Positions 1-64,000 of a stretch of 64,000 nucleotides of DNA are shown here, piece after piece. Origin of the DNA: Streptomyces sp. SAI-127. Lineage in GTDB: Bacteria; Actinomycetota; Actinomycetes; Streptomycetales; Streptomycetaceae. The translations under genes and the position numbers were made by a program. The notes under the pieces were generated by a model that worked only from the letters and a program-made list of their open reading frames with translations, was not told the origin of the DNA and did not search any database. How positions within the stretch are numbered: the first letter of the stretch is position 1; each line of letters opens with the position of its first letter. The stretch covers positions 7,088,501-7,152,500 of the forward strand of contig NZ_JARXYJ010000001.1 of the NCBI RefSeq assembly GCF_029894425.1. Reading direction: 5' to 3'.

Positions 1-1
1 G

Positions 2-97
2 AAGAAAGAACAGGAGGAACAGGGCCTGACGGCGTCGGCGTACGGCGCGGTCTGTCAAGGAGGAGCTCCGCTGGGTTCGGAGGATGGGATCACATGA
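2..97 (+). CDS. Possible 3' end of an upstream gene (partial)
   Basis: An open frame runs from the window edge and stops at TGA 95-97, giving 31 residues that begin KKEQEEQGLTASAYGAV. The start lies outside the window. Codon bias is only moderately Streptomyces-like and I recognise no family, so this may be a real C-terminus or just an open frame. The sequence changes abruptly to AT-rich just after the stop. Confidence 0.25.
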   Translation, partial: KKEQEEQGLTASAYGAVCQGGAPLGSEDGIT

Positions 98-229
98 TCG
101 ACATTCAGGTCACGAACGTATCAAATATATCTATAGTTGCAACACTGGAGAATCAATTAATGGGGTACCCGTAGCGCTCGCGTATCCTCTAAAAGGGACC
201 CCGGGTAGCGAACCAGACAGGAGACAGAC
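98..229. promoter_or_regulatory. AT-rich leader/promoter region of the TetR gene
   Basis: This stretch, mainly 100-165, is much richer in A and T than its surroundings (runs such as tcaaatatatctatag). It holds a small palindrome GTTGCAAC at 136-143, overlapping a possible -35 (TTGCAA, 137-142). It ends in the ribosome binding site AGGAG a few bases before the ATG at 230. It is probably the promoter and perhaps the self-operator of the TetR gene; no convincing -10 could be fixed. Confidence 0.35.
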
Positions 230-808
230 ATGGGCCGAGCACTGCGGGCAGATGCCGAGCGCAGTGTGCGCGCGATTCTGGAGGCGGCCGAGCGGGTCCT
301 CGCCCAGGACGCCGGCGCTTCCATGGAGCAGATCGCCGAGGCGGCGGGGCTGACGAGGATCACCGTTCACCGCCGGTTCGCGAACCGGCAGGCACTGCTG
401 GAGGCGCTCGCGGTCTCCGCGAAGCAGCAGATCATCGACGCGATCGAGGAAGCCCGGCCCGCTGCCGCTCCCGCTCTGGTGGCGCTGTACCGGGTGACCG
501 CGAACGTCCTGCGGGTCAAGGACACCTGGCGCTTCACCCTCAGCCACTCCACGCCCCACACCGCCGCAGCGGCCGCCCTCTGGGAGGAGATCGACACCCG
601 CACCGTCGAACTCCTGAACCGGGTGCAGCGGGAGGGGCTGCTCGCCCCGGACGCGGACCTGGACTGGACGCGGCAGGTGTACTACGCCCTCCTCGGCGAA
701 GCCCTCGACAGGCCCGGTGCCGATCAGGATCCGGCCGCGCGGGACCCGGACGCGCTGGCCGCACTCGTCATCGACACCCTGCTGCACGGCGCAGGACCGC
801 GAGGCTGA
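230..808 (+). CDS. TetR/AcrR family transcriptional regulator
   Basis: A 192-residue protein with an N-terminal helix-turn-helix at about residues 10-58 (AGASMEQIAEAAGLTRITVH followed by RRFANRQALLEAL), the normal TetR DNA-binding domain, and a helical C-terminal ligand/dimer domain. TetR proteins of this size usually repress a neighbouring gene or themselves until a small ligand binds. ATG 230 is chosen because AGGAG lies just upstream. The next gene on this strand is far away and the facing genes are a glycosidase remnant and a GH32 gene, so the target is not clear; self-control through the AT-rich leader is the simplest guess. Confidence 0.85.
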   Translation: MGRALRADAERSVRAILEAAERVLAQDAGASMEQIAEAAGLTRITVHRRFANRQALLEALAVSAKQQIIDAIEEARPAAAPALVALYRVTANVLRVKDTWRFTLSHSTPHTAAAAALWEEIDTRTVELLNRVQREGLLAPDADLDWTRQVYYALLGEALDRPGADQDPAARDPDALAALVIDTLLHGAGPRG

Positions 809-936
809 CCTGCGCTGATGCGCTGACCCTGGGCAGTGACCATCACGGTGTCAGACGCTGACCCGCGGAAGAACCCGGGTTCGGGCGAAGCCGCCCAGCC
901 AGGCAGCGGACGGCTTCGGTGTGCGTGTGAAGGTGT

Positions 937-1122
937 GTCCTCGCGCCAGCGGTGATAGCTGTCGCAGGCATCACCGCTGGGTTCCGGGAGGGTGCTGTCC
1001 TCTTCGTGCTCCCGGTGCCACCAGTCACTGCCCACGTTGTTGCCCTCGATCTGGTGGGCGGCGGTGGAGGCTCCCCACAGGAAGCCGTCGGGGAAGGGGC
1101 GACCGCCGGAAGTCGACTTCAT
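937..1122 (-). pseudogene. GH1 beta-glucosidase, N-terminal fragment only
   Basis: From ATG 1122 the minus strand encodes about 62 residues typical of the start of GH1 beta-glucosidases: FPDGFLWGASTAAHQIEG, then GSDWWHREH, then DACDSYHRWRED. The match stops right after the last motif, where a real enzyme continues with the strand carrying the conserved arginine; here the frame runs on as unrelated sequence to a stop at 724. The usual ~450 residues, including both catalytic glutamates, are missing. An AAAGGCAC ribosome site precedes the ATG, and the fragment lies directly downstream of the GH32 gene, so it was probably the second gene of that operon before a deletion. Positions 809-936 hold no recognisable gene. 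Confidence 0.75.
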
Positions 1123-1133
1123 GGCTGTGCCTT

Positions 1134-2477
1134 TCAGGTCGGTACCGGTCCGGGCCAGATGGCCGAGGCGTCGTCGCGGCCGGGGTCGGGCAGGTGGACC
1201 GGACGGACGGTGAGGGTGCGGGTGCATCCTTCCGTCACCGCCGTCCAGGGGGCGGGGTGACCCGAGTAGCACAGGCTGGTCAGGACGAAGGCGCCGTCGG
1301 CGTACACCTCGACGTACTCACCGATGGTGAGGATGCGCAGGGTGGCGGCGGGCTCGGTCAGGTCGGACTCGGCGAGCCTCCTGCCCTCGGGGCCGGTGAC
1401 CCAGAGGTTCTTGCCGTCGCACCCGACGGCCAGGGCGGGCCGGCCGTCGTCTCCGGTCCGCAGGGTGATCTCGATCCGCCCCGAGACGTCCACGTCGCCG
1501 ACCGCGTGCAGCACGGGCTCCTCCGTCTCCTCGCCCAGCCAGCCGTCCAGGCCCGGCCACCACTCCAGTCGGGGCGCCGAATCCTCCGGCACCACAAGGG
1601 ACTTGGGCTGCGCGAGCATCCCCCGGCAGCGCTCGCCGGAGTCGGTGAGGCCGACGCGGCGTGGGGTGGTGTGCAGCACGACACGTGAGCCGTCGGGAGC
1701 GGCGATGACCCGGGGAGCGTACGAGCCGGTCGGGCCCAGCGGACCGCGGCGGGTCCAGGGACCGCGCAGCCGGGGCGCCGTCCATGCCTCGAAGCCGCGC
1801 GTCGCGCCGATGGAACCGAGCAGCAACCAGCTGCCGTCGTCCAGGCGTTCCAGGACCGGGCACTCCAACTCGTCCACGTCGCCCGGTGAGATGAGCGGGG
1901 GCTGCACGGTCCAGTGCTCCAGGTCGTCCGACGTCGCCCACGCCACACAGCCGCTGACCTCGACCGGCAGGGAGGCGTCGGCTGCGCAGATCACCATGAC
2001 CCAGCCGTCCGACTCGTCGTCGCGTACGACGAACGGGTCGCGCCAGCCCATGTGTTCGCCGGCGCGGTACCACCGCGCGTCCGCCTCGACGACCGGTCCG
2101 GTGCCGTGGCGCCGCCAGCCGGTGCCGTCCGTGCGGTCCGAGTACGCCAGCCCGACCGACTGCAGCGGCCAGCCGTCGGGGGTGAGACCGGAAACGCCCG
2201 TGTAGAACATCGCCATGCCGGTGCCGTGGCGGACGGGGTGCATGGTCCACACCGCCTGCTGGTCGAAGCGACCGGGCAGTCCGTTGCCGAAGGCGGTGCC
2301 CTCCGGCCTCCAGCGGACCAGGTCGGTGGACGTGGCCCTGCCGTACGACGTCTCCATCCTCAGGTGGTCGAACTCGGCCGTCCACGGGCCCTGCAGATGC
2401 AGCACCGCGTAGGTGCCGTCGTCGTCGCGGAGCAGGGCGAAGTCGTTCACGCAGAGGCCGGGCGGGGCGTATCGCAT
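1134..2477 (-). CDS. Glycoside hydrolase family 32-type beta-fructosidase
   Basis: A 447-residue protein with the three GH32 signature sites in order: an N-terminal ND (VNDFALL, Asp12, nucleophile position), RDP (GWRDPF, about 146-148) and EC (LECPVLE, about 205-207, acid/base). An N-terminal five-bladed propeller and a C-terminal beta-sandwich fit the length. The usual WMNDPNG box is degenerate (CVNDFAL), so activity or substrate may differ from classical sucrases and levanases. No signal peptide is visible, which points to cytoplasmic hydrolysis of imported fructosides. ATG 2477 has AGGAA upstream and drops a non-conserved extension. It diverges from the LacI gene, with two LacI-type operators between, and was probably co-transcribed with the GH1 remnant. 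Confidence 0.8.
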   Translation of the reverse strand: MRYAPPGLCVNDFALLRDDDGTYAVLHLQGPWTAEFDHLRMETSYGRATSTDLVRWRPEGTAFGNGLPGRFDQQAVWTMHPVRHGTGMAMFYTGVSGLTPDGWPLQSVGLAYSDRTDGTGWRRHGTGPVVEADARWYRAGEHMGWRDPFVVRDDESDGWVMVICAADASLPVEVSGCVAWATSDDLEHWTVQPPLISPGDVDELECPVLERLDDGSWLLLGSIGATRGFEAWTAPRLRGPWTRRGPLGPTGSYAPRVIAAPDGSRVVLHTTPRRVGLTDSGERCRGMLAQPKSLVVPEDSAPRLEWWPGLDGWLGEETEEPVLHAVGDVDVSGRIEITLRTGDDGRPALAVGCDGKNLWVTGPEGRRLAESDLTEPAATLRILTIGEYVEVYADGAFVLTSLCYSGHPAPWTAVTEGCTRTLTVRPVHLPDPGRDDASAIWPGPVPT

Positions 2478-2503
2478 GCACAGTTCCTGTCGGCTCGCAG
2501 CGC

Positions 2504-2515
2504 GCAAACGCGTGC
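2504..2515. promoter_or_regulatory. LacI-type operator, site 1
   Basis: GCAAACGCGTGC fits the LacI/GalR-family dyad built on a central CG. It sits 27 bases upstream of the GH32 start codon, where a bound repressor would block transcription of that gene. It shares GCAAACGC-TGC with site 2; the two centres are 67 bp apart. Confidence 0.65.
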
Positions 2516-2570
2516 GCTGACCAGTGATCCAGAAGGTCTCGCTTGAGAATCGGCCCAAGTAAAACTGAAC

Positions 2571-2582
2571 GCAAACGCTTGC
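2571..2582. promoter_or_regulatory. LacI-type operator, site 2
   Basis: GCAAACGCTTGC is a near-perfect LacI-family palindrome (GCAA-ACGC-TTGC, flanked by further complementary bases). It lies 76 bases upstream of the lacI start at 2658. With site 1 it forms a two-operator arrangement in the divergent promoter region, which would let one repressor control both the hydrolase and the regulator/ABC side. Confidence 0.7.
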
Positions 2583-2657
2583 GCAACAAGGAGGCCGGGT
2601 TTACGGTCACGTCACCCCCAGATCACACCGACGTGAAACCGACGGGAGAAATGCGCT

Positions 2658-3677
2658 GTGACCGTGAGCATCACCGATGTCGCCCGCGCCGCCGGAGTCT
2701 CGGCGTCCACCGTGTCCCGCGCCCTGCGCGGCCGGCAGGGCGTGTCCGACGAGGTGCGCGCTCAGATCACGGCCGTCGCCGCGCAGCTCGGCTATACGGC
2801 GTCCCAGTCGGCGTCCAGCCTGGCGAGCGGGCGCACCTTCACCATCGGCGTCGTGGTCCCGTACGTGGGCCGCTGGTTCTTCGGCACCGTGCTGGACGCC
2901 GCCGAGCACGTGTTCAGCGCCGCCGGGTACGACGTCCTGCTGTACAACCTGGGCTCGCCGGAGACCCGCAAGCGCTTCTTCACCAGGATGCCGGTCCGCA
3001 AGCGGGTGGACGCGCTGCTGTCGCTGCTCATTCCCGACGACGAGGAGTCGGCCGCACTGCGTTCCCTGGGGGTGCCGCTGGCCAGCACGGTCGGCGGCGC
3101 CCGGCCCGGCTTCACCGTGGTCGGCATCGACGACCGGGCCGGCACGGAGAGCGCCGTACGGCATCTGGTGAACCTCGGCCACCGCCGGATCGCCATGATC
3201 AGCGGGTCGAGCGGGCCGCAGCACTGGACCACGCCCATCGCGCGACGCCAGGCGTACCTGGACGTGCTGGCCGAGGCCGGGATCGAGCACGATCCGGCCC
3301 TGGAGGCGGACGGCGACTACACCGTCGAGGGCGGCGAGCGGGCCATGACCGAACTGCTGGCCGCCTCCCGGCCGCCGACGGCGGTGTTCGCCCAGTCCGA
3401 CGAGATGGCGATGGGCGCGCTGCGCGCCCTGCGGCGGCACCGGCTGAAGGTGCCGGACGACGTGTCCGTCGTCGGCTTCGACGATCACGAGCTCGCCGAC
3501 GTGATCGGACTGACCACCGTCGCCCAGCCGGTGGCCGGCCAGGGCGCCGAGGCCGCCCGGCTGCTGCTGCGGCAGCTCGACGAGCCGGGCACCGAGGCAC
3601 CCGGGCACGTGCAGATGCCCATCCGTCTCGTCCTGCGCGAGACGACCGCCCCGCCGCGCCCGCGCGGACCTCAGTGA
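2658..3677 (+). CDS. LacI family transcriptional regulator
   Basis: A 339-residue repressor with a canonical LacI headpiece at residues 3-50 (TDVARAAGVSASTVSRAL, then a hinge helix) and a periplasmic-binding-protein-like sugar domain (IGVVVPYVGRWF, VVGIDDRAG, SVVGFDDHELADV). GTG 2658 has GGGAGAA seven bases upstream; a second GTG two codons later is possible. It heads an ABC importer operon and diverges from a GH32 gene, with two matching operators in between, so it very probably represses sugar uptake and cleavage until a fructoside or related sugar binds. Confidence 0.92.
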   Translation: MTVSITDVARAAGVSASTVSRALRGRQGVSDEVRAQITAVAAQLGYTASQSASSLASGRTFTIGVVVPYVGRWFFGTVLDAAEHVFSAAGYDVLLYNLGSPETRKRFFTRMPVRKRVDALLSLLIPDDEESAALRSLGVPLASTVGGARPGFTVVGIDDRAGTESAVRHLVNLGHRRIAMISGSSGPQHWTTPIARRQAYLDVLAEAGIEHDPALEADGDYTVEGGERAMTELLAASRPPTAVFAQSDEMAMGALRALRRHRLKVPDDVSVVGFDDHELADVIGLTTVAQPVAGQGAEAARLLLRQLDEPGTEAPGHVQMPIRLVLRETTAPPRPRGPQ

Positions 3678-3771
3678 CCCCTCCGCGGCCGTCAGGCCCG
3701 AGGTACCCCACGCCCCACGCCGGAAAGCACCAGCGCACTTCGAAACCCTCGCATCGCACGGAGGCACAACC

Positions 3772-5112
3772 ATGAGCTCGACCAGCAGAAGGTACCGCCG
3801 CACGGCCTGTACGAGTCTCGCCCTCGTCCTGCCCTTCGCCGCCCTGGCGGCCTGCGGCGGCGGCAGCGGTGGCACCTCCGCCGACGCGGGCAGCGGCAAG
3901 GGCACGATCAGTGTCTGGGCCCACCAGGGCCAGAAGAGCGAGGACACCGCCCTGCAGAACGCGGTGAAGTCCTTCAACTCCTCACAGAGCAAGATCAAGG
4001 TCGAGCTGAAGCTCATACCCGGCAACGACTACACCAAGACCATCACCGCCACCGACGCTTCCCAGCTGCCGGACGTGATGGAGTTCGACGGACCGACCAT
4101 GGCGAACTTCGTCTACAACAAGAAGCTCGCCGCGATCGACTCGTACGTCTCCGCCAAGACCATGGGCAACGCCACCGCCGCGAGCAAGGCGCAGGGCGAG
4201 GTCGACGGCAAGCACTACGGCCTGGGCATGTACGACTCCGGGCTCGGCGTCTACGGCAACAAGAAGCTCCTGGACGCGGCCGGGGTGAAGTACCCGACGG
4301 GCCTGTCCGACGACTGGACGGCCCCTCAGTTCACCGCCGCACTCAAGGCACTCAAGGCCAAGGACTCCGACGGCAAGGTCCTCGACCTCCAGGAGAACAA
4401 CGGCCTGTCCAACGAGTGGGGCACCTACGGCTTCGCCCCGATCGTGTGGTCCGCCGGCGGCTCCCTGCTCAAGGACGGCAAGGCGGAGGGCGCCCTCGAC
4501 ACCCCGGCCGTGGTCTCGGCCATGAAGACCTTCCAGTCCTGGAAGACCTACACCGACCCCAACACGGACGGCAACGCCTTCGCCAAGGGCCGCGTCGCTC
4601 TCAGCTGGGTCGGCCACTGGATGTACCCCGCCTACAGCAAGGCCCTCGGCAGCGACCTCGTCGTCCTGCCGCTTCCCGACTTCGGCAACGGCCCCAAGTC
4701 GGGCCAGGGTTCGTGGGCCTGGGGCATCGGCGCCAACACCAAGAACGCCAAGGCGGCCGGCGCCTTCCTCGACTACCTCATGAACGACACCAACGTCACC
4801 GCCATGACGACGGCCAACGGCGCCCCGCCCGCCACGAAGACCGCGCTCGCCGCCAGCCCCCTCTACCAGCGGGGCGGCCCGCTCCAGCTCTTCGCCGACC
4901 AGCTCGCCAAGCCCTGCGGCGACAGTGACATCACCAAGTCCTGCGTCGCCGTCACCCGCCCGGTCACGGCCGGATACCCCACGGTCACCGCCAAGTTCAG
5001 CGACGCCCTGAACTCGATCTACGGCGGCGCCGACCCGAAGAGCGCGCTGGCCAAGGCCGCCCGCTCCATCGACCAGGACTTCTCCGACAACGCCGGATAC
5101 AAGATCCCGTAG
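3772..5112 (+). CDS. Carbohydrate ABC transporter substrate-binding lipoprotein
   Basis: A 446-residue family-1 extracellular solute-binding protein. Arginines, a hydrophobic stretch and the lipobox LAAC (Cys28) show it is exported and lipid-anchored on the outer face of the membrane. The mature part has the usual features (ISVWAHQGQ near the start, then DVMEFDGPTMANF and SWVGHWMYPAY). The ribosome site CGGAGG precedes ATG 3772. It follows the LacI gene and precedes two permeases. The substrate is inferred to be a fructose-containing oligosaccharide from the GH32 neighbour. Confidence 0.92.
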   Translation: MSSTSRRYRRTACTSLALVLPFAALAACGGGSGGTSADAGSGKGTISVWAHQGQKSEDTALQNAVKSFNSSQSKIKVELKLIPGNDYTKTITATDASQLPDVMEFDGPTMANFVYNKKLAAIDSYVSAKTMGNATAASKAQGEVDGKHYGLGMYDSGLGVYGNKKLLDAAGVKYPTGLSDDWTAPQFTAALKALKAKDSDGKVLDLQENNGLSNEWGTYGFAPIVWSAGGSLLKDGKAEGALDTPAVVSAMKTFQSWKTYTDPNTDGNAFAKGRVALSWVGHWMYPAYSKALGSDLVVLPLPDFGNGPKSGQGSWAWGIGANTKNAKAAGAFLDYLMNDTNVTAMTTANGAPPATKTALAASPLYQRGGPLQLFADQLAKPCGDSDITKSCVAVTRPVTAGYPTVTAKFSDALNSIYGGADPKSALAKAARSIDQDFSDNAGYKIP

Positions 5113-5176
5113 GACCGTGTCGGCCGCGGCGGGTACGCGCAGACGCTGCCCGCCGCGCCGGGAACAGGACCCACCC

Positions 5177-6205
5177 GTGAAGACAGTGGAACCAGTGGAC
5201 CCCTTGGACCCCGCGCCCGCCGCGGCCCCCGACCGGGAGCACAGCCCGCCCATGACCGCCGTGAAAGCAGCCCGGTCGACCCGTTCCGGGCCCCGGAACA
5301 GGCCCAGGAACCGCGACTGGCTGCACGGACTGCTGATGTCCGCGCCCGCCGTCGCCGGGCTCGTCGCCTTCGTCGGCATCCCGTTCGCCTACGCCGTCGT
5401 CCTCTCCTTCTACAACGTCCGCCTCGGCTCGCCCCTGGCCCCCTCGTTCTTCGGCCTGGAGCAGTACCGGCGGCTGTTCACCGACCCGGACCTGTCGGGC
5501 CCGTTCCTGCGGGCCCTGCTGAACAACCTGACCTTCGCCGTAGTCGTCGTACCGCTCCAGACGGGCTTGGCGCTGGCGCTGGCGATCCTGCTCAACCGCA
5601 AGCTCAAGGCCATCGGCCTCTTCCGCTCCTTCTTCTTCATGCCGGTCGTCTTCCCCATGACGCTGGTCGCCGTGATCTGGCGGCTCATCCTCGCCCGCAG
5701 CGACCAGGGCCTGCTCAACTCCGCACTGCACGCGGTGAGTTTCGGCAACTGGGGCGCCTTCGACTGGCTCGGCGACTCCGCCACCGCCATGGCCTCGGTC
5801 ATCGTGCTGTCGGTATGGCAGGGCGTCGGCTTCCAGATGGTCATTCTGCTGGCCGGCCTCCAGCAGATCCCCGGCGAGCTGTACGAGGCCGCCGAGCTCG
5901 ACCGGGCCACGCCCTGGCAGCAGTTCCGGCATGTCACGCTGCCCGGCATCCGCGGCACGCTCGTCTTCGTCGCCACGCTCACCTCGGTGCTGTCCTTCCG
6001 GGTCTTCGACCAGGTGTACGTCCTCATCCACGGCGGCGGTCTCGACGAGGACGCCACCCGGACGGTCATGTACCAGGCCGTCACCACCGCCTTCGACCAG
6101 AACAACATCGGTCAGGCATCCGCGATCACCGTCGTCTTCTTCCTGATCGTCGTCGCCCTGACCCTCATCCAGCGCCGCGTCGTCCGGCCCGACAACGAGG
6201 ACTGA
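5177..6205 (+). CDS. Sugar ABC transporter permease (MalF type)
   Basis: An integral membrane subunit of 342 residues from GTG 5177 (AGGAC upstream; an ATG at 5252 is the alternative). After a polar N-terminal tail there are about six membrane spans, and the cytoplasmic EAA loop that contacts the ATPase is clear (YEAAELDRATPWQQF, then a proline-glycine). It sits between the binding protein and the second permease. No ATPase gene follows, as is normal in Streptomyces, where the shared ATPase MsiK serves many sugar importers. Confidence 0.92.
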   Translation: MKTVEPVDPLDPAPAAAPDREHSPPMTAVKAARSTRSGPRNRPRNRDWLHGLLMSAPAVAGLVAFVGIPFAYAVVLSFYNVRLGSPLAPSFFGLEQYRRLFTDPDLSGPFLRALLNNLTFAVVVVPLQTGLALALAILLNRKLKAIGLFRSFFFMPVVFPMTLVAVIWRLILARSDQGLLNSALHAVSFGNWGAFDWLGDSATAMASVIVLSVWQGVGFQMVILLAGLQQIPGELYEAAELDRATPWQQFRHVTLPGIRGTLVFVATLTSVLSFRVFDQVYVLIHGGGLDEDATRTVMYQAVTTAFDQNNIGQASAITVVFFLIVVALTLIQRRVVRPDNED

Positions 6206-6211
6206 CCCCAC

Positions 6212-7093
6212 ATGGCCACGACCACGACCACGGCTACGACCGCGACCCGCGCGCCACGCCGTCGGCTGCGCCTGCGCCGCGTCGGCGACTACGCCGTCCT
6301 CAGCGTGCTCGCCTTCGTCTTCGTCCTGCCGGTCCTGTATCTGCTCCTCGGCAGTCTCAAGCCCTCCGACGAAGTACTGAACGGCCTGAGCGGCTTCCTC
6401 CCCACCCACCTGTCCTTCGACAACTACGCGCGTGTCCTCGACGCCCTGAACTCCGACAGCACCGGCTACTTCTGGCGGTTCATGGGCATCTCCCTGCTCG
6501 TCGCGTTCGTGGTCGTGACCGGTGGCCTGTTCGTCAACTCGATGGCCGCGTACGGCATGTCACGGCTGAAGTGGCGGGGCAGGGAGGCGGTCTTCACGCT
6601 CGTCCTGCTGCTGATGCTGGTCCCGTTCGAGTCGGTGGCGGTGCCGCTGTTCTACATGTTCAACGAGCAGCGCAACACGATCTACATCCAGGCGATCCCG
6701 TTCGTGGCCAACGCCTTCTCGATCTACCAGTTCCACACGTTCTTCCGCTCGATCCCGCCGAGCATCGAGGAGGCGGCCCGGCTGGACGGAGCGGGTCCGT
6801 GGCGCACCTTCTTCGCGATCATCGTGCCGATGAGCAAACCGGTCTTCGCCTCCATCGCGATCCTGACCTTCCTCACCCAGTGGGGCTCCTTCCTGTGGCC
6901 GGTCCTGATGGTCTCCGACCCCTCCGTCCGCCCCCTCCCGCTGGAGATGAGCGTCTTCCAGGGCCAACAGCCCCCGGACTGGGGCCAGATCCTCGCCTTC
7001 GGCGTCCTTCTCGTCCTGCCCGTCCTGATCGTCTTCGCGTTCTTCCAACGCTGGTTCGTCCAGGGCGTCGCCAGCTCGGCGGTCAAGGGCTGA
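6212..7093 (+). CDS. Sugar ABC transporter permease (MalG type)
   Basis: A 293-residue permease with six predicted membrane spans and an EAA loop (IEEAARLDGAGPWRTF followed by IIVPMSKP). It starts 6 bp after the first permease stops and completes the importer. It is controlled presumably by the LacI protein encoded at the head of the operon. Nothing downstream on this strand belongs to the sugar system; the next gene is an MMPL transporter after a 151-bp gap. Confidence 0.92.
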   Translation: MATTTTTATTATRAPRRRLRLRRVGDYAVLSVLAFVFVLPVLYLLLGSLKPSDEVLNGLSGFLPTHLSFDNYARVLDALNSDSTGYFWRFMGISLLVAFVVVTGGLFVNSMAAYGMSRLKWRGREAVFTLVLLLMLVPFESVAVPLFYMFNEQRNTIYIQAIPFVANAFSIYQFHTFFRSIPPSIEEAARLDGAGPWRTFFAIIVPMSKPVFASIAILTFLTQWGSFLWPVLMVSDPSVRPLPLEMSVFQGQQPPDWGQILAFGVLLVLPVLIVFAFFQRWFVQGVASSAVKG

Positions 7094-7105
7094 GCGAAGA
7101 CGGAA

Positions 7106-7121
7106 TAGTACTGAGGTACTA
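7106..7121. promoter_or_regulatory. Inverted repeat upstream of the MMPL gene
   Basis: TAGTAC-TGAG-GTACTA: perfect 6-bp arms with a 4-base spacer, about 125 bp before the MMPL start. A sister site with the same spacing lies upstream of the second kinase gene at 12110-12125, so a shared regulator, most simply the NarL-type protein at 13622-14278, is a reasonable guess. Confidence 0.45.
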
Positions 7122-7244
7122 GGGGGCCTCGCCGGATTCGGTTCCGCGGTACGGGATGGTCGCCCGGTACCGCTCCTACGTTGAGATCGCGGGTCAGTCA
7201 GGACCGGCTCACCCAATGATCTCTTCTCCTGGTGGGAGTACTCC

Positions 7245-9635
7245 GTGGCCACCTTCCTCTATCGGCTCGGCCGGCTGGCGTTCCGGCGACGACGCGTCGT
7301 CGCGATGCTGTGGGTCGCCGTCCTCGCCGCCATCGGCATCGGCGCCATGAGTGCGCCCGGCACCTCCTCCGGGGCCCTGAGCGTTCCGGGCACCCAGTCC
7401 CAGCGGGCGATCGACCTGCTCCAGAAGGAGTTCCCGCAGGCCTCCGCCGACGGCGCCACCGCGCGTGTCGTGTTCGAGGCGCCCAGCGGGCAGAAGCTCA
7501 CCTCCGCCGCCAACAGGACCGAGGTCGAGTCCCTGGTGGCGAGGCTGGAGAAGTCACCGCAGGTCTCGGGCGTCACCGATCCCTTCGCCGACGGCCTGGT
7601 CAGCAGGTCCGGCACCATCGCCTACACCCAGGTGTCCTACAAGGTCGCCCAGGCCGACGTCGGCGCCGCGGCCCACACCGTCCAGACCGACGTCGTCGCC
7701 CAGGGCGAGAAGGCGGGCCTGAAGGTGAGCCTGGGCGGCAACGCCGTCGAGAACAAGGCCACCAGCAAGGCGGCCGAGCTGATCGGCGTGGGGGTCGCCG
7801 CCGTCGTCCTGGTGATCACCTTCGGCTCGATGATCGCGGCCGGACTGCCCCTCCTCACCGCGATCCTCGGGGTGGCCGCGGCCGTCCTGTCGGTCACACT
7901 CGCCACGCACTTCTTCGACCTGGCCTCGTCCTCCACGACCCTGGCACTGATGCTGGGTCTGGCCGTCGCCATCGACTACGCCCTGTTCATCGTCTCCCGC
8001 TACCGCAACGAGATCCGCGACGGCCACGAACCCGAGGAAGCCTGCGGACGTGCCCTGGGCACCGCCGGATCGGCGGTCGTCTTCGCGGGCCTGACCGTGA
8101 TCGTCGCGCTGAGCGGCCTGAGCGTCATCGGCATCGGCATGCTCACCTCCATGGGCCTGGCCTCCGCCTTCGCCGTCGCCGTAGCCGTGATCATCGCGCT
8201 GACCCTGCTGCCCGCCGTGCTCGGCTTCGCCGGTATGCGGATCATGAAGGGCAGGCTGCACACCCGCCGCATGAAGGCGCTGGAGCGCGGCGAGGGCGAG
8301 TCGATGGGCGTGCGCTGGGCGAGGTTCGTCACCCGCAACCCGGTCAAGGTGCTCGTCGTCTCGGTGGCCGGCCTGGCCCTGCTGGCCATCCCCACGATGT
8401 CCCTGAAGATGGCCCTGAACGACGACTCCGGAAAGCCCCCCGGCACCACCCAGCGCATCGCCTACGACACCCTCAGCAAGGGCTTCGGGCCGGGCTTCAA
8501 CGGACCGCTCACCGTGGTCGTCGACGCCCGGGACAGCGACAGTCCCAAGGCCGCCGCCCAGGACGCGTACACCATGCTGAGCAAGCTGGACGATGTCGCG
8601 GCCGTCCGGCCTCCCTCCTTCAACCAGACCGGCGACGTGGCCCTGCTCGGCGCCGTCCCCAAGAGCGCCCCCACCAGTGAGGCCACCAAGGACCTCGTGG
8701 GCGAGATCCGCGACCACGGCGCCGCCCTGCACCAGGACACCGGCGCCGAACTGATGGTCACCGGCCTGACCGCAGTCAACATCGACGTCAGCACCAAGCT
8801 CTCCGACGCCCTCGTGCCCTACCTGGCCATCGTCGTCGGGCTGGCCCTGATCCTGCTCCTGCTGGTCTTCCGGTCGATCGTGATCCCGCTCAAGGCCGCT
8901 CTCGGCTTCCTGCTCAGCGTGGTCTCGACCCTCGGTGTCCTGGTCGCGGTCTTCCAGTGGGGCTGGCTGAAGGACCTCTTCGGCGTCGACCAGACCGGAC
9001 CCATCGTCAGCCTGCTGCCCATCGTGCTGATCGGCGTGGTGTTCGGACTCGCCATGGACTACGAGGTCTTCCTCGTCTCCCGGATGCGGGAGGAGTACGT
9101 CCACGGCGCCGAACCCACACAGGCCATCGTGCAGGGCTTCCGGCACAGCGGCCGGGTGGTCACCGCCGCCGCGGTCATCATGGTCTCCGTCTTCTCCGGA
9201 TTCCTCCTCGACGACGAGGTGCTGATCAAATCCATCGGCCTGGGGCTCGCCGCCGCCGTGTTCTTCGACGCCTTCGTCGTCCGGATGACCATCGTCCCCG
9301 CGGTGATGGCCCTGCTCGGCCACCGCTCCTGGACCCTGCCGGAGTGGCTCGACCGAATCCTGCCGAACGTGGACGTCGAGGGCGAGAAACTGCGCCACGC
9401 TCTCGAAGCCGATCGGGAAGCCGAGCAGACGGACTCCGCGCCCGAACCCGTGCCCGCCGGTGTCGCCGCGACGGTCCACGCAGGATCGGACGACCACGGC
9501 GCCCCCCGGGCCTTCACCGGCGTCCGCACTTCTGACGATACGGAAACGCCGGCACCTGCCCAGCAGGCCGACTCGACGGAGTCGCAGGCACCCGCCCGCA
9601 GGAAGCTGCTGAAGAACCCGATGCGCAGGAGTTGA
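7245..9635 (+). CDS. MMPL/RND-family transporter
   Basis: A 796-residue membrane protein of the MmpL (RND superfamily) type, built as two homologous halves, each with one span, a large extracytoplasmic loop and a five-span bundle. Characteristic stretches are LMLGLAVAIDYALFIVSRYR in half one and GVVFGLAMDYEVFLVSRMRE in half two; the buried Asp-Tyr pairs of the proton relay are present in both. The C-terminal tail (from about residue 710) is polar and low in complexity. GTG 7245 has GGTGGGAG upstream. Such proteins export lipids, siderophores or drugs. A kinase gene follows, separated by a strong hairpin. Confidence 0.9.
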   Translation: MATFLYRLGRLAFRRRRVVAMLWVAVLAAIGIGAMSAPGTSSGALSVPGTQSQRAIDLLQKEFPQASADGATARVVFEAPSGQKLTSAANRTEVESLVARLEKSPQVSGVTDPFADGLVSRSGTIAYTQVSYKVAQADVGAAAHTVQTDVVAQGEKAGLKVSLGGNAVENKATSKAAELIGVGVAAVVLVITFGSMIAAGLPLLTAILGVAAAVLSVTLATHFFDLASSSTTLALMLGLAVAIDYALFIVSRYRNEIRDGHEPEEACGRALGTAGSAVVFAGLTVIVALSGLSVIGIGMLTSMGLASAFAVAVAVIIALTLLPAVLGFAGMRIMKGRLHTRRMKALERGEGESMGVRWARFVTRNPVKVLVVSVAGLALLAIPTMSLKMALNDDSGKPPGTTQRIAYDTLSKGFGPGFNGPLTVVVDARDSDSPKAAAQDAYTMLSKLDDVAAVRPPSFNQTGDVALLGAVPKSAPTSEATKDLVGEIRDHGAALHQDTGAELMVTGLTAVNIDVSTKLSDALVPYLAIVVGLALILLLLVFRSIVIPLKAALGFLLSVVSTLGVLVAVFQWGWLKDLFGVDQTGPIVSLLPIVLIGVVFGLAMDYEVFLVSRMREEYVHGAEPTQAIVQGFRHSGRVVTAAAVIMVSVFSGFLLDDEVLIKSIGLGLAAAVFFDAFVVRMTIVPAVMALLGHRSWTLPEWLDRILPNVDVEGEKLRHALEADREAEQTDSAPEPVPAGVAATVHAGSDDHGAPRAFTGVRTSDDTETPAPAQQADSTESQAPARRKLLKNPMRRS

Positions 9636-9713
9636 CGAGAGCGGGCCGCAGCACCGGCTTCCGCACCGGCTCCTGACGTGGCGGTCGACTCCCACCGGCC
9701 GTCTTCCCCGCCC

Positions 9714-9748
9714 CGCCCGCCGGCCCGATCCCCCCGGGCCGGCGGGCG
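9714..9748 (+). terminator. Strong GC hairpin after the MMPL gene
   Basis: Two perfect 13-bp arms, CGCCCGCCGGCCC (9714-9726) and its complement (9736-9748), enclose a 9-base loop. It lies 78 bp after the MMPL stop and 27 bp before the kinase start. There is no T-run, as is usual for Streptomyces terminators; it could instead dampen readthrough into the kinase gene. Confidence 0.6.
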
Positions 9749-9775
9749 GCCCGACCTTGCGAAGGGCCAACCCCC

Positions 9776-11086
9776 GTGCCCGCACCGAGTGCCCCCGCTC
9801 CCGCCCCACGCCCGGACGAGCGCCAGTTCCTCCAGGCCCTGACGAGCGATCCCGAGCAGCGGGTGATCGCGTCGGCGGCCTCCCGGCTCGCCTCGTGGCG
9901 GCGGGCCGACCGGGCCCACCCCTGGGCCCGGCGGTGGGCGATGCCGGTCTTCTGCTTCGCGGTCGGCAGCGACGCCTACGTCAATCCCCACAACGTCAGC
10001 GACCCCCAGCTGCCGATCGTCCTCGCCTTCTGCGTCCCGCTGCTGTGGCGGGAGCGGCGTCCCATGCTGATCTTCGCCCTCACCACGGCCGTCTCGATCG
10101 TGTCCCTTCCTCTCGGTGTGCTGACAGGCGCAGAGTTCGCCAGGGTGATCGCCCTCTTCAACGTCGGCCGGCACTGCACCCCACGCCGACTGGCGGTCGC
10201 CACCGGCGTCACTCTCGTGCAACTCGTCGCATGGGCCTACTTCTTCTGGCGCGGCCGGCAACTGGAGTACGTCACGCGTCCGGAGCCCGTGACCTTGATG
10301 GTGATGGTCGCCGTGGCGGCGTTCGCGGCACTGGGCCTGCTCCTGCGGCTGGCCTACGCCTACATCGACGCACTCAAGAAACAGCGCGACCAGCAGTCCC
10401 GGCTCGCCACCGCACAGGAACGCGCCCGCGTCTCCCGCGAGATGCACGACATCCTCGGCCACACCCTCGCCGTCATCGTCGGTCTCGCCGACGGCGCCGC
10501 CGCTCTCGCCGAGGCCAAGCCCGAACGCGGCGCCCAGACCCTCCGCATCATCGGCGTCAGCGGCCGCGACGCCCTGGCCGAACTGCGCCGCCTGCTCGCC
10601 GTCATCGGCGACGACCAGGACGGCAGGGACGGCTCACACGACGTCCCACTCGCCCCGCAACCCGGCCTCGCAGACCTCGACGCGCTGCTCGACCGGGTCC
10701 GCGCCGCCGGCCCCGCCGTCGCCCTGCACGCGCACGGCGACCTCACCGGTCTGGCCCCCGGACTCCAGCTCTCCGTCTACCGCATCATCCAGGAGGCCCT
10801 GACCAACACCGTCAAGTACGCCGCCTACGACACCTCGGTCCACGTCTCGATCGCCGCCGACCCCGACACCGTGCGCCTCACCGTCGAGGACACCGGCCCG
10901 CCCCGCACCCCACGTGCCCGGCGCGGCCCCGCCGGCGGCGGCCGGGGCCTGGTCGGTATGCGCGAGCGCGCCGCCCTCTACCGGGGCGAGGTCACCGCCG
11001 GCCCCAACCCGCACGGCGGCTGGACCGTCCACGCCGTCCTCATCCCCAACGCGCCGGCCAACTCCCTGGAGCAACGCCCCGCGTGA
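9776..11086 (+). CDS. Two-component sensor histidine kinase (NarL/HisKA_3 type), copy 1
   Basis: A 436-residue kinase: hydrophobic spans at about 55-195, the HisKA_3 dimerisation helix with the phosphorylated His224 (REMHDILGHTLAVIVG), and a HATPase_c domain with the N box (IIQEALTNTVKYA) and G box (GRGLVGMRERAALY). GTG 9776 is preceded by GCGAAGGG, the same leader spacing as in copy 2. No response regulator follows; an SGNH hydrolase is next. The kinase at 12306 is a close paralogue with the same length and near-identical His box, so both may signal to the one regulator at 13622. Confidence 0.9.
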   Translation: MPAPSAPAPAPRPDERQFLQALTSDPEQRVIASAASRLASWRRADRAHPWARRWAMPVFCFAVGSDAYVNPHNVSDPQLPIVLAFCVPLLWRERRPMLIFALTTAVSIVSLPLGVLTGAEFARVIALFNVGRHCTPRRLAVATGVTLVQLVAWAYFFWRGRQLEYVTRPEPVTLMVMVAVAAFAALGLLLRLAYAYIDALKKQRDQQSRLATAQERARVSREMHDILGHTLAVIVGLADGAAALAEAKPERGAQTLRIIGVSGRDALAELRRLLAVIGDDQDGRDGSHDVPLAPQPGLADLDALLDRVRAAGPAVALHAHGDLTGLAPGLQLSVYRIIQEALTNTVKYAAYDTSVHVSIAADPDTVRLTVEDTGPPRTPRARRGPAGGGRGLVGMRERAALYRGEVTAGPNPHGGWTVHAVLIPNAPANSLEQRPA

Positions 11087-11152
11087 CCGCGGAACGGCCC
11101 GCACACGGAATGCCCCGCCATCCAGCACCGCCACGACGACAGGAGAAAACCC

Positions 11153-12088
11153 ATGGGAGCGTATGCACGCGCAGCTCTGGCCGGGATCGTGAGCTGCGGC
11201 GTTCTGCTCACCGCCGTCCTCATCGGACGGCCGGACGGCAACCACGACAGCTCCCAGGACGAGCGACCGCAGCCCGGGCCCTACGTCGCTCTCGGCGACT
11301 CCTACACCTCCGGCCCGAGGATCCCCCGGCAAACCGGGACACCGGCCGGCTGCGACCGCTCCGACCACAACTACCCCGCACTCGTGGCACGCCACCTCGG
11401 CGTGCCGGCTGCCGACTTCCATGACGTCAGTTGCAGCGGCGCCACCGTCATCGCCCTCACCGCCCCGCAGAAGACGTCCAACGGCACCAACCCCGCCCAG
11501 CTCTCGGCCCTCTCGAAGCGGACCCGGCTGGTCACCCTCGGCATCGGCGGCAACGACATCGGCTTCGCCTCGACGGTCACGAGATGCGTCACGATGGGTG
11601 CGATGTACCGCGCGACCGGCAGCGGCCGCCTCTTCTCCGACGACGCGCCCTGCGAGAAGCAGTACGTCGACGGCGGCACCGACGAAGTGAAACAGAAGAT
11701 CCGGGCAACCGGCCGAACGCTCTCCGCGGCGCTGGCCGAGATCGCACGGCGCGCGCCGAAGGCCCGGGTCTACGTCGTCGGCTATCCGGCGATCCTGCCC
11801 GCCGAAGGGAAGGGCTGCGGCAGGGAGCTCCCCCTCGCGCCCGGCGACGCGAGCTACCTGCACGACAAGGGGGAGCAGCTCAACACCATGCTGCACGAGC
11901 AGGCCGAGGCCGCCGGAGCGACGTACGTCGACACCTACTCCCCGTCCGTCGGCCACGACGCCTGCTCCGCGCGGAAAACCCGCTGGATAGAGCCCCTCCG
12001 GCCCAGCAGCCCGGCCGCCGCCGTCCACCCGAACGCGCACGGCGAGCAGGGCATAGCCGACGCCGTGCTCCGCACGCTCGCCTCATAG
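11153..12088 (+). CDS. Secreted SGNH/GDSL-type esterase/lipase
   Basis: A 311-residue enzyme with an N-terminal signal peptide or anchor (residues 1-25) and all SGNH blocks: GDSYTSG (nucleophile Ser), CSGAT, GIGGNDIGF (oxyanion Asn) and HPNAHG (catalytic His). Several cysteines fit the disulphides of Streptomyces extracellular lipases of the S. coelicolor/S. rimosus type. It is predicted to cleave esters outside the membrane. It lies between two paralogous kinases; since MMPL proteins move lipids, a joint envelope-lipid role is possible but inferred. A GGAG-like site precedes ATG 11153. Confidence 0.88.
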   Translation: MGAYARAALAGIVSCGVLLTAVLIGRPDGNHDSSQDERPQPGPYVALGDSYTSGPRIPRQTGTPAGCDRSDHNYPALVARHLGVPAADFHDVSCSGATVIALTAPQKTSNGTNPAQLSALSKRTRLVTLGIGGNDIGFASTVTRCVTMGAMYRATGSGRLFSDDAPCEKQYVDGGTDEVKQKIRATGRTLSAALAEIARRAPKARVYVVGYPAILPAEGKGCGRELPLAPGDASYLHDKGEQLNTMLHEQAEAAGATYVDTYSPSVGHDACSARKTRWIEPLRPSSPAAAVHPNAHGEQGIADAVLRTLAS

Positions 12089-12109
12089 CAGCCGCCAGGA
12101 GCATGAACG

Positions 12110-12125
12110 TAGTACTCCGGTACCG
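12110..12125. promoter_or_regulatory. Inverted repeat upstream of kinase copy 2
   Basis: TAGTAC-TCCG-GTACCG keeps the left arm, spacer length and GTAC core of the repeat in front of the MMPL gene (7106-7121). It lies in the 217-bp gap before the kinase/regulator operon, where an autoregulatory operator is expected. The rest of the gap holds no gene. Confidence 0.45.
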
Positions 12126-12305
12126 GCCGGCGTCGCCGTATTCCCGCCCACAGTGCCGTGGCGCCCGTCGATACCGCTTCTAGGGTGAGGTCCGGGCCCG
12201 GCAGGCCCGTCCACACAAGACCTCTTACGATCACGGAAGAGCGATCGGTCCCGGTCGGCGCTCTGCCCCAGGCGCCGCCCGCCCGCACCGCGAAGGGCAC
12301 AGACC

Positions 12306-13625
12306 TTGACCCCCACGCCCCCACACGATTCCCGGCCCGAGCTGCCCGAGGCACTGACGAACGATGCCGAGCAGCGTGTGATCGTGTCGATCATCGCGTG
12401 GCTGTCGTCCTGGCGGTGGGCGGACCGGACCCACCCCCGGGTCCGGAGGTGGGGCGTACCGCTGTTCTGCGCCGTCCTGGGACTGCCGTCCGTACTCGAT
12501 CCCGTCGGCGGATCCGGGGTCGCCGAAGAGCTGGTCCTCACCGTCGCCGTGGCCGTGCCGCTGCTGTGGCGGGAGCGCAGGCCCATGCTGGTCTTCGCGC
12601 TCATCACCGCCACCGCCGTGCTGATGGCCTCCACCGGGTCTCTCCACGGTGCCAACGCCAGTGCCGACGTCGCCCGCATCGTGGCCCTGTTCAACGTCGG
12701 CCGCTTCGCCACCCCCGGCCGGCTGCTCATCGCCGTCGCCGTCTCCCTGGTGCAACTGGTGGCCTGGGCCGCCACGCTCTGGAGCGACGGCCGGCCGGCG
12801 TACGCCACCCGGCCGGAAATCCTCATCCTGCTGGGGGTGGTGACGGTGACGGCCATCGCCGGTCTCGGTCTCGCCACCCGCCTGGTCAACGTCGTCATCG
12901 CCGCCCTGCAGAAGGAGAAGGACCAGCAGGCCCGCCTCGCCGTCGCCCAGGAACGCGCCCGCGTCTCCAAGGAGATGCACGACATCCTCGGCCACACCCT
13001 GGCCGTGATCGTCGGTCTGGCCGACGGCGCCGCGGGCCTGACCGAGGCGAAGCCGCACCGCGGTGCCGAGACCCTGCGGATCATCGCCGGCAGCGGCCGC
13101 AGCGCCCTCGCCGAACTGCGCCGCCTCCTCGCCGTCATCGGCGACGAGGCCGACCGGCCGCATGATGCCCCGCTCGCCCCGCAGCCCGGTTTGGCCGACC
13201 TCGATCCGCTGATCGAACGTGTCCGCGCGGCAGGTACGGCCGTCACCCTCAGCACCGACGGCGACCTCACCGCACTGGCCCCGGGCCTTCAGCTCGCCGT
13301 CTACCGCATCGTCCAGGAAGCCCTCACCAACACCCTCAAGTACGCCGCCGCCGACACCTCCGTCAGCGTCCGGGTGGCCGTCGGTTCCGACACGGTCCAC
13401 GTCGATGTCGAGGACACCGGCCCCCCGCGCACACCCCGGTCCCGCAGACGGGGCACCGGAAGCGGTCGCGGTCTGGTCGGTATGCGCGAGCGCGCGGCCA
13501 TCTACCAGGGCCGGGTCACCGCCGGGCCCAACCGCGAAGGCGGCTGGAGCGTCCACGCGCGTCTCCTGACCGCCCCGCCCGTCAAAACGACCCCAACGGC
13601 AACAAGGGAGCACCCCCGCACATGA
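12306..13625 (+). CDS. Two-component sensor histidine kinase (NarL/HisKA_3 type), copy 2
   Basis: A 439-residue paralogue of the kinase at 9776: multi-span N-terminal sensor region (about 45-200), His225 in KEMHDILGHTLAVIVGLADG, N box IVQEALTNTLKYA and G box GRGLVGMRERAAIY. The start is a TTG (12306) with GAAGGG eight bases upstream, matching the leader of copy 1. The stop overlaps the start of the response regulator gene (ATGA), so the pair is translationally coupled. Confidence 0.9.
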   Translation: MTPTPPHDSRPELPEALTNDAEQRVIVSIIAWLSSWRWADRTHPRVRRWGVPLFCAVLGLPSVLDPVGGSGVAEELVLTVAVAVPLLWRERRPMLVFALITATAVLMASTGSLHGANASADVARIVALFNVGRFATPGRLLIAVAVSLVQLVAWAATLWSDGRPAYATRPEILILLGVVTVTAIAGLGLATRLVNVVIAALQKEKDQQARLAVAQERARVSKEMHDILGHTLAVIVGLADGAAGLTEAKPHRGAETLRIIAGSGRSALAELRRLLAVIGDEADRPHDAPLAPQPGLADLDPLIERVRAAGTAVTLSTDGDLTALAPGLQLAVYRIVQEALTNTLKYAAADTSVSVRVAVGSDTVHVDVEDTGPPRTPRSRRRGTGSGRGLVGMRERAAIYQGRVTAGPNREGGWSVHARLLTAPPVKTTPTATREHPRT

Positions 13626-14278
13626 CCACCGTGCTCATCGTCGACGACCAGGCCCTGCAACGCCTCGGCTTCAGCATGCTCCTGGAACAGCACCCCGACC
13701 TCACCCTCATCGGCGAGGCCACCCACGGTGCCGAAGCCGTCCGCAAGGCCGCCGAGCTCAAACCCGACGTCGTCCTCATGGACGTCCGTATGCCCGGCAT
13801 GGACGGCATCGAGGCCACCAGACGCATCGTCGAGTCCGGCGGCCGCTCCCGCATCCTGGTCCTGACCACCTTCGACCTCGACGAATACGCCTACGACGCC
13901 CTGCGCGCCGGAGCCTCCGGGTTCCTGCTGAAAGACGCCATGCCCGACGAACTCGTCGCCGGGATCCGCGCGGTGGCCGCCGGGGACGCCGTCATCTCGC
14001 CCGGTCTGACCCGCAAGCTCATCGATGCCTTCGGCAGCCGTCTGCCCGGTCACACGCCCGAACAGCAACGTCAGCTGGCCCGCCTCACCAACCGCGAACG
14101 CGAGGTGCTCACCGCCGTCGCGACCGGCTGGAGCAACACCGAGATCGCCGAACGCCTCTCCCTCGCCGAGTCCACCGTCAAGTCACACGTGAGCAGCATC
14201 CTCACCAAGATCGGAGTCCGGGACCGGGTCCAAGCGGTGATCTTCGCCTACGACACCGGTCTCGTCCGACCTGCTTGA
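13622..14278 (+). CDS. NarL/LuxR-type response regulator
   Basis: A 218-residue regulator with a receiver domain (acidic Asp8/Asp9, phosphorylated Asp54 in LMDVRMPGMDG, Lys in LLKDAMPDE) and a C-terminal LuxR helix-turn-helix (LTNREREVLTAVATGWSNTE, then IAERLSLAESTVKSHVSSIL). It overlaps its kinase by 4 bp. Likely targets are the two TAGTAC dyads upstream of the MMPL gene and of its own operon. Its 3' end overlaps the convergent DedA gene by 96 bp. Confidence 0.92.
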   Translation: MTTVLIVDDQALQRLGFSMLLEQHPDLTLIGEATHGAEAVRKAAELKPDVVLMDVRMPGMDGIEATRRIVESGGRSRILVLTTFDLDEYAYDALRAGASGFLLKDAMPDELVAGIRAVAAGDAVISPGLTRKLIDAFGSRLPGHTPEQQRQLARLTNREREVLTAVATGWSNTEIAERLSLAESTVKSHVSSILTKIGVRDRVQAVIFAYDTGLVRPA

Positions 14279-14863
14279 CCATGTTCGCCACAGCAGGGCG
14301 CCCCCGATCACCACCAGAGCCACCAGGGCGAGGGCAGGGCCGCCGAGGGTGAGGACGCGCTGGAGAGAGGTCGCGGCGGCATATCCGACACCCGCTTCAG
14401 CCGTGGCCCACACACAGGCGGCGAGGACGCTGTACGGGGCGATGCGGCGGTAGGGCAGGCGGGCGACGCCCGCGGAGTGCGGGGCGAGGGTGCGCACCAC
14501 CGGCAGGAAGCGGGCCAGGAAGACCGCCCGGCCGCCGTGGCGCGTCATCAGCGTCTCGGCCTGCTGCCAGGCGGCGCCCGGTATCCGACGGCCCATCGGG
14601 CCTCCGCGCAGCCGGTCACCGAGATACCTGCCGGTGCGGTGGGCGAGAAAGTCCCCCGCCATCACGGCTCCGGCCGCGGCGGCGATGACGAGGGGAAGGC
14701 TGATGTGGCCGGTGCGGGCCAGTGCGCCGGCAGTCAGGAGCAGAGTCAGCGTGGGGATGAAGGCGCCGATGAGAAGGACCGACTCGGCCAGGACGGCGGC
14801 GGTCACCACCGCGTACGCCGCGGTCGGTGGGAGGCCGCCGAGGATGTCGGACAGCGCGTTCAC
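14183..14863 (-). CDS. DedA family membrane protein
   Basis: A 226-residue polytopic protein with DedA features: the re-entrant region (LIGAFIPTLTLLLTAGALA), the GDFLAHRTGRYLGD segment and the R-F-x-P motif (HGGRAVFLARFLPVVRTLAP). DedA proteins are needed for membrane homeostasis and probably move phospholipids between leaflets. Its ATG overlaps the stop of the upstream methyltransferase by 4 bp, so the two form an operon, which suggests a phospholipid job. The long convergent overlap with the regulator gene (96 bp) means the C-terminal ~30 residues are less certain. Confidence 0.85.
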   Translation of the reverse strand: MNALSDILGGLPPTAAYAVVTAAVLAESVLLIGAFIPTLTLLLTAGALARTGHISLPLVIAAAAGAVMAGDFLAHRTGRYLGDRLRGGPMGRRIPGAAWQQAETLMTRHGGRAVFLARFLPVVRTLAPHSAGVARLPYRRIAPYSVLAACVWATAEAGVGYAAATSLQRVLTLGGPALALVALVVIGGALLWRTWSSRSDETGVVGEDHRLDPVPDSDLGEDAAHV

Positions 14864-15585
14864 CGCCTCGCCCCGTCGAACTGCGGCTCAGAGTGCTCCG
14901 CGGAGAGAAGGGGACGTTGCAGGTGCCAGACGCAGGCGGGGGGCAGGTTGGCCCATACCGTCCAGCAGCCCGTGGCGTACGTCCGCTGGTAGGCGGCCAT
15001 GATCTCGTCGACGGCGGCGTGCCGGCGGGCCTCGGCTCGCGATGCCGTCAGGGCGCGGGCCTTGCGGGTGCCGAGATAGGCGAAGTAGGTCAGCGTTCCG
15101 CCGGGGTGGAGGAGCTCCAGGTAGCGGGCCATGATGCGCTCGACCTGCGCGGGCGTGAAGTTGGTCAGCGGCAGCCCCGAGACGATCACGTCGTACCGCT
15201 GGTCGGTGTCGAGCTGCTCGACGTAGGTCTGATGCACGGTCACCTGGGCCGGCCTGGCCGCCAGATGCGGGTGCGCGGTGACGAGGTGGCGCAGTCGTGC
15301 GGCGAAACGGGGGTTGGCCTCGACGATGTCCAGCCGGCTGCCGCGGGACAGCTGAGGGATCAGGGCCCGGGTGACCGGACCGGTGCCGGCACCGGCTTCC
15401 AGGACCGCCAGCGGGCGGGGCGCCTGAGCCCGAACCGGCTCGGTGAGTGCACGGGCCAGGGCCGTGCCGCTGGGGGCTATGGCGCCCGTGGTGCGCAGAT
15501 CACGGGCCGCTTCGATCAGGAACATCCAGCCTTCGGCGTTGCGCTGCGCCAGGACACGGTCGTGGGAGGTGGTCCAGTCGTTCAT
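14860..15585 (-). CDS. SAM-dependent methyltransferase, phospholipid N-methyltransferase-like
   Basis: A 241-residue class I methyltransferase with the SAM-binding motif LEAGAGTGPVTRAL, acidic motif DIVEANPRFAARLR and the later VSGLPLTNF segment, which resembles PmtA-type phospholipid methyltransferases and KsgA-like folds. It is cytoplasmic with no signal. The coupled DedA gene supports a membrane-lipid role, but the substrate is inferred. A -10-like TAGCGT ends 7 bases before the ATG, which suggests a leaderless transcript. It diverges from a kinase/regulator operon. Confidence 0.75.
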   Translation of the reverse strand: MNDWTTSHDRVLAQRNAEGWMFLIEAARDLRTTGAIAPSGTALARALTEPVRAQAPRPLAVLEAGAGTGPVTRALIPQLSRGSRLDIVEANPRFAARLRHLVTAHPHLAARPAQVTVHQTYVEQLDTDQRYDVIVSGLPLTNFTPAQVERIMARYLELLHPGGTLTYFAYLGTRKARALTASRAEARRHAAVDEIMAAYQRTYATGCWTVWANLPPACVWHLQRPLLSAEHSEPQFDGARR

Positions 15586-15642
15586 GGAATCGACGCTAGA
15601 AAGCCGCGTCCGGCATTGGATCGGCCGTTCTGCGACGGCATG

Positions 15643-15660
15643 CCCCTACGAAAGTAGGGG
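15643..15660. promoter_or_regulatory. Palindrome in the divergent kinase/methyltransferase promoter region
   Basis: CCCCTAC-GAAA-GTAGGGG has perfect 7-bp arms and a 4-base spacer. It is placed between the two divergent starts (15585 minus, 15718 plus), where an autoregulatory operator for the NarL-type regulator at 16860 would sit. TAGCGT (minus) and TAGCAT (plus, 15705-15710) look like -10 boxes placed just before the respective start codons. Confidence 0.5.
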
Positions 15661-15717
15661 GTGAGCATCGTAGATCGCCGGACGGAACGGCACACGGGTC
15701 TGCCTAGCATGGGCCCG

Positions 15718-16863
15718 GTGAGCAGCAGAGAAGGCCGCAGGTGGCAGGCCTACGGACGGGGCGTCCTCGTGGCGTTCTGCGTAGTGGCCGCCGCGCTGAA
15801 CGACATGTCGTTCGCAGGGCGCCACCTGGCTGCCGTCATCACCGCGGCGCTGGTGTGCGGAACGGCCCTGCTCGTGCCCCGGCTGCGATGGCCGGTCGCG
15901 CCGCTGCTGGTCACCGTGGCCACGGCGTGGTGGGGATGGCCGTTGCTGCCGCTGCTGGCGGTCGCCCTGTTCGACCTGGCCGTGGATCGCCGGGCGCGGG
16001 TGGCGGTGGGCTGTGCCGTCGCCGCCCTGGGCGCCAACCTGCTCAGCTACCAGGACACCTCCCTGTGGACGGCGCAGTCCTACGCGTCCACGCTGCTCCT
16101 CCCCGTGCTGGCCGTGCTCGTCGGGCTGTGGCGGGGTGGCCGGAGCCGCCTGGTCCAGGCACTGGCGGCCGACGTCGAGCACCTGCGCATCGAGTCGCAG
16201 CTGCGCGAGGAAGCGGCCCGCATCGCGGAACGGTCCCGTATCGCCGCCGAGATGCATGACGTCCTGGCCCACCGTCTGAGCCTGATCGCCCTGCACACCG
16301 GCGTGCTGGCCACCAAGGGCGACATGCTGCCCGCACCGGTCGTCGAACGACTCGGTCTGCTGCGCACGGCCTCCGTCGAAGCCCTCACCGATCTGCGCGA
16401 CGTTCTCGGTGTGCTGCGCGACCCCGACGCCGCGCCGGCCGACGCAGCGCTCACGCCGGTGATGAGGGAGGTGGGGGAACTGGCGGACGAGGCCCGCGCC
16501 GCCGGTCAGCACGTCGAGCTGACCACCGACGGCCTTCCCGAACAGGCTCCCACCACCCACCGCCTGGCCGTGCACCGCGTCGTCCAGGAAGCACTGACCA
16601 ACGCCCGCAAGCACGCCGACGGTGCTCCGGTGACCGTACGCATCGACTACCGGCCGCCCGCCACCCTCGTGGAGGTCACCAACCCTGCCGGCACTCCCCG
16701 CACGGACACCGTCGGCAGTGGCTACGGACTCGTCGGCCTGCGCGAACGCGTCACCACCCTCGGCGGCCACCTGAACGCCGGACCGGCCGGCGCGGGCGCG
16801 TGGCGCGTGGCCGCCCGCATCCCCCACCCCCTCGGCATCGAGCAGAACGGCACCCCCACATGA
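15718..16863 (+). CDS. Two-component sensor histidine kinase (HisKA_3 type)
   Basis: A kinase of about 381 residues with a hydrophobic sensor part (roughly 10-140), the His box AAEMHDVLAHRLSLIALHTG, N box VVQEALTNARKHADG and G box GSGYGLVGLRERV. GTG 15718 is chosen because a -10-like TAGCAT ends 7 bases upstream (leaderless start). The longest frame begins at GTG 15661, but that codon abuts the palindrome and has no usable ribosome site. The stop overlaps the regulator gene (ATGA). Confidence 0.88.
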   Translation: MSSREGRRWQAYGRGVLVAFCVVAAALNDMSFAGRHLAAVITAALVCGTALLVPRLRWPVAPLLVTVATAWWGWPLLPLLAVALFDLAVDRRARVAVGCAVAALGANLLSYQDTSLWTAQSYASTLLLPVLAVLVGLWRGGRSRLVQALAADVEHLRIESQLREEAARIAERSRIAAEMHDVLAHRLSLIALHTGVLATKGDMLPAPVVERLGLLRTASVEALTDLRDVLGVLRDPDAAPADAALTPVMREVGELADEARAAGQHVELTTDGLPEQAPTTHRLAVHRVVQEALTNARKHADGAPVTVRIDYRPPATLVEVTNPAGTPRTDTVGSGYGLVGLRERVTTLGGHLNAGPAGAGAWRVAARIPHPLGIEQNGTPT

Positions 16864-17510
16864 TCCGTGCCCTGATCGTCGACGATGACGCCCTGGTCCG
16901 CCTCGGCCTCACCGACCTCCTCGAAGGCGACCCCGGCATCGAGGTCGTGGCCCAGGCCGCCGACGGACTGCAGGCCGTCGAGCAGGCCGCAGCACACCGC
17001 ATCGACGTCGCCCTCGTCGACGTACGGATGCCCCGCATGGACGGCATCACCGCCACGGCCCGGCTGCGGGCCCTCCCGCACCCCCCGAAGGTGATCACCC
17101 TGACCACCTTCGACCTCGACGAATACGTCTACGACGCCCTCGCCGCCGGAGCCGACGGGTTCCTCCTCAAGGACACCGACCCCGCCGAGATACTGCGTGC
17201 CGTCCACCTGGTGGCCGCCGGGTCGGCCATGCTCCACCCCACCGCGGCCCGCCGCCTCATCGACCGCTACCACGCCATCAACCAGCCCCAAGTCACCGCG
17301 GCCCAGGCACGGTTGGAGCGGCTCACGCCCCGCGAACGGGACGTACTCGCCCTGCTCGCCCAGGGCGACACCAACGCCGACATCGCCGCTCGTCTCGCCA
17401 TGCGCGAGAGCACCGTCAAGGCTCACGTGAGCCGCATCCTGACCGCGCTGGAGGTCACCAACCGCGTCCAGGCCGCCCTCGTGGCCCGCGACGCCGGCCT
17501 CACCGCCTGA
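16860..17510 (+). CDS. NarL/LuxR-type response regulator
   Basis: A 216-residue regulator: receiver domain with the acidic Asp8-Asp10 run, phosphorylated Asp54 in LVDVRMPRMDGI and Lys in LLKDTDPAE, then a LuxR helix-turn-helix (LTPRERDVLALLAQGDTNAD, then IAARLAMRESTVKAHVSRIL). ATG 16860 overlaps the kinase stop. It probably binds the 15643-15660 palindrome and so controls its own operon and the divergent methyltransferase/DedA pair; this is inferred from position. Confidence 0.92.
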   Translation: MIRALIVDDDALVRLGLTDLLEGDPGIEVVAQAADGLQAVEQAAAHRIDVALVDVRMPRMDGITATARLRALPHPPKVITLTTFDLDEYVYDALAAGADGFLLKDTDPAEILRAVHLVAAGSAMLHPTAARRLIDRYHAINQPQVTAAQARLERLTPRERDVLALLAQGDTNADIAARLAMRESTVKAHVSRILTALEVTNRVQAALVARDAGLTA

Positions 17511-17531
17511 CCGGAACGGCATGCGGGCCGG

Positions 17532-18440
17532 TCACCGGAGCCGTGCCGCGCCCAGCTCGTCGGTGTACCGGGCGAGGACGTCCTCGGCCGTGGGGACGGG
17601 GCCGAACAGCTGGTCCTGGCGGCGGGTGTCGGCGACGTAGCGGCCCGTGTCGAACCAGCCGAACATCGCGGCCATGTCCTTGACAAGGGGCAGGAAGCGG
17701 CCGGCGACGGTCCCTGCGGCGCGGGCGACAGCAGAAGGAACGGCCCACACCTTGATCTTCTTTCCGGCCCGGCTGCCCATCAGGTCGGCCATCTCGCGCA
17801 TGCTGACCGGACGGTCCCAGCCGATGTCGACGCGCTCACCGTTGGCGGCCTCGGCGTCGACGGCGGCCGCCAGGTACGCCGCGAGATCGGAGGTGTGGAC
17901 GAAGGTCAGCGGGACGCCGGCCTTGCCGATCCACGTCAGGCGGCCCTTGTCGAGCGGGTCGCCCGCCATGGTCGCGATCTGGTCGAGGAACGCCCCTGGG
18001 CGCAGGGCGACGAACGGGACGCCGAGCTGCTCGAGCTTGTCCTCGGCGATCTTCTTGTGCCAGAAGTGCGGGACCTGGGGCGTCTGGTCGCTGGTGAGGA
18101 TGCTGGTCAGGACGAACCGCCGGATGCCGGAGCGGTGGGCGGCCTCGGCGAGGTTGGCGTTGCCGACGGTGTCGATGTCGTACGCGTTCCGGCCGCCGCG
18201 GGTGTAGCCGGCGGCGGTGGTGATGACGGCATCGGCGCCGTTCATCGCGGCGACGAGCGAGTCGAGGTCGAGCATGTCGCCGCGGGCGATCTCGACACCC
18301 CGCTTTTCGAGCCTGCTCGCGTCGGTGGTCGGCCGGACCAGGGCGCGGACGTTCTTGCCGCGCCCCAGCAGTTCGTCGACGACCTTGCCGCCGAGGGAGC
18401 CGGTCGCGCCGACGACGAGGACGGGGAGGGTGGTGGTCAT
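17532..18440 (-). CDS. NAD(P)-binding NmrA/SDR-like protein
   Basis: A 302-residue atypical short-chain dehydrogenase (NmrA/YbjT type). The N-terminal Rossmann motif is VLVVGATGSLGGKVVDELL, followed by RALVRPTTDASRLEKRGVE and a second-strand acidic region (ARGDMLDLDSL). The substrate half is less conserved, and some members of this family sense redox cofactors rather than catalyse. ATG 18440 begins just before the Rossmann strand; an ATG six codons earlier is possible. It follows a MarR/OYE/quinone reductase group on the same strand, after a hairpin, so a redox-stress role is plausible. Confidence 0.8.
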   Translation of the reverse strand: MTTTLPVLVVGATGSLGGKVVDELLGRGKNVRALVRPTTDASRLEKRGVEIARGDMLDLDSLVAAMNGADAVITTAAGYTRGGRNAYDIDTVGNANLAEAAHRSGIRRFVLTSILTSDQTPQVPHFWHKKIAEDKLEQLGVPFVALRPGAFLDQIATMAGDPLDKGRLTWIGKAGVPLTFVHTSDLAAYLAAAVDAEAANGERVDIGWDRPVSMREMADLMGSRAGKKIKVWAVPSAVARAAGTVAGRFLPLVKDMAAMFGWFDTGRYVADTRRQDQLFGPVPTAEDVLARYTDELGAARLR

Positions 18441-18591
18441 GGGGGTCTCACTTTCCATCAGGTCAGTGGTGGGGGGATGGGGTGCGCGGGGCAGGGGTGA
18501 CCGCGGAACGTGGGCGATGCGGTCGTCATCGAGGTGCGGCCGGTCGGCCGGCGGCGGGGGAGGGTGGTGGGGGCCCGCGGGGGCGCTGCCC

Positions 18592-18617
18592 TGCCCCGCC
18601 GTCCTTCCGACGGGGCA
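18592..18617 (-). terminator. GC hairpin between the marR-type gene and the NmrA-like gene
   Basis: TGCCCCGCCG-TCCTTC-CGACGGGGCA: 10-bp arms with one mismatch and a 6-base loop, in the 283-bp gap after the MarR stop (18724). It probably ends the quinone reductase/OYE/MarR transcript. The gap holds no gene. Confidence 0.5.
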
Positions 18618-18723
18618 TCCGCCGGGGCACCGGCCGCTCAGCTCACCGGGCTTCTTCAGACAGCCGGGGCGCGTGGCTCCGTTCGGCACGGGCCTTCGTG
18701 AACTGCAGCGTTGTCCTGGGGAG

Positions 18724-19203
18724 TTACTCGGACTCTTCCCGCGGAAGAGCGCTGCTGTTGATCGCGTCGGCGATCGCGTAGGCGGTGCGGACGAACGACT
18801 CCGCCTGCTGCGCCGACAGGTTCAGCGCGGAGGTCTCCTCCAGGGCCTGCCACATCGCCGCGATGGGCTCGCGCAGGGCTCGGCCCTTGTCGGTGAGATG
18901 GACGACCATGACGCGCCGATCGTGTGCGGCCGGCTCGCGGACGAGCAGTCCGGCGTCCTGCATGCGGCGCAGGGACTTGGAGACGGTGGAGTGGTCCAGG
19001 CCGACGCTCTCGAGCAGCTCGGATTGGGTCTGGCCGTCCCGGTCGAGGAGCTGCATCAGCAGCAGTTCCTGTCCGGGATGCAGGTTCATCGCACGGAGCA
19101 TGGCGGCGGCGCGGGCGCGGTGGGCGCGGGCGAGCTGGAAGATCGCGTAGCTCATCGGCCCCTCGCTGGCCGTGGAGGGCGTGCGGTGTGTGGAGGCGGA
19201 CAT
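18724..19203 (-). CDS. MarR family transcriptional regulator
   Basis: A 159-residue winged-helix regulator: the dimer helix, the recognition region (QSELLESVGLDHSTVSKSLR, then MQDAGLLVREPAAHDRRV) and the wing followed by LTDKGRAL are typical of MarR. It lies 7 bp downstream of the OYE gene and is co-transcribed with it and the quinone reductase. MarR proteins of this arrangement repress their own operon and are released by electrophiles or phenolics; the nested dyad at 21298-21329 upstream of the operon is the natural operator. Confidence 0.9.
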   Translation of the reverse strand: MSASTHRTPSTASEGPMSYAIFQLARAHRARAAAMLRAMNLHPGQELLLMQLLDRDGQTQSELLESVGLDHSTVSKSLRRMQDAGLLVREPAAHDRRVMVVHLTDKGRALREPIAAMWQALEETSALNLSAQQAESFVRTAYAIADAINSSALPREESE

Positions 19204-19210
19204 CGATTCC

Positions 19211-20272
19211 TCAGACGGTGTGGGTGGGGTAGTCGGTGTAGCCGGCCACTCCGCCGCCGTAGAAGGTCGCCGGGTCGGGGGTGTTCAGCGGCGCGTCAGA
19301 GCGTAGCCGCTCGACCAGGTCCGGGTTGGCGAGCGCGAGGGCGCCGACGGAGACGAGGTCGGCCGTGCCGTGGTCGATGTCCTTCGCGCGGGTGGGCAGG
19401 TCGGTGCCGGCCCGGTTGAGGATCAGCGTGGTCGGCCACAGCGACCGCAGGGTGCCCAGCAGCTCGTCGTCGCCCGAGTGCATCACGTGGAGGTAGGCGA
19501 GGCCGAGCGGGCTGAGCGCACGCAGGAGCGCCGGATACAGCTCGGCGGTGTCGGACTCGGCGATGTCGTTGTAGGGGTTGCCGGGGGAGACGCGCAGGCC
19601 GGTGCGGTCCGCGCCGATCTCCTCGGCCACGGCGGTGGCGACCTCGACGGCGAAGCGGATGCGGTTGTCGATGGAGCCGCCGTACTGGTCGGTGCGCTGG
19701 TTGGTGTTGTCGGCGAGGAACTGGTGCACGAGGTAGCCGTTGGCGCCGTGGATCTCGACGCCGTCGGCGCCTGCCGCGACGGCGGCCGCTGCGGCGCGGC
19801 GGAAGTCGTCGACGGTCGCCACGACCTCCTGCGTCGACAGCGCACGGGGCGTCGGCATCTCCTGGGGCCCGGACGCGGTGAACATCGCGCCCTGCGGCTG
19901 GACCGCCGAAGGGGCGACCGGCTGACGCCCGTGAGGGGTGTTGTCTGGGTGGGAGATGCGTCCGGTGTGCATCAGCTGGATGACGATCCGTCCGTCGGCC
20001 GCGTGCACGGCGTCGGTGACCTTGCGCCACCCGGCGATCTGGTCGTCATTGTGGATGCCGGGCGTGAGGAGGTAGCCCTGGCCGTCCGCGTTGGGCTGGG
20101 TGCCCTCGGTGATGATGAGCGCGTGCGAGGCCCGCTGGGCGTAGTACTCGGCGTTCAGCTCGGTGGGGACGCCTTCGGGTGTGGAGCGGTCACGGGTCAT
20201 GGGGGCCATGACCAGGCGGTGCGGGAGGTTGATGTCGCCGACGGTGGTCGGTGTCCACAGGGCGTTCAGCAT
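19211..20272 (-). CDS. Old yellow enzyme family NADH:flavin oxidoreductase
   Basis: A 353-residue FMN-dependent ene-reductase of the OYE/NemA type. Visible family features are NLPHRLVMAPMTRDRS near the N-terminus, QLMHTGRISH, the substrate-binding HGANGYLVHQFL, and DQYGGSIDNRIRF. OYEs reduce activated C=C bonds of enones and nitro compounds using NAD(P)H and are soluble. It sits between the quinone reductase and MarR genes in one operon, consistent with removal of reactive electrophiles. Confidence 0.92.
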   Translation of the reverse strand: MLNALWTPTTVGDINLPHRLVMAPMTRDRSTPEGVPTELNAEYYAQRASHALIITEGTQPNADGQGYLLTPGIHNDDQIAGWRKVTDAVHAADGRIVIQLMHTGRISHPDNTPHGRQPVAPSAVQPQGAMFTASGPQEMPTPRALSTQEVVATVDDFRRAAAAAVAAGADGVEIHGANGYLVHQFLADNTNQRTDQYGGSIDNRIRFAVEVATAVAEEIGADRTGLRVSPGNPYNDIAESDTAELYPALLRALSPLGLAYLHVMHSGDDELLGTLRSLWPTTLILNRAGTDLPTRAKDIDHGTADLVSVGALALANPDLVERLRSDAPLNTPDPATFYGGGVAGYTDYPTHTV

Positions 20273-20335
20273 GAGTGGTCCTTCGGTGCGGTGCTGAGCA
20301 GAACAAGGCAGAACAAGAGGGAAAGGCGGGCGTGA

Positions 20336-21241
20336 TCAGTCGAGGGTGAGGACGAGCTTGCCCCGGCCATGCCCGGCGTCGCTGACCTGCTGGGCCGTGG
20401 CGGCCTGGGTGAGCGGGTAGACGGTGACGGTGGTGACGAGCTTGCCGGTCGCGGCGTCCTGCGCCAGGGCGGCCAGGCGGGCGGCCGAGCGTTGCCGGCC
20501 ACCGCTGGAGAAGGTGATGCCGAGCTGGTGCGCACGGAAGTCGGCGATGGTGACGATGCGCTCGGTGCCGCCGCGCAGGGCGATGGAGTCCTCCAGGGCG
20601 CCCTTCCCGGCCAGGTCGAACACCGCGTCCACGCCGTCGGGGGCGAGCGCCCGGACCCGCTCGACCAGACCCTCGCCGTAGAGGGTCGCGGTGGCGCCGA
20701 GCGAGGTGAGGTAGTCCTGGTTCGCGGGGCCGGCGGTGGCTATGACACGCGCTCCGCGGGCCGTGGCGAGCTGGACCGCCAGGGTGCCGACCGCTCCGGC
20801 CGCGCCGTGCATCAGTACGGTCTCCCCGGCGGCGACGCCCAGCAGGTCCAGGACCCGCTCGGCCGTCTCGCTCGCCACCGGCAGCGCGACCGCGTGCTGC
20901 CAGTCGAGGCCGGCGGGCTTGAGGGCCACGGTGGTGGCCAGCGCGTACTGGGCGTACGAGCCGGTGTCCGACCAGCCCAGCACCTCATCGCCCACCTTCA
21001 CGTCCTGCACGCCCTCACCCAGGGCGTCCACCACGCCGGCGATCTCGGCACCGGGGACGGCGGGGAGCGGCGTGGGGAACGCGGCCTCCATCGCCCCGGA
21101 GCGGATCTTGCCGTCCAGCGCGTTCAGCCCGGCCGCCTTGACGCGGACGCGGATCTGCCCGGGGCCGGGCTGCGGGACCTCGATGTCCGCCTCGTGCAGC
21201 ACGTCGGTGCCTCCGAAACGGTCGAACAGGATGGCTTTCAT
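20336..21241 (-). CDS. Zinc-independent alcohol dehydrogenase/quinone oxidoreductase (MDR family)
   Basis: A 301-residue medium-chain reductase of the quinone-oxidoreductase class. There is a GroES-like N-terminal half (VKAAGLNALDGKIRSG, then VGDEVLGWSDTGSYAQYA) and a Rossmann half with the NADPH motif HGAAGAVGTLAVQLA. No zinc-binding cysteine set is present. ATG 21241 has GAGGAG upstream. It is the first gene of the quinone reductase/OYE/MarR operon, directly behind a palindromic operator candidate, and probably reduces quinones or enones. Confidence 0.88.
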   Translation of the reverse strand: MKAILFDRFGGTDVLHEADIEVPQPGPGQIRVRVKAAGLNALDGKIRSGAMEAAFPTPLPAVPGAEIAGVVDALGEGVQDVKVGDEVLGWSDTGSYAQYALATTVALKPAGLDWQHAVALPVASETAERVLDLLGVAAGETVLMHGAAGAVGTLAVQLATARGARVIATAGPANQDYLTSLGATATLYGEGLVERVRALAPDGVDAVFDLAGKGALEDSIALRGGTERIVTIADFRAHQLGITFSSGGRQRSAARLAALAQDAATGKLVTTVTVYPLTQAATAQQVSDAGHGRGKLVLTLD

Positions 21242-21297
21242 GACGACTCCTCTCGTGTCGCCACCCATTTAGGTGGCTGGACACATAATCAAGGTAA

Positions 21298-21329
21298 CAG
21301 CAAACATGTGGCTAGCCAACTATTTGCTG
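21298..21329. promoter_or_regulatory. Nested palindromic operator candidate for the MarR operon
   Basis: A 10-bp perfect palindrome TGGCTAGCCA (21309-21318) is framed by a second pair of perfect 7-bp arms, CAGCAAA (21298-21304) and TTTGCTG (21323-21329), all on one centre. A related half (GGTGGCTGG) lies nearer the gene at about 21272-21280. This AT-rich patch is the promoter region of the quinone reductase gene (start 21241) and is the best candidate for MarR binding. Confidence 0.6.
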
Positions 21330-21404
21330 TAATGGTTACGGAGAGAGGTGGTCGGGGATGGTCCGGGCCGGGGGGACGTGGCGGCGAGCCAACCCGGCCG
21401 GGGC

Positions 21405-21587
21405 TCATCGGATGTGCTTCGCCGGGTGTGCGCCCAGCCCGGGCAGCCAGCCCGTATGACGAAGTGGCCGACACAGGTGGTCAGGGAGCGCGCCCACAGC
21501 GATGAGCGGTGTGGCCAGGCGGCGCGGTTGCGGGAGGCGGTCCATCGCCACCGTCGCGCCCACGATCATGCGGATCGCGACTCCCAC
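21405..21587 (-). other. Possible small ORF or gene remnant downstream of the APC permease
   Basis: The 396-bp gap 21330-21725 has no clear gene. In it the minus strand keeps one open frame whose codons are strongly GC3-biased (residues such as LRATFDIIGSVGVAIRMIVG, upstream of the ATG as well, back to a TAA near 21660). The last ~20 residues lose the bias. It resembles no family I know. A short hydrophobic peptide or the decayed end of a larger gene are both possible. Confidence 0.2.
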
Positions 21588-21725
21588 GCTGCCGATGATG
21601 TCGAACGTGGCGCGCAGGGTGTCGAGGACGGCAACGCGCAGCGCGAGCCGGTTGCGGCCGTCCGCCGGTTACCGTCCCCGCAGCAGGGCCGCCCCGAGCC
21701 GCGCCGCGGGGCCGTGGAGGAGAAC

Positions 21726-23264
21726 TCAGGGGCGGGCGGCCGCCTCGGACTCCGCCCTGCGCGTCGGTGCGCCCAGTGCCCAGAACAGGACGCCGAGGAG
21801 CATGAACCCGAGCAGGGGGAGAGCCTCCGTGAGGAGGTACTTGACGCGTTCGTGGTGGCTCCAGCCGTCCGGCGCGTAGTCCGGGCCGAACCACCCGTCG
21901 CCGGCGCCCGGGGCGACCAACTGCACGCAGGCGAACAGGACGAGCACGGTCAGGACGATGCTGATGGCGAGGGGAGCGGGTGCCCTGTAGGGGCGCGGGA
22001 CGTCCGGGGCCTTGCGGCGCAGTACCGCGAGCGCCGGGAAGATGCCCAGGTAGCTGACCAGGGTGGTGGAGACGGCCAGGCCAAGGACGGCGCCGAAGAG
22101 CTTCGCCGCGCTGCCGTTCGTGAGTTCGTGGGCCAGGACCAGGACGGCCGTGGAGACCAGCCCGCTGAGGACGTTGACGCGGACCGGGGTGCCGAAGCGG
22201 CTGGAGATGACGCCGAGGAAGCGCGGGGCCGCGCCGTCGTAGCCGGAGACGGCGAGGGCACGGTCGGAGCCCATCACCCAGGTCACGCCCGAGGACAGCA
22301 CGGTGAGGATGAACAGGACCGCGGCCAGGTCCCCGAGCAGGCTCCCGGCGCCGCTGAGCGTGGCGGTGCCGTCGCCGGCGACATGGCCGCCGTAGACCGT
22401 GAAGACCTGGCGGATCGCGTCGATGAACCCGCCGAGGCCGGTTATGGCCTTGACGGGCAGCACGAGCAGGATGCCGAGGATCGGCAGGGCGTAGAGGAGT
22501 ACGGAGAGGGCGGCGCTGCGGAAGACGGCGTACGGCACGTCCTTCTGGGCGTCGGTCATCTCGTCGCCCGCGGTGCTGGGCAGTTCGAAGCCGACGTAGT
22601 TGAACATCAGGACGGGCACCAGGCCGACGAAGCCCGCGTACGTCGGGGAGAAGTCGCCGAGGCCGAATCCGTGCAGGCCGTGCTGGACGCCGTAGACGAC
22701 GACCGTGGCGGTGAACAGGCCGAGCAGGAGGAAGCGGCTCCACGCGCCGACGGTGGGGATCCACTTGCCGACGTCGAAGGAGAGGATCGCGGCGAGGACG
22801 CCGATCCAGACGAAGGCGAGGGTGAAGACGTAGAAGGCCGGGGTGCTCAGGTCCTTGCCGCCGTTGAAGAAGGTCGTGTACGCGGTGACCGCGGAGACGG
22901 AGAGGGTGCCGCCGAGCCAGACCGGATTGGTGATCCAGTAGAGGAAGTTGTTGACCGCGCCGGCCAGGCGGCCGAAGGCGCGGCTGGTCCAGATGTAGGG
23001 GCCGCCCTCGTCGGGGAACGCGGCGCCGAGTTCGGCGGTCAGCAGGGCCGAGGGGACGAAGAACACGGCGGCCAGCACGAGGAGCCAGGTGAACGCCTCC
23101 GCACCGGAGGAGGCCACCGTGCCGATCGTGTCCACGCCCACGATGGTGCACAGCAGGAAGAACAGGATGTCGAAGCGGCCGAAGTGCTTGCGCAGCTTCT
23201 GGCGTTCCGACCGGGCTGCCGGCGGCGCGTCCGCAGGCTCTGAGGTTATGGGGCCAGCGGTCAC
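21726..23264 (-). CDS. APC superfamily amino acid permease
   Basis: A 512-residue transporter with about 12 membrane spans and the APC signature near the N-terminus (FLLCTIVGVDTIGTVASSGA, then LGAAFPDEGGPYIW). The relatives are glutamate/GABA-type and polyamine-type permeases, so an amino acid or amine substrate is likely but not fixed. GTG 23264 is chosen for the strong site GGCAGGAG; the longer frame to 23333 has no such site. The hydrophilic start and charged C-terminal tail are cytoplasmic. The next gene upstream on this strand, 111 bp away, is a hypothetical. Confidence 0.88.
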   Translation of the reverse strand: MTAGPITSEPADAPPAARSERQKLRKHFGRFDILFFLLCTIVGVDTIGTVASSGAEAFTWLLVLAAVFFVPSALLTAELGAAFPDEGGPYIWTSRAFGRLAGAVNNFLYWITNPVWLGGTLSVSAVTAYTTFFNGGKDLSTPAFYVFTLAFVWIGVLAAILSFDVGKWIPTVGAWSRFLLLGLFTATVVVYGVQHGLHGFGLGDFSPTYAGFVGLVPVLMFNYVGFELPSTAGDEMTDAQKDVPYAVFRSAALSVLLYALPILGILLVLPVKAITGLGGFIDAIRQVFTVYGGHVAGDGTATLSGAGSLLGDLAAVLFILTVLSSGVTWVMGSDRALAVSGYDGAAPRFLGVISSRFGTPVRVNVLSGLVSTAVLVLAHELTNGSAAKLFGAVLGLAVSTTLVSYLGIFPALAVLRRKAPDVPRPYRAPAPLAISIVLTVLVLFACVQLVAPGAGDGWFGPDYAPDGWSHHERVKYLLTEALPLLGFMLLGVLFWALGAPTRRAESEAAARP

Positions 23265-23375
23265 CAGGGGCTCCTGCCGATGGGCGGTACAGGCGGAATT
23301 CGGCCAATGATCGACGCCGCCGCACATGCTCACAAGCGTTCATTGGGAACTCTTGACCGGGTATTGCCGAACGCT

Positions 23376-23921
23376 CTAGGAGTTCCGGAGTTCCGCGCGC
23401 AGGGAGTCGCGCAGCCGGCGGAGGTCGTCCGCGGGGCGGCCCAGGCCGTTGAGGCGCAGCCGGGCCGCCTCGGTGCGGTCGACGGGGCGGGTGGTGAAGG
23501 CCAGGTTCATCGAGGCGCGCAGCATCCACAGGTCGTAGGCGAGCAGGCGGCCCGCGCGGGCCTGCGCGGCCACCAGGTCCGGGTCGGTCGTCCCCAGGTC
23601 CTGAAGCCGGGTGCGCAGCCGGTGCAGGGTGATGCTCTGCTGCCCGCAGTCCCGTGCCGTGCCGCGCGACGGCGGACCGGGTTCCCCGCACGCGGCCACG
23701 GCCTCGTCGGCCGGCGTCTGCGCGGCCACCGCCTCGTCCAGAACCGCGACGAGCGCCCGCAACTGCTCCGGCCGCGACGGGCGGGCGGGGGCCGGGCGGC
23801 GGCGGGGGCGCAGAAGCGGTCGTACGGCACCGAGCAGTTGCACGGCAGCGAGCCACCGCCGGGCCCCGAGCGGCCGTTCCGCTCGGGGCGCGGGCGCGTC
23901 CGGAGCTGTGCCTGTGCGCAT
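23376..23921 (-). CDS. Conserved hypothetical protein, helical
   Basis: A 181-residue protein that I do not recognise. The first ~50 residues are basic and proline/arginine-rich with one short hydrophobic segment (WLAAVQLLGAVRPLL). The remainder is alanine/arginine/leucine-rich and predicted helical (AQARAGRLLAYDLWMLRASM, later a DDLRRLRDSLRAEL end). There is one conserved-looking Cys pair (AACGEPG and ARDCGQQ). GC3 bias is correct for a real gene and GAGGGG precedes the start. It ends 111 bp before the APC gene and could be co-transcribed with it. Confidence 0.55.
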   Translation of the reverse strand: MRTGTAPDAPAPRAERPLGARRWLAAVQLLGAVRPLLRPRRRPAPARPSRPEQLRALVAVLDEAVAAQTPADEAVAACGEPGPPSRGTARDCGQQSITLHRLRTRLQDLGTTDPDLVAAQARAGRLLAYDLWMLRASMNLAFTTRPVDRTEAARLRLNGLGRPADDLRRLRDSLRAELRNS

Positions 23922-23931
23922 AACCCCTCCT

Positions 23932-23967
23932 GGCGTCCGTGGCGTCCGTGGCGTCCGTGGCGTCCGT
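23932..23967. repeat. 9-bp tandem repeat, four copies
   Basis: GGCGTCCGT is repeated four times head to tail, followed by a partial fifth copy. It lies directly upstream of the hypothetical gene at 23376-23921, in the 390-bp gap 23922-24311, which otherwise shows no gene. Confidence 0.8.
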
Positions 23968-24311
23968 GGCGGCCCCGCGACCGCGATGCTCCGGGCCCGG
24001 TCGGTGGGGCCTGTGCCACCGCGGAACGGGCCCCGTCGGCAGGTCCTCGCGGCCGTGGGGAGCCGGGCTCCGCCCGTCGCGTTCCTCCAGTGTGCGCCTC
24101 GTGCGCTGCCGGGTGTTCCCGTGCGTCCCGTCCGGCAAGGCTTGATCGGGCGTTCTCAGGGGTAGTTGTCCTCCCCCGGGAGTAGCGGAAGGCGGTGCGG
24201 TCGTCCCGGGGAGGCAGGGCAGGTGCCTCCGTGGGCACGATGTGCGGGCGGGTCTCGAGGACGAGGCTGGTCCGTGTCTGGGAACAGGAAATCAGGCCCG
24301 AGGAGGGCGCC

Positions 24312-24422
24312 ATGAACCGCCAGATCCGCGTTCGCGTCAGCCGTCGGCCCTCGTCCTCCCGTGACACCCGGCAGCCCGAGATCGACCGCAGGACACCGTC
24401 GGGACGGCTGCTGCCGTACTGA
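24312..24422 (+). CDS. Small basic peptide ORF
   Basis: A 36-residue frame, ATG 24312 to TGA 24422, with a very good ribosome site (GAGGAGGG, 5-6 bases upstream). The peptide is highly basic (MNRQIRVRVSRRPSS at the start, ending TPSGRLLPY) with about ten arginines and no cysteine. I recognise no family. Strong initiation signal and correct codon bias argue for translation; the short length argues for caution. It converges on the STAS-ANTAR gene. Confidence 0.4.
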   Translation: MNRQIRVRVSRRPSSSRDTRQPEIDRRTPSGRLLPY

Positions 24423-24536
24423 CGCCGGTCCGGGCAATCGCGCGTACCTGGACAGCGCCGGCCGTCTCGCCGTCGTACGACCTGATCGGCGACCCGTCCG
24501 CACCGACCGCCGGCTCGACGACCCGCCCCCCTGCAC

Positions 24537-25208
24537 TCAGTTCAGACAACGGTCGATCGCCGTCCGCAGCGCCCGCCGCAGCTCCGGTGACGGCAGCGGG
24601 CCGGCGCCCCCGGCCCCGGCCGTGACCACCGCCGCGACCTTGCGCAGCTTGGTGTTGGAGAGCTGGGAGGCCTCCCGCAGGACGTTCCATGCCTGGTCCG
24701 AGGAGCAGGCATGGGTGGCCATCAGGACACCGCGCGCCTGGTCGATGACCGGGCGGGTGACGATCGCCTGCCGGAGCTGCTCGACCTCCGTGCGCAGCGC
24801 GTCCAGCTGTTCCGCGCGCTCCAGGACCACCGCGGAGGGCACGGGCTCGCGGTGGGTTCCGGGGCCGTGCAGCGGATCGTCGGGATCCAGACCGGCCATC
24901 TCCAGGACGCGGCGCGGCTGGTCGTTCCAGCCGGTCGCCGTCACCCGTACGCGACGGCGGCGGCCGTAGGTGTCGAGGACCTCCAGGAACCGCAGTCCCG
25001 TCGTGTCCATGAAGGCGACGCCGGTCATGTCCAGGTCGACCCGGCCGGTGCCGTCCGGCAGCCGCGCCAGCGCCTGGGCCAGGGTGTCCGCACAGCCGTG
25101 GATCAGATCGCCGCGGAGGACGAGCACGGCCCTGCCCCCCTCCACGCCGGCGTCGATGGTCAGAGTGTTCAGTCGCCCTGCGAGCGATGTGTGTGTCGCT
25201 GAGCTCAT
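24537..25208 (-). CDS. STAS-ANTAR domain protein (anti-anti-sigma-like)
   Basis: A 223-residue two-domain protein. The STAS domain (about 10-105) has the anti-anti-sigma motif as FMDTTGLRFL, with Thr where SpoIIAA has the phosphorylated Ser. A linker coil (EQLDALRTEVEQLRQAI) leads to an ANTAR RNA-binding domain (IDQARGVLMATHACSSDQAW). Such proteins couple partner switching to antitermination. ATG 25208 follows GAGGCGGAC; a GTG ten codons earlier is possible. It diverges from a MEDS-HATPase gene, a likely partner since HATPase_c anti-sigma kinases bind STAS proteins. Confidence 0.85.
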   Translation of the reverse strand: MSSATHTSLAGRLNTLTIDAGVEGGRAVLVLRGDLIHGCADTLAQALARLPDGTGRVDLDMTGVAFMDTTGLRFLEVLDTYGRRRRVRVTATGWNDQPRRVLEMAGLDPDDPLHGPGTHREPVPSAVVLERAEQLDALRTEVEQLRQAIVTRPVIDQARGVLMATHACSSDQAWNVLREASQLSNTKLRKVAAVVTAGAGGAGPLPSPELRRALRTAIDRCLN

Positions 25209-25346
25209 GTCCGCCTCGCTGCTCCCCACAGTCGTCACGACGTTGAGTCACCGATCGCCGCCGACTCCCGGCCCGGTCCGAGGGTGTGGCCGCGCAGGGC
25301 CCGGCGGTGCTGGAATGCGCCTGCCCGGCGTGTCGGGCAGTACACC

Positions 25347-25412
25347 CGGCTCATCCGGGGAGTACATCCGGCTCATCCGGGGAGTACATCCGGCTCATGG
25401 GGGGAGTGACAG
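25347..25412. repeat. 22-bp tandem repeat in the divergent STAS/MEDS promoter region
   Basis: CGGCTCATCCGGGGAGTACATC occurs at 25347-25368 and 25369-25390, with a degenerate third copy to 25412 and a partial copy (GGGCAGTACACC) just before. At two helical turns per unit, the copies would lie on one face of the DNA. The 320-bp gap 25209-25530 holds no gene, so this is probably a regulatory array for one or both divergent genes. Confidence 0.7.
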
Positions 25413-25530
25413 GCGCCTCCCGGGGGTAAACGCGGTCTCGTCCAGGTAGTGGCGCAGAGACGTTTCTGTCGGGGAGACGTATCGAAGGGGAGACAGCCCG
25501 GTCGGCAGAGTGGAGAGCAGGTGTGGACAC

Positions 25531-26526
25531 ATGGTCCAAGGCGCCCAGGCGCCGCCTTCCGGCAGGCGGGAGCGCGGTGACGACGCCGTGAACGCCGTGG
25601 CCGAGACCGCGGGTCCGTTCGTGCATCCCGCGCTCTTCTACCGCGACGAGCGGGACTACCTCGCCGGTGTGGTGCCGTTCGTACGCAAGGCGCTCGCCGC
25701 CGGGGAACCGGTGGCCGTGGCCGTGCCCACCGAGAACCTGCGGCTGCTGAAGGCGGAGATCGGCGCCGGGGAGGCCGTACGGTTCCTCGACATGCGCGAG
25801 GCCGGGCGCAACCCCGGCCGGATCATCCCTGGGGTGCTGCGCGCCTTCGCCGACGCCCAGCCGCCGGGTACCCGGGTGCGGATCGTCGGCGAGCCGATCT
25901 GGGCCGGGCGCACGGCCACCGAGTACCCGGCCTGCGTCCAGCACGAGGCCCTGATCAACGCGGCCTTCCAGGGCCGCCCGGTCACCATCCTGTGCCCGTA
26001 CGACACCCGGCGCCTCGACCGGCAGGCCGTCGCCGACGCCTACGCCACCCACCCCGTGGTCGTCGACGCCGGCTCCGGGCGCGAGGAGGAGAGCGCACGC
26101 TACGACTTCGAGGCCGTGCACGCCCGCTACAACGCACCCCTGCCGCCGGCCCCGGACGTGCCGGCCCACGCCTTCGTCGCCGATGTGCTCGGCGAGATCC
26201 GGCACTTCGCCACCGACGCGGCCGCGCGGTTCGGGCTCGTGCGGCCACGGCTCGACGACCTGGCGCTGGCCGTCGCCGAGCTGACCACCAACAGCGTGGT
26301 GCACGGCGGCGGTTCGGGCCTGCTGCGGGTATGGGCCGAGGACGGGCACGTGGTCTGCGAGGTCCGCGACCGGGGACACCTCACCGACCTGCTGGCCGGC
26401 CGCCGACCGCCCTCACGGGGCCAGCACGGCGGCCGCGGCCTCCTCATCGTCAACCTCGTCGCCGACCTCGTGCGGGTGCACACCGGGCCGGAGGGCTCCA
26501 CCGTCCGCTGCTGGTTCGCTCTCTGA
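25531..26526 (+). CDS. MEDS and HATPase_c domain sensor (anti-sigma-factor kinase type)
   Basis: A protein of about 331 residues. The N-terminal MEDS domain (methanogen/methylotroph DcmR sensory; ERDYLAGVVPFVRKALAAGE, then FLDMREAGRNPGRI) is followed by an RsbW-like HATPase_c_2 domain (LDDLALAVAELTTNSVVHGG, N box; then EVRDRG and GRGLLIVNLVADLV). This order is common in Streptomyces signalling proteins that phosphorylate STAS anti-anti-sigma factors. The start is uncertain: GTG 25510, ATG 25531 and GTG 25588 are possible. Its last ~80 bp are repeated twice more downstream. Confidence 0.82.
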   Translation: MVQGAQAPPSGRRERGDDAVNAVAETAGPFVHPALFYRDERDYLAGVVPFVRKALAAGEPVAVAVPTENLRLLKAEIGAGEAVRFLDMREAGRNPGRIIPGVLRAFADAQPPGTRVRIVGEPIWAGRTATEYPACVQHEALINAAFQGRPVTILCPYDTRRLDRQAVADAYATHPVVVDAGSGREEESARYDFEAVHARYNAPLPPAPDVPAHAFVADVLGEIRHFATDAAARFGLVRPRLDDLALAVAELTTNSVVHGGGSGLLRVWAEDGHVVCEVRDRGHLTDLLAGRRPPSRGQHGGRGLLIVNLVADLVRVHTGPEGSTVRCWFAL

Positions 26527-26810
26527 GAGGCGGCGCCCCGAGCGCCAGGGCGGCCGGTCATGGCGAGATCGTCAACCTCGTCGCCGGTCTCGTGCGGGTG
26601 CACGCCGGGCCGGAGGGCTCCACCGTCCGCTGCTGGTTCGCTTTCTGAGAGGCCGTGATCCGCGCGCGGCCGCCGGTCATGGCGAGATCGTCAACCTCGT
26701 CGCCGGTCTCGTGCGGGTGCACGCCGGGCCGGAGGGCTCGACGGTCCGCTGCTGGTTCGCCCTCTGAGATGCCGCGACCCGCGCGCCACGGCCGCCGGTC
26801 ACGGCGAGTC
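26446..26810 (+). repeat. About 120-bp tandem repeat: 3' end of the MEDS-HATPase gene present three times plus a partial copy
   Basis: The block that encodes the last 26 residues (IVNLVADLVRVHTGPEGSTV, then RCWFAL and TGA) starts at 26446 and recurs at 26568 and 26687; the stop codons fall at 26524, 26646 and 26765, i.e. steps of 122 and 119 bp. Copies 2 and 3 keep the reading frame of the tail, the stop and the following spacer (GAGAGGC..., GCCGGTCATGGCGAG) with only scattered changes. A fourth partial spacer copy ends near 26810. The remaining gap up to 26949 has no gene; TTGACC at 26859 could be a -35 for the next gene. Confidence 0.9.
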
Positions 26811-26949
26811 CTCGTCCCGGTGGCCGAACTGCGCCGGTCCACCCCGCCCCGGTCCCGTTTGACCTGCGAATTCGTTTCGCCGTACCCCCGCGTGGGCAAG
26901 GTTCGGGCAGCGTGGCCCGGTCAAGGCCTCGGGTGGGGGGAGCGCGGCG

Positions 26950-27828
26950 GTGCCCGACCATGTGCGTACGGCGGACGGACGACGGTTACGGGTGGAGGTC
27001 TCGGGGGATCCGCACGGACGCCCCGTGTTCCTCCTGCACGGCATGCCCGGCAGCCGGGTGGGGCCGAAACCCCGCTCGTTCTTCCTCCACCAGCGCGGCG
27101 CGCGCCTCATCAGCTACGACCGGCCGGGGTACGGCGGTTCGGACCGCATGCCGCGCCGCCGGGTGGCGGACGTGGCCCAGGATGTGGCCGATGTGGCCGA
27201 CGCCCTCGAACTCGACCGGTTCGCGGTGGCCGGCCGCTCCGCCGGAGCCCCGCACGCCCTGGCCTGCGCCGCGCTGCTGCCGGACCGGGTGACCAGGGCG
27301 GCGGCGTTGGTGGGCTGGGCACCGCGCGACGCGGAGGGCCTGGACTGGTATGCGGGGATGGCGCCGTCCAACGTCGCCGCCCTGAGCACGGCCGCCACCG
27401 ACCCCGAGCGTTTCGCCGCCGGGATCATCCCGCGCTCCGCCGCCATCCGCAGTGATCCCGCGCGCCTGCTGGAGGAACTGCGCGAGGAACTCACCGCCGA
27501 CGACAGGCTGATCGTCTCGGACAACACCATCCGCTCGATGCTGCTGCGCAACTACCGTGAGGCGCTGCGCACTTCGCCGTACGGCTGGATCGACGACGCC
27601 CTGGCCCTCACCGCGTCCTGGGGCTTCGACCCGGCGCGGATCAAGGTGCCGGTGCTGCTGTGGCACGGCAAGGACGACGTCTTCTCCCCGGCCTCGCACG
27701 CCTCCTGGCTCGCCGACCGCATCCCGCGTGCCACGGCCGTCCTGGAACCCACGTCGGCACACTTCGCCGCACTGCGCGCCCTGCCCGCCGTGCTGGACTG
27801 GCTGCTGGCCGAAACGCGGACGCACTGA
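26950..27828 (+). CDS. Alpha/beta hydrolase fold protein
   Basis: A 292-residue hydrolase with the oxyanion-loop motif LLHGMPGSRVG, the nucleophile elbow GRSAGAP (Ser), the acidic stretch LLWHGKDDVFSP (Asp) and the catalytic His near the C-terminus (TSAHFAAL). There is a cap domain between and no signal peptide. The substrate cannot be read from sequence; relatives include epoxide hydrolases, esterases and proline iminopeptidase-like enzymes. GTG 26950 has GGGGGAG upstream. It is flanked by repeat regions on both sides and appears monocistronic. Confidence 0.85.
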   Translation: MPDHVRTADGRRLRVEVSGDPHGRPVFLLHGMPGSRVGPKPRSFFLHQRGARLISYDRPGYGGSDRMPRRRVADVAQDVADVADALELDRFAVAGRSAGAPHALACAALLPDRVTRAAALVGWAPRDAEGLDWYAGMAPSNVAALSTAATDPERFAAGIIPRSAAIRSDPARLLEELREELTADDRLIVSDNTIRSMLLRNYREALRTSPYGWIDDALALTASWGFDPARIKVPVLLWHGKDDVFSPASHASWLADRIPRATAVLEPTSAHFAALRALPAVLDWLLAETRTH

Positions 27829-28042
27829 CGCGCATCCGCGCGGGGTGGGCGGACGGGCTGGTGGAGGCGTGGGCGGACGGCCGGGCCGGCGGGCCGGCGG
27901 GCGAGGGGATGATCGGAGGCGCGGACGCACGAGCGCATGGGTGGGCTGGTGGGCGCGCGGACGAGCGGGGGCCGAGGCGTGGGCGGACGGCCGGGTTTGG
28001 CGGAGGCAGAGGCGGACGGGCGCTAGGGCAGGCGGGCGGACG

Positions 28043-28230
28043 GGTTGGCGGAGGCAGGGGTGGACGGGCGCTCGCGCGGGTGGGTGGACGCGTGGGCGGG
28101 TGGACGGGTTGGCGGAGGCAGGGGTGGACGGGCGCTCGCGCGGGTGGGTGGACGCGTGGGCGGGTGGACGGGTTGGCGGAGGCAGGGGTGGACGGGCGCT
28201 CGGGCAGGCGGGTGGACGCGCTGACGTACG
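28043..28230. repeat. 64-bp minisatellite inside a G-rich repeat region
   Basis: A 64-bp unit (beginning GGTTGGCGGAGGCAGGGGTG) is repeated at 28043-28106 and 28107-28170 almost perfectly, with a third, diverging copy to about 28230. Degenerate versions of its GGACGGGCG core extend back to about 27830. The whole gap 27829-28273 between the hydrolase and fxsT is strongly strand-biased in G and contains no gene; long open frames here are by-products of the repeat. Confidence 0.85.
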
Positions 28231-28273
28231 ACGGACGGCGCCGTCTCACTCGGCGGCGCCGGCCCGCGCGGGG

Positions 28274-31200
28274 TCACACGGACAGTGGCTCCAGGTCCCG
28301 GTAGATGCGCCGCTCACGGCTCGCCAGCAGGGTGATGCCGTTGTCCTCCCCGAGCAGCAGGCGCAGTTCCGCCAGCGCGTCGTCCCGCAGGGCGCGGGCC
28401 TCGGCGTCACGGCCCAGGGCCCGCAGGGCGAGCCCCAGGTTGGTGACCACGGCGAGCGTCTCGGGGTGGTGGCCGCCGAGGGCCTCGCGCAGCACCGGCA
28501 GCGCCGCCTCGTCCCGTTCCCGCGCCTCCTCGAAGCGGCCCTGGTCGTAGAGGACGTTGGCGTAGTTCACGCTGCTGAACACGGCGTGCGGATGGTGCTC
28601 GCCCAGCACCTCCGCCATGCGGGGCAGCACCTTGAGGAACACCGCCTCCGCCTCGTCCAGGTCCCGGCAGCCCCAGTGGAAGATCCCCAGGTTGTTCAGG
28701 GCCGCCTGGGTGTACGGATGCGCCTCGCCCGGCACCTTCATGTACTCGGCGAGCACCTCCTGGGCCACCTCGCGGGCCCTGTCCCGTTCGTCGGCAGCGA
28801 ACAGGTCCGCCGCCAGGTTCAGGTCGCAGGCCAGCGAGTCGGGCGTCGCGGCCGAGTACTGGTCCTTGTACTGCTTGCGGGTCGCCTCGGTCAGCCGACG
28901 GGCGTCCTCCAGCTGCCCGTTGCGGCGCAGCGACACCGCCAGGGACTTGGCGCAGCGCAGGGTGCCGGGGAACTCCCTGCTCAGGATCCGTTTGTGGGCC
29001 GCGTACGCCCGCGACAGGATGGACACCGACTCCGCGTACCGCCCGACCTCCCTGAGGTCACGGCCGAGCCGCTCGGCCGAGGCCAGCGTGTAGGGATGGT
29101 CGGGGCCGAGGACGGCCGTACGCCGGTCGAGCGTGTCCTGGTCGATGCCGCGTGCCTGGCCGTAGTTGCCCACCATCCGCAGGGCGAGAGCGAGGTTGTT
29201 GGCCGCGCTGAGGGTGCGCCGGTGCGACTCGTGGAAGATCTCGCTGAAGCCGTCGTGCGCCCTCTTGGCCAGGTCGACCGCCTTCGTGTACTCGCCCAGG
29301 GCCGCCAGGTCGCTGGAGAGCGCGGACATGGTGGCGTACGTGTGCGGGTGCTGTTCGCCCAGTTCCCGGCGCTGGCGTTCGAGCAGGTCCTCGCCGATCT
29401 CCCGGGCCTCCACGTAACGCCCCTGCGACCGCAGCACGTTGGCGAGGTGGAAACGCAGGTAGAGGTAGTAGACGTCGTCCTCCCCGAGCACCGGCATCCA
29501 GTGCTGGAGCAGGTCCTCCGCGAGGCGCCTCGCGGCCAGGAAGTCACCGCGTTTCCACTGGTAGCGGACCCGGTCGATGAGCAGTCGACGGGTGTCGGCC
29601 TCACGGCAGTTGCGGGCGTCGGAAGCGGACAGGTGCGGCCAGATGACGGCGAAGCGGGGCCACGTGGCCGGGTCGTCGATGGGTTCGTCGCCGTCGGGCC
29701 GGGCGCCCGCCAGGACGGTATGCACGACGTGCCGGGCCTCCTGCTGCTTCTCCTCGGGCATCTGGGCGCGGATCACCGCCTGCACCAGCCGGTGCACCTG
29801 GAGGCTGTTGGTCTTCTGGTCGACCTTGGCGAGCGCGAACCGGCCGATCTCCCGGATGACCCGGCCGAGCAGCAGGCTCTCCTGGAGCGAGGGGTCGTAC
29901 GGCTTGAGCGCAGTGATCATCTCCTTGCTGTAGAGCAGTTGCTGGGAGATCGGCTCGGGAGCGAGGAAGGCGCACAGCTGCAGCAGCCGCACCGCCGCGG
30001 GTGACCGCTTCTCCAGCTGTTCGATCGACACGTTCCAGGTGGCCGCGACCGTCCGCGGGTAGTCGGGCGGCTGGTTGAGGTCCAGCACCTCGGTGGTCTG
30101 CCGGGCCAGCTGTCGCAGATAGTCCTCTATCGGGGTGGCGGTCTCGGCCAGCCAGGCCGCCGCCTGCTCGACCGCCAGCGGCAGGTCGCCGAGGGCCTCC
30201 GCCACCCGGTCGGCGTCCTCGGCCGTCAGGCCGTCCTCGCGGCGCCGGGTCAGGTGCTCGATGCTTTCCTTGCGCTCGAAGACGTCGATCTGCTGGGACG
30301 CCCCGTGCTGGGACCAGGCCTGGTTGCGGGAGGTGACGAGGATGTGCCCACCGTCCCCGGTGGGGAAGTAGCGGGCCAGCTCCGCGGGATCGCCGGCGTT
30401 GTCGAAGACCAGGATCCAGCGCTTGGTCGGCAGCCCGCGGGACAGCCGCTGCACGGCTTCCTGGCTGGCCTTCGTCATGTCGTCCTCGGGGCTCGTCGCG
30501 CCTATCAGCGGGGCGAGTTCGGCCAGCGAGGCGACCACGTCGTCGATGTGTTCGGCGGACATCCACCAGACCAGGTCGTAGTCGGCCATGAAGCGGTGCA
30601 CGTACTCGATGGCGAGCTGGGTCTTGCCCACGCCGCCCAGTCCGAACAGTGCCTGCGGCTGCGGCGGGCCGGACAGGTCGCCCAGCTGCGTGCGGATCCG
30701 GTCCATGATCGGGGCCCGGCCGGTGAAGGTGGTGTTGCGCTGGGGCGCGTTCCAGATACCGGGGGTGATGCCGGGGAAGCGGGGGGCCGAGGGGCTGCTC
30801 TCGGCCGGCTGCAGCGGGAGTTCCAGCGCGCGCTGGAGCGCGGCCACACACTCCGTCTCGTCGAGCCGGTGCAGGTCGGTGCACGGCTCCGGGAGCGGGA
30901 CCTCCTCGACCCGCAGCGGCACCACCGAGCTGCGGGCGCCGTCCGGGGTCCGCTCGCCGAGGGCACGCCAGACGGAGTCGGCGTACCGGGACTCCTGGAA
31001 GGTCTTCGACAGCAGCACCACGGTGTGGGCGGTCGTCTCCGCCGGCTCGACCGGGCCGGTGGATATCTCGTGCAGCGTGACCTCGCAGCCGGCCCGCTTG
31101 AGGAGGTACTCGACCCAGTCGGCCCACATCCGCTTCTCCGCCGCGTACGCGACCACGACATCGGCCACGCTGGTCAGCGGCCGGCGCCTGAGGTAGGCGT

Positions 31201-32194
31201 CCCGGCAGCGCAGCCGGACCGGTTCGGGGATCTGCGGCAGCGAGGTGACCTCGCGGTCGGAGATGACGGCCGTGAGCCGCTCGAAGGCGGACAGCAGCGA
31301 GTTGGCGATGCCGCTCTCGTCGCCGACGGTGGCGAGGGTCTCCTCGTAGGCGTAGTACGGGCGGTAGGGGATCTCGACGTTGCCCCAGTAGGCGCTGAGC
31401 TCCTCCTGGCTCAGCGGCCGGCCGTCCGCCCCCTTGGGCAGTCCCTCGAACCGCATCCGGGCCAGCGCGCGACCGGCGTCGACCTTCTCCTTCTCGCCCT
31501 CGTCGATGCGCATCGGCACCGGCAGGACCCGTATCCGGCGCGGCCGGTAGCCCTCCTCGACACTGCGGGCGACCACCGCCGCTCCCTCCAGCGCCTGGTC
31601 GCTGAGGGTGAAGCAGTCCACCAGAACGTCGGGCATCTCCATGGTGCAGATGTCGGCGTTGTCCGAGAGACCGGTGCGGCTGTCGATCAGGACGTAGTCG
31701 TACGTCTTCTTCATGCTGGCCCTGAGCGCCCTGAGGAAGGTGCCGCCGCCGAGGCGCTCGTAGAAGTTGTCCCACTCGAACGAGGTGACCGCCGCCGAGT
31801 AGGCCCGGTCCTGGCGGCCCGCGGAGAGGAAGTCGAGGGAGCCGCCCTCGGGGAAGTGCAGGTCGAAGCGCTCGGGCCGGATGGACACGGCGTGCTGCTC
31901 GACCTGGGCGTAGGCCAGGTGCCAGTCGTCGGGGCGCTGGGTGCCCGTGGTCGCGGCCCAGGCGTAGTCCTGGATGATGTTGATGACCCCCGGGGTCGCG
32001 GACAGCGCCTTGGGGTCCAGGAACGGGTGGAAGAAGCGGTGCAGGCCCGGCGCCTCCAGGTCCCAGTCGACCGCGAGCACGCGTTTGCCGTTGGCCGCGA
32101 GGATCCAGGCGGTGTTGGCCAGGGCCATGGTGCGGCCCGTACCGCCCTTGTACGAATAGAAAGTGATGACACGTCCGTCGCGCGGGCCCGTCAT
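28274..32194 (-). CDS. fxsT: FxSxx-COOH system protein FxsT: ParA-like, TIR-like, NB-ARC and TPR domains
   Basis: A very large protein of 1306 residues. In order: a ParA/MinD-like ATPase with deviant Walker A (YKGGTGRTMALAN, about 16-27) and VLAVDWDLEAPG, to about 310; a TIR-like segment (VADVVVAYAAEKRMWADWVE, then HTVVLLSKTFQESRY, about 343-455); an NB-ARC/STAND NTPase with P-loop GLGGVGKT (518-525) and Walker B WILVFDNA (593-600); and TPRs from about 870 to the end (e.g. EDLLERQRRELGEQHPHTYA). The architecture resembles NLR immune sensors. It is soluble. ATG 32194 overlaps the fxsC stop; the longer upstream frame is a by-product. It is the last gene of the fxs operon. Confidence 0.88.
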   Translation of the reverse strand: MTGPRDGRVITFYSYKGGTGRTMALANTAWILAANGKRVLAVDWDLEAPGLHRFFHPFLDPKALSATPGVINIIQDYAWAATTGTQRPDDWHLAYAQVEQHAVSIRPERFDLHFPEGGSLDFLSAGRQDRAYSAAVTSFEWDNFYERLGGGTFLRALRASMKKTYDYVLIDSRTGLSDNADICTMEMPDVLVDCFTLSDQALEGAAVVARSVEEGYRPRRIRVLPVPMRIDEGEKEKVDAGRALARMRFEGLPKGADGRPLSQEELSAYWGNVEIPYRPYYAYEETLATVGDESGIANSLLSAFERLTAVISDREVTSLPQIPEPVRLRCRDAYLRRRPLTSVADVVVAYAAEKRMWADWVEYLLKRAGCEVTLHEISTGPVEPAETTAHTVVLLSKTFQESRYADSVWRALGERTPDGARSSVVPLRVEEVPLPEPCTDLHRLDETECVAALQRALELPLQPAESSPSAPRFPGITPGIWNAPQRNTTFTGRAPIMDRIRTQLGDLSGPPQPQALFGLGGVGKTQLAIEYVHRFMADYDLVWWMSAEHIDDVVASLAELAPLIGATSPEDDMTKASQEAVQRLSRGLPTKRWILVFDNAGDPAELARYFPTGDGGHILVTSRNQAWSQHGASQQIDVFERKESIEHLTRRREDGLTAEDADRVAEALGDLPLAVEQAAAWLAETATPIEDYLRQLARQTTEVLDLNQPPDYPRTVAATWNVSIEQLEKRSPAAVRLLQLCAFLAPEPISQQLLYSKEMITALKPYDPSLQESLLLGRVIREIGRFALAKVDQKTNSLQVHRLVQAVIRAQMPEEKQQEARHVVHTVLAGARPDGDEPIDDPATWPRFAVIWPHLSASDARNCREADTRRLLIDRVRYQWKRGDFLAARRLAEDLLQHWMPVLGEDDVYYLYLRFHLANVLRSQGRYVEAREIGEDLLERQRRELGEQHPHTYATMSALSSDLAALGEYTKAVDLAKRAHDGFSEIFHESHRRTLSAANNLALALRMVGNYGQARGIDQDTLDRRTAVLGPDHPYTLASAERLGRDLREVGRYAESVSILSRAYAAHKRILSREFPGTLRCAKSLAVSLRRNGQLEDARRLTEATRKQYKDQYSAATPDSLACDLNLAADLFAADERDRAREVAQEVLAEYMKVPGEAHPYTQAALNNLGIFHWGCRDLDEAEAVFLKVLPRMAEVLGEHHPHAVFSSVNYANVLYDQGRFEEARERDEAALPVLREALGGHHPETLAVVTNLGLALRALGRDAEARALRDDALAELRLLLGEDNGITLLASRERRIYRDLEPLSV

Positions 32195-33591
32195 GCTTCT
32201 CCTCCGTGGTCGGGTCCGCCTTCCGGGTACGGCGGCTGGATGGGGCCCAGCAGACGGGGCCTGGGCACGTGCGGTCCCGGCGGCGGATGGGCCTCCGCGT
32301 GTTTGAGGTACTGCCGGGTGGTGTGCGCCACGACGGCGGGCAGCACGTCGGTGAACGCCTTGAGCGTGGGGACGCCGTTGACCGCGGTACGGCAGTCGGT
32401 GCGTCTGCCGCGCTCCAGCAGCAGCGGGAGCGTGCGCTCGAACTCCATGGTCAGGCGCTGTCCCTCGTCGCCGTGACACTGCAGGTCGGCCCGGTTCCAG
32501 GGGACGACCGCGCTCACCCACGGCTGGGCCTGGGCGTCGAACGCCTTCAGTCTGCGCCGCCGTTCCTCGTCGGTCAGCGTCCACCGGTCGACGAGCAGGA
32601 TGCGCGGCCGGCCGGTCTTGCCGCTCTCCTCGCCGGTGCCGGGGGAGAGGGGGCCGTCGGTGTCCTCGTCGTCGAAGGAGGAGACCGTGGGCCGGTAGTC
32701 CAGCGAGCGGATCAGCTCCTCCGCCAGGGCGGGCAGCGGGCGCGTCGACTCGGAGTGGTAGGGGTTCCAGTCCAGCGCGTCCTCGCCGTAGGGGCGCGGG
32801 TCGCGGTCCTCGGGGACGCTGTCGCGGGTGGGTGCGGCCACCGTCAGATGGATGTGCCGCGGTTCCTCGCCGCGCGGCCGGAACGCACTCGGTGTCGACT
32901 CGTAGTCGCGCAGCCGGCCCGGCGGCAGCGGCGACTCCTCGGCCACCTGGACGATCCGCTGGGCGAGGGTGAGGACGGTCTCCTCGTACTCGTCGCGCAG
33001 CCTGCTGAGTTTGATGAGCCCGTAGAAGCCGTTGGTCGCGTAACGGTCGCCGAAGGTCGTGCGATCGAGGTGTATGTGGCGTATGGAGTCCGGCAGTTGG
33101 TGGAAGTCGACGCGCGTCCACAGGGCCGGGACGATGGCCGACACCTCGCGTCCGCCGGCGGCCCGGGCGTGCAGGATGCGCTCGTTGAACGCGAACAGTT
33201 CACGGCCGCACATCTCGCTGGTGAAGTAGCGCGGTGACAGCAGCGGTACGAAGACCCGGCAGCGGGCCAGGTTCTCGCTGAGCTTCCTCGGCCACCCCAC
33301 GCCGGAGCCCATCTCCCGGTCTATGAAGCCGACTTCGGCGCCGGCGGGCAGGTCGGTCAGCGCCATGATGTGGTTGCACAGGTCCCGGTAGAGCTGGTGC
33401 ACCCAGTGATCGGGGTCGCCGCCACCCGAACCCCACGGCGGGGTGTGGGCGTAGCTGAGGAAGAAATAGGGCTGCCCCTCGGCCGAGGCCTGCCCCCACT
33501 CTCCGTCAGGTGTGTCCAACACGCCCCCCTGCGCGTCGATGACCCCGTAGCCGGAGCCACCTGTGACCGGAAGAACAATGTGCCTGACCAA
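32191..33591 (-). CDS. fxsC: TIR-like protein FxsC
   Basis: Up to 466 residues. The N-terminal TIR-like domain (about 42-190) has YFFLSYAHTPP, then RVFVPLLSPRYFTSEMCGRE, where the C-x-x-E-L arrangement sits at the position of the TIR catalytic Glu. The remainder (about 200-466) is family-specific, with SLDYRPTVSSFDDEDTD and a tail rich in proline. The TTG start at 33591 has only a weak ribosome site; GTG 33522 or TTG 33519 may be the real start, since the conserved part begins at GEWGQASAEGQPYFF. It overlaps fxsT by 4 bp. Role unknown: a TIR fold suggests NAD-related chemistry or signalling. Confidence 0.85.
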   Translation of the reverse strand: MVRHIVLPVTGGSGYGVIDAQGGVLDTPDGEWGQASAEGQPYFFLSYAHTPPWGSGGGDPDHWVHQLYRDLCNHIMALTDLPAGAEVGFIDREMGSGVGWPRKLSENLARCRVFVPLLSPRYFTSEMCGRELFAFNERILHARAAGGREVSAIVPALWTRVDFHQLPDSIRHIHLDRTTFGDRYATNGFYGLIKLSRLRDEYEETVLTLAQRIVQVAEESPLPPGRLRDYESTPSAFRPRGEEPRHIHLTVAAPTRDSVPEDRDPRPYGEDALDWNPYHSESTRPLPALAEELIRSLDYRPTVSSFDDEDTDGPLSPGTGEESGKTGRPRILLVDRWTLTDEERRRRLKAFDAQAQPWVSAVVPWNRADLQCHGDEGQRLTMEFERTLPLLLERGRRTDCRTAVNGVPTLKAFTDVLPAVVAHTTRQYLKHAEAHPPPGPHVPRPRLLGPIQPPYPEGGPDHGGEA

Positions 33592-33608
33592 GGGCCTGGG
33601 CGGTTCAC

Positions 33609-34391
33609 TTAATTCAGGTCATTTCGGAGGCGATATCTGGACAGTTGATCGCGTACGTCGTCCACGACGGCCCTCATACCGAAGAGCGTGACCGTCTTTC
33701 CGGCCCACTGTCCCCGGGTGAGGAGCTTGCCCGGCAGCCGGGCGCCCATCTCCGCGAAGTCCCGGTCGTCCAGGGCGACATCCTCGTACGGGTACCAGTT
33801 GCCCGGCGCTCCGACCACGCACCGGTACTCGCGTGTGGGGGGTGCCGGAGTCATGCGGTACTCGGCGAGATGGAAGGCGCTGCACACCTCGAACCCGACG
33901 CGCAGCAACAGCACTTCGGCGTCCGCCGCGTACAGCCGGGCGAGCGGGGATCGCTCACCGAGGTGGCAGTGCGGGTCGTGTCCGGACAGCAACTCGGCGG
34001 CCCGCGCCCCGATTCCGGCCAGCGAGGTCTGCGGATGCGCGCTGCGCACGGCTCCCCTCGTGGTGCGCACGCACTCGGCGAGCGCGCCCATCGACGGACA
34101 GGGCGTGGTGTCCGGGTCGAAGGGGAGCATCTTCCGCGCCCGGTACGCGGCGGCCTCCTCCGCGCTCAGGTGGGCGACGCGGGCCCGGTGGGCGCGGGAG
34201 GTGTCCGAGTTCTCCGGGGTGAAGGCCGGCACCACGAGGGTCCCGTCGGGCCCGAGGGCGGCCAGCAGCGCGTCCCGGACCAGGGTGGGGGGCAGCCCGG
34301 TGCCGCTCAGCGAGGTGTGCACCATGAGGACACCGCCGGGTCGGATGCCCAACTCGCCCAGCAGCAGGCGCAGTCGCGTCAGCTCAGACAA
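33609..34391 (-). CDS. AAC(3)-family N-acetyltransferase-like protein
   Basis: A protein of about 260 residues with the aminoglycoside 3-N-acetyltransferase fold: VLMVHTSLSGTG, PDGTLVVPAFTPENSDTS, then SMGALAECVRTTRGAVRSAHP and the histidine-containing HLGERSPLARLY. The proposed start is TTG 34391, which overlaps fxsB by 8 bp and restores the usual N-terminus (LSELTRLRLLLGELGIRPG). AAC(3)-like genes are recurrent members of fxs cassettes, so its substrate may be the modified peptide rather than an antibiotic; that is inference. Acyl donor would be acetyl-CoA. Confidence 0.8.
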   Translation of the reverse strand: MSELTRLRLLLGELGIRPGGVLMVHTSLSGTGLPPTLVRDALLAALGPDGTLVVPAFTPENSDTSRAHRARVAHLSAEEAAAYRARKMLPFDPDTTPCPSMGALAECVRTTRGAVRSAHPQTSLAGIGARAAELLSGHDPHCHLGERSPLARLYAADAEVLLLRVGFEVCSAFHLAEYRMTPAPPTREYRCVVGAPGNWYPYEDVALDDRDFAEMGARLPGKLLTRGQWAGKTVTLFGMRAVVDDVRDQLSRYRLRNDLN

Positions 34392-36549
34392 GTCGCTGCC
34401 ACTCCGCGCGCAGTTCCTCCAGGAGGGCGGCGCCGCTCTCGGTGAGCTCCCGCGCGGGCAGTCCGTCAAGCCGGGTCAGGGCCCGTTCCGTGCGGGCCAG
34501 CGCCGAGGCCGCCGCAGCACTCGAGGGCCCCGCGTGTTCGGCGTCCCCCAGGGCGTCGGACGCCTCGGTGAACAACTCGCCGGCCGTGCTTCCCGGCACG
34601 TGCAGATGCGCCGCCTCGCGCAGCGCGGCCAGCCGGGCCCGGCGCAGGTGACGAGGTAATTCCCTTGCCAGTACGGCGGGTTCGGCGTCGACCGCGACAC
34701 CCAGCGCGCCCAGCCCGTGCTCGTCGCCGCGGATGCCCGTCCCGGCCTGGAGCGGGGTGACGACGGCGAGGAGCAGCGGAGGACGCGGCCCGGACGACAG
34801 CGCGGTACGAAGACGGTCCCTGAACGCGGCCAGGGCGTCCGGAGCCAGGGGGGCGGACACCTCGGCCGCGTAGACGGCACGCCAGGGGTCGGCGTCGTCG
34901 ATGAGCAGCGGCGGTGTGCCCTTGCCGTCGGACATCTCCAGCGTCGTCAGCGGCCGCCACCACGGGCCGGGACCGGTGTCCGTCGCCAGTGAGCTGCCGT
35001 CGGCGAGACGCACGCTCACCGTGCGGCCGGTGACGGTCGCCTCCACGCGCCCGGGGGCGGGCAGTGTCATGGTGCCCAGCGTCGGAAGGTGCAGCTCGCG
35101 GGACGGCTGCTCCCAGGAGAGCCGCAGGGGGGCCTGGGCGTGAACGGCCGCGGCGACCGCGACGGACGCGCAGCGGGCGGTCGTGGTGGTGCCGGACTGG
35201 CCCGAGCGGCGCAGTGAGGACCGTACATAGGGGTGGGTCAGCAGTCGGTTGAGGTGGGTGGCTCCGTCGTCGTCCGCGTCCAGTCGCAGCAGGGCGTGCC
35301 AGGTCTCGTCCCAGTCCGGGCGCCCGGCGAGCCGTTCGTTGGCGGCGGCCAGCCGTTCCCGGTCCTGTTTGAGCAGGGCGAAGGACAGCTCGTCCGGGTC
35401 GTGGACGCCGGGGAAGAGGGCGCGTTCGGTGATCCGGTCGGCGATGCCGTCGACCAGGGCCCGCAGGTCCGCGCAGAACACGGAGGGATTGTCGAAGCCG
35501 CTCTCGGAGCTGTAGCGGTGGGCGTAGAGGCCACCGCCGCAGGACTCCACCACGGGACAGCGACGGCAGGTCTCGGACACTCCCGCGAGGCCCGTCTGGC
35601 GGGCCCGCACCCCGGGATGCCGGGCGAGTTCCGCGAAGTCGTTCCGGAAGACGTCGTACCCCGTGGCGGGGGCGCCGTCGTAGGCGGTCTTCAGCGAGTC
35701 CGCCTGCTCGAAGGTGCCGTCGGTCTCCACGACCGCGAGGTCGGACGGGGCGAGCCCCATGGCCTCGGTCAGGCTGGGGCCGCCGCGCAGGGTGCTGAGC
35801 ACCGAGTCGAAGGTCCGCACGGGCACCTTGCGGCCCTGCTCGGTCCAGCGGTCGAAGATGGTCAACAGCCAGTCGGCGTACGGGGTTGGTGAGCCGGAGT
35901 CGCCGCGTGGGGGCGGTGTGTCCCAGGTGGAGTGCGGCAGGAGGTAGTCGATGCGCGGCGGATCGAGCGCGGTCAGTGCGTCATGGACGGCGACCGGGTC
36001 GTTGCGGACGTCGACGGTGCACAGCAGTCCGCCGAAGAGGTGACGGTACGGCGGTGTCTGCAACAGGTCGACGGCGCGCAGGACCCGGTCGTAACTGCTC
36101 CTGCCGCGACGGTCGAGCCGGTGCCGGTCGTTGGCGAGCCTGTCGCCGTCCAGGCTCAGGCTCACCCGGACGCCGAATTCCGCGAACACGTCCAGATGGC
36201 GTCTGCTCAGCTGAATTCCGTTGGTGTGAATACGGAGGTCCAGCGTGGTGACATCGGTGAGTGCGGTGTTGAGTTCTGAGCAGATCTCGCGCAGTCGGGC
36301 CGGGCCCGCGAGAAGGGGTTCACCGCCGTGCAGGATGACGGAGACGGATTCCAGTCCGACGGTTCCGGCGTATTCGGCGAGCCGCTGGGCCGTCTGAGTG
36401 ACCGTCTCCTTCTGGATGACGACCGGCCGCGCTTTCCAGCTCCGGTCGGCGTGCTCGTAGACGTAACAGTGGTCGCACGCCAGATCGCAGCGGCTGTGCA
36501 CCTTGAAAACGAGCTGCTGGAGCGGGGTGTCCGCTGCGGGGTCGGTCAT
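34384..36549 (-). CDS. fxsB: Radical SAM/SPASM maturase FxsB
   Basis: A 721-residue enzyme. The radical SAM cluster motif C-x3-C-x2-C is at Cys21/25/28 (SRCDLACDHCYVYEH). The SPASM cysteines follow near residue 330 (ETCRRCPVVESCGGGLYAHR, then VFCADL). The C-terminal ~330 residues are the extension that distinguishes FxsB, described in protein families as an inactivated metallohydrolase; I see no HExxH there. Related enzymes form three-residue cyclophanes by linking an aromatic ring to a neighbouring side chain, and FxsA ends in F-x-S-x-x, the expected substrate. Leu631 is encoded by TTA (34657-34659), a likely bldA checkpoint. ATG 36549. Confidence 0.92.
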   Translation of the reverse strand: MTDPAADTPLQQLVFKVHSRCDLACDHCYVYEHADRSWKARPVVIQKETVTQTAQRLAEYAGTVGLESVSVILHGGEPLLAGPARLREICSELNTALTDVTTLDLRIHTNGIQLSRRHLDVFAEFGVRVSLSLDGDRLANDRHRLDRRGRSSYDRVLRAVDLLQTPPYRHLFGGLLCTVDVRNDPVAVHDALTALDPPRIDYLLPHSTWDTPPPRGDSGSPTPYADWLLTIFDRWTEQGRKVPVRTFDSVLSTLRGGPSLTEAMGLAPSDLAVVETDGTFEQADSLKTAYDGAPATGYDVFRNDFAELARHPGVRARQTGLAGVSETCRRCPVVESCGGGLYAHRYSSESGFDNPSVFCADLRALVDGIADRITERALFPGVHDPDELSFALLKQDRERLAAANERLAGRPDWDETWHALLRLDADDDGATHLNRLLTHPYVRSSLRRSGQSGTTTTARCASVAVAAAVHAQAPLRLSWEQPSRELHLPTLGTMTLPAPGRVEATVTGRTVSVRLADGSSLATDTGPGPWWRPLTTLEMSDGKGTPPLLIDDADPWRAVYAAEVSAPLAPDALAAFRDRLRTALSSGPRPPLLLAVVTPLQAGTGIRGDEHGLGALGVAVDAEPAVLARELPRHLRRARLAALREAAHLHVPGSTAGELFTEASDALGDAEHAGPSSAAAASALARTERALTRLDGLPARELTESGAALLEELRAEWQRLV

Positions 36550-36655
36550 TTACCACAGATTAGTACCTACGGCCACCCCTGACGCCCCGGTTCGAGACAA
36601 CTCCCAGGTGAACCAGAGGGGTTGACGGGGGAGCGGTGTACCGGTGAGGTTGACT

Positions 36656-36705
36656 CAGAAGTGGGCTGCGCAAGCCCAACGAGGCTGACTTACAGCCCAC
36701 TTCTG
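36656..36705 (-). terminator. Long inverted repeat between fxsA and fxsB
   Basis: Perfect 13-bp arms CAGAAGTGGGCTG (36656-36668) and CAGCCCACTTCTG (36693-36705) enclose a 24-base loop, 25 bp after the fxsA stop. As an RNA hairpin it would terminate or attenuate the transcript so that precursor is made in excess over FxsB. It could also protect the fxsA mRNA 3' end. The 181-bp gap contains no other gene. Confidence 0.7.
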
Positions 36706-36730
36706 TCAAGCGAGTGCCGGACAGCGCGAT

Positions 36731-36904
36731 TTACAGTGCACTGTCGAACGTGATGGGCTTGGCGGGACGCCTTTCCGGGACGTCCAGAACCCGAGCGGCC
36801 TCGGTCCTGGCCGACTCGCTGGGGACGATCGTCCCGAGCGGGGTGAGTCGACGGGACGTGGGACCGGAGACCGGTCCGCGCTCCGTGGTGGTTTGTGCGT
36901 TCAT
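36731..36904 (-). CDS. fxsA: FxSxx-COOH RiPP precursor FxsA
   Basis: A 57-residue peptide, ATG 36904 to TAA, ending exactly in F-D-S-A-L-COOH, the FxSxx terminus that defines this precursor class. Before the core is a leader with the stretch LTPLGTIVPSESARTEAARV. It is the first gene of the cassette on the same strand as fxsB, with GAGAGGAG about 12 bases upstream of the ATG. FxsB is expected to crosslink the Phe and a following residue of the terminal motif. The final product and how it is released are unknown. A longer frame upstream of the ATG (to 37093) has no ribosome site. Confidence 0.9.
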   Translation of the reverse strand: MNAQTTTERGPVSGPTSRRLTPLGTIVPSESARTEAARVLDVPERRPAKPITFDSAL

Positions 36905-37110
36905 GTGTGCTGATGTCTCCTCTCGAGGGCACCGGTCTGCCCCCGGCCCAAGGGGACCAGAGGGTCCGGTGTCGCTTCGCGATCCATGAGGCAGAGACAG
37001 CCCGGGTTTAGGCGGACGATACCTCAGGAGACCCGGCCCGGAGCATGGCTTGACGGCGCGTACACGCCCATACTCGATGGTCCAGGTGAGCATGCCGTCG
37101 GGGGTGGTTC
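36905..37110. promoter_or_regulatory. Divergent leader region between fxsA and the SLATT gene
   Basis: These 206 bp separate the minus-strand fxs operon from the plus-strand SLATT gene and must contain both promoters. No convincing -35/-10 pair or dyad could be fixed by eye. The shared position allows coordinated control of the two units. Confidence 0.3.
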
Positions 37111-38025
37111 ATGAGCGCCGCAATTCCGGGTCCTGGCACGACATGGAGTGAACACGACCTCCCCCCGCTCTTCCGCGTTAACGATCAACTCGCGATCACC
37201 CATCAGAGTGAATCGTTCCGCGCCGTCCGCGCCCAATTGCTCGTCCTGCTCGCGGCGACCACCTCGGCCATGCTGGCCGAACGCCTGGACAGCCATGTCC
37301 CGGCGTTCCTCGCCGCGCTGCTGTACGCCCTGACCATCGGCATCGGACTGCGCACCACACGCCGTCGTGCCCGCGCACGCTGGCAGGCCCACCGTGCCGT
37401 GGCCGAGCTGCTGAAGTCCCTGGCGTGGCAGTACATGGTGCACGGCGGGATCTTCCACTCCCAGGTGGCCAACGCGGACGCGCTGTTCGCGGAACGGGTC
37501 GAGGAACGCCTCAGAGAGATGCGCAAGGTGGGCTGGGAGGACTCCAGGAACGGGGTCCACGCTCGCGGCGAGGGCCAGATCACCCCGGCGATGCGTCAGG
37601 TACGGGCGAAGGCCTTCTCGGTGCGGCGGGACATCTACCTGCGTGAGCGATTACTCGAGCAGCACGCCTGGTACCGGCGGCGTGCCGCCCAGGCCCACCG
37701 CGCCTCCATGCAGTGGTCCTCAGTGACCGCCGTACTGACCCTCCTGGCGCTGCTGGCGGCCGTGTTCAGGGCGGCCGGGATGCTCGGCGCCTGGGACCTG
37801 ACCGGGGTGCTCAGCGCGGCCGCGGCGGCCGGGGTCGCCTGGCAGGAGGTGCGCCGGCACCGGCCGCTGACCTACGCCCACTCGCTCGTCGAGCAGGATC
37901 TGGAGACCCTGCGGGTCGAGATGAGCACGACCGTGACCGAGGACCGGTGGGCCCTGGCGGTGGCGGAGGCGGAGCGGCTGGTGTCGCCGCAGCACTCGGA
38001 CTGGCTCGGCAGGTTCGGTGGCTGA
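37111..38025 (+). CDS. SLATT/DUF4231 family membrane protein
   Basis: A 304-residue protein with two membrane hairpins, at about 45-80 (LLVLLAATTSAMLAERL, then LAALLYALTIGIGL) and about 203-245 (SVTAVLTLLALLAAVF, then a second span), separated by a long charged helical middle with an REMRKVGWEDSRN segment. This is the DUF4231 form of the SLATT family, two-TM proteins predicted to act as membrane-disrupting effectors in nucleotide-sensing conflict systems. Leu181 is a TTA codon (37651-37653). It faces a SLOG-like gene 21 bp away and diverges from fxsA. The family assignment is strong; a defence role is inference. Confidence 0.8.
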   Translation: MSAAIPGPGTTWSEHDLPPLFRVNDQLAITHQSESFRAVRAQLLVLLAATTSAMLAERLDSHVPAFLAALLYALTIGIGLRTTRRRARARWQAHRAVAELLKSLAWQYMVHGGIFHSQVANADALFAERVEERLREMRKVGWEDSRNGVHARGEGQITPAMRQVRAKAFSVRRDIYLRERLLEQHAWYRRRAAQAHRASMQWSSVTAVLTLLALLAAVFRAAGMLGAWDLTGVLSAAAAAGVAWQEVRRHRPLTYAHSLVEQDLETLRVEMSTTVTEDRWALAVAEAERLVSPQHSDWLGRFGG

Positions 38026-38046
38026 CGGCGCGTCATGAGCCGGGCG

Positions 38047-38595
38047 TCATGGCGCGCGGCGCACGTCCGGCTCCCACAGCACGGTCACCGGCACCCCAGT
38101 CCTCCGCGCGTAGGCGACCACATCGCCGGTGCCCCCCAGCCCCCGGGCCGGGCGGCCGTCCCACACGGCGATCAGGCGGTCGCAGTGGTCGACGATCCAG
38201 CGGCCCGCCGCGAAGTACGCCTCCTCGTGCGTCGGCTCGGGCGGCAGATCGACGCGGTTCGCGCAGGCGCGCAGGATCCTGCGGTACCCGGCGCGCGCCG
38301 CGTCGTCGTCGAGGTGGGCCTCGTAGTCCATGCCCGGGATCACCGCCGTCACCGGGACACCGCCCGCCAGGGCGATGTCCGCGAACAGCTGGTCGGCGCC
38401 GGCCGCGAGACAGGTGAAGGCCTCCAGGGCGCCGCCGCTGAGGTGCCTGCGCATCTCCGCACGCACACCCGGCAGGACGGCGCCCGGGATGGAGCGGTGC
38501 CCCGTCACGCCGATCCGGGTGACGGAGGTGTGAGCCGGTGCGGTCGCGGTGGAATCGGTTCCGGCCTGTCGGGTCGTCGCGGTTCCGCTCGTCAC
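38047..38595 (-). CDS. SLOG-like nucleotide-binding domain protein
   Basis: A 182-residue Rossmannoid protein. Signature stretches are RIGVTGHRSI at the first strand, FTCLAAGADQLFADIAL, VTAVIPGMDYEAH, DHCDRLIAVWDGRPA and the glycine-rich GGTGDVVAYARR, which match the SLOG superfamily (DprA/LOG-like pockets that bind nucleotides or ligands). GTG 38595 is chosen for GGGAGG seven bases upstream. It is convergent with the SLATT gene. SLATT and SLOG families were defined partly by such pairing, with SLOG as the ligand sensor and SLATT as the membrane effector. Confidence 0.75.
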   Translation of the reverse strand: MTSGTATTRQAGTDSTATAPAHTSVTRIGVTGHRSIPGAVLPGVRAEMRRHLSGGALEAFTCLAAGADQLFADIALAGGVPVTAVIPGMDYEAHLDDDAARAGYRRILRACANRVDLPPEPTHEEAYFAAGRWIVDHCDRLIAVWDGRPARGLGGTGDVVAYARRTGVPVTVLWEPDVRRAP

Positions 38596-38667
38596 GAGAG
38601 AGCCTCCCACAGCCGTCGGAACTCCACCGTAACGCCGTCGGCGGGGAGCACACAGGGGCGCACCTGC

Positions 38668-39804
38668 TCACACCGGGCTCGTCGGGTGACGTCCCCTCGG
38701 CCCGGCCACTCGGTTCAGCCGCACCCGGCGGCCGCTCCCCGCCGAGGACCTGACCGCGTCCAGCAGCCGGTGCACCCGCACGGCGGTGGTGAAGTCCGGG
38801 CCGAAGTCGTCTCCCGTGCGGATCGCCCGGGCCAGGTCCGTGTAGACCTGGGCGACATTGCTGACCGGGGACGGGGTGCCGAGCAGCGGGCGGTGTGCGT
38901 CGGGGACGGTGAGCTGCCGGGCGGGGGAGCCGTTGGCCGGGGTGTGGGTCAGGGTGAAGCGGGGGCCCACCAGCGAGTCGTCCGACGACACCAGGACCAG
39001 TCGGCCCGTCCGCCCGTGCACCTCGATCCGGAAACCGTCGCCGCGGGGGCCGCCCGTCATGAAGTGCGCCGAGGCCGCCGCGCCCGACTCCAGCAGACCG
39101 GCCAGCACGATCTGGTCCGGGGAGGTCACCTCGATCGGCTCGCCGGTCTCCTCCATCGTGATCCGGTCGATCCGGGTCGCCAGGGTCGCCGAGATCTCGG
39201 TGAACTCCCCGACGGCGTACTGGAACATGTCCAGCGAGTGACCGCCCACCACGGCGAGATGGTTGACGCCCTTCGTCTCGTCGAACAGCGCCGCGTACCG
39301 CGTGGACCACACCTCGGGTGTCGCGAGCGAGTACAGCAGGGACGCCGAGAGCACCTCCCCGATCAGCCCCTGCGCCAACACCTCCCGCAGCAGTCGTACT
39401 TCGGGGTGGTGCCGGCTCTGCAGCCCCACCGCGTGCCGTACGCCCGCCGCCAGCGCCGCCGACTCGAAGCGCTCGGCGGTCGCCGCGTCCGGGGCCAGCG
39501 GCCACTCGCTGTACACATGCCGGCCCGCGGCGATCGCCGCCTCCACCAGGCCGTCCCGGGAGGGGAGTTGGACCGCGACGGTGACCAGGTCGACGTCCGG
39601 GTCGGACATCAGCGCCCGGGCGTCGTCGTACGACTTCTCCGCGCCCCACACCCCGGCGGCGGCCCGCGCCGACGCGGCGGTCGTACCGGCAACTGCCGTG
39701 ACCTGAAAGTCGTTTAGCGCCCTGAGTGCCGGGAGATGGATGTTGCGACCCCATCCCCGCTCGGCGTGCGCGCCCACGACTCCCACCCGGATCCTGTCCG
39801 CCAT
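38668..39804 (-). CDS. Gfo/Idh/MocA family oxidoreductase
   Basis: A 378-residue NAD(P)-dependent oxidoreductase. The Rossmann start is RVGVVGAHAERGWGRNIHLP; the family's E-W-P variant of the E-K-P motif appears as HVYSEWPLAPDAAT; a GGH motif (LAVVGGHSLDMFQYAVGEF) forms the substrate pocket in the C-terminal alpha/beta domain. Close relatives act on sugars or galactose/inositol-type polyols. ATG 39804 follows GGGGAG. It diverges from a ScbR-like TetR gene, with an ARE-like dyad between, so it is probably that regulator's target. Confidence 0.85.
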   Translation of the reverse strand: MADRIRVGVVGAHAERGWGRNIHLPALRALNDFQVTAVAGTTAASARAAAGVWGAEKSYDDARALMSDPDVDLVTVAVQLPSRDGLVEAAIAAGRHVYSEWPLAPDAATAERFESAALAAGVRHAVGLQSRHHPEVRLLREVLAQGLIGEVLSASLLYSLATPEVWSTRYAALFDETKGVNHLAVVGGHSLDMFQYAVGEFTEISATLATRIDRITMEETGEPIEVTSPDQIVLAGLLESGAAASAHFMTGGPRGDGFRIEVHGRTGRLVLVSSDDSLVGPRFTLTHTPANGSPARQLTVPDAHRPLLGTPSPVSNVAQVYTDLARAIRTGDDFGPDFTTAVRVHRLLDAVRSSAGSGRRVRLNRVAGPRGRHPTSPV

Positions 39805-39847
39805 GCCAACTCCCCACGTTTCCAGGGCGGTTCCCTGGTCCGTCGAT

Positions 39848-39873
39848 AAAAGTACCAGTCGGTTGGTTTTTTT
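39848..39873. promoter_or_regulatory. ARE-like dyad between the oxidoreductase and TetR genes
   Basis: A 26-bp imperfect dyad centred between 39860 and 39861: AAAA / ACCA on the left and TGGT / TTTT on the right around a GTCGGT centre. The layout (A-rich end, ACC, C/G centre, GGT, T-rich end) resembles autoregulatory elements bound by gamma-butyrolactone receptors. It overlaps the likely promoters of both divergent genes. Confidence 0.55.
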
Positions 39874-39934
39874 ACGGGTCGGGAAGGCACACTGATCCCG
39901 AGAGCTCGTCGCGACACAGGCAGGGGTTGGACGC

Positions 39935-40564
39935 ATGGTCAGGCAGGAACGCGCGGAGGTCACCCGGTCGGCCATCCTCGACGGGGCGGCCCGCGCCTTC
40001 GACGCCGAGGGGTACCACGGGACGTCTCTCGGGGACATCGTCAAGGAGGCCGGGGTGACGAAGGGCGCGCTCTACTTCCACTTCGGGTCGAAGGAGGAGC
40101 TCGCCCAGGCCCTCGTCGACGAGCAGTTCTCCGCCCTGGAGTCGGTCACGGACGCGGGCAAGCCCGGGGTGCAGACCGTCATCGACATCGTGCACACCAT
40201 GGCCCGGCTGCTGGTGGCGGACGTCCGGGTGCGGGCCGGCATCCGCCTGGTCATCGACCAGAGCTCCAAGACGGGCATCGTCAGCGAGCCGTACACCCGG
40301 TGGATCGAGCTCTTCCGGGAGTGCCTGGTCCAGGCGCAGCAGCGCGGGGACGTCAAGGCGGACCTCGACCCCGGGCGGGTGGCCCGGCTGATCGTCGGCT
40401 CCTGGACCGGGATGCAGCTGAGCTCCCAGGTCCTCAGCGGGCGGGCCGACCTGACCGAGGAGACCACCCTGATGTGGGAGATGCTGCTGCCGAGCATCGT
40501 GCCGCCGCGGCGGCTGGAGCGGTTCCGTCCCGAGGGCACGGCGCTGGTGCCCGAGATGGCCTGA
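39935..40564 (+). CDS. TetR family regulator, gamma-butyrolactone receptor-like (ScbR/ArpA type)
   Basis: A 209-residue regulator with the N-terminal helix-turn-helix found in ScbR/ArpA-type proteins (RSAILDGAARAFDAEGYHGT, then SLGDIVKEAGVTKGALYFHF), a C-terminal ligand pocket (RVRAGIRLVIDQSS) and the conserved Trp-containing LIVGSWTGMQLSSQV. Such proteins release DNA when a butyrolactone-type signal binds. No butyrolactone synthase (AfsA) gene is nearby, so it could be a pseudo-receptor or an orphan regulator of the divergent oxidoreductase. Confidence 0.82.
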   Translation: MVRQERAEVTRSAILDGAARAFDAEGYHGTSLGDIVKEAGVTKGALYFHFGSKEELAQALVDEQFSALESVTDAGKPGVQTVIDIVHTMARLLVADVRVRAGIRLVIDQSSKTGIVSEPYTRWIELFRECLVQAQQRGDVKADLDPGRVARLIVGSWTGMQLSSQVLSGRADLTEETTLMWEMLLPSIVPPRRLERFRPEGTALVPEMA

Positions 40565-40612
40565 CGGGGTCTCACGGGGGCGCGTGAAGAGCGCCGTGGC
40601 GTGTGCCGTGCC

Positions 40613-41650
40613 TCAGGTGGCCAGCGGGTCCAGCGACAGCGGCTCGATCCGGCCCTCCAGCATGTACCCCAGTCCCTGTACGGCGCAGACGTCGGGCCGC
40701 TCGGCGATGTGCACCGGCATTCCGGTTGCCTGCCGCAACATCTGGTCGAGCCCGGGGAGCAGGGCGGAACCGCCGACCATCATGATCCCGCGGTCGGCGA
40801 GGTCGGCCACCAGGTCGGGCGGGCAGTTGCGCAGCACCCGGCCGATACCGTCCAGGACGGCGGTCAGCGGGGTCTCGATCGCGTCCCGTACGGCGGCCGT
40901 GTCGACCTGCACGGAACGCGCGAGACCGGTGGCGACGTCCCGGCCGTGGATCTCGGTGGAGGCGGGGCCCTGCGGGGTGAGGCCGTTGCCGGAGAGGGCG
41001 AGCTGCAGCGGTCGTACGGACTGGCTGGGCAGCATCAGCTCGTGCTCGTGACGCAGGTGCTGCACGATCGCGTGGTCGACGGCCTCGCCGCCGACCGGGA
41101 CGCGTTCGGCGGTCACGATCGACCCGAGCGAGAGCACCGCGACCTGGGTGGCGGCGGCCCCGCACACCATGATCATGGTGGCCTCGGGGCGCTCGACGGG
41201 CAGTCCGCAGCCGACGGCGGCGGCGATGAGGGTGTCCACGAGCTCCACGCGCCGCGCCCCCAGTCCCACGAGGGTCTCGATCGCCGCGCGCCGGGCCAGC
41301 GGGTCGGCGTCGTGCGGGGTGCAGGCGGCGGCCCGCAGGCGGGGCTTGCGGCGCAGATTGCGGCGGATCTTGTCGCCGAGCAGATGGCGCAGCATGCGCT
41401 GGGCCATCTCGATGTCGACGACGGTGCCGCCGGAGACGGGCCGTACGACACGGATGTAGTCGGGGGTGCGGCCGGTCATCTTCTCGGCGAACTCACCGAC
41501 CGCGATCAGCGCGCCGGTACGGGTGTTCACGGCGGCGGCCGACGGCTGGTCGACGACGAGCCCGGCCCCCTTCACGTACACCCGCGTCCTCGCCGCACCC
41601 AGGTCCACGGCGAAGTGGCAGCGGCGCAGCTGCTCCAGACTGGCGGTCAT
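40613..41650 (-). CDS. MreB/Mbl-like actin-family protein
   Basis: A 345-residue actin-fold protein: phosphate-1 loop DLGAARTRVYVKG, phosphate-2 region MVCGAAATQVAVLSLGSIV, adenosine motif GGSALLPGLDQML. It is close to MreB/Mbl in length and order. It stands alone: no mreC, mreD or rodA/pbp genes are present, so it is not the main cell-shape copy; Streptomyces carry extra MreB-like proteins connected with spore walls. The phosphate-1 loop differs from the usual DLGTANT. ATG 41650 has GGGAGG upstream and a promoter candidate sits 134-162 bp upstream. Confidence 0.85.
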   Translation of the reverse strand: MTASLEQLRRCHFAVDLGAARTRVYVKGAGLVVDQPSAAAVNTRTGALIAVGEFAEKMTGRTPDYIRVVRPVSGGTVVDIEMAQRMLRHLLGDKIRRNLRRKPRLRAAACTPHDADPLARRAAIETLVGLGARRVELVDTLIAAAVGCGLPVERPEATMIMVCGAAATQVAVLSLGSIVTAERVPVGGEAVDHAIVQHLRHEHELMLPSQSVRPLQLALSGNGLTPQGPASTEIHGRDVATGLARSVQVDTAAVRDAIETPLTAVLDGIGRVLRNCPPDLVADLADRGIMMVGGSALLPGLDQMLRQATGMPVHIAERPDVCAVQGLGYMLEGRIEPLSLDPLAT

Positions 41651-41733
41651 GGAAGGTCCTCCCGAGAGCACAGACCGTGGGGCCGCGCCGGGTGGCGGGG
41701 CTTAGTGGCATTGTGCGGCGGTGGGGGAGGAGG

Positions 41734-41751
41734 GGCCCTTATTGAAGGGCC
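41734..41751 (-). terminator. Hairpin in the 5' leader of the MreB-like gene
   Basis: GGCCCTT-ATTG-AAGGGCC: perfect 7-bp arms with a 4-base loop, 84 bp upstream of the MreB-like start and downstream of the promoter candidate. It could end readthrough from the carboxyltransferase gene or attenuate the MreB-like transcript. Confidence 0.5.
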
Positions 41752-41783
41752 GGGTGGGGTGCGGCTAAATGGGCGGTTTTATC

Positions 41784-41812
41784 ATCTATGCCCGATATGA
41801 GCGTTTTGTAAA
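41784..41812 (-). promoter_or_regulatory. Promoter candidate for the MreB-like gene
   Basis: On the minus strand, TTTACA (41812-41807) and ATAGAT (41789-41784) are spaced by 17 bp, a housekeeping-sigma layout, in an AT-rich patch that is unusual for this window. Transcription would start near 41777 and give a leader of about 125 bases that contains the 41734-41751 hairpin. Confidence 0.5.
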
Positions 41813-41813
41813 G

Positions 41814-43187
41814 TTACGGCAGTGTTCTCCCCTCGGGGTGGGCGATCACCCCGAGCTCCGCCAAGTCCTGTGGCCGGATCCGCAGTTGGCCCGCCGTCGC
41901 CTCGACCTCCTCCCGCGGTCGCTTGAGGATCGCCGCCGCCAGGTCGGGTGCGATCACGGAGAAGTAGCTGTCCGGGGTGGCGTACGTGGCGCCGGGTGCC
42001 GCCAGAGCCAGGGCGCCGCCGGAGCCGCCCTCGCCGATGAGGAGGGTGGTGATCGGGGTGCGGGCGGAGGCGACCGTGGTGAACAGGTCGGCGATGGCCG
42101 CGCCCGCGCCCTGGCGTTCGGCCTCCGCGTCGTTGGCCGCGCCCGGGGTGTCCACCAGGGTGAGCACCGGGATGCCGAGCCGGTCCGCGAGGCGGATCAG
42201 GCGGGTGGCGGTGCGGTAGCCGGCGGGACGGGTCGCCGTGCCGGTCTGGGCGGCGTAGGCGACGGTGCGGCCCCCGCGCTCGCCGAAGCCGCACAGCATG
42301 CCCGGGTCGGTGCCGCCGCAGCGGTCCCCGGAGATGGCCGCGCGGTGAGTGAAGTAGGCGTCCAGGTAGGCGTCCGCACGCGGCCGCTCCGCGGAACGGG
42401 CACGCCGGACCGCGTCCCACCCGGTGGCGGGGAGCTCGGTGGTACCGAGGGGGGCCGGGACGGGGGCCGCCTCGGTGGTGTGGCCGTCCGTGGGGGCGTC
42501 GGCGGCACTGGCCGACCGCCTCGCCAGCAACCGCAGCCACGTCCCCAGCGTCCGCCGCAGTTCCTCCGGTCGTACGACCGCGTCCACCGCGCCCGCCGCC
42601 ACCTGGGCCTCCGCCGTGTACGCCGACGGGTCGGCGTCCGGGGGGCGGACCCGGGAGCCCGCGAAGCCGACCTGGGCGCCCGGGAGGGCGAGGATCACGT
42701 CCGCGCCGGCGCCCAGGGTGGCCCAGCCGCCGCCCGTGGTGGGGTCGCGCAGTACCGCGATCTGGGGGAGACCGGCCTCCCGGGTGAGGGCCGACTGGCG
42801 TGCCACGCGCTGGAGTTGGGTCAGGGCGAGCATGCCCTCCTGCATACGGCTGCCGCCCGTGGCCACCAACGGGACGAGGGGGAGCCGGTGTTCGCGGGCG
42901 TACGTGTACGCCGCCTCCAGACGGTCGCCGGTGCGTTCGCCCAGCGAGCCGCCCAGGAAGCCGAACTCGAAGGCGATCAGGACGGCTCGGGTGCCCTCGA
43001 TGCGCGCGGTGCCGCAGATGACCGACTCCTGCTCGCCGGTGCGTTCGGCGGCACGCGCGCGCGAGGCGTCGTAGCCCTGCCAGGCGAGTGGCCCGTCGGG
43101 CTTCGACTGCCGTTCGGGGTACGGGATTTCGGCGAAGTCGTCGGCCACCAGGGCCACGACCTCGCGCGCTGACGGCCGCTCAGTCAT
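41814..43187 (-). CDS. Fused acetyl-CoA carboxylase-type carboxyltransferase (beta and alpha halves)
   Basis: A 457-residue protein that joins both halves of a carboxyltransferase. The beta-like half (about 1-215) has FGFLGGSLGERTGDRLE and PLVATGGSRMQEGMLAL but no four-cysteine zinc ribbon. The alpha-like half (about 255-457) has CGGTDPGMLCGFG, VLTLVDTPGAANDAEAE and GEGGSGGALALAAPG. It overlaps the malonyl-CoA synthetase gene by 8 bp in a malonate operon, so it may act on malonyl-CoA rather than make it; that is inferred from context. No biotin carrier or carboxylase gene is adjacent. Confidence 0.8.
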   Translation of the reverse strand: MTERPSAREVVALVADDFAEIPYPERQSKPDGPLAWQGYDASRARAAERTGEQESVICGTARIEGTRAVLIAFEFGFLGGSLGERTGDRLEAAYTYAREHRLPLVPLVATGGSRMQEGMLALTQLQRVARQSALTREAGLPQIAVLRDPTTGGGWATLGAGADVILALPGAQVGFAGSRVRPPDADPSAYTAEAQVAAGAVDAVVRPEELRRTLGTWLRLLARRSASAADAPTDGHTTEAAPVPAPLGTTELPATGWDAVRRARSAERPRADAYLDAYFTHRAAISGDRCGGTDPGMLCGFGERGGRTVAYAAQTGTATRPAGYRTATRLIRLADRLGIPVLTLVDTPGAANDAEAERQGAGAAIADLFTTVASARTPITTLLIGEGGSGGALALAAPGATYATPDSYFSVIAPDLAAAILKRPREEVEATAGQLRIRPQDLAELGVIAHPEGRTLP

Positions 43188-44625
43188 GCAGCGCCCGCTT
43201 CATGATCTTCCCCATGTCGTTGCGGGGGAGGGCGGTGAGATGGTGGACGACCCGCGGGCGCTTGTGCGGGGCGAGGCGGGCGGCCACGTGGTCCGCCAAC
43301 TCGTCCAGAGCGGGCGGGGACTGGGGATCCTCCGGGACGATCCACGCCACGATCCGCTCACCCAGATCCGGGTCCGGCTCCCCGGTCACGGCGGCCTCCC
43401 GCACCCCCGGGTGCTCCAGCAGCGCGTTCTCGATCTCGCCCGCCCCGATCTTGTAACCCCCGCTCTTGATCAGGTCGGTGGCCTTCCGGCCGACGATCCG
43501 GACGTATCCGTCCGCGTCCCGCACCGCCATGTCCCCCGTGCGGAACCAGCCGTCCGCCGTGAACGCCGCCGCCGTCGCGTCCGGCCGGTTGAGGTACTCG
43601 GTGAACAGGTTCGGCCCGCGCACCTGGATCTCGCCGACCGTCTCGCCGTCGTACGACGTGATCGGCGACCCGTCCTCCTCCACCAGCCGCACCTCCACGC
43701 CCGGCAGCGGTACGCCCACGGTCCCGGCGCGTGGCACGCCGTCCGCGCGCACGCTGGTGTTCATGAGGGTCTCCGTCATGCCGTAGCGCTCGATGACCCG
43801 GCGGCCGGTCGTGGCCGTGATGCGCTCGTGGTCGTGCACGGGGAGCGCCGCCGAACCGGAGACGAGCAGCCGGGCCCCGCCCAGTGCCTTCACCAGCTCG
43901 GGGTCCCCCGCCAGGGTTTCGGCGATGCGGTGGTACATCGTCGGGACGCCGAAGAGCATGGTCGCGCCGTGGTTCAGCTCGCGGGCCACCCCGGCCGTGC
44001 TGAAACGCCCGAGGTGACGGACCGAGCCGCCGCGGCGCAGCGGGCCGAGGATGCCGAGGACCAGGCCGTGCACATGGAAGAGGGGCAGGCCGTGCACCAG
44101 GATGTCGTCCGACGTCCACTGCCAGGCGTCGGCGAGGGCGTCCAGCGTGGTGGCGATGGCCCGGCGGGGGAGCACGGCGCCCTTCGGCGGCCCTGTGGTG
44201 CCGGAGGTGTAGACGACCAGGGCGGGGTCGCCGTCCTGGGCCGAAACGTCGGGTGCGGTGCCCCCGGTGGCGTGCACGTCGATGTCGACACGCTCCAAGT
44301 CACCGACGGCAGCGGGCAGTTCGGCGCCCGGCGGGACGAGCAGCAGGCCCGGCGTGCTGTCGTTCAGGATGTGCCCGAGCTCCTTCTCCCCGGACTTCGG
44401 GTTGAGCGGCACCGCGGCGACACCGGCCTCCAGCGCCGCCACCACGGCCACCGCGGTCTCCAGTTCCGCGGTCGCCCAGACGGCCACGCGGTCGTACCAC
44501 GCGAGACGGCCCGCCAGGGCGCCGGTCGCGGCCGCGAGTTGCGCGTAGGTGAGTGAGCGGTCGCCGAACCGCAGGGCGGGACGGTCCGCCGTGGCGCCCC
44601 TGAGGGCCGGGAAGAGAGAGGTCAC
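43180..44625 (-). CDS. matB: Malonyl-CoA synthetase-like acyl-CoA ligase (MatB type)
   Basis: A 481-residue ANL-family adenylating enzyme with YTSGTTGPPKGAVLP (P-loop), the ERYGMTETLM motif, GWFRTGDMA and DLIKSGGYKIGAGEIE in the hinge, and the catalytic Lys in NDMGKIMKRAL. Length, the RYGMTET variant and the neighbours (MatC-like transporter, carboxyltransferase) fit MatB, which activates malonate to malonyl-CoA with ATP. It begins 37 bp downstream of the transporter gene. Methylmalonate or related diacids are alternative substrates. Confidence 0.85.
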   Translation of the reverse strand: MTSLFPALRGATADRPALRFGDRSLTYAQLAAATGALAGRLAWYDRVAVWATAELETAVAVVAALEAGVAAVPLNPKSGEKELGHILNDSTPGLLLVPPGAELPAAVGDLERVDIDVHATGGTAPDVSAQDGDPALVVYTSGTTGPPKGAVLPRRAIATTLDALADAWQWTSDDILVHGLPLFHVHGLVLGILGPLRRGGSVRHLGRFSTAGVARELNHGATMLFGVPTMYHRIAETLAGDPELVKALGGARLLVSGSAALPVHDHERITATTGRRVIERYGMTETLMNTSVRADGVPRAGTVGVPLPGVEVRLVEEDGSPITSYDGETVGEIQVRGPNLFTEYLNRPDATAAAFTADGWFRTGDMAVRDADGYVRIVGRKATDLIKSGGYKIGAGEIENALLEHPGVREAAVTGEPDPDLGERIVAWIVPEDPQSPPALDELADHVAARLAPHKRPRVVHHLTALPRNDMGKIMKRALHD

Positions 44626-44661
44626 GCTTCACAACTCCTAACCTGTTGTCGCCTGTCGGTC

Positions 44662-46020
44662 CTACCCGAAGCCCGGAACCACCAACACCAGCCACACCAC
44701 CGCGGGTACCACCGCCACCACGATGCCTCCGTAGATCATCAGCTGCCGGAAGAAACGCTCGCGGTCCACGTCCGGTGCCGCGGCCAGCACCAGCGCGCCG
44801 TTCGTCGAGAACGGGCTCACGTCCACGACCGTCGCCGACACCGCCAGCGCCGCCACCATCCCGACCGCCCCGATCTCGCCCTGCGCGAGGAACGGCACCG
44901 CCAGCGGGATCAGCGCGCCCATGATCCCCACGGACGAGGCGAACGCGGAGACGATCGCGCCGATGTAGCACAGCAGTACGGCGGCCAGCAGCGGGACGCC
45001 GATGCCGCCGACGCCCTCACCGGCCCACTTGATCGTGCCGATCTCCTCCAGCACGCCGACGTAGGTGAGAACACCGCAGATCAGCAGCACCGTGGACCAG
45101 GCGATCTGACCGACCGCCTTGCGGCTGTCCTCCGGCCAGGCGGCGCTCAGGATCACCGCGAGGGTGATGGACGTGAGCCCGGCGTCGAGGTCGAAGGCGA
45201 GGACGGCGACGACCAGGGCGACCAGAGCGGTGAGGGTGGCGATCCGGGCGGGGGTGAGACGGGTGGTGTCGGGGGCCTCGGTGCGGGTGGCCACGGCGGT
45301 GGCGGGGCCGCTGCCTGAGGCGGGGGCGGGGGCGGGGGCGGTGCCGCCCTCCGGTGCGTCCCGCTTGTCGGGAGCCCCGGACCCGGCGGCCTCGTCCAAC
45401 GGGACCGCACCCTGCGCCCACAGCTTCAGCCCGCCGAACAGCACGAACATCACGCCCGCGATGACGAGGTTGACGATGAGCGAGGCCAGGAAGAGGAACA
45501 CCTCGTTGCCCGGGAGGTGCTCGCGCTCGACGATGCCGTTGACGATCGTGCCGTAGATGCTGATCGGTGAGAAACCGCCGCCCTGGGCGCCGTGCACGAC
45601 CATCGCGCCCATCAGCAACGGGCTGATCCCGTACCGCGCGGCGAAGCTCAGCGCGATCGGCGCGACGATCGCGACCGCGGCCGGACTGACCGCGCCGATC
45701 GCCGTCAGCGCGCCGGTGATCGCGAACATCACCCACGGGATCAGCGCCACCCGCCCGCGCACGAGCCGGATGGACGCGTGGACCAGCCAGTCCGTGGTGC
45801 CGTTGGCCCGCGCGATCGCGAACAGGTACGTCACGCCGACGAGGACGACGAACAGGTCGCCGGGGAAGCCGGCGAAGATGCCGTCCGCGTCGAGGTCGGC
45901 GACGAGCTCGCCCACGGCGAAGGCGGCGGCGAAGGCCAGGGCGCCCATGTTGACGGAACGGGTGGTGGCGATGACGAACACCACGACCAGGACGAGGATC
46001 GAGATGAGTTCTGGGGACAT
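44662..46020 (-). CDS. matC: MatC-like dicarboxylate (malonate) transporter
   Basis: A 452-residue transporter with about 11-12 spans and the MatC/SLC13-like organisation: FADAL-like N-terminal bundle (IATTRSVNMGALAFAAAFAV), the GAVSPAAVAIVAPIALSF segment and the repeat ISAFASSVGIMGALIPLAVP-like sequence in the second half. Between the halves is a polar, proline/alanine-rich cytoplasmic loop (about 225-275). ATG 46020 is chosen over the longer frame. It is the first gene of the malonate operon and diverges from the FadR-type regulator. Confidence 0.85.
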   Translation of the reverse strand: MSPELISILVLVVVFVIATTRSVNMGALAFAAAFAVGELVADLDADGIFAGFPGDLFVVLVGVTYLFAIARANGTTDWLVHASIRLVRGRVALIPWVMFAITGALTAIGAVSPAAVAIVAPIALSFAARYGISPLLMGAMVVHGAQGGGFSPISIYGTIVNGIVEREHLPGNEVFLFLASLIVNLVIAGVMFVLFGGLKLWAQGAVPLDEAAGSGAPDKRDAPEGGTAPAPAPASGSGPATAVATRTEAPDTTRLTPARIATLTALVALVVAVLAFDLDAGLTSITLAVILSAAWPEDSRKAVGQIAWSTVLLICGVLTYVGVLEEIGTIKWAGEGVGGIGVPLLAAVLLCYIGAIVSAFASSVGIMGALIPLAVPFLAQGEIGAVGMVAALAVSATVVDVSPFSTNGALVLAAAPDVDRERFFRQLMIYGGIVVAVVPAVVWLVLVVPGFG

Positions 46021-46063
46021 ACGGGCTCCCGTCGTTGGGCCCCGGAGCGGTGGGGTGGCCGAC

Positions 46064-46098
46064 TGGCTCAGTGGACAATTGGCTGAGCCACTCAGCCA
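46064..46098. promoter_or_regulatory. Operator cluster 1 in the matC/FadR-type divergent region
   Basis: TGGCTCAGTGGACAATTGG followed by CTGAGCCACTCAGCCA contains the word TGGCT(C/G)AG(C/T) in both orientations, including TGGCTGAGCCA, a near-palindrome. It lies 44 bp before the matC start. The same words recur at 46158-46187, so a dimeric GntR/FadR-type protein binding both is likely. Confidence 0.6.
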
Positions 46099-46157
46099 CA
46101 TGGGGGATGGCTGGTTAGCGTGGTGCGGGCCGCGCGACACGTCAAGGGGTCGCGCAA

Positions 46158-46187
46158 AATTGGCTCAGCCACTTGGCCAATTGGCCA
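46158..46187. promoter_or_regulatory. Operator cluster 2 in the matC/FadR-type divergent region
   Basis: AATTGGCTCAGCCACTTGG then CCAATTGGCCA. It repeats ATTGGCT-AGCCACT from cluster 1 (ATTGGCTGAGCCACT at 46078-46092) with one base different, and adds a CCAATTGG palindrome. It lies 42 bp before the regulator's start, fitting autorepression. Confidence 0.6.
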
Positions 46188-46228
46188 CCTATGGGGTGTT
46201 ACTCTCCCGACGAACGAGAGGGGGACCC

Positions 46229-46936
46229 GTGACCGACGCCCTGCGCCCCATGACCAAGCCACGGCTCTACGAGCAGGTGCTCGACCGGCTGCGCCAGTAC
46301 GTCGCCGAGGGCGGGCTCCGGGCCGGCGACCGGCTCCCGCCCGAGCGCGACCTGGCCACCCGCCTCGGCGTCAGCCGGGCCTCCGTGAAGCAGGCGATCG
46401 TCGTGCTGGAGGTCCAGGGGCTGGTCGAGGCACGGCACGGCGGCGGGACGTATCTCGTCCGGGACAGCCTCGACGTCGAGCCCGTCGAGAAGATGGTCGA
46501 GCGGCGCCGGCGCCTGCCCGACGTCCTCGACGCCCGCGAGGCCCTGGAGACCAAGCTCGCCGAACTGGCCGCCGAGCGCCGCACCGACGAGGACCTGGTC
46601 GCCATGCGCATGGCCCTCGCCAGAATGGCCGGGGAGATCGAGGACGGCGGTCACGGCATCGAGGGCGACCGGCTGTTCCACGCGGCCGTCACCGCCGCCG
46701 CGCACAGCTCTCTGCTCGCGGAGTTCATGCGCTCCATCGCCGACCAGATCGCCGAGAGCCGCACCGAGTCCCTGCGCCAGCCGCACCGCCCCGAGCGTTC
46801 CCTCGCCCAGCACCGGGCGATCCTCGACGCGATCGCCCTCCAGCGCCCGGGCCAGGCGGCCTCGGCGATGCGCCGCCACGTCCGAACGGTGGCGAAGGTA
46901 CGGCTGCTGGACTGGGAGCCGGAGGAGGACGGTTAG
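46229..46936 (+). CDS. FadR/GntR family transcriptional regulator
   Basis: A 235-residue regulator: winged helix (LYEQVLDRLRQYVAEGGLRA, then GDRLPPERDLATRLGVSRAS) at about 12-75 and an FCD ligand domain with the metal-coordinating residues (DRLFHAAVTAAAHSS, then LAQHRAILDAI and MRRHV). GTG 46229 is preceded by GAGAGGGGG. It diverges from the malonate transporter/ligase operon, with repeated dyads in between, and is predicted to repress uptake and activation until malonate or malonyl-CoA binds, as MatR does. Confidence 0.9.
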   Translation: MTDALRPMTKPRLYEQVLDRLRQYVAEGGLRAGDRLPPERDLATRLGVSRASVKQAIVVLEVQGLVEARHGGGTYLVRDSLDVEPVEKMVERRRRLPDVLDAREALETKLAELAAERRTDEDLVAMRMALARMAGEIEDGGHGIEGDRLFHAAVTAAAHSSLLAEFMRSIADQIAESRTESLRQPHRPERSLAQHRAILDAIALQRPGQAASAMRRHVRTVAKVRLLDWEPEEDG

Positions 46937-46996
46937 CGGCGAGCGCCGTGTGCCGAGGGTGACCCGGGATCGCGCTACCGGGATTCATTCGCAGCG

Positions 46997-47016
46997 CTCC
47001 GGCCTTCAGACCGGGG
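46997..47016. repeat. Left-end hairpin of the TnpB element
   Basis: CTCCGGCC-TTCA-GACCGGGG: imperfect 8-bp arms with a TTCA loop. The right-end hairpin has the same loop and similar arms, as expected for the subterminal hairpins recognised in IS605-type elements. Confidence 0.55.
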
Positions 47017-47154
47017 GTGAAGCGAATCTGAAGGTGGCGACGCGGAGCGTCGCGGTGTCGTTCCGGCGGAGCCGGACTGTGCGCAGGGGGCGGTGATGGT
47101 TCAAGCGAATGTTCCCTCTGGTGACGCTTGTGCGGGGTGCCTAGTGTGATCGTC

Positions 47155-48376
47155 ATGCAGCTGAGGTACGGCTTCCGCCTGTACCCGGATGCCTCCCAGC
47201 GCACCGCGCTGGCAAAGGCGTTCGGGTGCGCCCGTGTCGTGTTCAACGACGCGGTGCGCGCCCGTGAGAGTGCCCGCTCGGCGGGCTTGCCGTTCCCGAA
47301 GGCCGGCGAGCTGTCCACCCGCCTGATCACCCAGGCCAAGCAGACCGCTTCGCGGTCCTGGCTTGGCGAGGTGTCCGCGGTGGTGCTCCAGCAGTCCCTG
47401 CGCGACGCGGACAGGGCTTACAAGAACTTCTTCGCCTCCCTCAAGGGCACCCGCAAGGGCACCAGGCTGGGCGCTCCGCGCTTCAAGTCCCGCAAGGACC
47501 AGCATCAGTCGATCCGGTTCACCGCCAACGCCCGCTGGCACATCGACAAAGCCGGGCGGCTGAATCTGCCGAAGGTCGGGGCGGTGAAGGTGAAGTGGTC
47601 CCGCTCCCTGCCCGCCACCCCGTCGTCGGTCACTGTGATCAAGGACTCGGCCGGACGGTACTTCGCCTCCTTCGTCATCGCCACCGCCGAGGCCGCCGAG
47701 GCCGCCCGCATGCCCGACAGCGACCAGCAGACCGGCATCGACCTGGGGCTGACGCACTTCGCGATCCTGTCCGACGGCAGAAAGATCGACTCCCCGCGGT
47801 TCCTCAGACGGGCGGAGAAGAAACTCAAGAGGGCCCAGCGGGAGCTGTCCCGCAAACAGAAAGGCAGCAAGAACCGGAACAAAGCCTGCCTCAAGGTCGC
47901 CCGCGCCCATGCCCAAGTGGCGGATGCGCGCCGCGAGTTCCACCACCAGCTCTCCACGACGCTGATCCGCGAGAATCAAGCGATCGGCGTGGAGGACCTG
48001 GCGGTCAAGGCACTGGCGCGTACCCACCTGGCCAAGAGCGTGCATGATGCGGGCTGGTCACAGTTCGTGGCCATGCTGGAGTACAAGGCCCAGGTACGGG
48101 CGCACCCTGGTCAAGATCGGCCGGTTCGTGCCCACGTCCCAGACCTGCTCGGTCTGCGACACCGTGGACGGGCCCAAACCCCTCCACATCCGGGAGTGGA
48201 CCTGTCCCGCCTGCGGCGCCGTCCTCGACCGGGACATCAACTCCGCACGCAATGTGAAGAAGGCCGCCGGACTGGCGGTGCCAGCCTGTGGAGCGCCGGT
48301 AAGACCAGAACCCGTTCTGGCACAGTGCGACGAAGCAGGAAGCCACGGATTCTCCACCGGACCCCGTGCCGCGTAG
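47155..48376 (+). pseudogene. tnpB: TnpB (RuvC-like RNA-guided nuclease), frameshifted
   Basis: From ATG 47155 the frame encodes the TnpB N-terminus and the first RuvC motif (GIDLGLTHFA, catalytic Asp) and the second (IGVEDLAVKAL, catalytic Glu). After MLEYKAQ, near 48090-48095, the homology jumps to the +1 frame, where RYGRTLVKIGRFVPTSQTC, the zinc finger CSVC...CPAC and the third RuvC Asp (LDRDINSARN) follow, ending at TAG 48376. A one-base insertion or two-base deletion explains this. As read, the protein loses its zinc finger and last catalytic residue. A sequencing error is an alternative. Confidence 0.85.
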
Positions 48377-48382
48377 CGGCAC
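48366..48382 (+). ncRNA. Hairpin at the tnpB stop, possible guide-RNA scaffold
   Basis: GTGCCGC-GTA-GCGGCAC: perfect 7-bp arms that overlap the tnpB stop codon. TnpB guide RNAs overlap the gene's 3' end and carry such stems, so this and the 48408 hairpin are the likely scaffold. The RNA itself is not demonstrated. Confidence 0.4.
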
Positions 48383-48407
48383 AGAACCCGGACGAGAAGG
48401 CCAGAAT

Positions 48408-48427
48408 CCTCGGGCTTCAGCCCGAGG
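48408..48427 (+). repeat. Right-end hairpin of the TnpB element
   Basis: CCTCGGGC-TTCA-GCCCGAGG: perfect 8-bp arms and a TTCA loop, 6 bp before the ATP-grasp stop codon. It mirrors the left-end hairpin at 46997-47016. Confidence 0.65.
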
Positions 48428-48433
48428 AGCAAG

Positions 48434-49303
48434 TCAACGCGCCGCCCGCAGCACCGCCTCCACCACCGTCCGCACCGACGCCGGGTGCAGGAACAGGAAA
48501 AGGTTCGGCTCGACCAGCTCCAGTTCCATCACCTGCGGCCGCCCGTCCTCCCCGTCGACGAGGTCCACGCGCGCGTACAGCAGCTCCGGCGCATCCGGTA
48601 CGGCGGCCAGGGCGCGCTCGGCGACCGCGAGTTCGGCCGGGGTCGGCGTCCAGGGCTCCAGGCCCGGGTGGGCGACCTTGGTCGCGTCGAAGGCCGTACC
48701 GGGAGCGAGGACCGCCCGCTTGCGGCTGGCGTGCAGCAGCCGGCCCCCGAAGAACTGCAGCGCCCGCTCACCGCCCGCGTCGATGCCCCGCATGTACGGC
48801 TGCACCATCGCGGTCAGCCCCTCGGCGTGCATGCGCTCCAGCTGCCGTACGGCACTGTCGTGCTGTTCGGGCGTGTACCGCGCGGCATACCGTGCGCCCG
48901 CCCCGGACGTGGGCTTGACGACGTACTCGTGGTCGCGGGGCAGGTCGGCCGGGTCGCCGGGCGCGAGATACCGGGTCGGCACCACCGGCACCCCCGCCTC
49001 CGCGAGCTCCCCGATGTACCGCTTGTCGGTGTTCCAGCGCACGACCTCCGCCGGGTTGGCGAGCCGCGTCACCTTGGCGCACCGCTCCGCCCACGCCACG
49101 AACTCGGCCGCCCGCCAGCTGTAGTCCCAGGTGGACCGGATGACGGCCAGGTCGTACTCGGCCCAGTCGACGTCACCGTCGTCCCAGCACACGGCTTCCG
49201 CCTCGGCCCCGGCCTCGCGCAGCGCGGCCACCAGCACGGGCAGGTCGGCGTCCTTGCTGGGTTCGGGTCGGGGGTCGTAGGTGACGAGGGCTATTCGGGG
49301 CAC
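48434..49303 (-). CDS. ATP-grasp domain protein (glutathione synthetase-like)
   Basis: An ATP-grasp ligase of about 289 residues: RIALVTYDPRPEPSKDADLP at the start, the central YVVKPTSGAGARYAARYT ATP loop, and the metal site MELELVEPNLFL near the end. ATP-grasp enzymes of this small RimK/GshB type ligate a carboxylate to an amine or thiol; substrates here are unknown. GTG 49303 (AAGGA upstream) is preferred to ATG 49321. The TnpB element ends at its stop codon, so the last residues may once have been different. It diverges from the MerR-PP2C gene. Confidence 0.8.
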   Translation of the reverse strand: MPRIALVTYDPRPEPSKDADLPVLVAALREAGAEAEAVCWDDGDVDWAEYDLAVIRSTWDYSWRAAEFVAWAERCAKVTRLANPAEVVRWNTDKRYIGELAEAGVPVVPTRYLAPGDPADLPRDHEYVVKPTSGAGARYAARYTPEQHDSAVRQLERMHAEGLTAMVQPYMRGIDAGGERALQFFGGRLLHASRKRAVLAPGTAFDATKVAHPGLEPWTPTPAELAVAERALAAVPDAPELLYARVDLVDGEDGRPQVMELELVEPNLFLFLHPASVRTVVEAVLRAAR

Positions 49304-49371
49304 GGCGGGTTCCTTTCCCATGGGGGCTCGTCCGGCAGGCTAACGGCGGCAGGGGAAAGCGCGGCAACCCG

Positions 49372-49392
49372 TTTACCTTCCCCCTCGGTCAA
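49372..49392. promoter_or_regulatory. MerR-type operator candidate
   Basis: TTTACC-TTCCCCCTC-GGTCAA: a 6-bp dyad with one mismatch and a 9-base spacer, 37 bp before the MerR-PP2C start. MerR proteins bind such dyads inside stretched promoters, so autoregulation is likely. Confidence 0.4.
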
Positions 49393-49428
49393 GCCCCACC
49401 ATCGAGGGCGAGGAACGGAGGAGGCCGT

Positions 49429-50496
49429 ATGGAGTGGCTGACGATCGGGGCCTTCGCGCGGGCGTGCCGTCTGTCGCCGAAGGCGTTGCGGCTCTACGAC
49501 GAGCTGGAGCTGCTGCGTCCGGCCCGCGTCGACGCGGCGACGGGTTACCGCTACTACACGCCGGCCCAGCTGGAACAGGCCCGGCTGGTGGCGTGGCTAC
49601 GGCGGCTGGGCATGCCGCTGGCCCGGATCCGCACGGTGTGCGCGCTCCCGGCCGCTGCCGCCGCCGACGAGATCCGCGCGTACTGGGCGCAGGTCGAGGC
49701 GGAGACGGCCGTACGGCGGGACCTCGCCGCGTTCCTCGTCGACGAACTGGCGGCGACGCCGAGGAAGGACACCACCGTGCTCGAACTGCGGTACTCCGCC
49801 CACTCGGACCCGGGCCTGGTCCGCCCCGCCAACCAGGACACCGCCCATGCGGGCGCCCGCCTGCTCGCGATCGCCGACGGATACGGTCCCGCGGGCGCCC
49901 CCGCCAGCAGCGCGGCCGTGGCGGCACTGCGGTTCCTGGACACCGCCGACATTCCGGCCGGCAACGTCCTCAACCTCCTGGCGGACGCCGTGCACGGGGC
50001 GACCGAGGCGGTACGGGACGTGGCCGCGGGCACCGACGAGAACGGCACGACTTTGACCGCCCTGCTGTGGACCGGCTCCCGCCTCGCCCTCGTGCACATC
50101 GGCGATTCCCGCGCCTATCTCCTGCGCGGCGGCGCCCTCTTCCGTATCACCCACGACCACACGGTGGTCCAGTCACTGGTCGACGAGGGCCGGCTGACCG
50201 CGGAGGAGGCCGGCACCCACCCCCAACGGGCCCTGCTCCTCAAGGCCCTCACGACCGGCACCCCGGACCTGAAACTGCACGACGCTGAACCCGGCGACCG
50301 CTATCTGCTGTGCTCCGACGGCCTCTCGGCCGTCGTCCCCGACACCACCATCCGCGACCTGCTCACCACAGCCACCGCCCCGGACACGGCCGTCCACTCC
50401 CTGGTCGACGCGGCGAACACCGCGGGCGGCCCGGACAACGTCAGCTGTGTGGTGGCGGACGTGGTGGAGACGGTGGCCCGGAGCCCTGCATCATGA
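49429..50496 (+). CDS. MerR helix-turn-helix fused to a PP2C-type protein phosphatase
   Basis: A 355-residue fusion. Residues 1-70 are a MerR DNA-binding domain (LTIGAFARACRLSPKALRLY, then GYRYYTPAQLEQARLV), with a coiled helix to about 110. Residues about 120-350 are a PPM/PP2C Ser/Thr phosphatase with the metal ligands in place: RPANQDT, LLAIADGYGP, HIGDSRAYLLRGG, LLCSDGLSAVV and GGPDNVS. All key Asp residues remain, so it should be active. The arrangement links phosphorylation state directly to transcription. It overlaps no neighbour but ends 5 bp before the methyltransferase start. Confidence 0.88.
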   Translation: MEWLTIGAFARACRLSPKALRLYDELELLRPARVDAATGYRYYTPAQLEQARLVAWLRRLGMPLARIRTVCALPAAAAADEIRAYWAQVEAETAVRRDLAAFLVDELAATPRKDTTVLELRYSAHSDPGLVRPANQDTAHAGARLLAIADGYGPAGAPASSAAVAALRFLDTADIPAGNVLNLLADAVHGATEAVRDVAAGTDENGTTLTALLWTGSRLALVHIGDSRAYLLRGGALFRITHDHTVVQSLVDEGRLTAEEAGTHPQRALLLKALTTGTPDLKLHDAEPGDRYLLCSDGLSAVVPDTTIRDLLTTATAPDTAVHSLVDAANTAGGPDNVSCVVADVVETVARSPAS

Positions 50497-50500
50497 CGCC

Positions 50501-51151
50501 ATGTCGATGTCCGGAACCGACGCGTACGAGGGGGAACCCCACCTCCCCCCGCTCGTCGAACGAGCCCTCGCGGCGGCCCGCAACCACGGCTTCCCCTACT
50601 CCTGCCGCCCCGAACAGGGCCGTCTGCTGCAGGTTCTGGCGGGCGGGGCCCCGACCCTCGTCGGGGAGACCGGCACGGGCTGCGGGGTGGGCCTGGCCTG
50701 GCTGGCCTCGGGGGCGCGGGACGGCGTACGGCTCCTCAGCGTCGAGCGTGACCCGGAGCGCGCCCGCGTCGCCGCCGAGGTCTTCGCCGACCGTCCCGAC
50801 GTGCGGATCCTCCACGGCGACTGGCGGTGCATCGAGGCCTACGGACCCTACGACCTCCTCGTCCTGGACGGCGGCGGCACCGGTAAGACCCCCGACGACA
50901 CCCCGGGCGACCCGGCCCGCCTCCTCACCCCGGGCGGCAGAATCGTGATCGACGACTTCACTCCCGCGTCGGACTGGCCGCCCCGGCACGGCGGTTCCGT
51001 GGATCGCCCCCGCGTCTTCTGGCTGGAGCATCCCGCCCTGGACACGGTCGAACTGCCCCTGGCCGAGGACCTGGCCACGCTGGTGGGGACGCGGCGCCGG
51101 GCAGTAGGGACGATCAGCGCACCGCAACCCTTTGCAGCAGGCCCCACGTGA
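50501..51151 (+). CDS. Class I SAM-dependent methyltransferase (O-methyltransferase-like)
   Basis: A 216-residue protein with a CmoM/O-methyltransferase-like Rossmann core: LVGETGTGCGVGLAWLASG (SAM loop), LLSVERDPERARVAAEVF (acidic strand), VRILHGDWR and DLLVLDGGG, then LTPGGRIVIDDFTP. Relatives methylate catechol-like hydroxyls or are uncharacterised. ATG 50501 (MSMSG) starts just downstream of the phosphatase stop with no clear ribosome site, so reinitiation is likely. Its 3' end overlaps a convergent gene by 38 bp. Confidence 0.75.
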   Translation: MSMSGTDAYEGEPHLPPLVERALAAARNHGFPYSCRPEQGRLLQVLAGGAPTLVGETGTGCGVGLAWLASGARDGVRLLSVERDPERARVAAEVFADRPDVRILHGDWRCIEAYGPYDLLVLDGGGTGKTPDDTPGDPARLLTPGGRIVIDDFTPASDWPPRHGGSVDRPRVFWLEHPALDTVELPLAEDLATLVGTRRRAVGTISAPQPFAAGPT

Positions 51152-51707
51152 ACTCGGCCACCACCTCCCGGCGCACGCCCTTCTCGTCCGGGGCCGTGAA
51201 CGTCAGGCCCCAGCGCGTCGGGGCCGTGCCCTCCAGGGGGCGGGCCGGGGGGAAGGCCCGGGCCGCCTCGTCCACGGTGCACGACCATGGGGTGAGGTCG
51301 TCGAGGGTGCGCAGGTCAGGGCCTTCGGCCTCCGGTGCCCTGATCAGCCACTCGTTCCACACCGTCGAGCCGTTCGGCGCCAGGAGCGCCTCGAAGCGGA
51401 GGTCGGGCCAGAGGGGGACGGGCCAGAGCCAGGCCTCGCACTCCAGGTCGCCGACCTTGCGGGTCAGGACGGTCTCGGGGGCGCCGAGGACCGAGCGGTA
51501 GCGGGAGGCGGGAGTGCGGGCGCGGGGAGAACGGACCATCGCCTGCCAGCGCTTGTTGGCCTCCCGCATGTCCGCGATCGAGACGCCCAGCGCGTGCCGG
51601 GCGTCCTCCACCAGGCCGGGGTTGTGATCGGCCATGCGGCGCAGCAGGACCAGCTGGAAGTCGAGCGGGGTGAAGGGCGCGCTAGCCGCCTGCTTTCCGG
51701 AGGGCAT
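51114..51707 (-). CDS. Conserved hypothetical protein, end of the glycan operon
   Basis: A protein of about 197 residues that I cannot assign. There is a short helical N-terminal part (PFTPLDFQLVLLRRMADHNP, then HALGVSIADMREANKRW) followed by a compact beta-rich half with many tryptophans (EAWLWPVPLWPDLRFEALLA). It has no signal peptide or catalytic motif that I can name. ATG 51707 is chosen (GGGGGG upstream). It overlaps the end of the FkbM-type gene by 26 bp and is the last gene of the long minus-strand run. Confidence 0.65.
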   Translation of the reverse strand: MPSGKQAASAPFTPLDFQLVLLRRMADHNPGLVEDARHALGVSIADMREANKRWQAMVRSPRARTPASRYRSVLGAPETVLTRKVGDLECEAWLWPVPLWPDLRFEALLAPNGSTVWNEWLIRAPEAEGPDLRTLDDLTPWSCTVDEAARAFPPARPLEGTAPTRWGLTFTAPDEKGVRREVVAEFTWGLLQRVAVR

Positions 51708-52515
51708 GCCCCCCATCGTCCCCTACAGCACTGACACCGGGACGGCGCCCGTCCGGCAGGAAGAGGACCGAGTTGATGTACCGCGGGCGGCGGAGGAAGG
51801 GCAGGACACGACGGAGGAGACCCTGGTTGACGACGTACGACGCCGTCGCCTGGTGGGCTTCCAGGGGGAAGCCGGACAGCGGGACCCAGGTGGTGCGGGG
51901 CAGCACCCAGCCGTCGTAGCCGAGGAGGGACAAGTACGTCACCACCGGGGCGATCGGCTGGATCCGGGACTCCAGTTCGACGAAGAGCGCGGGCCGGTCG
52001 CGCGCGAGGATTCCCGTGGCGCCGCGCAGCACCGCCAGCTCGCTGCCGTCCACGTCGATCTTGATGAAGCCGACGTCCTTGAGGTCCAGTTCGTCCAGCG
52101 TGACGCAGCGGACGTCCACCGCCCGGCCGTGGATGTCCCGCCGGACCAGGGAGGACACCCCCCGGTCGCCCTCGTCGCCGGGTGGCAGCCACAGCCGGGC
52201 GGTGCCCGGCCGGTCCGTGGCGGCGGCCTGTACGACCTGGACGTTCGCCGGGGCCGCCACGGTCAGCAGCCGGGCCAGATGGGGTACCGGCTCGACGGTC
52301 ACCACCCGCCGCGCCCGCCCGGCCAGCCGCCGTGTCCACGGCCCGTACCAGCCGCCCACGTCCACCGCCGTCCGGCAGTCCGCCGGACACAGGTCGGCAA
52401 GGCGCGCCAGCTCCGGTTCGAAGCGCGGGTACACGGCTCGGGCGGCCGCCGCGACCAGCCGGGTGGGCAGAAGGGGGGCCACTCGGGCAGCCCAGGTACG
52501 AGCCGGTCCGGTCAT
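51682..52515 (-). CDS. FkbM family methyltransferase
   Basis: A 277-residue methyltransferase with the FkbM order: TAVDVGGWYGPWTRRLAG (SAM motif), VVTVEPVPHLARLLTV, the second motif CVTLDELDLKDVGFIKIDVDG, and PALFVELESRIQPIAPVV. FkbM enzymes O-methylate sugars and polyketides. Its ATG overlaps the Trm112-like gene stop by 4 bp. In this operon a sugar hydroxyl of the glycan is the likely target (inference). Confidence 0.85.
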   Translation of the reverse strand: MTGPARTWAARVAPLLPTRLVAAAARAVYPRFEPELARLADLCPADCRTAVDVGGWYGPWTRRLAGRARRVVTVEPVPHLARLLTVAAPANVQVVQAAATDRPGTARLWLPPGDEGDRGVSSLVRRDIHGRAVDVRCVTLDELDLKDVGFIKIDVDGSELAVLRGATGILARDRPALFVELESRIQPIAPVVTYLSLLGYDGWVLPRTTWVPLSGFPLEAHQATASYVVNQGLLRRVLPFLRRPRYINSVLFLPDGRRPGVSAVGDDGGHALRKAGG

Positions 52516-52721
52516 GGAGTCATCCGTTTCAGTAAGTCTTCGTGCTCGTCGTCCGTCACCTGCTCGCCGGAGGCGGGCAGCAACTGCGGGATGCCGTCGA
52601 CGATCGGATAGCGACGGCGCAGCCGCGGGTTGTACAGGGCCTCGTCCGGCGGTACGAGATGCAGAGGGCCCTTGTCGAGCGGGCAGGCCAGGATCTGCAG
52701 CAGCGGGTCGTCGGGGTTCAT
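52512..52721 (-). CDS. Trm112-like small protein
   Basis: A 69-residue protein of the Trm112/YcaR type (LLQILACPLDKGPLHLVPPD, then RRRYPIVDGIPQLLP). Trm112 proteins bind and activate methyltransferases; three methyltransferase genes lie in this operon, so it may be a partner for one. Only one cysteine of the zinc site is present, as in the bacterial variants. It overlaps both neighbours by 4 bp. Confidence 0.85.
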   Translation of the reverse strand: MNPDDPLLQILACPLDKGPLHLVPPDEALYNPRLRRRYPIVDGIPQLLPASGEQVTDDEHEDLLKRMTP

Positions 52722-53635
52722 GGGGGCGTCAACTCCTTGGCACCGATGGGGGGTTTGGGCGCCGGATCATGCTTGGGCATGCTGAGCAGTACGGCGACGG
52801 CGAGCACCGTGCCCGCGAGGCGCAGCGCGAGGCGCAGCGGGTCGTGGGGCAGGGACTCGCCGAACGAGAGCGTGCCGAGCACCGCCGTGTACAGGCAGGT
52901 CACCGTCGTGCACACCGGCACGATCAGCGAGGCCCGGCAGCGTTGCAGCGCCGCCTGCGACATCACCAGGCCGAACGCCCCGGTGAACAACAGGAGATAC
53001 GGATACGGGGAGGCCAACAGCTCAACCACCGCGCTGCCGAGCCCAGTTGACGTCAGGTAGCTCGACACGCCCTTGATCGCGAGCGAGCTGACCCCGTACA
53101 GCAGGCCCACCGCCACGCCGTACTCGACGCCGGTCGTCGGCATGCGGTGCCGGTGCCTCGTGCGCCGCTCGGCGGACCCGTACAGCCACACGCCCGCCGC
53201 CAGCGACGGCACGCACACCAGCAGGATCAGCTGGTACGGGGCGTCCTGGCTGACCTGGTCCGAACCCTCCTTCAGCGACAGCACGACCATGAGGAGCGCG
53301 GCGAGGATGGCGCCCAGCGCGTACCGCTCCCGGCCGGTCGTCTCCTCGCCCAGCAGCCGGGCCGACAGCAGGACGAGCAGCACCAGACCGGAGACGAAGA
53401 TGCCCTGCGCGGCCGCGATCGGCAGCGTCCGGTAGACCGCGAGCTGCGCCCCGAACCCGGCCGCCAGCGAGAGCGAACCACCGATCCACAGCGGACTTCT
53501 GAGGACCAGCCCGAGCAGCCGCGCCGGTTGCCGGATCGACACCTCGGGCAGGGCGGTGAGCGCCCGTTTCTCCAGGACGAATCCCACGCTGTACAGGGTG
53601 TTCGCCAACAGGGCCGCCGCCACTCCCCACCACAT
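52718..53635 (-). CDS. DMT/EamA-like transporter
   Basis: A 305-residue membrane protein with about ten spans in two homologous halves (WGVAAALLANTLYSVGFVLE at the start; the second half includes LVMSQAALQRCRASLIVPVC). It belongs to the drug/metabolite transporter superfamily, possibly the magnesium-transporter NIPA-like/EamA branch. Context suggests export or flipping of a lipid-linked or sugar precursor. ATG 53635 lies 11 bp after the upstream methyltransferase stop; its own stop overlaps the Trm112-like gene. Confidence 0.8.
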   Translation of the reverse strand: MWWGVAAALLANTLYSVGFVLEKRALTALPEVSIRQPARLLGLVLRSPLWIGGSLSLAAGFGAQLAVYRTLPIAAAQGIFVSGLVLLVLLSARLLGEETTGRERYALGAILAALLMVVLSLKEGSDQVSQDAPYQLILLVCVPSLAAGVWLYGSAERRTRHRHRMPTTGVEYGVAVGLLYGVSSLAIKGVSSYLTSTGLGSAVVELLASPYPYLLLFTGAFGLVMSQAALQRCRASLIVPVCTTVTCLYTAVLGTLSFGESLPHDPLRLALRLAGTVLAVAVLLSMPKHDPAPKPPIGAKELTPP

Positions 53636-53646
53636 CGTCCCGCCCC

Positions 53647-54384
53647 CTAGGTCTTGCGCGCGTGCAGCAGCAGGATCGACGCGAGCGACGGTCTGGCACA
53701 CGCCAGCCGGTCCAGTGCGCGCAGCGGACGCGGCACACCGTGGAAGGGCGCCCCCTCCAGTCGTACGACCTCGAAACCTGCCGCCGCGACGAACTCCCGC
53801 AGCGCACGGGCCGTGTACAGCCGCAGATGCCCTACGACCTCCCGTCCCGGCCTGCCGTGGATCGCCCGCAGGCTCACCTCCGAGAACACCGGCTGGACGC
53901 CGGCCAGCAGCAGTCCGCGGTTGTACCAGGCGGCCAAGTTCGGTGTGGACAGCATGAGATGACCTCCCGGGCGCAGGATGCGGCGGATCTCGTCGAGCGC
54001 GGCGTCCGGGTCGACGAGATGCTCGACGACCTCGCTGAACAGCACGGCGTCGACGGACGCCGACCCGAACGGCAGCCCGGGGCCGGTGAGTTCGCCCCGG
54101 ACGGCGTACGGCAGTCGGGTGCGGGCGCGTTTCAGGGCGTCCTGGGACCAGTCGACGCCGACGATCGTGTGGCCGGTGAGGAGCGGAGCCGCCGTGGCGG
54201 CCGCGGTGCCGTCGCCGCAGCCGATGTCGAGGACGGTGCGCCGGGTCTTTCCGGGCGCTCCGAGGGCCGTGGCCAGCATGCGGGCCTGGCGCAGCGAGCG
54301 GGGGGTGCCGGAGGCGACGGGAACGGCGGGGTCCTCGTAGAAGTCTCTGAGGCCGCCGCGGCGCGGGGGTGCGCTGGTGTTCAC
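53647..54384 (-). CDS. Class I SAM-dependent methyltransferase
   Basis: A 245-residue methyltransferase: VLDIGCGDGTAAATAA (SAM motif I), VGVDWSQDALKRAR, LPFGSASVDAVLFSEVVEHL and RILRPGGHLMLSTPN, the UbiE/Methyltransf_11 order. GTG 54384 has GGAGGTGG upstream and overlaps the condensation-type gene's stop. The C-terminal part (HLRLYTARALREFVAAAGFE) is typical of sugar and lipid methyltransferases. It probably decorates the glycan made by this operon. Confidence 0.82.
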   Translation of the reverse strand: MNTSAPPRRGGLRDFYEDPAVPVASGTPRSLRQARMLATALGAPGKTRRTVLDIGCGDGTAAATAAPLLTGHTIVGVDWSQDALKRARTRLPYAVRGELTGPGLPFGSASVDAVLFSEVVEHLVDPDAALDEIRRILRPGGHLMLSTPNLAAWYNRGLLLAGVQPVFSEVSLRAIHGRPGREVVGHLRLYTARALREFVAAAGFEVVRLEGAPFHGVPRPLRALDRLACARPSLASILLLHARKT

Positions 54385-55748
54385 GGGGCCACCTCCGTGG
54401 AGTGCAGGTAGTGCTCGAAAAGGTCCCGCAGGTGGGTGCCGTCGCCGTGGCTGAGCAGGGCGCGTGACCAGCGCAGCGCGAGGTGCAGCCGGCCCGCGGT
54501 GGAGGCGGTCGTGACCGTGAGCCCACGCGGCATCCTCGCGGGCGCCGAGAACCACACGGCGTGCGCGCGGCCGGCCTCCTCGCCGAAGTCCAAGGGGTAC
54601 GGGACGCGGCCGATGTTGCTGAGCAGCGTGGTCGAGGTCCAGGGGGCGGCGGCTCTGCGCAGGCCGCGGGTGAGGGCCGCCCGCCAGGTCACCGGGGTGA
54701 TTGGGGCGGTGAGCAGGCTTGCGCCGTGGCCCAGTTGGGGGCGGGTGAGGGATTTGAGGGCGCGCGTGCGTTGTGCCGTGCGGCGCAGGAACTCGGGCAT
54801 GTCGGCTCGGGTGTGTGTCAACTCGTCCGGTGAGAAGGGGACTTCTACCAGGCGGGTGCCGTTTCCTATCGGCATCGTCGTGTCCCTCGGGCGGTCGTCG
54901 ACGGGCATCGTGATGCGGAGGGGGCGGGGGTGGGCGCCGTGTTCCCTGTTCCAGTGGGCGATCGTCAGGGCCGTGGTGACCATGAGCTGGTCGTTGACCG
55001 TGTAGGGGGAGCCCTTGGGGCGGTGGGGGAGGGGGAGTTCGGTGACGAGGAGGCCGTTGCCGGGGGAGGGTTCGGGTGTGCCAGGCGCTACGCGGGCGGG
55101 GCGGGTCCAGTTGGAGGCCGTGTCCGGGGTCCGCTGTGGGGTTTCCGGTGCGCGGGTGGGGGCTGGGGCGGGGGAGTTGTCCTTGCCGCCGTAGATTTCG
55201 GCCGCCGTGGCGAGGATGCGGAGGCAGGCGGGGCCGTCCAGGGCGGTGTGGTTGATGGTGAGGAAGAGGACGGTCGTGTTTCGGGTGCGGCTGAGTGGGG
55301 GCTGATCGCGCAGTTCCCCGCGCCCCTCAAGAGGTGGGTGCAGGCCCACGATGTCTGTCGCCTCGCTGCCTTCTGCTGGACCTGCTCCCTCCACCACCTC
55401 CAGTCTTACGGGTGGGGACAATGACAGGGGAGGTGCTTCGACCAGTGCCCTTGTCCTCGCGTCCCGTAGTGCGTTCCTCCCCGGCGCCGCAAAGGTCACC
55501 ACCTCCACATCCGGCTCCGCCGTCAGCTCCCACTCGTAGCGGCGGCGGTACCGGCCCCCCGGGGCCTCCCGCATCAGGATCCTCGGGTGTCGGTGCAGGG
55601 CCTCCAGGAACGCCTTCCGGAGCCGGGACTGGTCCAGTCGTCCCGGCAGGTGCACCTCGATGTGGACCGTCTCCGGTTCCTCCTCCTGGAGGCAGTGCCG
55701 GGAGACCTCGTCGACCACCGGGAACGGGATGCGTGTCGATGGGGTCAT
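54381..55748 (-). CDS. Condensation-domain/CAT-fold acyltransferase-like protein
   Basis: A 455-residue protein of the chloramphenicol acetyltransferase-like fold. The active-site motif H-x3-D-G is present as NHTALDG (about residue 170-176), and the C-terminal half has the VNDQLMVTTALTIAHWN and ITMPVDDRP segments seen in condensation-type and PapA-like enzymes. No carrier domain is attached, so it acts alone, probably to add an acyl group to a sugar or lipid. A segment of about 30 residues before the HxxxDG motif derives in part from a dispersed repeat (see 55295-55331). It overlaps both neighbours by 4 bp. Confidence 0.75.
   Translation of the reverse strand: MTPSTRIPFPVVDEVSRHCLQEEEPETVHIEVHLPGRLDQSRLRKAFLEALHRHPRILMREAPGGRYRRRYEWELTAEPDVEVVTFAAPGRNALRDARTRALVEAPPLSLSPPVRLEVVEGAGPAEGSEATDIVGLHPPLEGRGELRDQPPLSRTRNTTVLFLTINHTALDGPACLRILATAAEIYGGKDNSPAPAPTRAPETPQRTPDTASNWTRPARVAPGTPEPSPGNGLLVTELPLPHRPKGSPYTVNDQLMVTTALTIAHWNREHGAHPRPLRITMPVDDRPRDTTMPIGNGTRLVEVPFSPDELTHTRADMPEFLRRTAQRTRALKSLTRPQLGHGASLLTAPITPVTWRAALTRGLRRAAAPWTSTTLLSNIGRVPYPLDFGEEAGRAHAVWFSAPARMPRGLTVTTASTAGRLHLALRWSRALLSHGDGTHLRDLFEHYLHSTEVAP
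55295..55331. repeat. Dispersed GC-rich repeat, copy inside the condensation-type gene
   Basis: On the minus strand this copy reads CTTGAGGGGCGCGGGG then AACTGCGCGATCAGCC, and it is translated in frame as LEGRGELRDQ. The same sequence, with few changes, occurs at 60664-60693. Confidence 0.7.
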
Positions 55749-58700
55749 GTCGGTTCCGTCCTCCCCTTGCTCACCTCGACCGGCGGCAGTTGCTGTGTCG
55801 GTGCCTCGGACTCGGGGGGTGTCTCACGCTCACGCACACTCACCAGAGCCGCGAACAACCCGATCAGCGCGAGGAGTTGGGCTAGGTGACCGAACGCCCC
55901 GTCCGCTGCGCCCACCGGCTCACCGGCTCCCACCGCCGCGGCGATCCCCGCCCCCGCCAGGGCCACGAAGGCGATCGGCACCAGGAGTCGATGGCGCCGG
56001 GACGCGAGCAGCGCCAACGCCGGGACCAGCAGGGCGAACCAGCCTGCGATGACCACGCCCACCACCGTGAGCGCCACCACTCCGAGCCACACCCCCGGGG
56101 CCGGGGGTACCCGCTGCGGGTCGTCGGGGTTCGGAGAGCGCCTGCGCCACAGCACCAGGCCGACCAGCGCCGCCAGTGCGACCCCGCTGCCGATCAGGGC
56201 GCCGTCGTAGGTCGCCGCGGGCTCGTACGACAGCTTCACCGTGCCGCCCGCACCGGCGGGGATGCGCCAGCCCTGCTGCCAGCCGTCGAGCCGCAGCGGG
56301 GACAGCGACTTCCCGTTCAGGGTGGCCTTCCAGCCGTCGTTGTAGTTCTCGTACGTCGTGAGGTACGAGGCGGCGCCCGATCCCACGGTCACCTCGCGTT
56401 TGTCGCCGAGCCAGTCCCGTATCCGCAACTCCCGTGCGAGGGAGGTCGGTTCGGCGACAGTGCCGCGGGTCAGCGTGATGCCGGTCAGGGCGAGCGGCCC
56501 GGCGTCCCCGCCCTCGACGACATGCTCACCGGAAGTCAGGGACAACTCCGCGTCCGAGCGGCCCGACTGACAGAGCGTCACCGTCAGCTCGCGCCGCTCG
56601 GTCAGGTCCCGGATCCGGCCCGACACGCCGGTCTGGTACAGCTTGCCGTCGACCGCCAGCACCGGCCCCTTGCCGCACGGCAGTGAGAACGTCCGCGTGG
56701 CCTTCGGCTGCGGGGTCCGGTACTGGTCGAGGGCCGGTATGTAGGCCTCCGTGAGCCCCACCGGGAGTTGGAGGTCCTCGTCCGCGACCGGGTTGTGCAG
56801 GGTCAGCGGGGCCGTCTTGGTGATCGTGATGTCGAGGCGGTCGGTCGTGATCGCCGGGAAGCGCACCGCGCCGTTCTCGTCGACAGCGGCGACCGTCGCG
56901 CCGTCGGGCGAGGTGATGTCGACCTCGGTGGGACGGGTGGAGAGTCCGCCGGCGGGCGCCAGCACCACTTCCCCGATGGGCTGTTTGCCGTTCCAGCTGA
57001 GGTGGATGGTCGGTCGGTCGCCCGCGATCCAGGCCGTGGTGAGGTCGCCGTCGGTGAGGTTGCGGGCGGACAGGCCCGTGCCGAGGGTGGCCGTGGAGTC
57101 GGCGGTCGCGGTGATGCGGTTGCGCTGGTCGGGGGCGACCTCGTACAGCAGCCTGTCGAGTTCCTCCCCGGTCACCGGCACCGCGCTCGCCTTCACCGAG
57201 TGCGTTCCCGAGGCCGCCGTGTCGAAGCGGCGGTGCAGGCCGGCCTCGGTGCCGGTCGGGGAGATCCCGGCCGGGTCGGGGACCCGGTGCAGGGAGACGA
57301 TCTCGGCGGGCGCGTCGGAGGAGTCCGCGTCGGCCGGCAGCCGCAGCAGCCGGGTCACCTGCACGTCCGGCAGGTCGATCTCGGAGAACCCGGCCCCGGC
57401 GAGACCGGTCCTTCGCGCGACCGAGTCGACGATCGTCAGTTTCATCCAACCCGTCGTGCCCGGAGGGGACTTGATGCTCTGTGTCGATCCGTCGGCCCGC
57501 AGGTAACTGGTGCGCGAGCCGTTCTCGGTCTCCACCCGTACCTTGGTCGCCGCCGACCGCACGCTCTCCTGCGGCAACGGCGTGACCTTGAACGACGAGG
57601 GCATGTCGTACGCGGGGTCGGAGAACCCGATCCGCAGCCACTCCCCGTCCGGCGAGCCCGCCACACCCTCCGCCCAGGCGGTGTCCGGGTTGCCGTCGAA
57701 GGCGTTGACCGGGTCGAACTGCGGGAGATGGAACAGCCAGTTGCCGTACGACGACGCCGTCACCGTACGGGCGCCGCGCAGTTCGGCCACCGTCTGGTGC
57801 GAGAGTCCTTTGGTCGGCAGGATCTGGTGCGGTTTCCCGCCGGCGTCCTGGGCGGCCCCGGAGGCGTTCCGCTCGTCGTCGGTGTACGTGTACGAGGTGT
57901 TCGCGTTGACGAGCCCGAACCGGGTGTCCGCGCGCCGCAGGCCGTCGCCGACGATCTGGAGCGGCGGGGTGCCGAGCCCCGGGTGGTTGTCACCGGTCAA
58001 CACCGTTGCCCGGCCCCGTAGTTCGGTCGCCAGCGGGAGCAGCGACTCGGGTCCGCCGGACACCTGGACGGTGTCGGCGACCGGCAGCAGCCCCGCCTGA
58101 CCGGGCCGTGGCACGGCCTCGCTCGCCGGACGGAAGATCTCCACCGCCCGCTGCCTCGGGTACAGCCCCTCGATCTGGAGCGGGGTGTCGTTCGCGATCT
58201 TCCCGCCCGTCATGAGCGGACCGAGGCCCGTCACCCGCTCGTAGCCGGACTGTTCGAGGGCCCGCTTGACGACCGACGACGACACGGAGCCGATCTGGTC
58301 GGGGTCGAGGTCGTTGCGGACGACGACGTAGTAGACCCCGGCCCGGCTCAGGTAGTCGGCGAGTCCCGGGATCTCACCGCCGGTCAGCAGCGCCTGCTCG
58401 ACCGCGTCCGTCGCGCGCCGGTTGCCGGGGGTGCCGAAGGGGACGTAGTCGCGTTGCGCCCACCGGGACTCCGCGAGCACGTCGAGCGGCTGGTCGATGG
58501 GGGAGCCCCAGGTGTAGATGCCGTGCGCGGTCGCGGGGACGACGAGGGCGCGCGAGTCGGGGGAGTACTTCTCCAGCCAGTCGGCCGTGGACTGCCAGTA
58601 CTTGGGCAGTTGCTGGAAGGAGCCCGGGTTCAGGATCGTGCCGTTGAGATACGGCCACATCAGCCCGGGCAGGACGAGGACCGCCGCGATCAGCGGGGCA

Positions 58701-59938
58701 TACCGGCGGCCTCTCATCTCACGCGCCCCGCGCGGTTCGGAGGCCACGCCCACCAGATGGGCGAGGCCGAGCACCAGCGCGAGCGCCAGCCCCGGCTGGA
58801 ACTTGTAGATGTTGCGGAAGGGGGCGAGGCCGCCGTTCAGCCAGTCCTGCACGAGCCCGTGGAAGGGTGCGCCGAACGCGCCGCCGTATCCCGCGAGCAG
58901 CATCAGGGCGGCCGTCAGCACGGTCAGCACCAGCCACCGGCGCTCCGGCATGTCCCGCCGCGCCAGGCCCGCGAGACCGAGCCCGGCCGCGAGCGCCGAG
59001 CAGAGGATCACGATCACCGAGGAGGCCACGGTCCAGCCGGCCGGCAGCCACGCCTCCACCAGGTGCAGATAGGCGACCCAGTTACCGGCCCCGCGCAGTG
59101 CCTCCGTCGCCGACATCGTCTCGGTCGTGGTCCGCGCGCTCTCGACGTACGGCAGGAAGTTCTCGCCGTAGAGGCCGAGCAGCAGCAGGGGGATCACCCA
59201 CCAGGCCGTCGCCAGGATCACTCCCGGGACCCACCAGGCGATCAGCTTGCGCTGCCGGGGCCCGGGTGGCCGGGAGAGGAGATACAGGCCGACGGGCAGC
59301 AGAGAGGCCAGCGTGGAGGCCGCGTTCACCCCGCCCATGAACGGGATGACCAGCGCCGAGCGCAGGGCGGCGATCCGGGCGGTGTAGCGCTCGTTCGTCA
59401 GCGGCAGCAGCACCCACGGCAGGAAGGCGCCGGGCAGCGCGGCGGCGGAGGTCGAGCCGATGACGATGGTGAAGGTCGGCCACAGCGCGTACGCGGCGGC
59501 GGCGAGGAGCCGGGACGCCCCGTTGCCCACGCGCAGCCGCTCGGCCAGCCGCAGCGCGCCCCAGAAGGCCACCGACACGATCAGCGACAGCCACAGCCGC
59601 TCCACCAGCCACACCGGCAACTGGAGGGCGTGGCCCAGCCAGTAGAACGGCAGCATCGGCCACAGATAGCCGACGTACTGGTCCTGGATCCCGCCGAAGG
59701 AGCCCTGGTCGTGCCACAACTGCCCGAGGTCGGCGAGGAAGCGCCCCGGGTCGGTGGTGACGCCCAGCTTGGTGTCGAAGGTCTGCCGGCCCGGGTGCAC
59801 CACGAGGAACAGCACGAACACCACGGCCCAGAACCCCAGCAGCCAGCGCCGCGACCGCGGACCCTCCGGGGGGCCCGACATGCTCGCGGTGGTGGGAACG
59901 GCTGCCGGAGGAGGGGCCTGGACCGTGGACGTCGTCAT
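55745..59938 (-). CDS. AftD-like alpha-(1->3)-arabinofuranosyltransferase family membrane protein
   Basis: A very large protein of 1397 residues. The N-terminal third has 11-12 membrane spans (GT-C fold) with an early acidic loop (GRQTFDTKLGVTTDPGRFLA) typical of arabinosyltransferases. A long extracytoplasmic region follows with F5/8 type C (carbohydrate-binding) repeats (DTAWAEGVAGSPDGEWLRIG; LTDGDLTTAWIAGD). Two or more spans and a short tail end it. Length and order match mycobacterial AftD, which uses decaprenyl-phosphoryl-arabinose to extend cell-wall arabinan. ATG 59938 overlaps the upstream methyltransferase by 4 bp. Arabinose is the family's sugar; Streptomyces use is inferred. Confidence 0.85.
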   Translation of the reverse strand: MTTSTVQAPPPAAVPTTASMSGPPEGPRSRRWLLGFWAVVFVLFLVVHPGRQTFDTKLGVTTDPGRFLADLGQLWHDQGSFGGIQDQYVGYLWPMLPFYWLGHALQLPVWLVERLWLSLIVSVAFWGALRLAERLRVGNGASRLLAAAAYALWPTFTIVIGSTSAAALPGAFLPWVLLPLTNERYTARIAALRSALVIPFMGGVNAASTLASLLPVGLYLLSRPPGPRQRKLIAWWVPGVILATAWWVIPLLLLGLYGENFLPYVESARTTTETMSATEALRGAGNWVAYLHLVEAWLPAGWTVASSVIVILCSALAAGLGLAGLARRDMPERRWLVLTVLTAALMLLAGYGGAFGAPFHGLVQDWLNGGLAPFRNIYKFQPGLALALVLGLAHLVGVASEPRGAREMRGRRYAPLIAAVLVLPGLMWPYLNGTILNPGSFQQLPKYWQSTADWLEKYSPDSRALVVPATAHGIYTWGSPIDQPLDVLAESRWAQRDYVPFGTPGNRRATDAVEQALLTGGEIPGLADYLSRAGVYYVVVRNDLDPDQIGSVSSSVVKRALEQSGYERVTGLGPLMTGGKIANDTPLQIEGLYPRQRAVEIFRPASEAVPRPGQAGLLPVADTVQVSGGPESLLPLATELRGRATVLTGDNHPGLGTPPLQIVGDGLRRADTRFGLVNANTSYTYTDDERNASGAAQDAGGKPHQILPTKGLSHQTVAELRGARTVTASSYGNWLFHLPQFDPVNAFDGNPDTAWAEGVAGSPDGEWLRIGFSDPAYDMPSSFKVTPLPQESVRSAATKVRVETENGSRTSYLRADGSTQSIKSPPGTTGWMKLTIVDSVARRTGLAGAGFSEIDLPDVQVTRLLRLPADADSSDAPAEIVSLHRVPDPAGISPTGTEAGLHRRFDTAASGTHSVKASAVPVTGEELDRLLYEVAPDQRNRITATADSTATLGTGLSARNLTDGDLTTAWIAGDRPTIHLSWNGKQPIGEVVLAPAGGLSTRPTEVDITSPDGATVAAVDENGAVRFPAITTDRLDITITKTAPLTLHNPVADEDLQLPVGLTEAYIPALDQYRTPQPKATRTFSLPCGKGPVLAVDGKLYQTGVSGRIRDLTERRELTVTLCQSGRSDAELSLTSGEHVVEGGDAGPLALTGITLTRGTVAEPTSLARELRIRDWLGDKREVTVGSGAASYLTTYENYNDGWKATLNGKSLSPLRLDGWQQGWRIPAGAGGTVKLSYEPAATYDGALIGSGVALAALVGLVLWRRRSPNPDDPQRVPPAPGVWLGVVALTVVGVVIAGWFALLVPALALLASRRHRLLVPIAFVALAGAGIAAAVGAGEPVGAADGAFGHLAQLLALIGLFAALVSVRERETPPESEAPTQQLPPVEVSKGRTEPT

Positions 59939-60717
59939 GGTGGACACCGCCGGAGGATGAGGAGGAGGTTCCAGGTGGCCACCTCGCGGATGCCGGGAGC
60001 CCGGACGACGGTCTCCGCGAGGAAGGGCCAGTAGCGGGAGCGCGCCGAGACGACCGTGACGTCGTCCCGGGCACGCACCTGCCGCAGGGTCGGGCCGATG
60101 TGCACGGCGAACAGGTTCTCGCCGAGGGTGTGCTTCGCGGCCTTTCCGGTACGGCGCCGATAGCGGGCACGGGCCCGTTCGGCACCCAGGTAGTGCCAGG
60201 GCGCCCACTCGTGACCGCCCCACGGGGACAGCCAGTTGGTGAACGACACGTAGATCAGCCCACCGGGCCGGGTGACCCGCACGAGCTCACTGAGGAAGGT
60301 CTCCGGATCGGCCACGTGCTCCAGCACGTTGGAGGAGAAGGTGACATCGGCGGCCGCGTCCCGCAGGGGGAGCAGATAGCCGTCGGCGATCACGGTGGCG
60401 TCGGGTGGCTTCGCTCCCAGTTCGGTGGGATCGGGCTCGAAGAGGAACGCGTCGGCACCGCGTCTGCGGAACTCCTCGGTGAAGTACCCGCTGCCGCCGC
60501 CGACGTCCACGACGGTACGGCCGGCGACGGCACCGTCGTAGGCCTCGACCTGGTCCACGGCGTCGCGGGCGAGCAGCGCGTAGCAGGACTCGGGGTCGTC
60601 CTGCTCGTGCCGAAAGGCACGAAGGAGGCCCAGGGAACGTCGAAACGAGGGGTCCTTGAATGCTTGGGGGCGCGGGGAACTGCGCGACCAGCCACGATGG
60701 CGCCGCACTCTCGTCAC
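59935..60717 (-). CDS. Class I SAM-dependent methyltransferase
   Basis: A 260-residue enzyme with SAM motif VVDVGGGSGYFTEEFRRRGA, AFLFEPDPTELG, the ADVTFSSNVLEHVADPETFL strand and RVTRPGGLIYVSFTNW, as in lipid/sugar methyltransferases of the Methyltransf_11/25 type. GTG 60717 overlaps the glycosyltransferase stop (GTGA). A dispersed repeat (60664-60693) lies inside the first ~20 codons, so the true N-terminus may differ or have been altered by it; GTG 60708 is the alternative start. Confidence 0.82.
   Translation of the reverse strand: MTRVRRHRGWSRSSPRPQAFKDPSFRRSLGLLRAFRHEQDDPESCYALLARDAVDQVEAYDGAVAGRTVVDVGGGSGYFTEEFRRRGADAFLFEPDPTELGAKPPDATVIADGYLLPLRDAAADVTFSSNVLEHVADPETFLSELVRVTRPGGLIYVSFTNWLSPWGGHEWAPWHYLGAERARARYRRRTGKAAKHTLGENLFAVHIGPTLRQVRARDDVTVVSARSRYWPFLAETVVRAPGIREVATWNLLLILRRCPP
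60664..60693. repeat. Dispersed GC-rich repeat, copy at the start of the methyltransferase gene
   Basis: The plus strand reads TTGGGGGCGCGGGGAACTGC then GCGACCAGCC. It matches 55295-55331 in reverse orientation relative to coding sense: the other copy is read on the minus strand. Short repeats with this GGGGCGCGGGGAACTGCGCGA core are, to my knowledge, common between Streptomyces genes. Confidence 0.7.
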
Positions 60718-61895
60718 GGTCCCCAGCCCCTCACCGCCTCAGAGGCCACAGCGCGAAACTGTCTGACAGTCCGATGCCAACGGAATCTGGCAGCCCGATC
60801 GCGAGCAGCCTTGCCCATCAACTCCCGCTGATGGGAAGACAGGGCCAACGTGCACCACGCGGCGGCGAACGAGGACTCGCCCCGGGCGAGTACTCCCGTC
60901 TCCCCGTCCACGACGGAATCCCGCAGCCCGGGCACGTCGAAGGCGATGGTCGGCGTCTCCCGGGTCGCGGCCTCGGTGACGACCAGTCCCCAACCCTCCA
61001 CGGCCGAGGGATGAAGCAGCAGCCACGCCTCGCACAACAGCCGGTGCTTCTCGGCCTCGGAGACATGCCCGGTGAACTCCACGCCAGGACCGGCGAGTTG
61101 CTCCAGGCGGGACCGCTCGGGCCCGTCTCCGACGATCACCAGCCGGCCACCGGTCACCGGCCGCACCCGCTCCCAGAGCCTCAGCAGCAGATCGATCCGT
61201 TTGTACTCGACCAGCCGGCCCACGGCGACGAAGAGCGGTTCGGAAGAGCGGCGGACGAGTGGCTCCGGCTCCTCGACGCCGTTGTGCACGACGCGGATGC
61301 GGTCCCGCTCGACGCCGATCGCCCGCAGGGCGTGCGCCGTCGACGGAGACACGGCGACCAGCAGGCTCCGGTGTCTGGCCGCCGCACCGGCCAGGGCCCA
61401 GTGTTCGAGTCTTCGGCCGATCCGGGCGGCCGGGGCCAGGGGCCCGCCGAACCGCATCTTCCACAGGTCGGTGTGCACATGGTTGACCAGACACAGGGTG
61501 GGGCCGTGGTGCCACAGGGGCGCGAGGTACGGCATGCCGTTGCACACCTCGACCAGCAGGTCGGTCTCGCCGACCTGGCGGGCGAAGGCCGTACGGGCGC
61601 GCAGGTAGTGGCCGAACTCGCCGCCCGCCGACACGACGCGGTAGTCCCGGTAGGAGGCCGGGCCGCCGCACAGGAGGGTCACCTGGTGGCCGAGCCGGGT
61701 CAGTCCGTCGGCGAGCCGGTCGACGAGCAGCTCGGAGCCGCCTGCCGCGGGATTGTCCAGGTCACGATGGGCGAGGAAAACGATTCGGCGCGGAGGTGGG
61801 GGGAGCGCCGGGGAACGGTGCGGGCTGTGCGATGAGGGTTGCCGCTGCGACGCCTGGGGAGGCGTGTGCAGCGGGTGGGGCACGTGCTGGGGCAT
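60714..61895 (-). CDS. Glycosyltransferase family 4
   Basis: A 393-residue GT-B enzyme: an N-terminal acceptor half with GGSELLVDRLADGL, and a donor half with RIRVVHNGVEEPEPL, LFVAVGRLVEYKRIDLLLRL, VIVGDGPERSRL and the E-x7-E motif HPSAVEGWGLVVTEAATRE. The first ~35 residues are proline/histidine-rich and poorly conserved, so the true start may be nearer RIVFLAHRDL. It is the first gene of the long minus-strand glycan operon and transfers a nucleotide-activated sugar, probably to the lipid carrier or growing glycan. Confidence 0.88.
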   Translation of the reverse strand: MPQHVPHPLHTPPQASQRQPSSHSPHRSPALPPPPRRIVFLAHRDLDNPAAGGSELLVDRLADGLTRLGHQVTLLCGGPASYRDYRVVSAGGEFGHYLRARTAFARQVGETDLLVEVCNGMPYLAPLWHHGPTLCLVNHVHTDLWKMRFGGPLAPAARIGRRLEHWALAGAAARHRSLLVAVSPSTAHALRAIGVERDRIRVVHNGVEEPEPLVRRSSEPLFVAVGRLVEYKRIDLLLRLWERVRPVTGGRLVIVGDGPERSRLEQLAGPGVEFTGHVSEAEKHRLLCEAWLLLHPSAVEGWGLVVTEAATRETPTIAFDVPGLRDSVVDGETGVLARGESSFAAAWCTLALSSHQRELMGKAARDRAARFRWHRTVRQFRAVASEAVRGWGP

Positions 61896-62088
61896 GGGTG
61901 CTCCAACTCGTCTCAGGGTGCGGAACTCAGCAGTGTCTTTCAGGCTGGTTGTGGGGGGACTGAGCGCTTCTCAGGGGGAGGATGTGGACGGGCTGTGTTC
62001 AGGTGGGGTGGCACAGTTTTCGCCCACCCGTACGTCGTGGCTACTCACCCAGGTGACAATTTCGGGGCTTATTAGAGCTGACGTCCAG

Positions 62089-63078
62089 TCACATCGTGAG
62101 GACGGGCTCGGGCGTATCGCTCATATCGGTGGACTCGGGGCGCCTGCGTCCCCGTACCGCCAAAACGCCCCCCACGGCAGCCAGTACGAATCCAGCCACA
62201 GCCGCCCCGATCGGCAACGTCTCGCCCACCGCGCGCAGTTGGCCGCTGTCTCGCTTGGCCAGCCGCACCGCGTCCTTCTGGGTCGCGGTGGTGAACGCGA
62301 TCTTCGGGCTGTCCAGCAGGACCACGGCGTCCTTCTTCGCGCCGGGCGCCCGCAGGGTGCGCTTCGGGCCCACCTGTGCGTAGACCACCCGGCCGGTGCG
62401 CTGGTCGACGACCAGCTCGATGCCGTGGTTGGAGTACCACTCCTCGGCCAGTACCTGCGGCCGGTCGGGCTCGTCCACGATCGTGCCCGGCACCAGCCGT
62501 GTCCCGACCTTGGCCGGGGCGACCGTGCCGGTGAACCGGTAACCCGTGTACCCCTGAACCTTCTTCGTACCCTGGTAACGCAACGTCACCGTCGAACCCA
62601 GGGAGTTGTCCCACCACTGGTAGGAGCGCCGCTCCACGTCGAAGGGGAACTTCAGATAGGCCTCGCCCTCGATGTACGGCTTCTCGCCGCAGCAGTGCAC
62701 CGGCCTGGTGGTCTTGCGGTCCATGACCCAGCGGTGCGGGACGAACTCCAGGGCGTCGTGCGGGTCGGCGGCCGGAAGCGACTTGTCGGTGTCGACGGTG
62801 GTGGTGACGTCCCACACCGCGGCCCGGCCGCTGCGTTCGCTGTCCTCGACGTCGGCGCGCACCCGCTGGGTGACGGTGATCCGCTGTCCGGGAACCGTCT
62901 CGAGTTCCTCGGTGTCGAAGACGCTGCCCGTTCCGCGGTAGACCGCGGTCTGGTCGATGTCGATCGGATTCACGGCCGCTCGCGGGGCCACGTACCACGC
63001 GAGCAACGGCGCCAGTACCAGCAGGAACGTGCCGAGTCCCAGCAGAATCAGGGAGATTGGAGAGGCTGTACGGCGCAT
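62089..63078 (-). CDS. DUF3068/PorA-like membrane protein
   Basis: A 329-residue protein with a span at each end (SLILLGLGTFLLVLAPLLAW near the N-terminus and VAGFVLAAVGGVLAV near the C-terminus) and a large extracytoplasmic beta-rich domain between. It matches the DUF3068 family, found in cell-envelope loci of actinobacteria. A Cys-Cys pair (VHCCGEKP) is unusual outside the membrane. It ends 193 bp upstream of the glycan operon on the same strand, a gap with no gene (61896-62088), and may be co-regulated with it. Confidence 0.8.
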   Translation of the reverse strand: MRRTASPISLILLGLGTFLLVLAPLLAWYVAPRAAVNPIDIDQTAVYRGTGSVFDTEELETVPGQRITVTQRVRADVEDSERSGRAAVWDVTTTVDTDKSLPAADPHDALEFVPHRWVMDRKTTRPVHCCGEKPYIEGEAYLKFPFDVERRSYQWWDNSLGSTVTLRYQGTKKVQGYTGYRFTGTVAPAKVGTRLVPGTIVDEPDRPQVLAEEWYSNHGIELVVDQRTGRVVYAQVGPKRTLRAPGAKKDAVVLLDSPKIAFTTATQKDAVRLAKRDSGQLRAVGETLPIGAAVAGFVLAAVGGVLAVRGRRRPESTDMSDTPEPVLTM

Positions 63079-63156
63079 CCGGACACTCCAGGGGCTTGAG
63101 TTGACGGAGTTCGGGCCGCTCTATGGGCCGGAGACCGTAGGCGTCTTGGCACGGGG

Positions 63157-63185
63157 TGTCAATGTCTTGACGGATTGTCAATGTC
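63157..63185. promoter_or_regulatory. Direct repeat in the divergent DUF3068/DUF2613 region
   Basis: TGTCAATGTC occurs at 63157-63166 and 63176-63185, starts 19 bp apart, each preceded or followed by TTGAC- or TTGTC-like words that could be -35 elements. The 203-bp region 63079-63281 serves both divergent genes and holds no other feature that I can identify. Confidence 0.4.
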
Positions 63186-63281
63186 CTGTCGACACTGGGG
63201 CGACAGGCAGGGTGGGTACCGGACGGGTTCCGGGTGGGGACGTACGCCGGATCGAGCCGCTCGAGAGAGGCTGCCCCTGCG

Positions 63282-63434
63282 ATGTCCAGACTGCTCGCCG
63301 CCGCACTGACCGTCGTGGTCTCCGCTTTGCTCGCCCTCGGTGCCGCGCTCGGCATCGTCGCGCTGCTGGAGGCGACGCCCGAGCAGCCCAACACCCCCTT
63401 GATCACCTACGAGCAGACGGACCAAGGGAGTTGA
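63282..63434 (+). CDS. DUF2613-type small membrane protein
   Basis: A 50-residue peptide with one membrane span (LLAAALTVVVSALLALGAAL) and a short polar tail (ATPEQPNTPLITYEQTDQGS). This size and layout match DUF2613, small secretory-pathway-associated peptides of actinobacteria with no known role. ATG 63282 has GAGAGAGG upstream. It is followed after 3 bp by the PucR-type gene, so the two are probably one operon. Confidence 0.7.
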   Translation: MSRLLAAALTVVVSALLALGAALGIVALLEATPEQPNTPLITYEQTDQGS

Positions 63435-63437
63435 CCC

Positions 63438-64000
63438 GTGGCCGCCCGCCCGGCAACTGTGAACGCCCGCTCGGCCTGGCACGACGTCCCCCGCCTCCAG
63501 GTCCGCCGCTTCGCTGCCATCGCCATGGCCGAGGCGCCGGCCCTCGCCGAGGAGATCCTGCGCGAGATCCGCCGTGAGTACCCCCATCTGCCGGTGATCC
63601 TCGACGAGTCCGGCGAACCGATGGCCCTGGTCGGCATCCGCCGCGCGATCGAGGTCTTCGTCCAGCACCTGGAAACGGCGGAGGGCCGTCCCACGGTCCC
63701 CCCGGGCGTCTTCCAGGAGTTCGGCCGGGGCGAGGGGCTGAACGGCCGCAGCCTCGACTCCCTCCAGGCGATCTACCGCATGGGCGTACGTCTGGCATGG
63801 CGCCGGTTCGCCGACATCGGCCAGCGTGTGGAGATCCCGCCGCCGGCGATGTACGAGCTGGTGGACGCGGGCTACGAGTACCTGGACGGACTGGTCGACC
63901 AGTCCGTCCGGGGCTACGCGGAGGCAGCGGCCCGCCAGGCGGGCGAGCGCCTGCGCCTCCAGCGCCGCCTGATGGAGTTACTGCTGGCCGAACGCCACCG
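63438..64000 (+). CDS. PucR family transcriptional regulator (cut by window end)
   Basis: The first 187 residues of a regulator of the PucR/CdaR type: the N-terminal sensor part (RFAAIAMAEAPALAEEILRE, then LDSLQAIYRMGVRLAWRRFA). The C-terminal helix-turn-helix should lie beyond the window. GTG 63438 has AAGGGAG upstream. Codon 181 is TTA (63978-63980), so its translation probably needs the bldA tRNA, which links it to development or secondary metabolism. Confidence 0.8.
   Translation, partial: MAARPATVNARSAWHDVPRLQVRRFAAIAMAEAPALAEEILREIRREYPHLPVILDESGEPMALVGIRRAIEVFVQHLETAEGRPTVPPGVFQEFGRGEGLNGRSLDSLQAIYRMGVRLAWRRFADIGQRVEIPPPAMYELVDAGYEYLDGLVDQSVRGYAEAAARQAGERLRLQRRLMELLLAERH

Follow-up and report, generated by a model that had tools for sequence, protein, structure and literature searches.

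The window analysed here, a 64,000-nt stretch of DNA from Streptomyces sp. SAI-127 (GCF_029894425.1, contig NZ_JARXYJ010000001.1, positions 7,088,501 to 7,152,500, forward strand), carries an FxSxx peptide operon. A preliminary description had placed five minus-strand genes there, in the order fxsA, fxsB, an AAC(3)-like gene, fxsC and fxsT, and all five are present as stated (Table 1). It had also called the cassette complete within 28274..36904, which is not the case, since conserved SLATT, SLOG and alpha/beta-hydrolase (ABH) genes fall outside that interval. The SLOG-SLATT pair, a probable output module, had thus been overlooked, as had the hydrolase and the division between a live and a dead TIR domain discussed below.

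Table 1. Features of the FxSxx locus, in window coordinates.
Feature	Position	Strand	Remarks
ABH (alpha/beta-hydrolase)	26950..27828	+	convergent with fxsT; PF00561, 66.9 bits
fxsT	28274..32194	-	1306 aa; ParA-like, TIR-like, NB-ARC, DUF7779, TPR; NF040586, Pfam
fxsC	32191..33522	-	TIR with Glu at the catalytic position, FxsC C-terminal domain; putative GTG start
AAC(3)-like (Antibiotic_NAT) acyltransferase	33609..34391	-	PF02522, 212 bits; putative TTG start
fxsB	34384..36549	-	radical SAM/SPASM, putative cyclophane synthase; extension without HExxH
Hairpin between fxsA and fxsB	36640..36730	-	-40.5 kcal/mol, z -3.53
fxsA	36731..36904	-	57-aa precursor, C-terminus ITFDSAL
fxsA/SLATT-gene divergent intergenic region	36905..37110	.	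206 bp; from sequence
Double SLATT (SLATT_3 + SLATT_1) candidate membrane effector	37111..38025	+	304 aa; PF18184, PF18181
SLOG-fold protein gene	38047..38610	-	convergent with SLATT; conserved core 38050-38529

The start of fxsT is most likely ATG 32194, with a 4-nt overlap with fxsC, rather than the ORF start at 33121. Those of fxsC and the AAC(3)-like gene are most likely GTG 33522 and TTG 34391, the latter giving an 8-nt overlap with fxsB. None of 200 shuffles was as stable as the hairpin between fxsA and fxsB, a possible attenuator or stabiliser, and the gap between fxsA and the SLATT gene has space enough for two putative promoters.

FxsA has the length and the FDSAL ending previously attributed to it. 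Its score against its own FxSxx family model, TIGR04268, lies below the curated cut-off (15.4 vs. 28 bits, E 0.017); read to the letter, this is the first of the outcomes that the preliminary description had named as refuting it. The model nevertheless matches 52 of 65 related FxSxx peptides at E<=0.1. Of 80 related loci, 78 have an FxSxx ORF immediately upstream of fxsB, while F.S.. endings are borne by 103 of the 13934 ORFs between 25 and 150 aa long in the loci (fxsA genes counted in). R38 and L23 are also conserved in FxsA-type peptides, besides the Phe and Ser that are invariant in the alignment through selection on F.S... Inspection by eye revealed no signal peptide in the window's FxsA. 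By homology to tested enzymes, a three-residue cyclophane spanning Phe53-Ser55 is predicted at its C-terminus. In 9 loci Gln occupies position x of FxSxx, which apparently goes with the absence of SLATT; this link was discarded because it follows the tree.

The assignment of FxsB as a radical SAM/SPASM protein with a C-terminal extension is borne out by TIGR04269 (595 bits, cut-off 370) and, for the extension, by NF040587, the ‘inactivated beta-hydroxylase extension form’ (268 vs. 225 bits). The radical SAM motif CxxxCxxC is conserved as CDLACDHC over 81 FxsB sequences. None of the 81 contains an HExxH motif, and a peptidase role for the extension was rejected on this ground. The closest solved chain is ChlB (9gm3, E 6.8e-83), and the only PADLOC matches are to viperin-type radical SAM models (best 31.3 bits). 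FxsB is common in Streptomyces; of 150 genomes, 94 carry it at E<=1e-60.

The Pfam Antibiotic_NAT match upholds the naming of the AAC(3)-like protein. Its closest solved relative is FrbF (E 1.1e-43), which has no aminoglycoside activity according to the part of PMC8956665 consulted; the [ST]xxHxAE motif of Antibiotic_NAT acyltransferases, described in the same part, has its Ser/Thr, His and Glu in 43 of 43 AAC(3)-like sequences. A role in drug resistance was ruled out on this closeness to FrbF and on scores under the NCBI AAC(3) cut-offs compared (best 105.9 vs. 270 bits). The idea that a Lys within the FxsA core accepts the acyl group is unsupported, since several loci bearing the AAC(3)-like gene have no Lys there. 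A relative of the hydrolase adjoins the cassette in 74 of 80 FxsB loci, and is also found in two loci of another family (L125 and L126).

FxsC belongs to the FxsC family and is TIR-like, as had been proposed (NF040588, 223.5 vs. 130 bits; TIGR04276, 169.7 vs. 55). Its TIR assignment is based on Pfam, NCBIfam and VIA-align; a Foldseek search of the FxsC model against the PDB returned nothing below E 0.001, the best match (0.002) being a plant NLR, with the C-terminal domain barely covered. The ParA, TIR-like, NB-ARC and TPR architecture described for FxsT was likewise recovered: the protein scores 1004 bits against NF040586 (cut-off 300), Pfam detects TIR_2, NB-ARC, DUF7779 and TPRs, and a ParA-type domain carries KGGVGR, in which the P-loop Lys is replaced by Arg. 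The NB-ARC domain (PF00931, 36.7 vs. 23.5 bits) has an intact P-loop, GLGGVGKT, conserved over 75 sequences. A Glu occupies the catalytic position of the FxsC TIR in 95 of 100 cases, with Gln in its place in two SLATT-positive loci (L069 and L077), and is absent from the TIR-like domain of FxsT. Judged by this residue, labour may be split between a live TIR in FxsC and a dead one in FxsT. PADLOC matched FxsT to candidate-system models (PDC-M28B, 73.8 bits); the remaining six proteins of the locus matched nothing, and there was no Thoeris model among the matches.

The SLATT protein scores 159.6 bits against PF18184 (SLATT_3) and 127.1 against PF18181 (SLATT_1), the cut-off being 26.3 for each, and has hydrophobic peaks near residues 43-61, 63-81 and 206-224; it looks like a candidate membrane pore. 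Its neighbour, 187 aa long, consists of one domain with the SLOG Rossmann fold and on fold similarity looks like a candidate nucleotide sensor. Run against PDB sequences, the SLOG profile found no match, and NCBIfam gave only scattered single matches against 32 SLOG proteins. In published work seen in part, SLATT is a membrane effector regulated by ADPr derivatives, with TIR-SLATT neighbours in phages (PMC9503650), and 3'cADPR activates the SLOG domain of ThsA (PMC11204291).

Across 80 FxsB loci, fxsA is found in 78, FxsC in 75, FxsT in 74, ABH in 74 and the AAC(3)-like gene in 42, which substantiates the co-occurrence of FxsB, FxsC and FxsT across genomes. FxsC is missing from 5 loci, 2 of which are truncated by a contig end; the same holds for 4 of the 6 that lack FxsT. 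Among gene clusters, those of the Fxs genes, SLATT, SLOG and the hydrolase are the ones that recur in >47 of 81 loci. Of 119 loci, 77 have both SLATT and SLOG, 42 have neither and none is discordant. Weaker SLOG relatives lack an adjoining SLATT in 12 loci (of 74 such places), and 4 of 6 distant SLATT places have no SLOG; both counts are taken in favour of the reading proposed below. Five loci keep FxsC and FxsT without SLOG-SLATT (L023, L029, L033, L038 and L095), and sister loci without the pair account for 16 of 54 high-scoring FxsB places, a few of them on short contigs. Within the long-FxsB clade the tree, with 5 changes, looks like a single gain of SLATT-SLOG followed mostly by vertical descent, so that shared descent accounts for much of the linkage. 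No plasmid record covered at least 80% of SLATT or FxsB. Gene-distance covariation (rho 0.74-0.89) was set aside as evidence because species descent alone could yield such values.

Taken together, the genes, motifs, predicted folds and linkage established here suggest a conflict operon of immune type that works inside the cell, with a peptide as its input and the membrane as its output, a reading that we put forward tentatively, as possible rather than probable. From these elements we infer the cross-link, ligand binding, TIR-TIR recruitment, signal, pore and benefit against phage or rivals. FxsB would cross-link the FxsA C-terminus at Phe53-Ser55 into a three-residue cyclophane, and the FrbF-like acyltransferase and the hydrolase may tune the peptide or its turnover. 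Kept inside the cell, the peptide would be among the inputs that FxsT senses through its TPR region, and the NB-ARC switch of FxsT might then turn the dead TIR into a scaffold that gathers FxsC. FxsC, having the sole TIR of the locus with a catalytic glutamate, could produce an NAD+-derived signal; the SLOG protein would sense it and gate the SLATT protein, a putative pore, and the leaky cell would arrest or die. In favour of this reading, FxsC modules are also seen at the C-end of large proteins in other loci. Against it weigh the shared descent of SLATT-SLOG, the sister loci without the pair, L104 with the pair but no cassette, L044 and L066, where SLOG-SLATT persists although FxsC and FxsT are missing, the five loci in the converse state, the two Gln variants of FxsC and its lack of a PDB match under E 0.001. 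As a whole, such a peptide-hormone-like immune relay, in which a bacterial NLR has a ribosomal cyclophane peptide as its ligand inside the cell and two TIR steps lead through an NAD+-derived messenger to a separate SLOG sensor and a SLATT pore, is doubtful.

Alternatively, the peptide may be a released toxin or diffusible signal, as proposed in 2020, with FxsT, FxsC and SLATT amplifying its effect or protecting the producer. Such a role would suit L097, where FxsC and FxsT are missing but FxsA, FxsB and the hydrolase remain, as well as L112, where the ORF beside a short FxsB resembles a precursor and has a hydrophobic stretch near its N-terminus. Judged by eye, transporter-like genes are also present at a distance of ~10 kb, in 13 and 17 of 81 loci. 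However, no exporter is among the gene clusters of >47 of 81 loci, and this core set fits an intracellular peptide; the absence of HExxH from all 81 FxsB sequences and the lack of a visible signal peptide in the window's FxsA also speak against release, which we consider rather unlikely. The preliminary suggestion of a non-secreted product agrees with the core genes. A guard or keeper arrangement, in which FxsT is kept inactive by the cyclophane and a TIR/SLATT response is freed once the cyclophane is lost (e.g. upon attack on radical SAM chemistry), would explain why FxsA-FxsB persists in L044, L066 and L097 without FxsC and FxsT, as a protective half would. Against it, FxsC-FxsT pairs with open frames occur with no FxsA or FxsB next to them (L148-L151), FxsT stands alone in L155, and 12 of 60 strong FxsC places are away from FxsB, although six of these are fusions to large proteins and one is at a contig end. 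The pairs found without FxsA/FxsB demoted this arrangement from leading model, and we regard it as very unlikely; of the earlier coupling of the peptide to a TIR/STAND sensor, the conserved co-occurrence stands and the strong guard reading is weakened.

SLOG-SLATT may also be an independent two-gene module that shares the site by chance, the Fxs operon working without it. Many Fxs loci do lack the pair, which stands without a cassette in L104, and the long-FxsB tree shows one gain with vertical inheritance. Yet of 41 genomes with strong SLATT, 39 have FxsB no more than 12 kb away from it (genome table 39/10/2/99), and of the other two, G422 adjoins fxsA and a contig-edge fxsB fragment (L111). 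The linkage has, moreover, outlasted an inversion of fxsA-fxsT in 6 loci of one clade; L110 combines SLOG, SLATT and a window-type AAC(3)-like gene with a divergent cassette whose short FxsB is of another type. Chance sharing of the site is distinctly unlikely in our view.

In this locus a peptide of ribosomal origin, probably cross-linked, is joined to an immune sensor resembling those of plants, whose verdict the adjoining SLOG/SLATT could execute. If the immune-type reading is true, a RiPP would serve as an immune ligand within the cell. The linkage of SLOG-SLATT recasts the ‘toxin or signal’ idea as a relay that can be tested step by step, and the split between live and dead TIR points to the protein worth assaying. 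No tested biological role for FxSxx peptides was found in the text of the literature matches listed.

The closest published description, section 24 of Kaur et al. 2020 (PMC7159879), predicts that an FxSxx peptide acts as a toxin or amplifying signal and is coupled to a TIR/AP-ATPase whose ParA domain is inactive. The actinobacterial setting, the FxSxx precursor, the radical SAM/SPASM protein and the TIR/AP-ATPase/TPR protein with an inactive MinD/ParA domain are all found here, whereas the zincin-like metallopeptidase motif (HExxH) reported there is missing. The text of that section does not name SLOG, SLATT, the AAC(3)-like gene or the hydrolase for FxSxx loci. FxsB shares with the triceptide enzymes ChlB/ChlBH the CxxxCxxC motif, the SPASM model and an F-x-S substrate core, ChlB being its nearest solved structure; it differs in its extension without HExxH, its NLR/TIR linkage and a core set without exporter. 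FrbF and AAC(3) acyltransferases have the same fold family and motif as the AAC(3)-like protein, which differs in scoring below the AAC(3) cut-offs and in being embedded in a peptide operon. The TIR-SLATT pairs of Firmicute phages (PMC9503650) likewise set a TIR beside a SLATT membrane protein; the part of that source seen names no peptide or NB-ARC protein with them. Thoeris, finally, also combines a TIR enzyme bearing the catalytic Glu with a SLOG sensor, some of its types having a transmembrane effector as well. The present locus has neither the SIR2-SLOG nor the TM-macro effector of ThsA: its SLOG is a gene of its own without SIR2, SLATT is the effector candidate, and the locus has a peptide input and an NB-ARC/TPR sensor in addition.

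The five minus-strand genes named in the preliminary description (fxsA, fxsB, an AAC(3)-like gene, fxsC and fxsT) are present in that order. FxsB, both FxsC parts and FxsT score far over their NCBIfam cut-offs, and the extension of FxsB belongs to the ‘FxsBH’ form, which lacks HExxH; the motif is found in 0 of 81 aligned FxsB sequences. FxsA, by contrast, falls short of the FxSxx family model (15.4, under the curated cut-off of 28), with a match spanning model positions 5-44 of 44 and FDSAL as its C-terminus. An FxSxx ORF lies at the same position in 78 of 80 related loci, and FxSxx-type ends occur in 103 of 13934 ORFs of 25-150 aa across the loci, a count that includes these positional ORFs. 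Among 65 less redundant FxsA peptides, R38 is invariant and L23 is at least 90% conserved, neither residue having been used for selection; the invariance of F and S is a result of the selection criterion. A hairpin between fxsA and fxsB perhaps sets the peptide:enzyme ratio. Within the window's own genome, the FxsT model matches 34 places, 3 of them over cut-off, and a single FxsB passes its own cut-off.

Positions of features in the window and in compared loci (L-numbers)
Feature	Sequence	Position	Strand	Remark
fxsA-fxsT cassette	window	28274-36904	-	five genes
fxsT start	window	32194	-	ATG, likely
fxsC start	window	33522	-	GTG, likely
AAC(3)-like gene start	window	34391	-	TTG, likely
fxsA-fxsB hairpin	window	36640-36730	-	strong, z -3.53
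Precursor-like ORF	L112	10826-11068
FxsA-like ORF	L128	10748-10951
Distant SLATT and TIR-WD40 genes	L145	6052-9971

The conserved gene set was examined in the best 80 of 335 FxsB loci from one public-genome scan, picked by likeness to the window's FxsB, with extra genes detected by neighbour clustering and profile searches. FxsC (75/80) and FxsT (74/80) co-occur with FxsB, and the AAC(3)-like gene is found in 42 loci. The cassette had been called complete; its five genes stand, but three further genes lie beside them, each in 74 of the 80 loci: a SLATT gene (candidate membrane effector), mostly divergent from fxsA; a SLOG-like gene, convergent with SLATT; and an alpha/beta-hydrolase gene on the far side of fxsT. 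All other neighbour clusters cover at most 47 loci each, and transporter-like genes, assigned by eye, lie about 10 kb off in 13 and 17 loci. Four loci (L017, L031, L050 and L057) are cut short by a contig end towards fxsT and a fifth, L021, towards SLATT; contig ends do not explain the absence of FxsC, FxsT and hydrolase in L044 and L066, of FxsC, SLATT and SLOG in L065, or of SLATT and SLOG in L023, L029, L033 and L038.

Since these loci were chosen by FxsB likeness, a second sample of 150 genomes of the genus was used, 94 of which have FxsB. Strong SLATT relatives (E<1e-60) occur in 41 genomes, and in 39 the gene lies no more than 12 kb from FxsB; in one exception (G422) SLATT adjoins fxsA and a contig-edge fxsB fragment (L111). 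This linkage indicates that SLOG-SLATT is likely to be part of the Fxs system. That the pair is instead an independent module is unlikely. On the side of that alternative, the other exception (G450) is a SLOG-SLATT pair standing alone (L104), and SLATT is missing near 16 of the 54 FxsB places that score high (long type), a few of them on short contigs. SLATT was found beside SLOG relatives elsewhere in none of 12 loci taken from 74 weaker places, and SLOG beside distant SLATT in none of 4 examined of 6 such places. At the score limits used, the 119 FxsB-matching loci have both genes (77) or neither (42, including L021, L093 and L099, which contig ends truncate). One distant SLATT (L145) is divergent from a TIR-WD40 gene, another TIR-SLATT neighbourhood.

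On the FxsB tree, made by a quick method, SLATT presence changes five times. On our reading, the long form of FxsB gained SLATT a single time and three lineages then lost it: the L023 group, L065 and L097. A second association is seen in L110. Here FxsB is short, FxsC and FxsT are divergent, and next to them lie SLOG, a SLATT sharing 69% identity with that of the window, and an AAC(3)-like gene of the same type as in the window. The fxsA-fxsT block is inverted between SLATT and hydrolase in six loci, all of one clade. Two loci from another family (L125, L126) have the cassette with AAC(3)-like gene and hydrolase and without SLATT, so these two genes look older in the cassette than SLATT-SLOG.

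Peptide polarity was probed through gene-loss patterns. Among 60 strong FxsC places, 48 have FxsB nearby; of the remaining 12, 11 were examined. L148 holds an FxsC-FxsT pair without FxsA, FxsB or SLATT, its upstream gene kinds being those of L023. FxsC-FxsT pairs without FxsA/FxsB are accompanied by an extra TIR-like gene and a second ParA-TIR gene in L149, L150 and L151, and by an extra TIR-like gene in L159, where FxsT is fragmented; we read these four as a peptide-free sister system. No FxsB at E<=1e-60 is found in the genomes of L148, L149 and L150, that of L151 has one elsewhere, and L155 has FxsT alone. FxsC and FxsT can therefore persist without FxsA and FxsB, which speaks against the guard-ligand idea of the preliminary description insofar as it makes the peptide an obligatory guard; on the other side, FxsA-FxsB outlasts FxsC and FxsT in L044, L066 and L097.

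Large proteins of 945 to about 1570 aa in L152-L154 and L156-L158 carry the FxsC module (TIR and C-terminal part) at their C-terminus; three were scanned, with Pfam TIR in all (under cut-off in L154) and TPRs in one. Because MoxR-like genes, by eye, adjoin several of them, our guess is that they are vWA components. In L023, L029, L033 and L148, MoxR-like genes and long genes resembling vWA components also precede the cassette by a few kb; of these, the Pfam scan covered the MoxR-like gene of L148 only. Beside short FxsB genes, the L112 precursor-like ORF has a hydrophobic N-terminal stretch and an SFNSSAPSD end, and this branch may export its peptide; the L128 ORF has two FNSFI cores.

In the relay that we propose, FxsB would cross-link FxsA, a step modelled on its relatives' chemistry (PMC11002830, PMC12636437), and FxsT would sense the product. 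The dead TIR of FxsT would then recruit the live TIR of FxsC, which is probably the active one, and an NAD+-derived signal would arise. SLOG would be its sensor, as Thoeris work suggests (PMC11204291), and SLATT the membrane effector ending the chain, following predictions in PMC9503650. The whole chain is possible rather than probable.

The coupling of peptide to sensor suggested in the preliminary description is not new: Kaur et al. 2020 (PMC7159879) describe standalone FxSxx systems with an AP-ATPase and inactive ParA and propose a toxin or amplifying signal, and the main text has SLATT three times, with GTPase-centred systems. FxSxx loci are joined with SLOG or SLATT in none of the literature matches listed; judged by these, the added SLOG-SLATT modules are new. 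Because most parts match their models and FxsA lies under its own cut-off, the locus is called a variant of the FxSxx-COOH kind, with a strongly linked nucleotide-sensor and membrane module.
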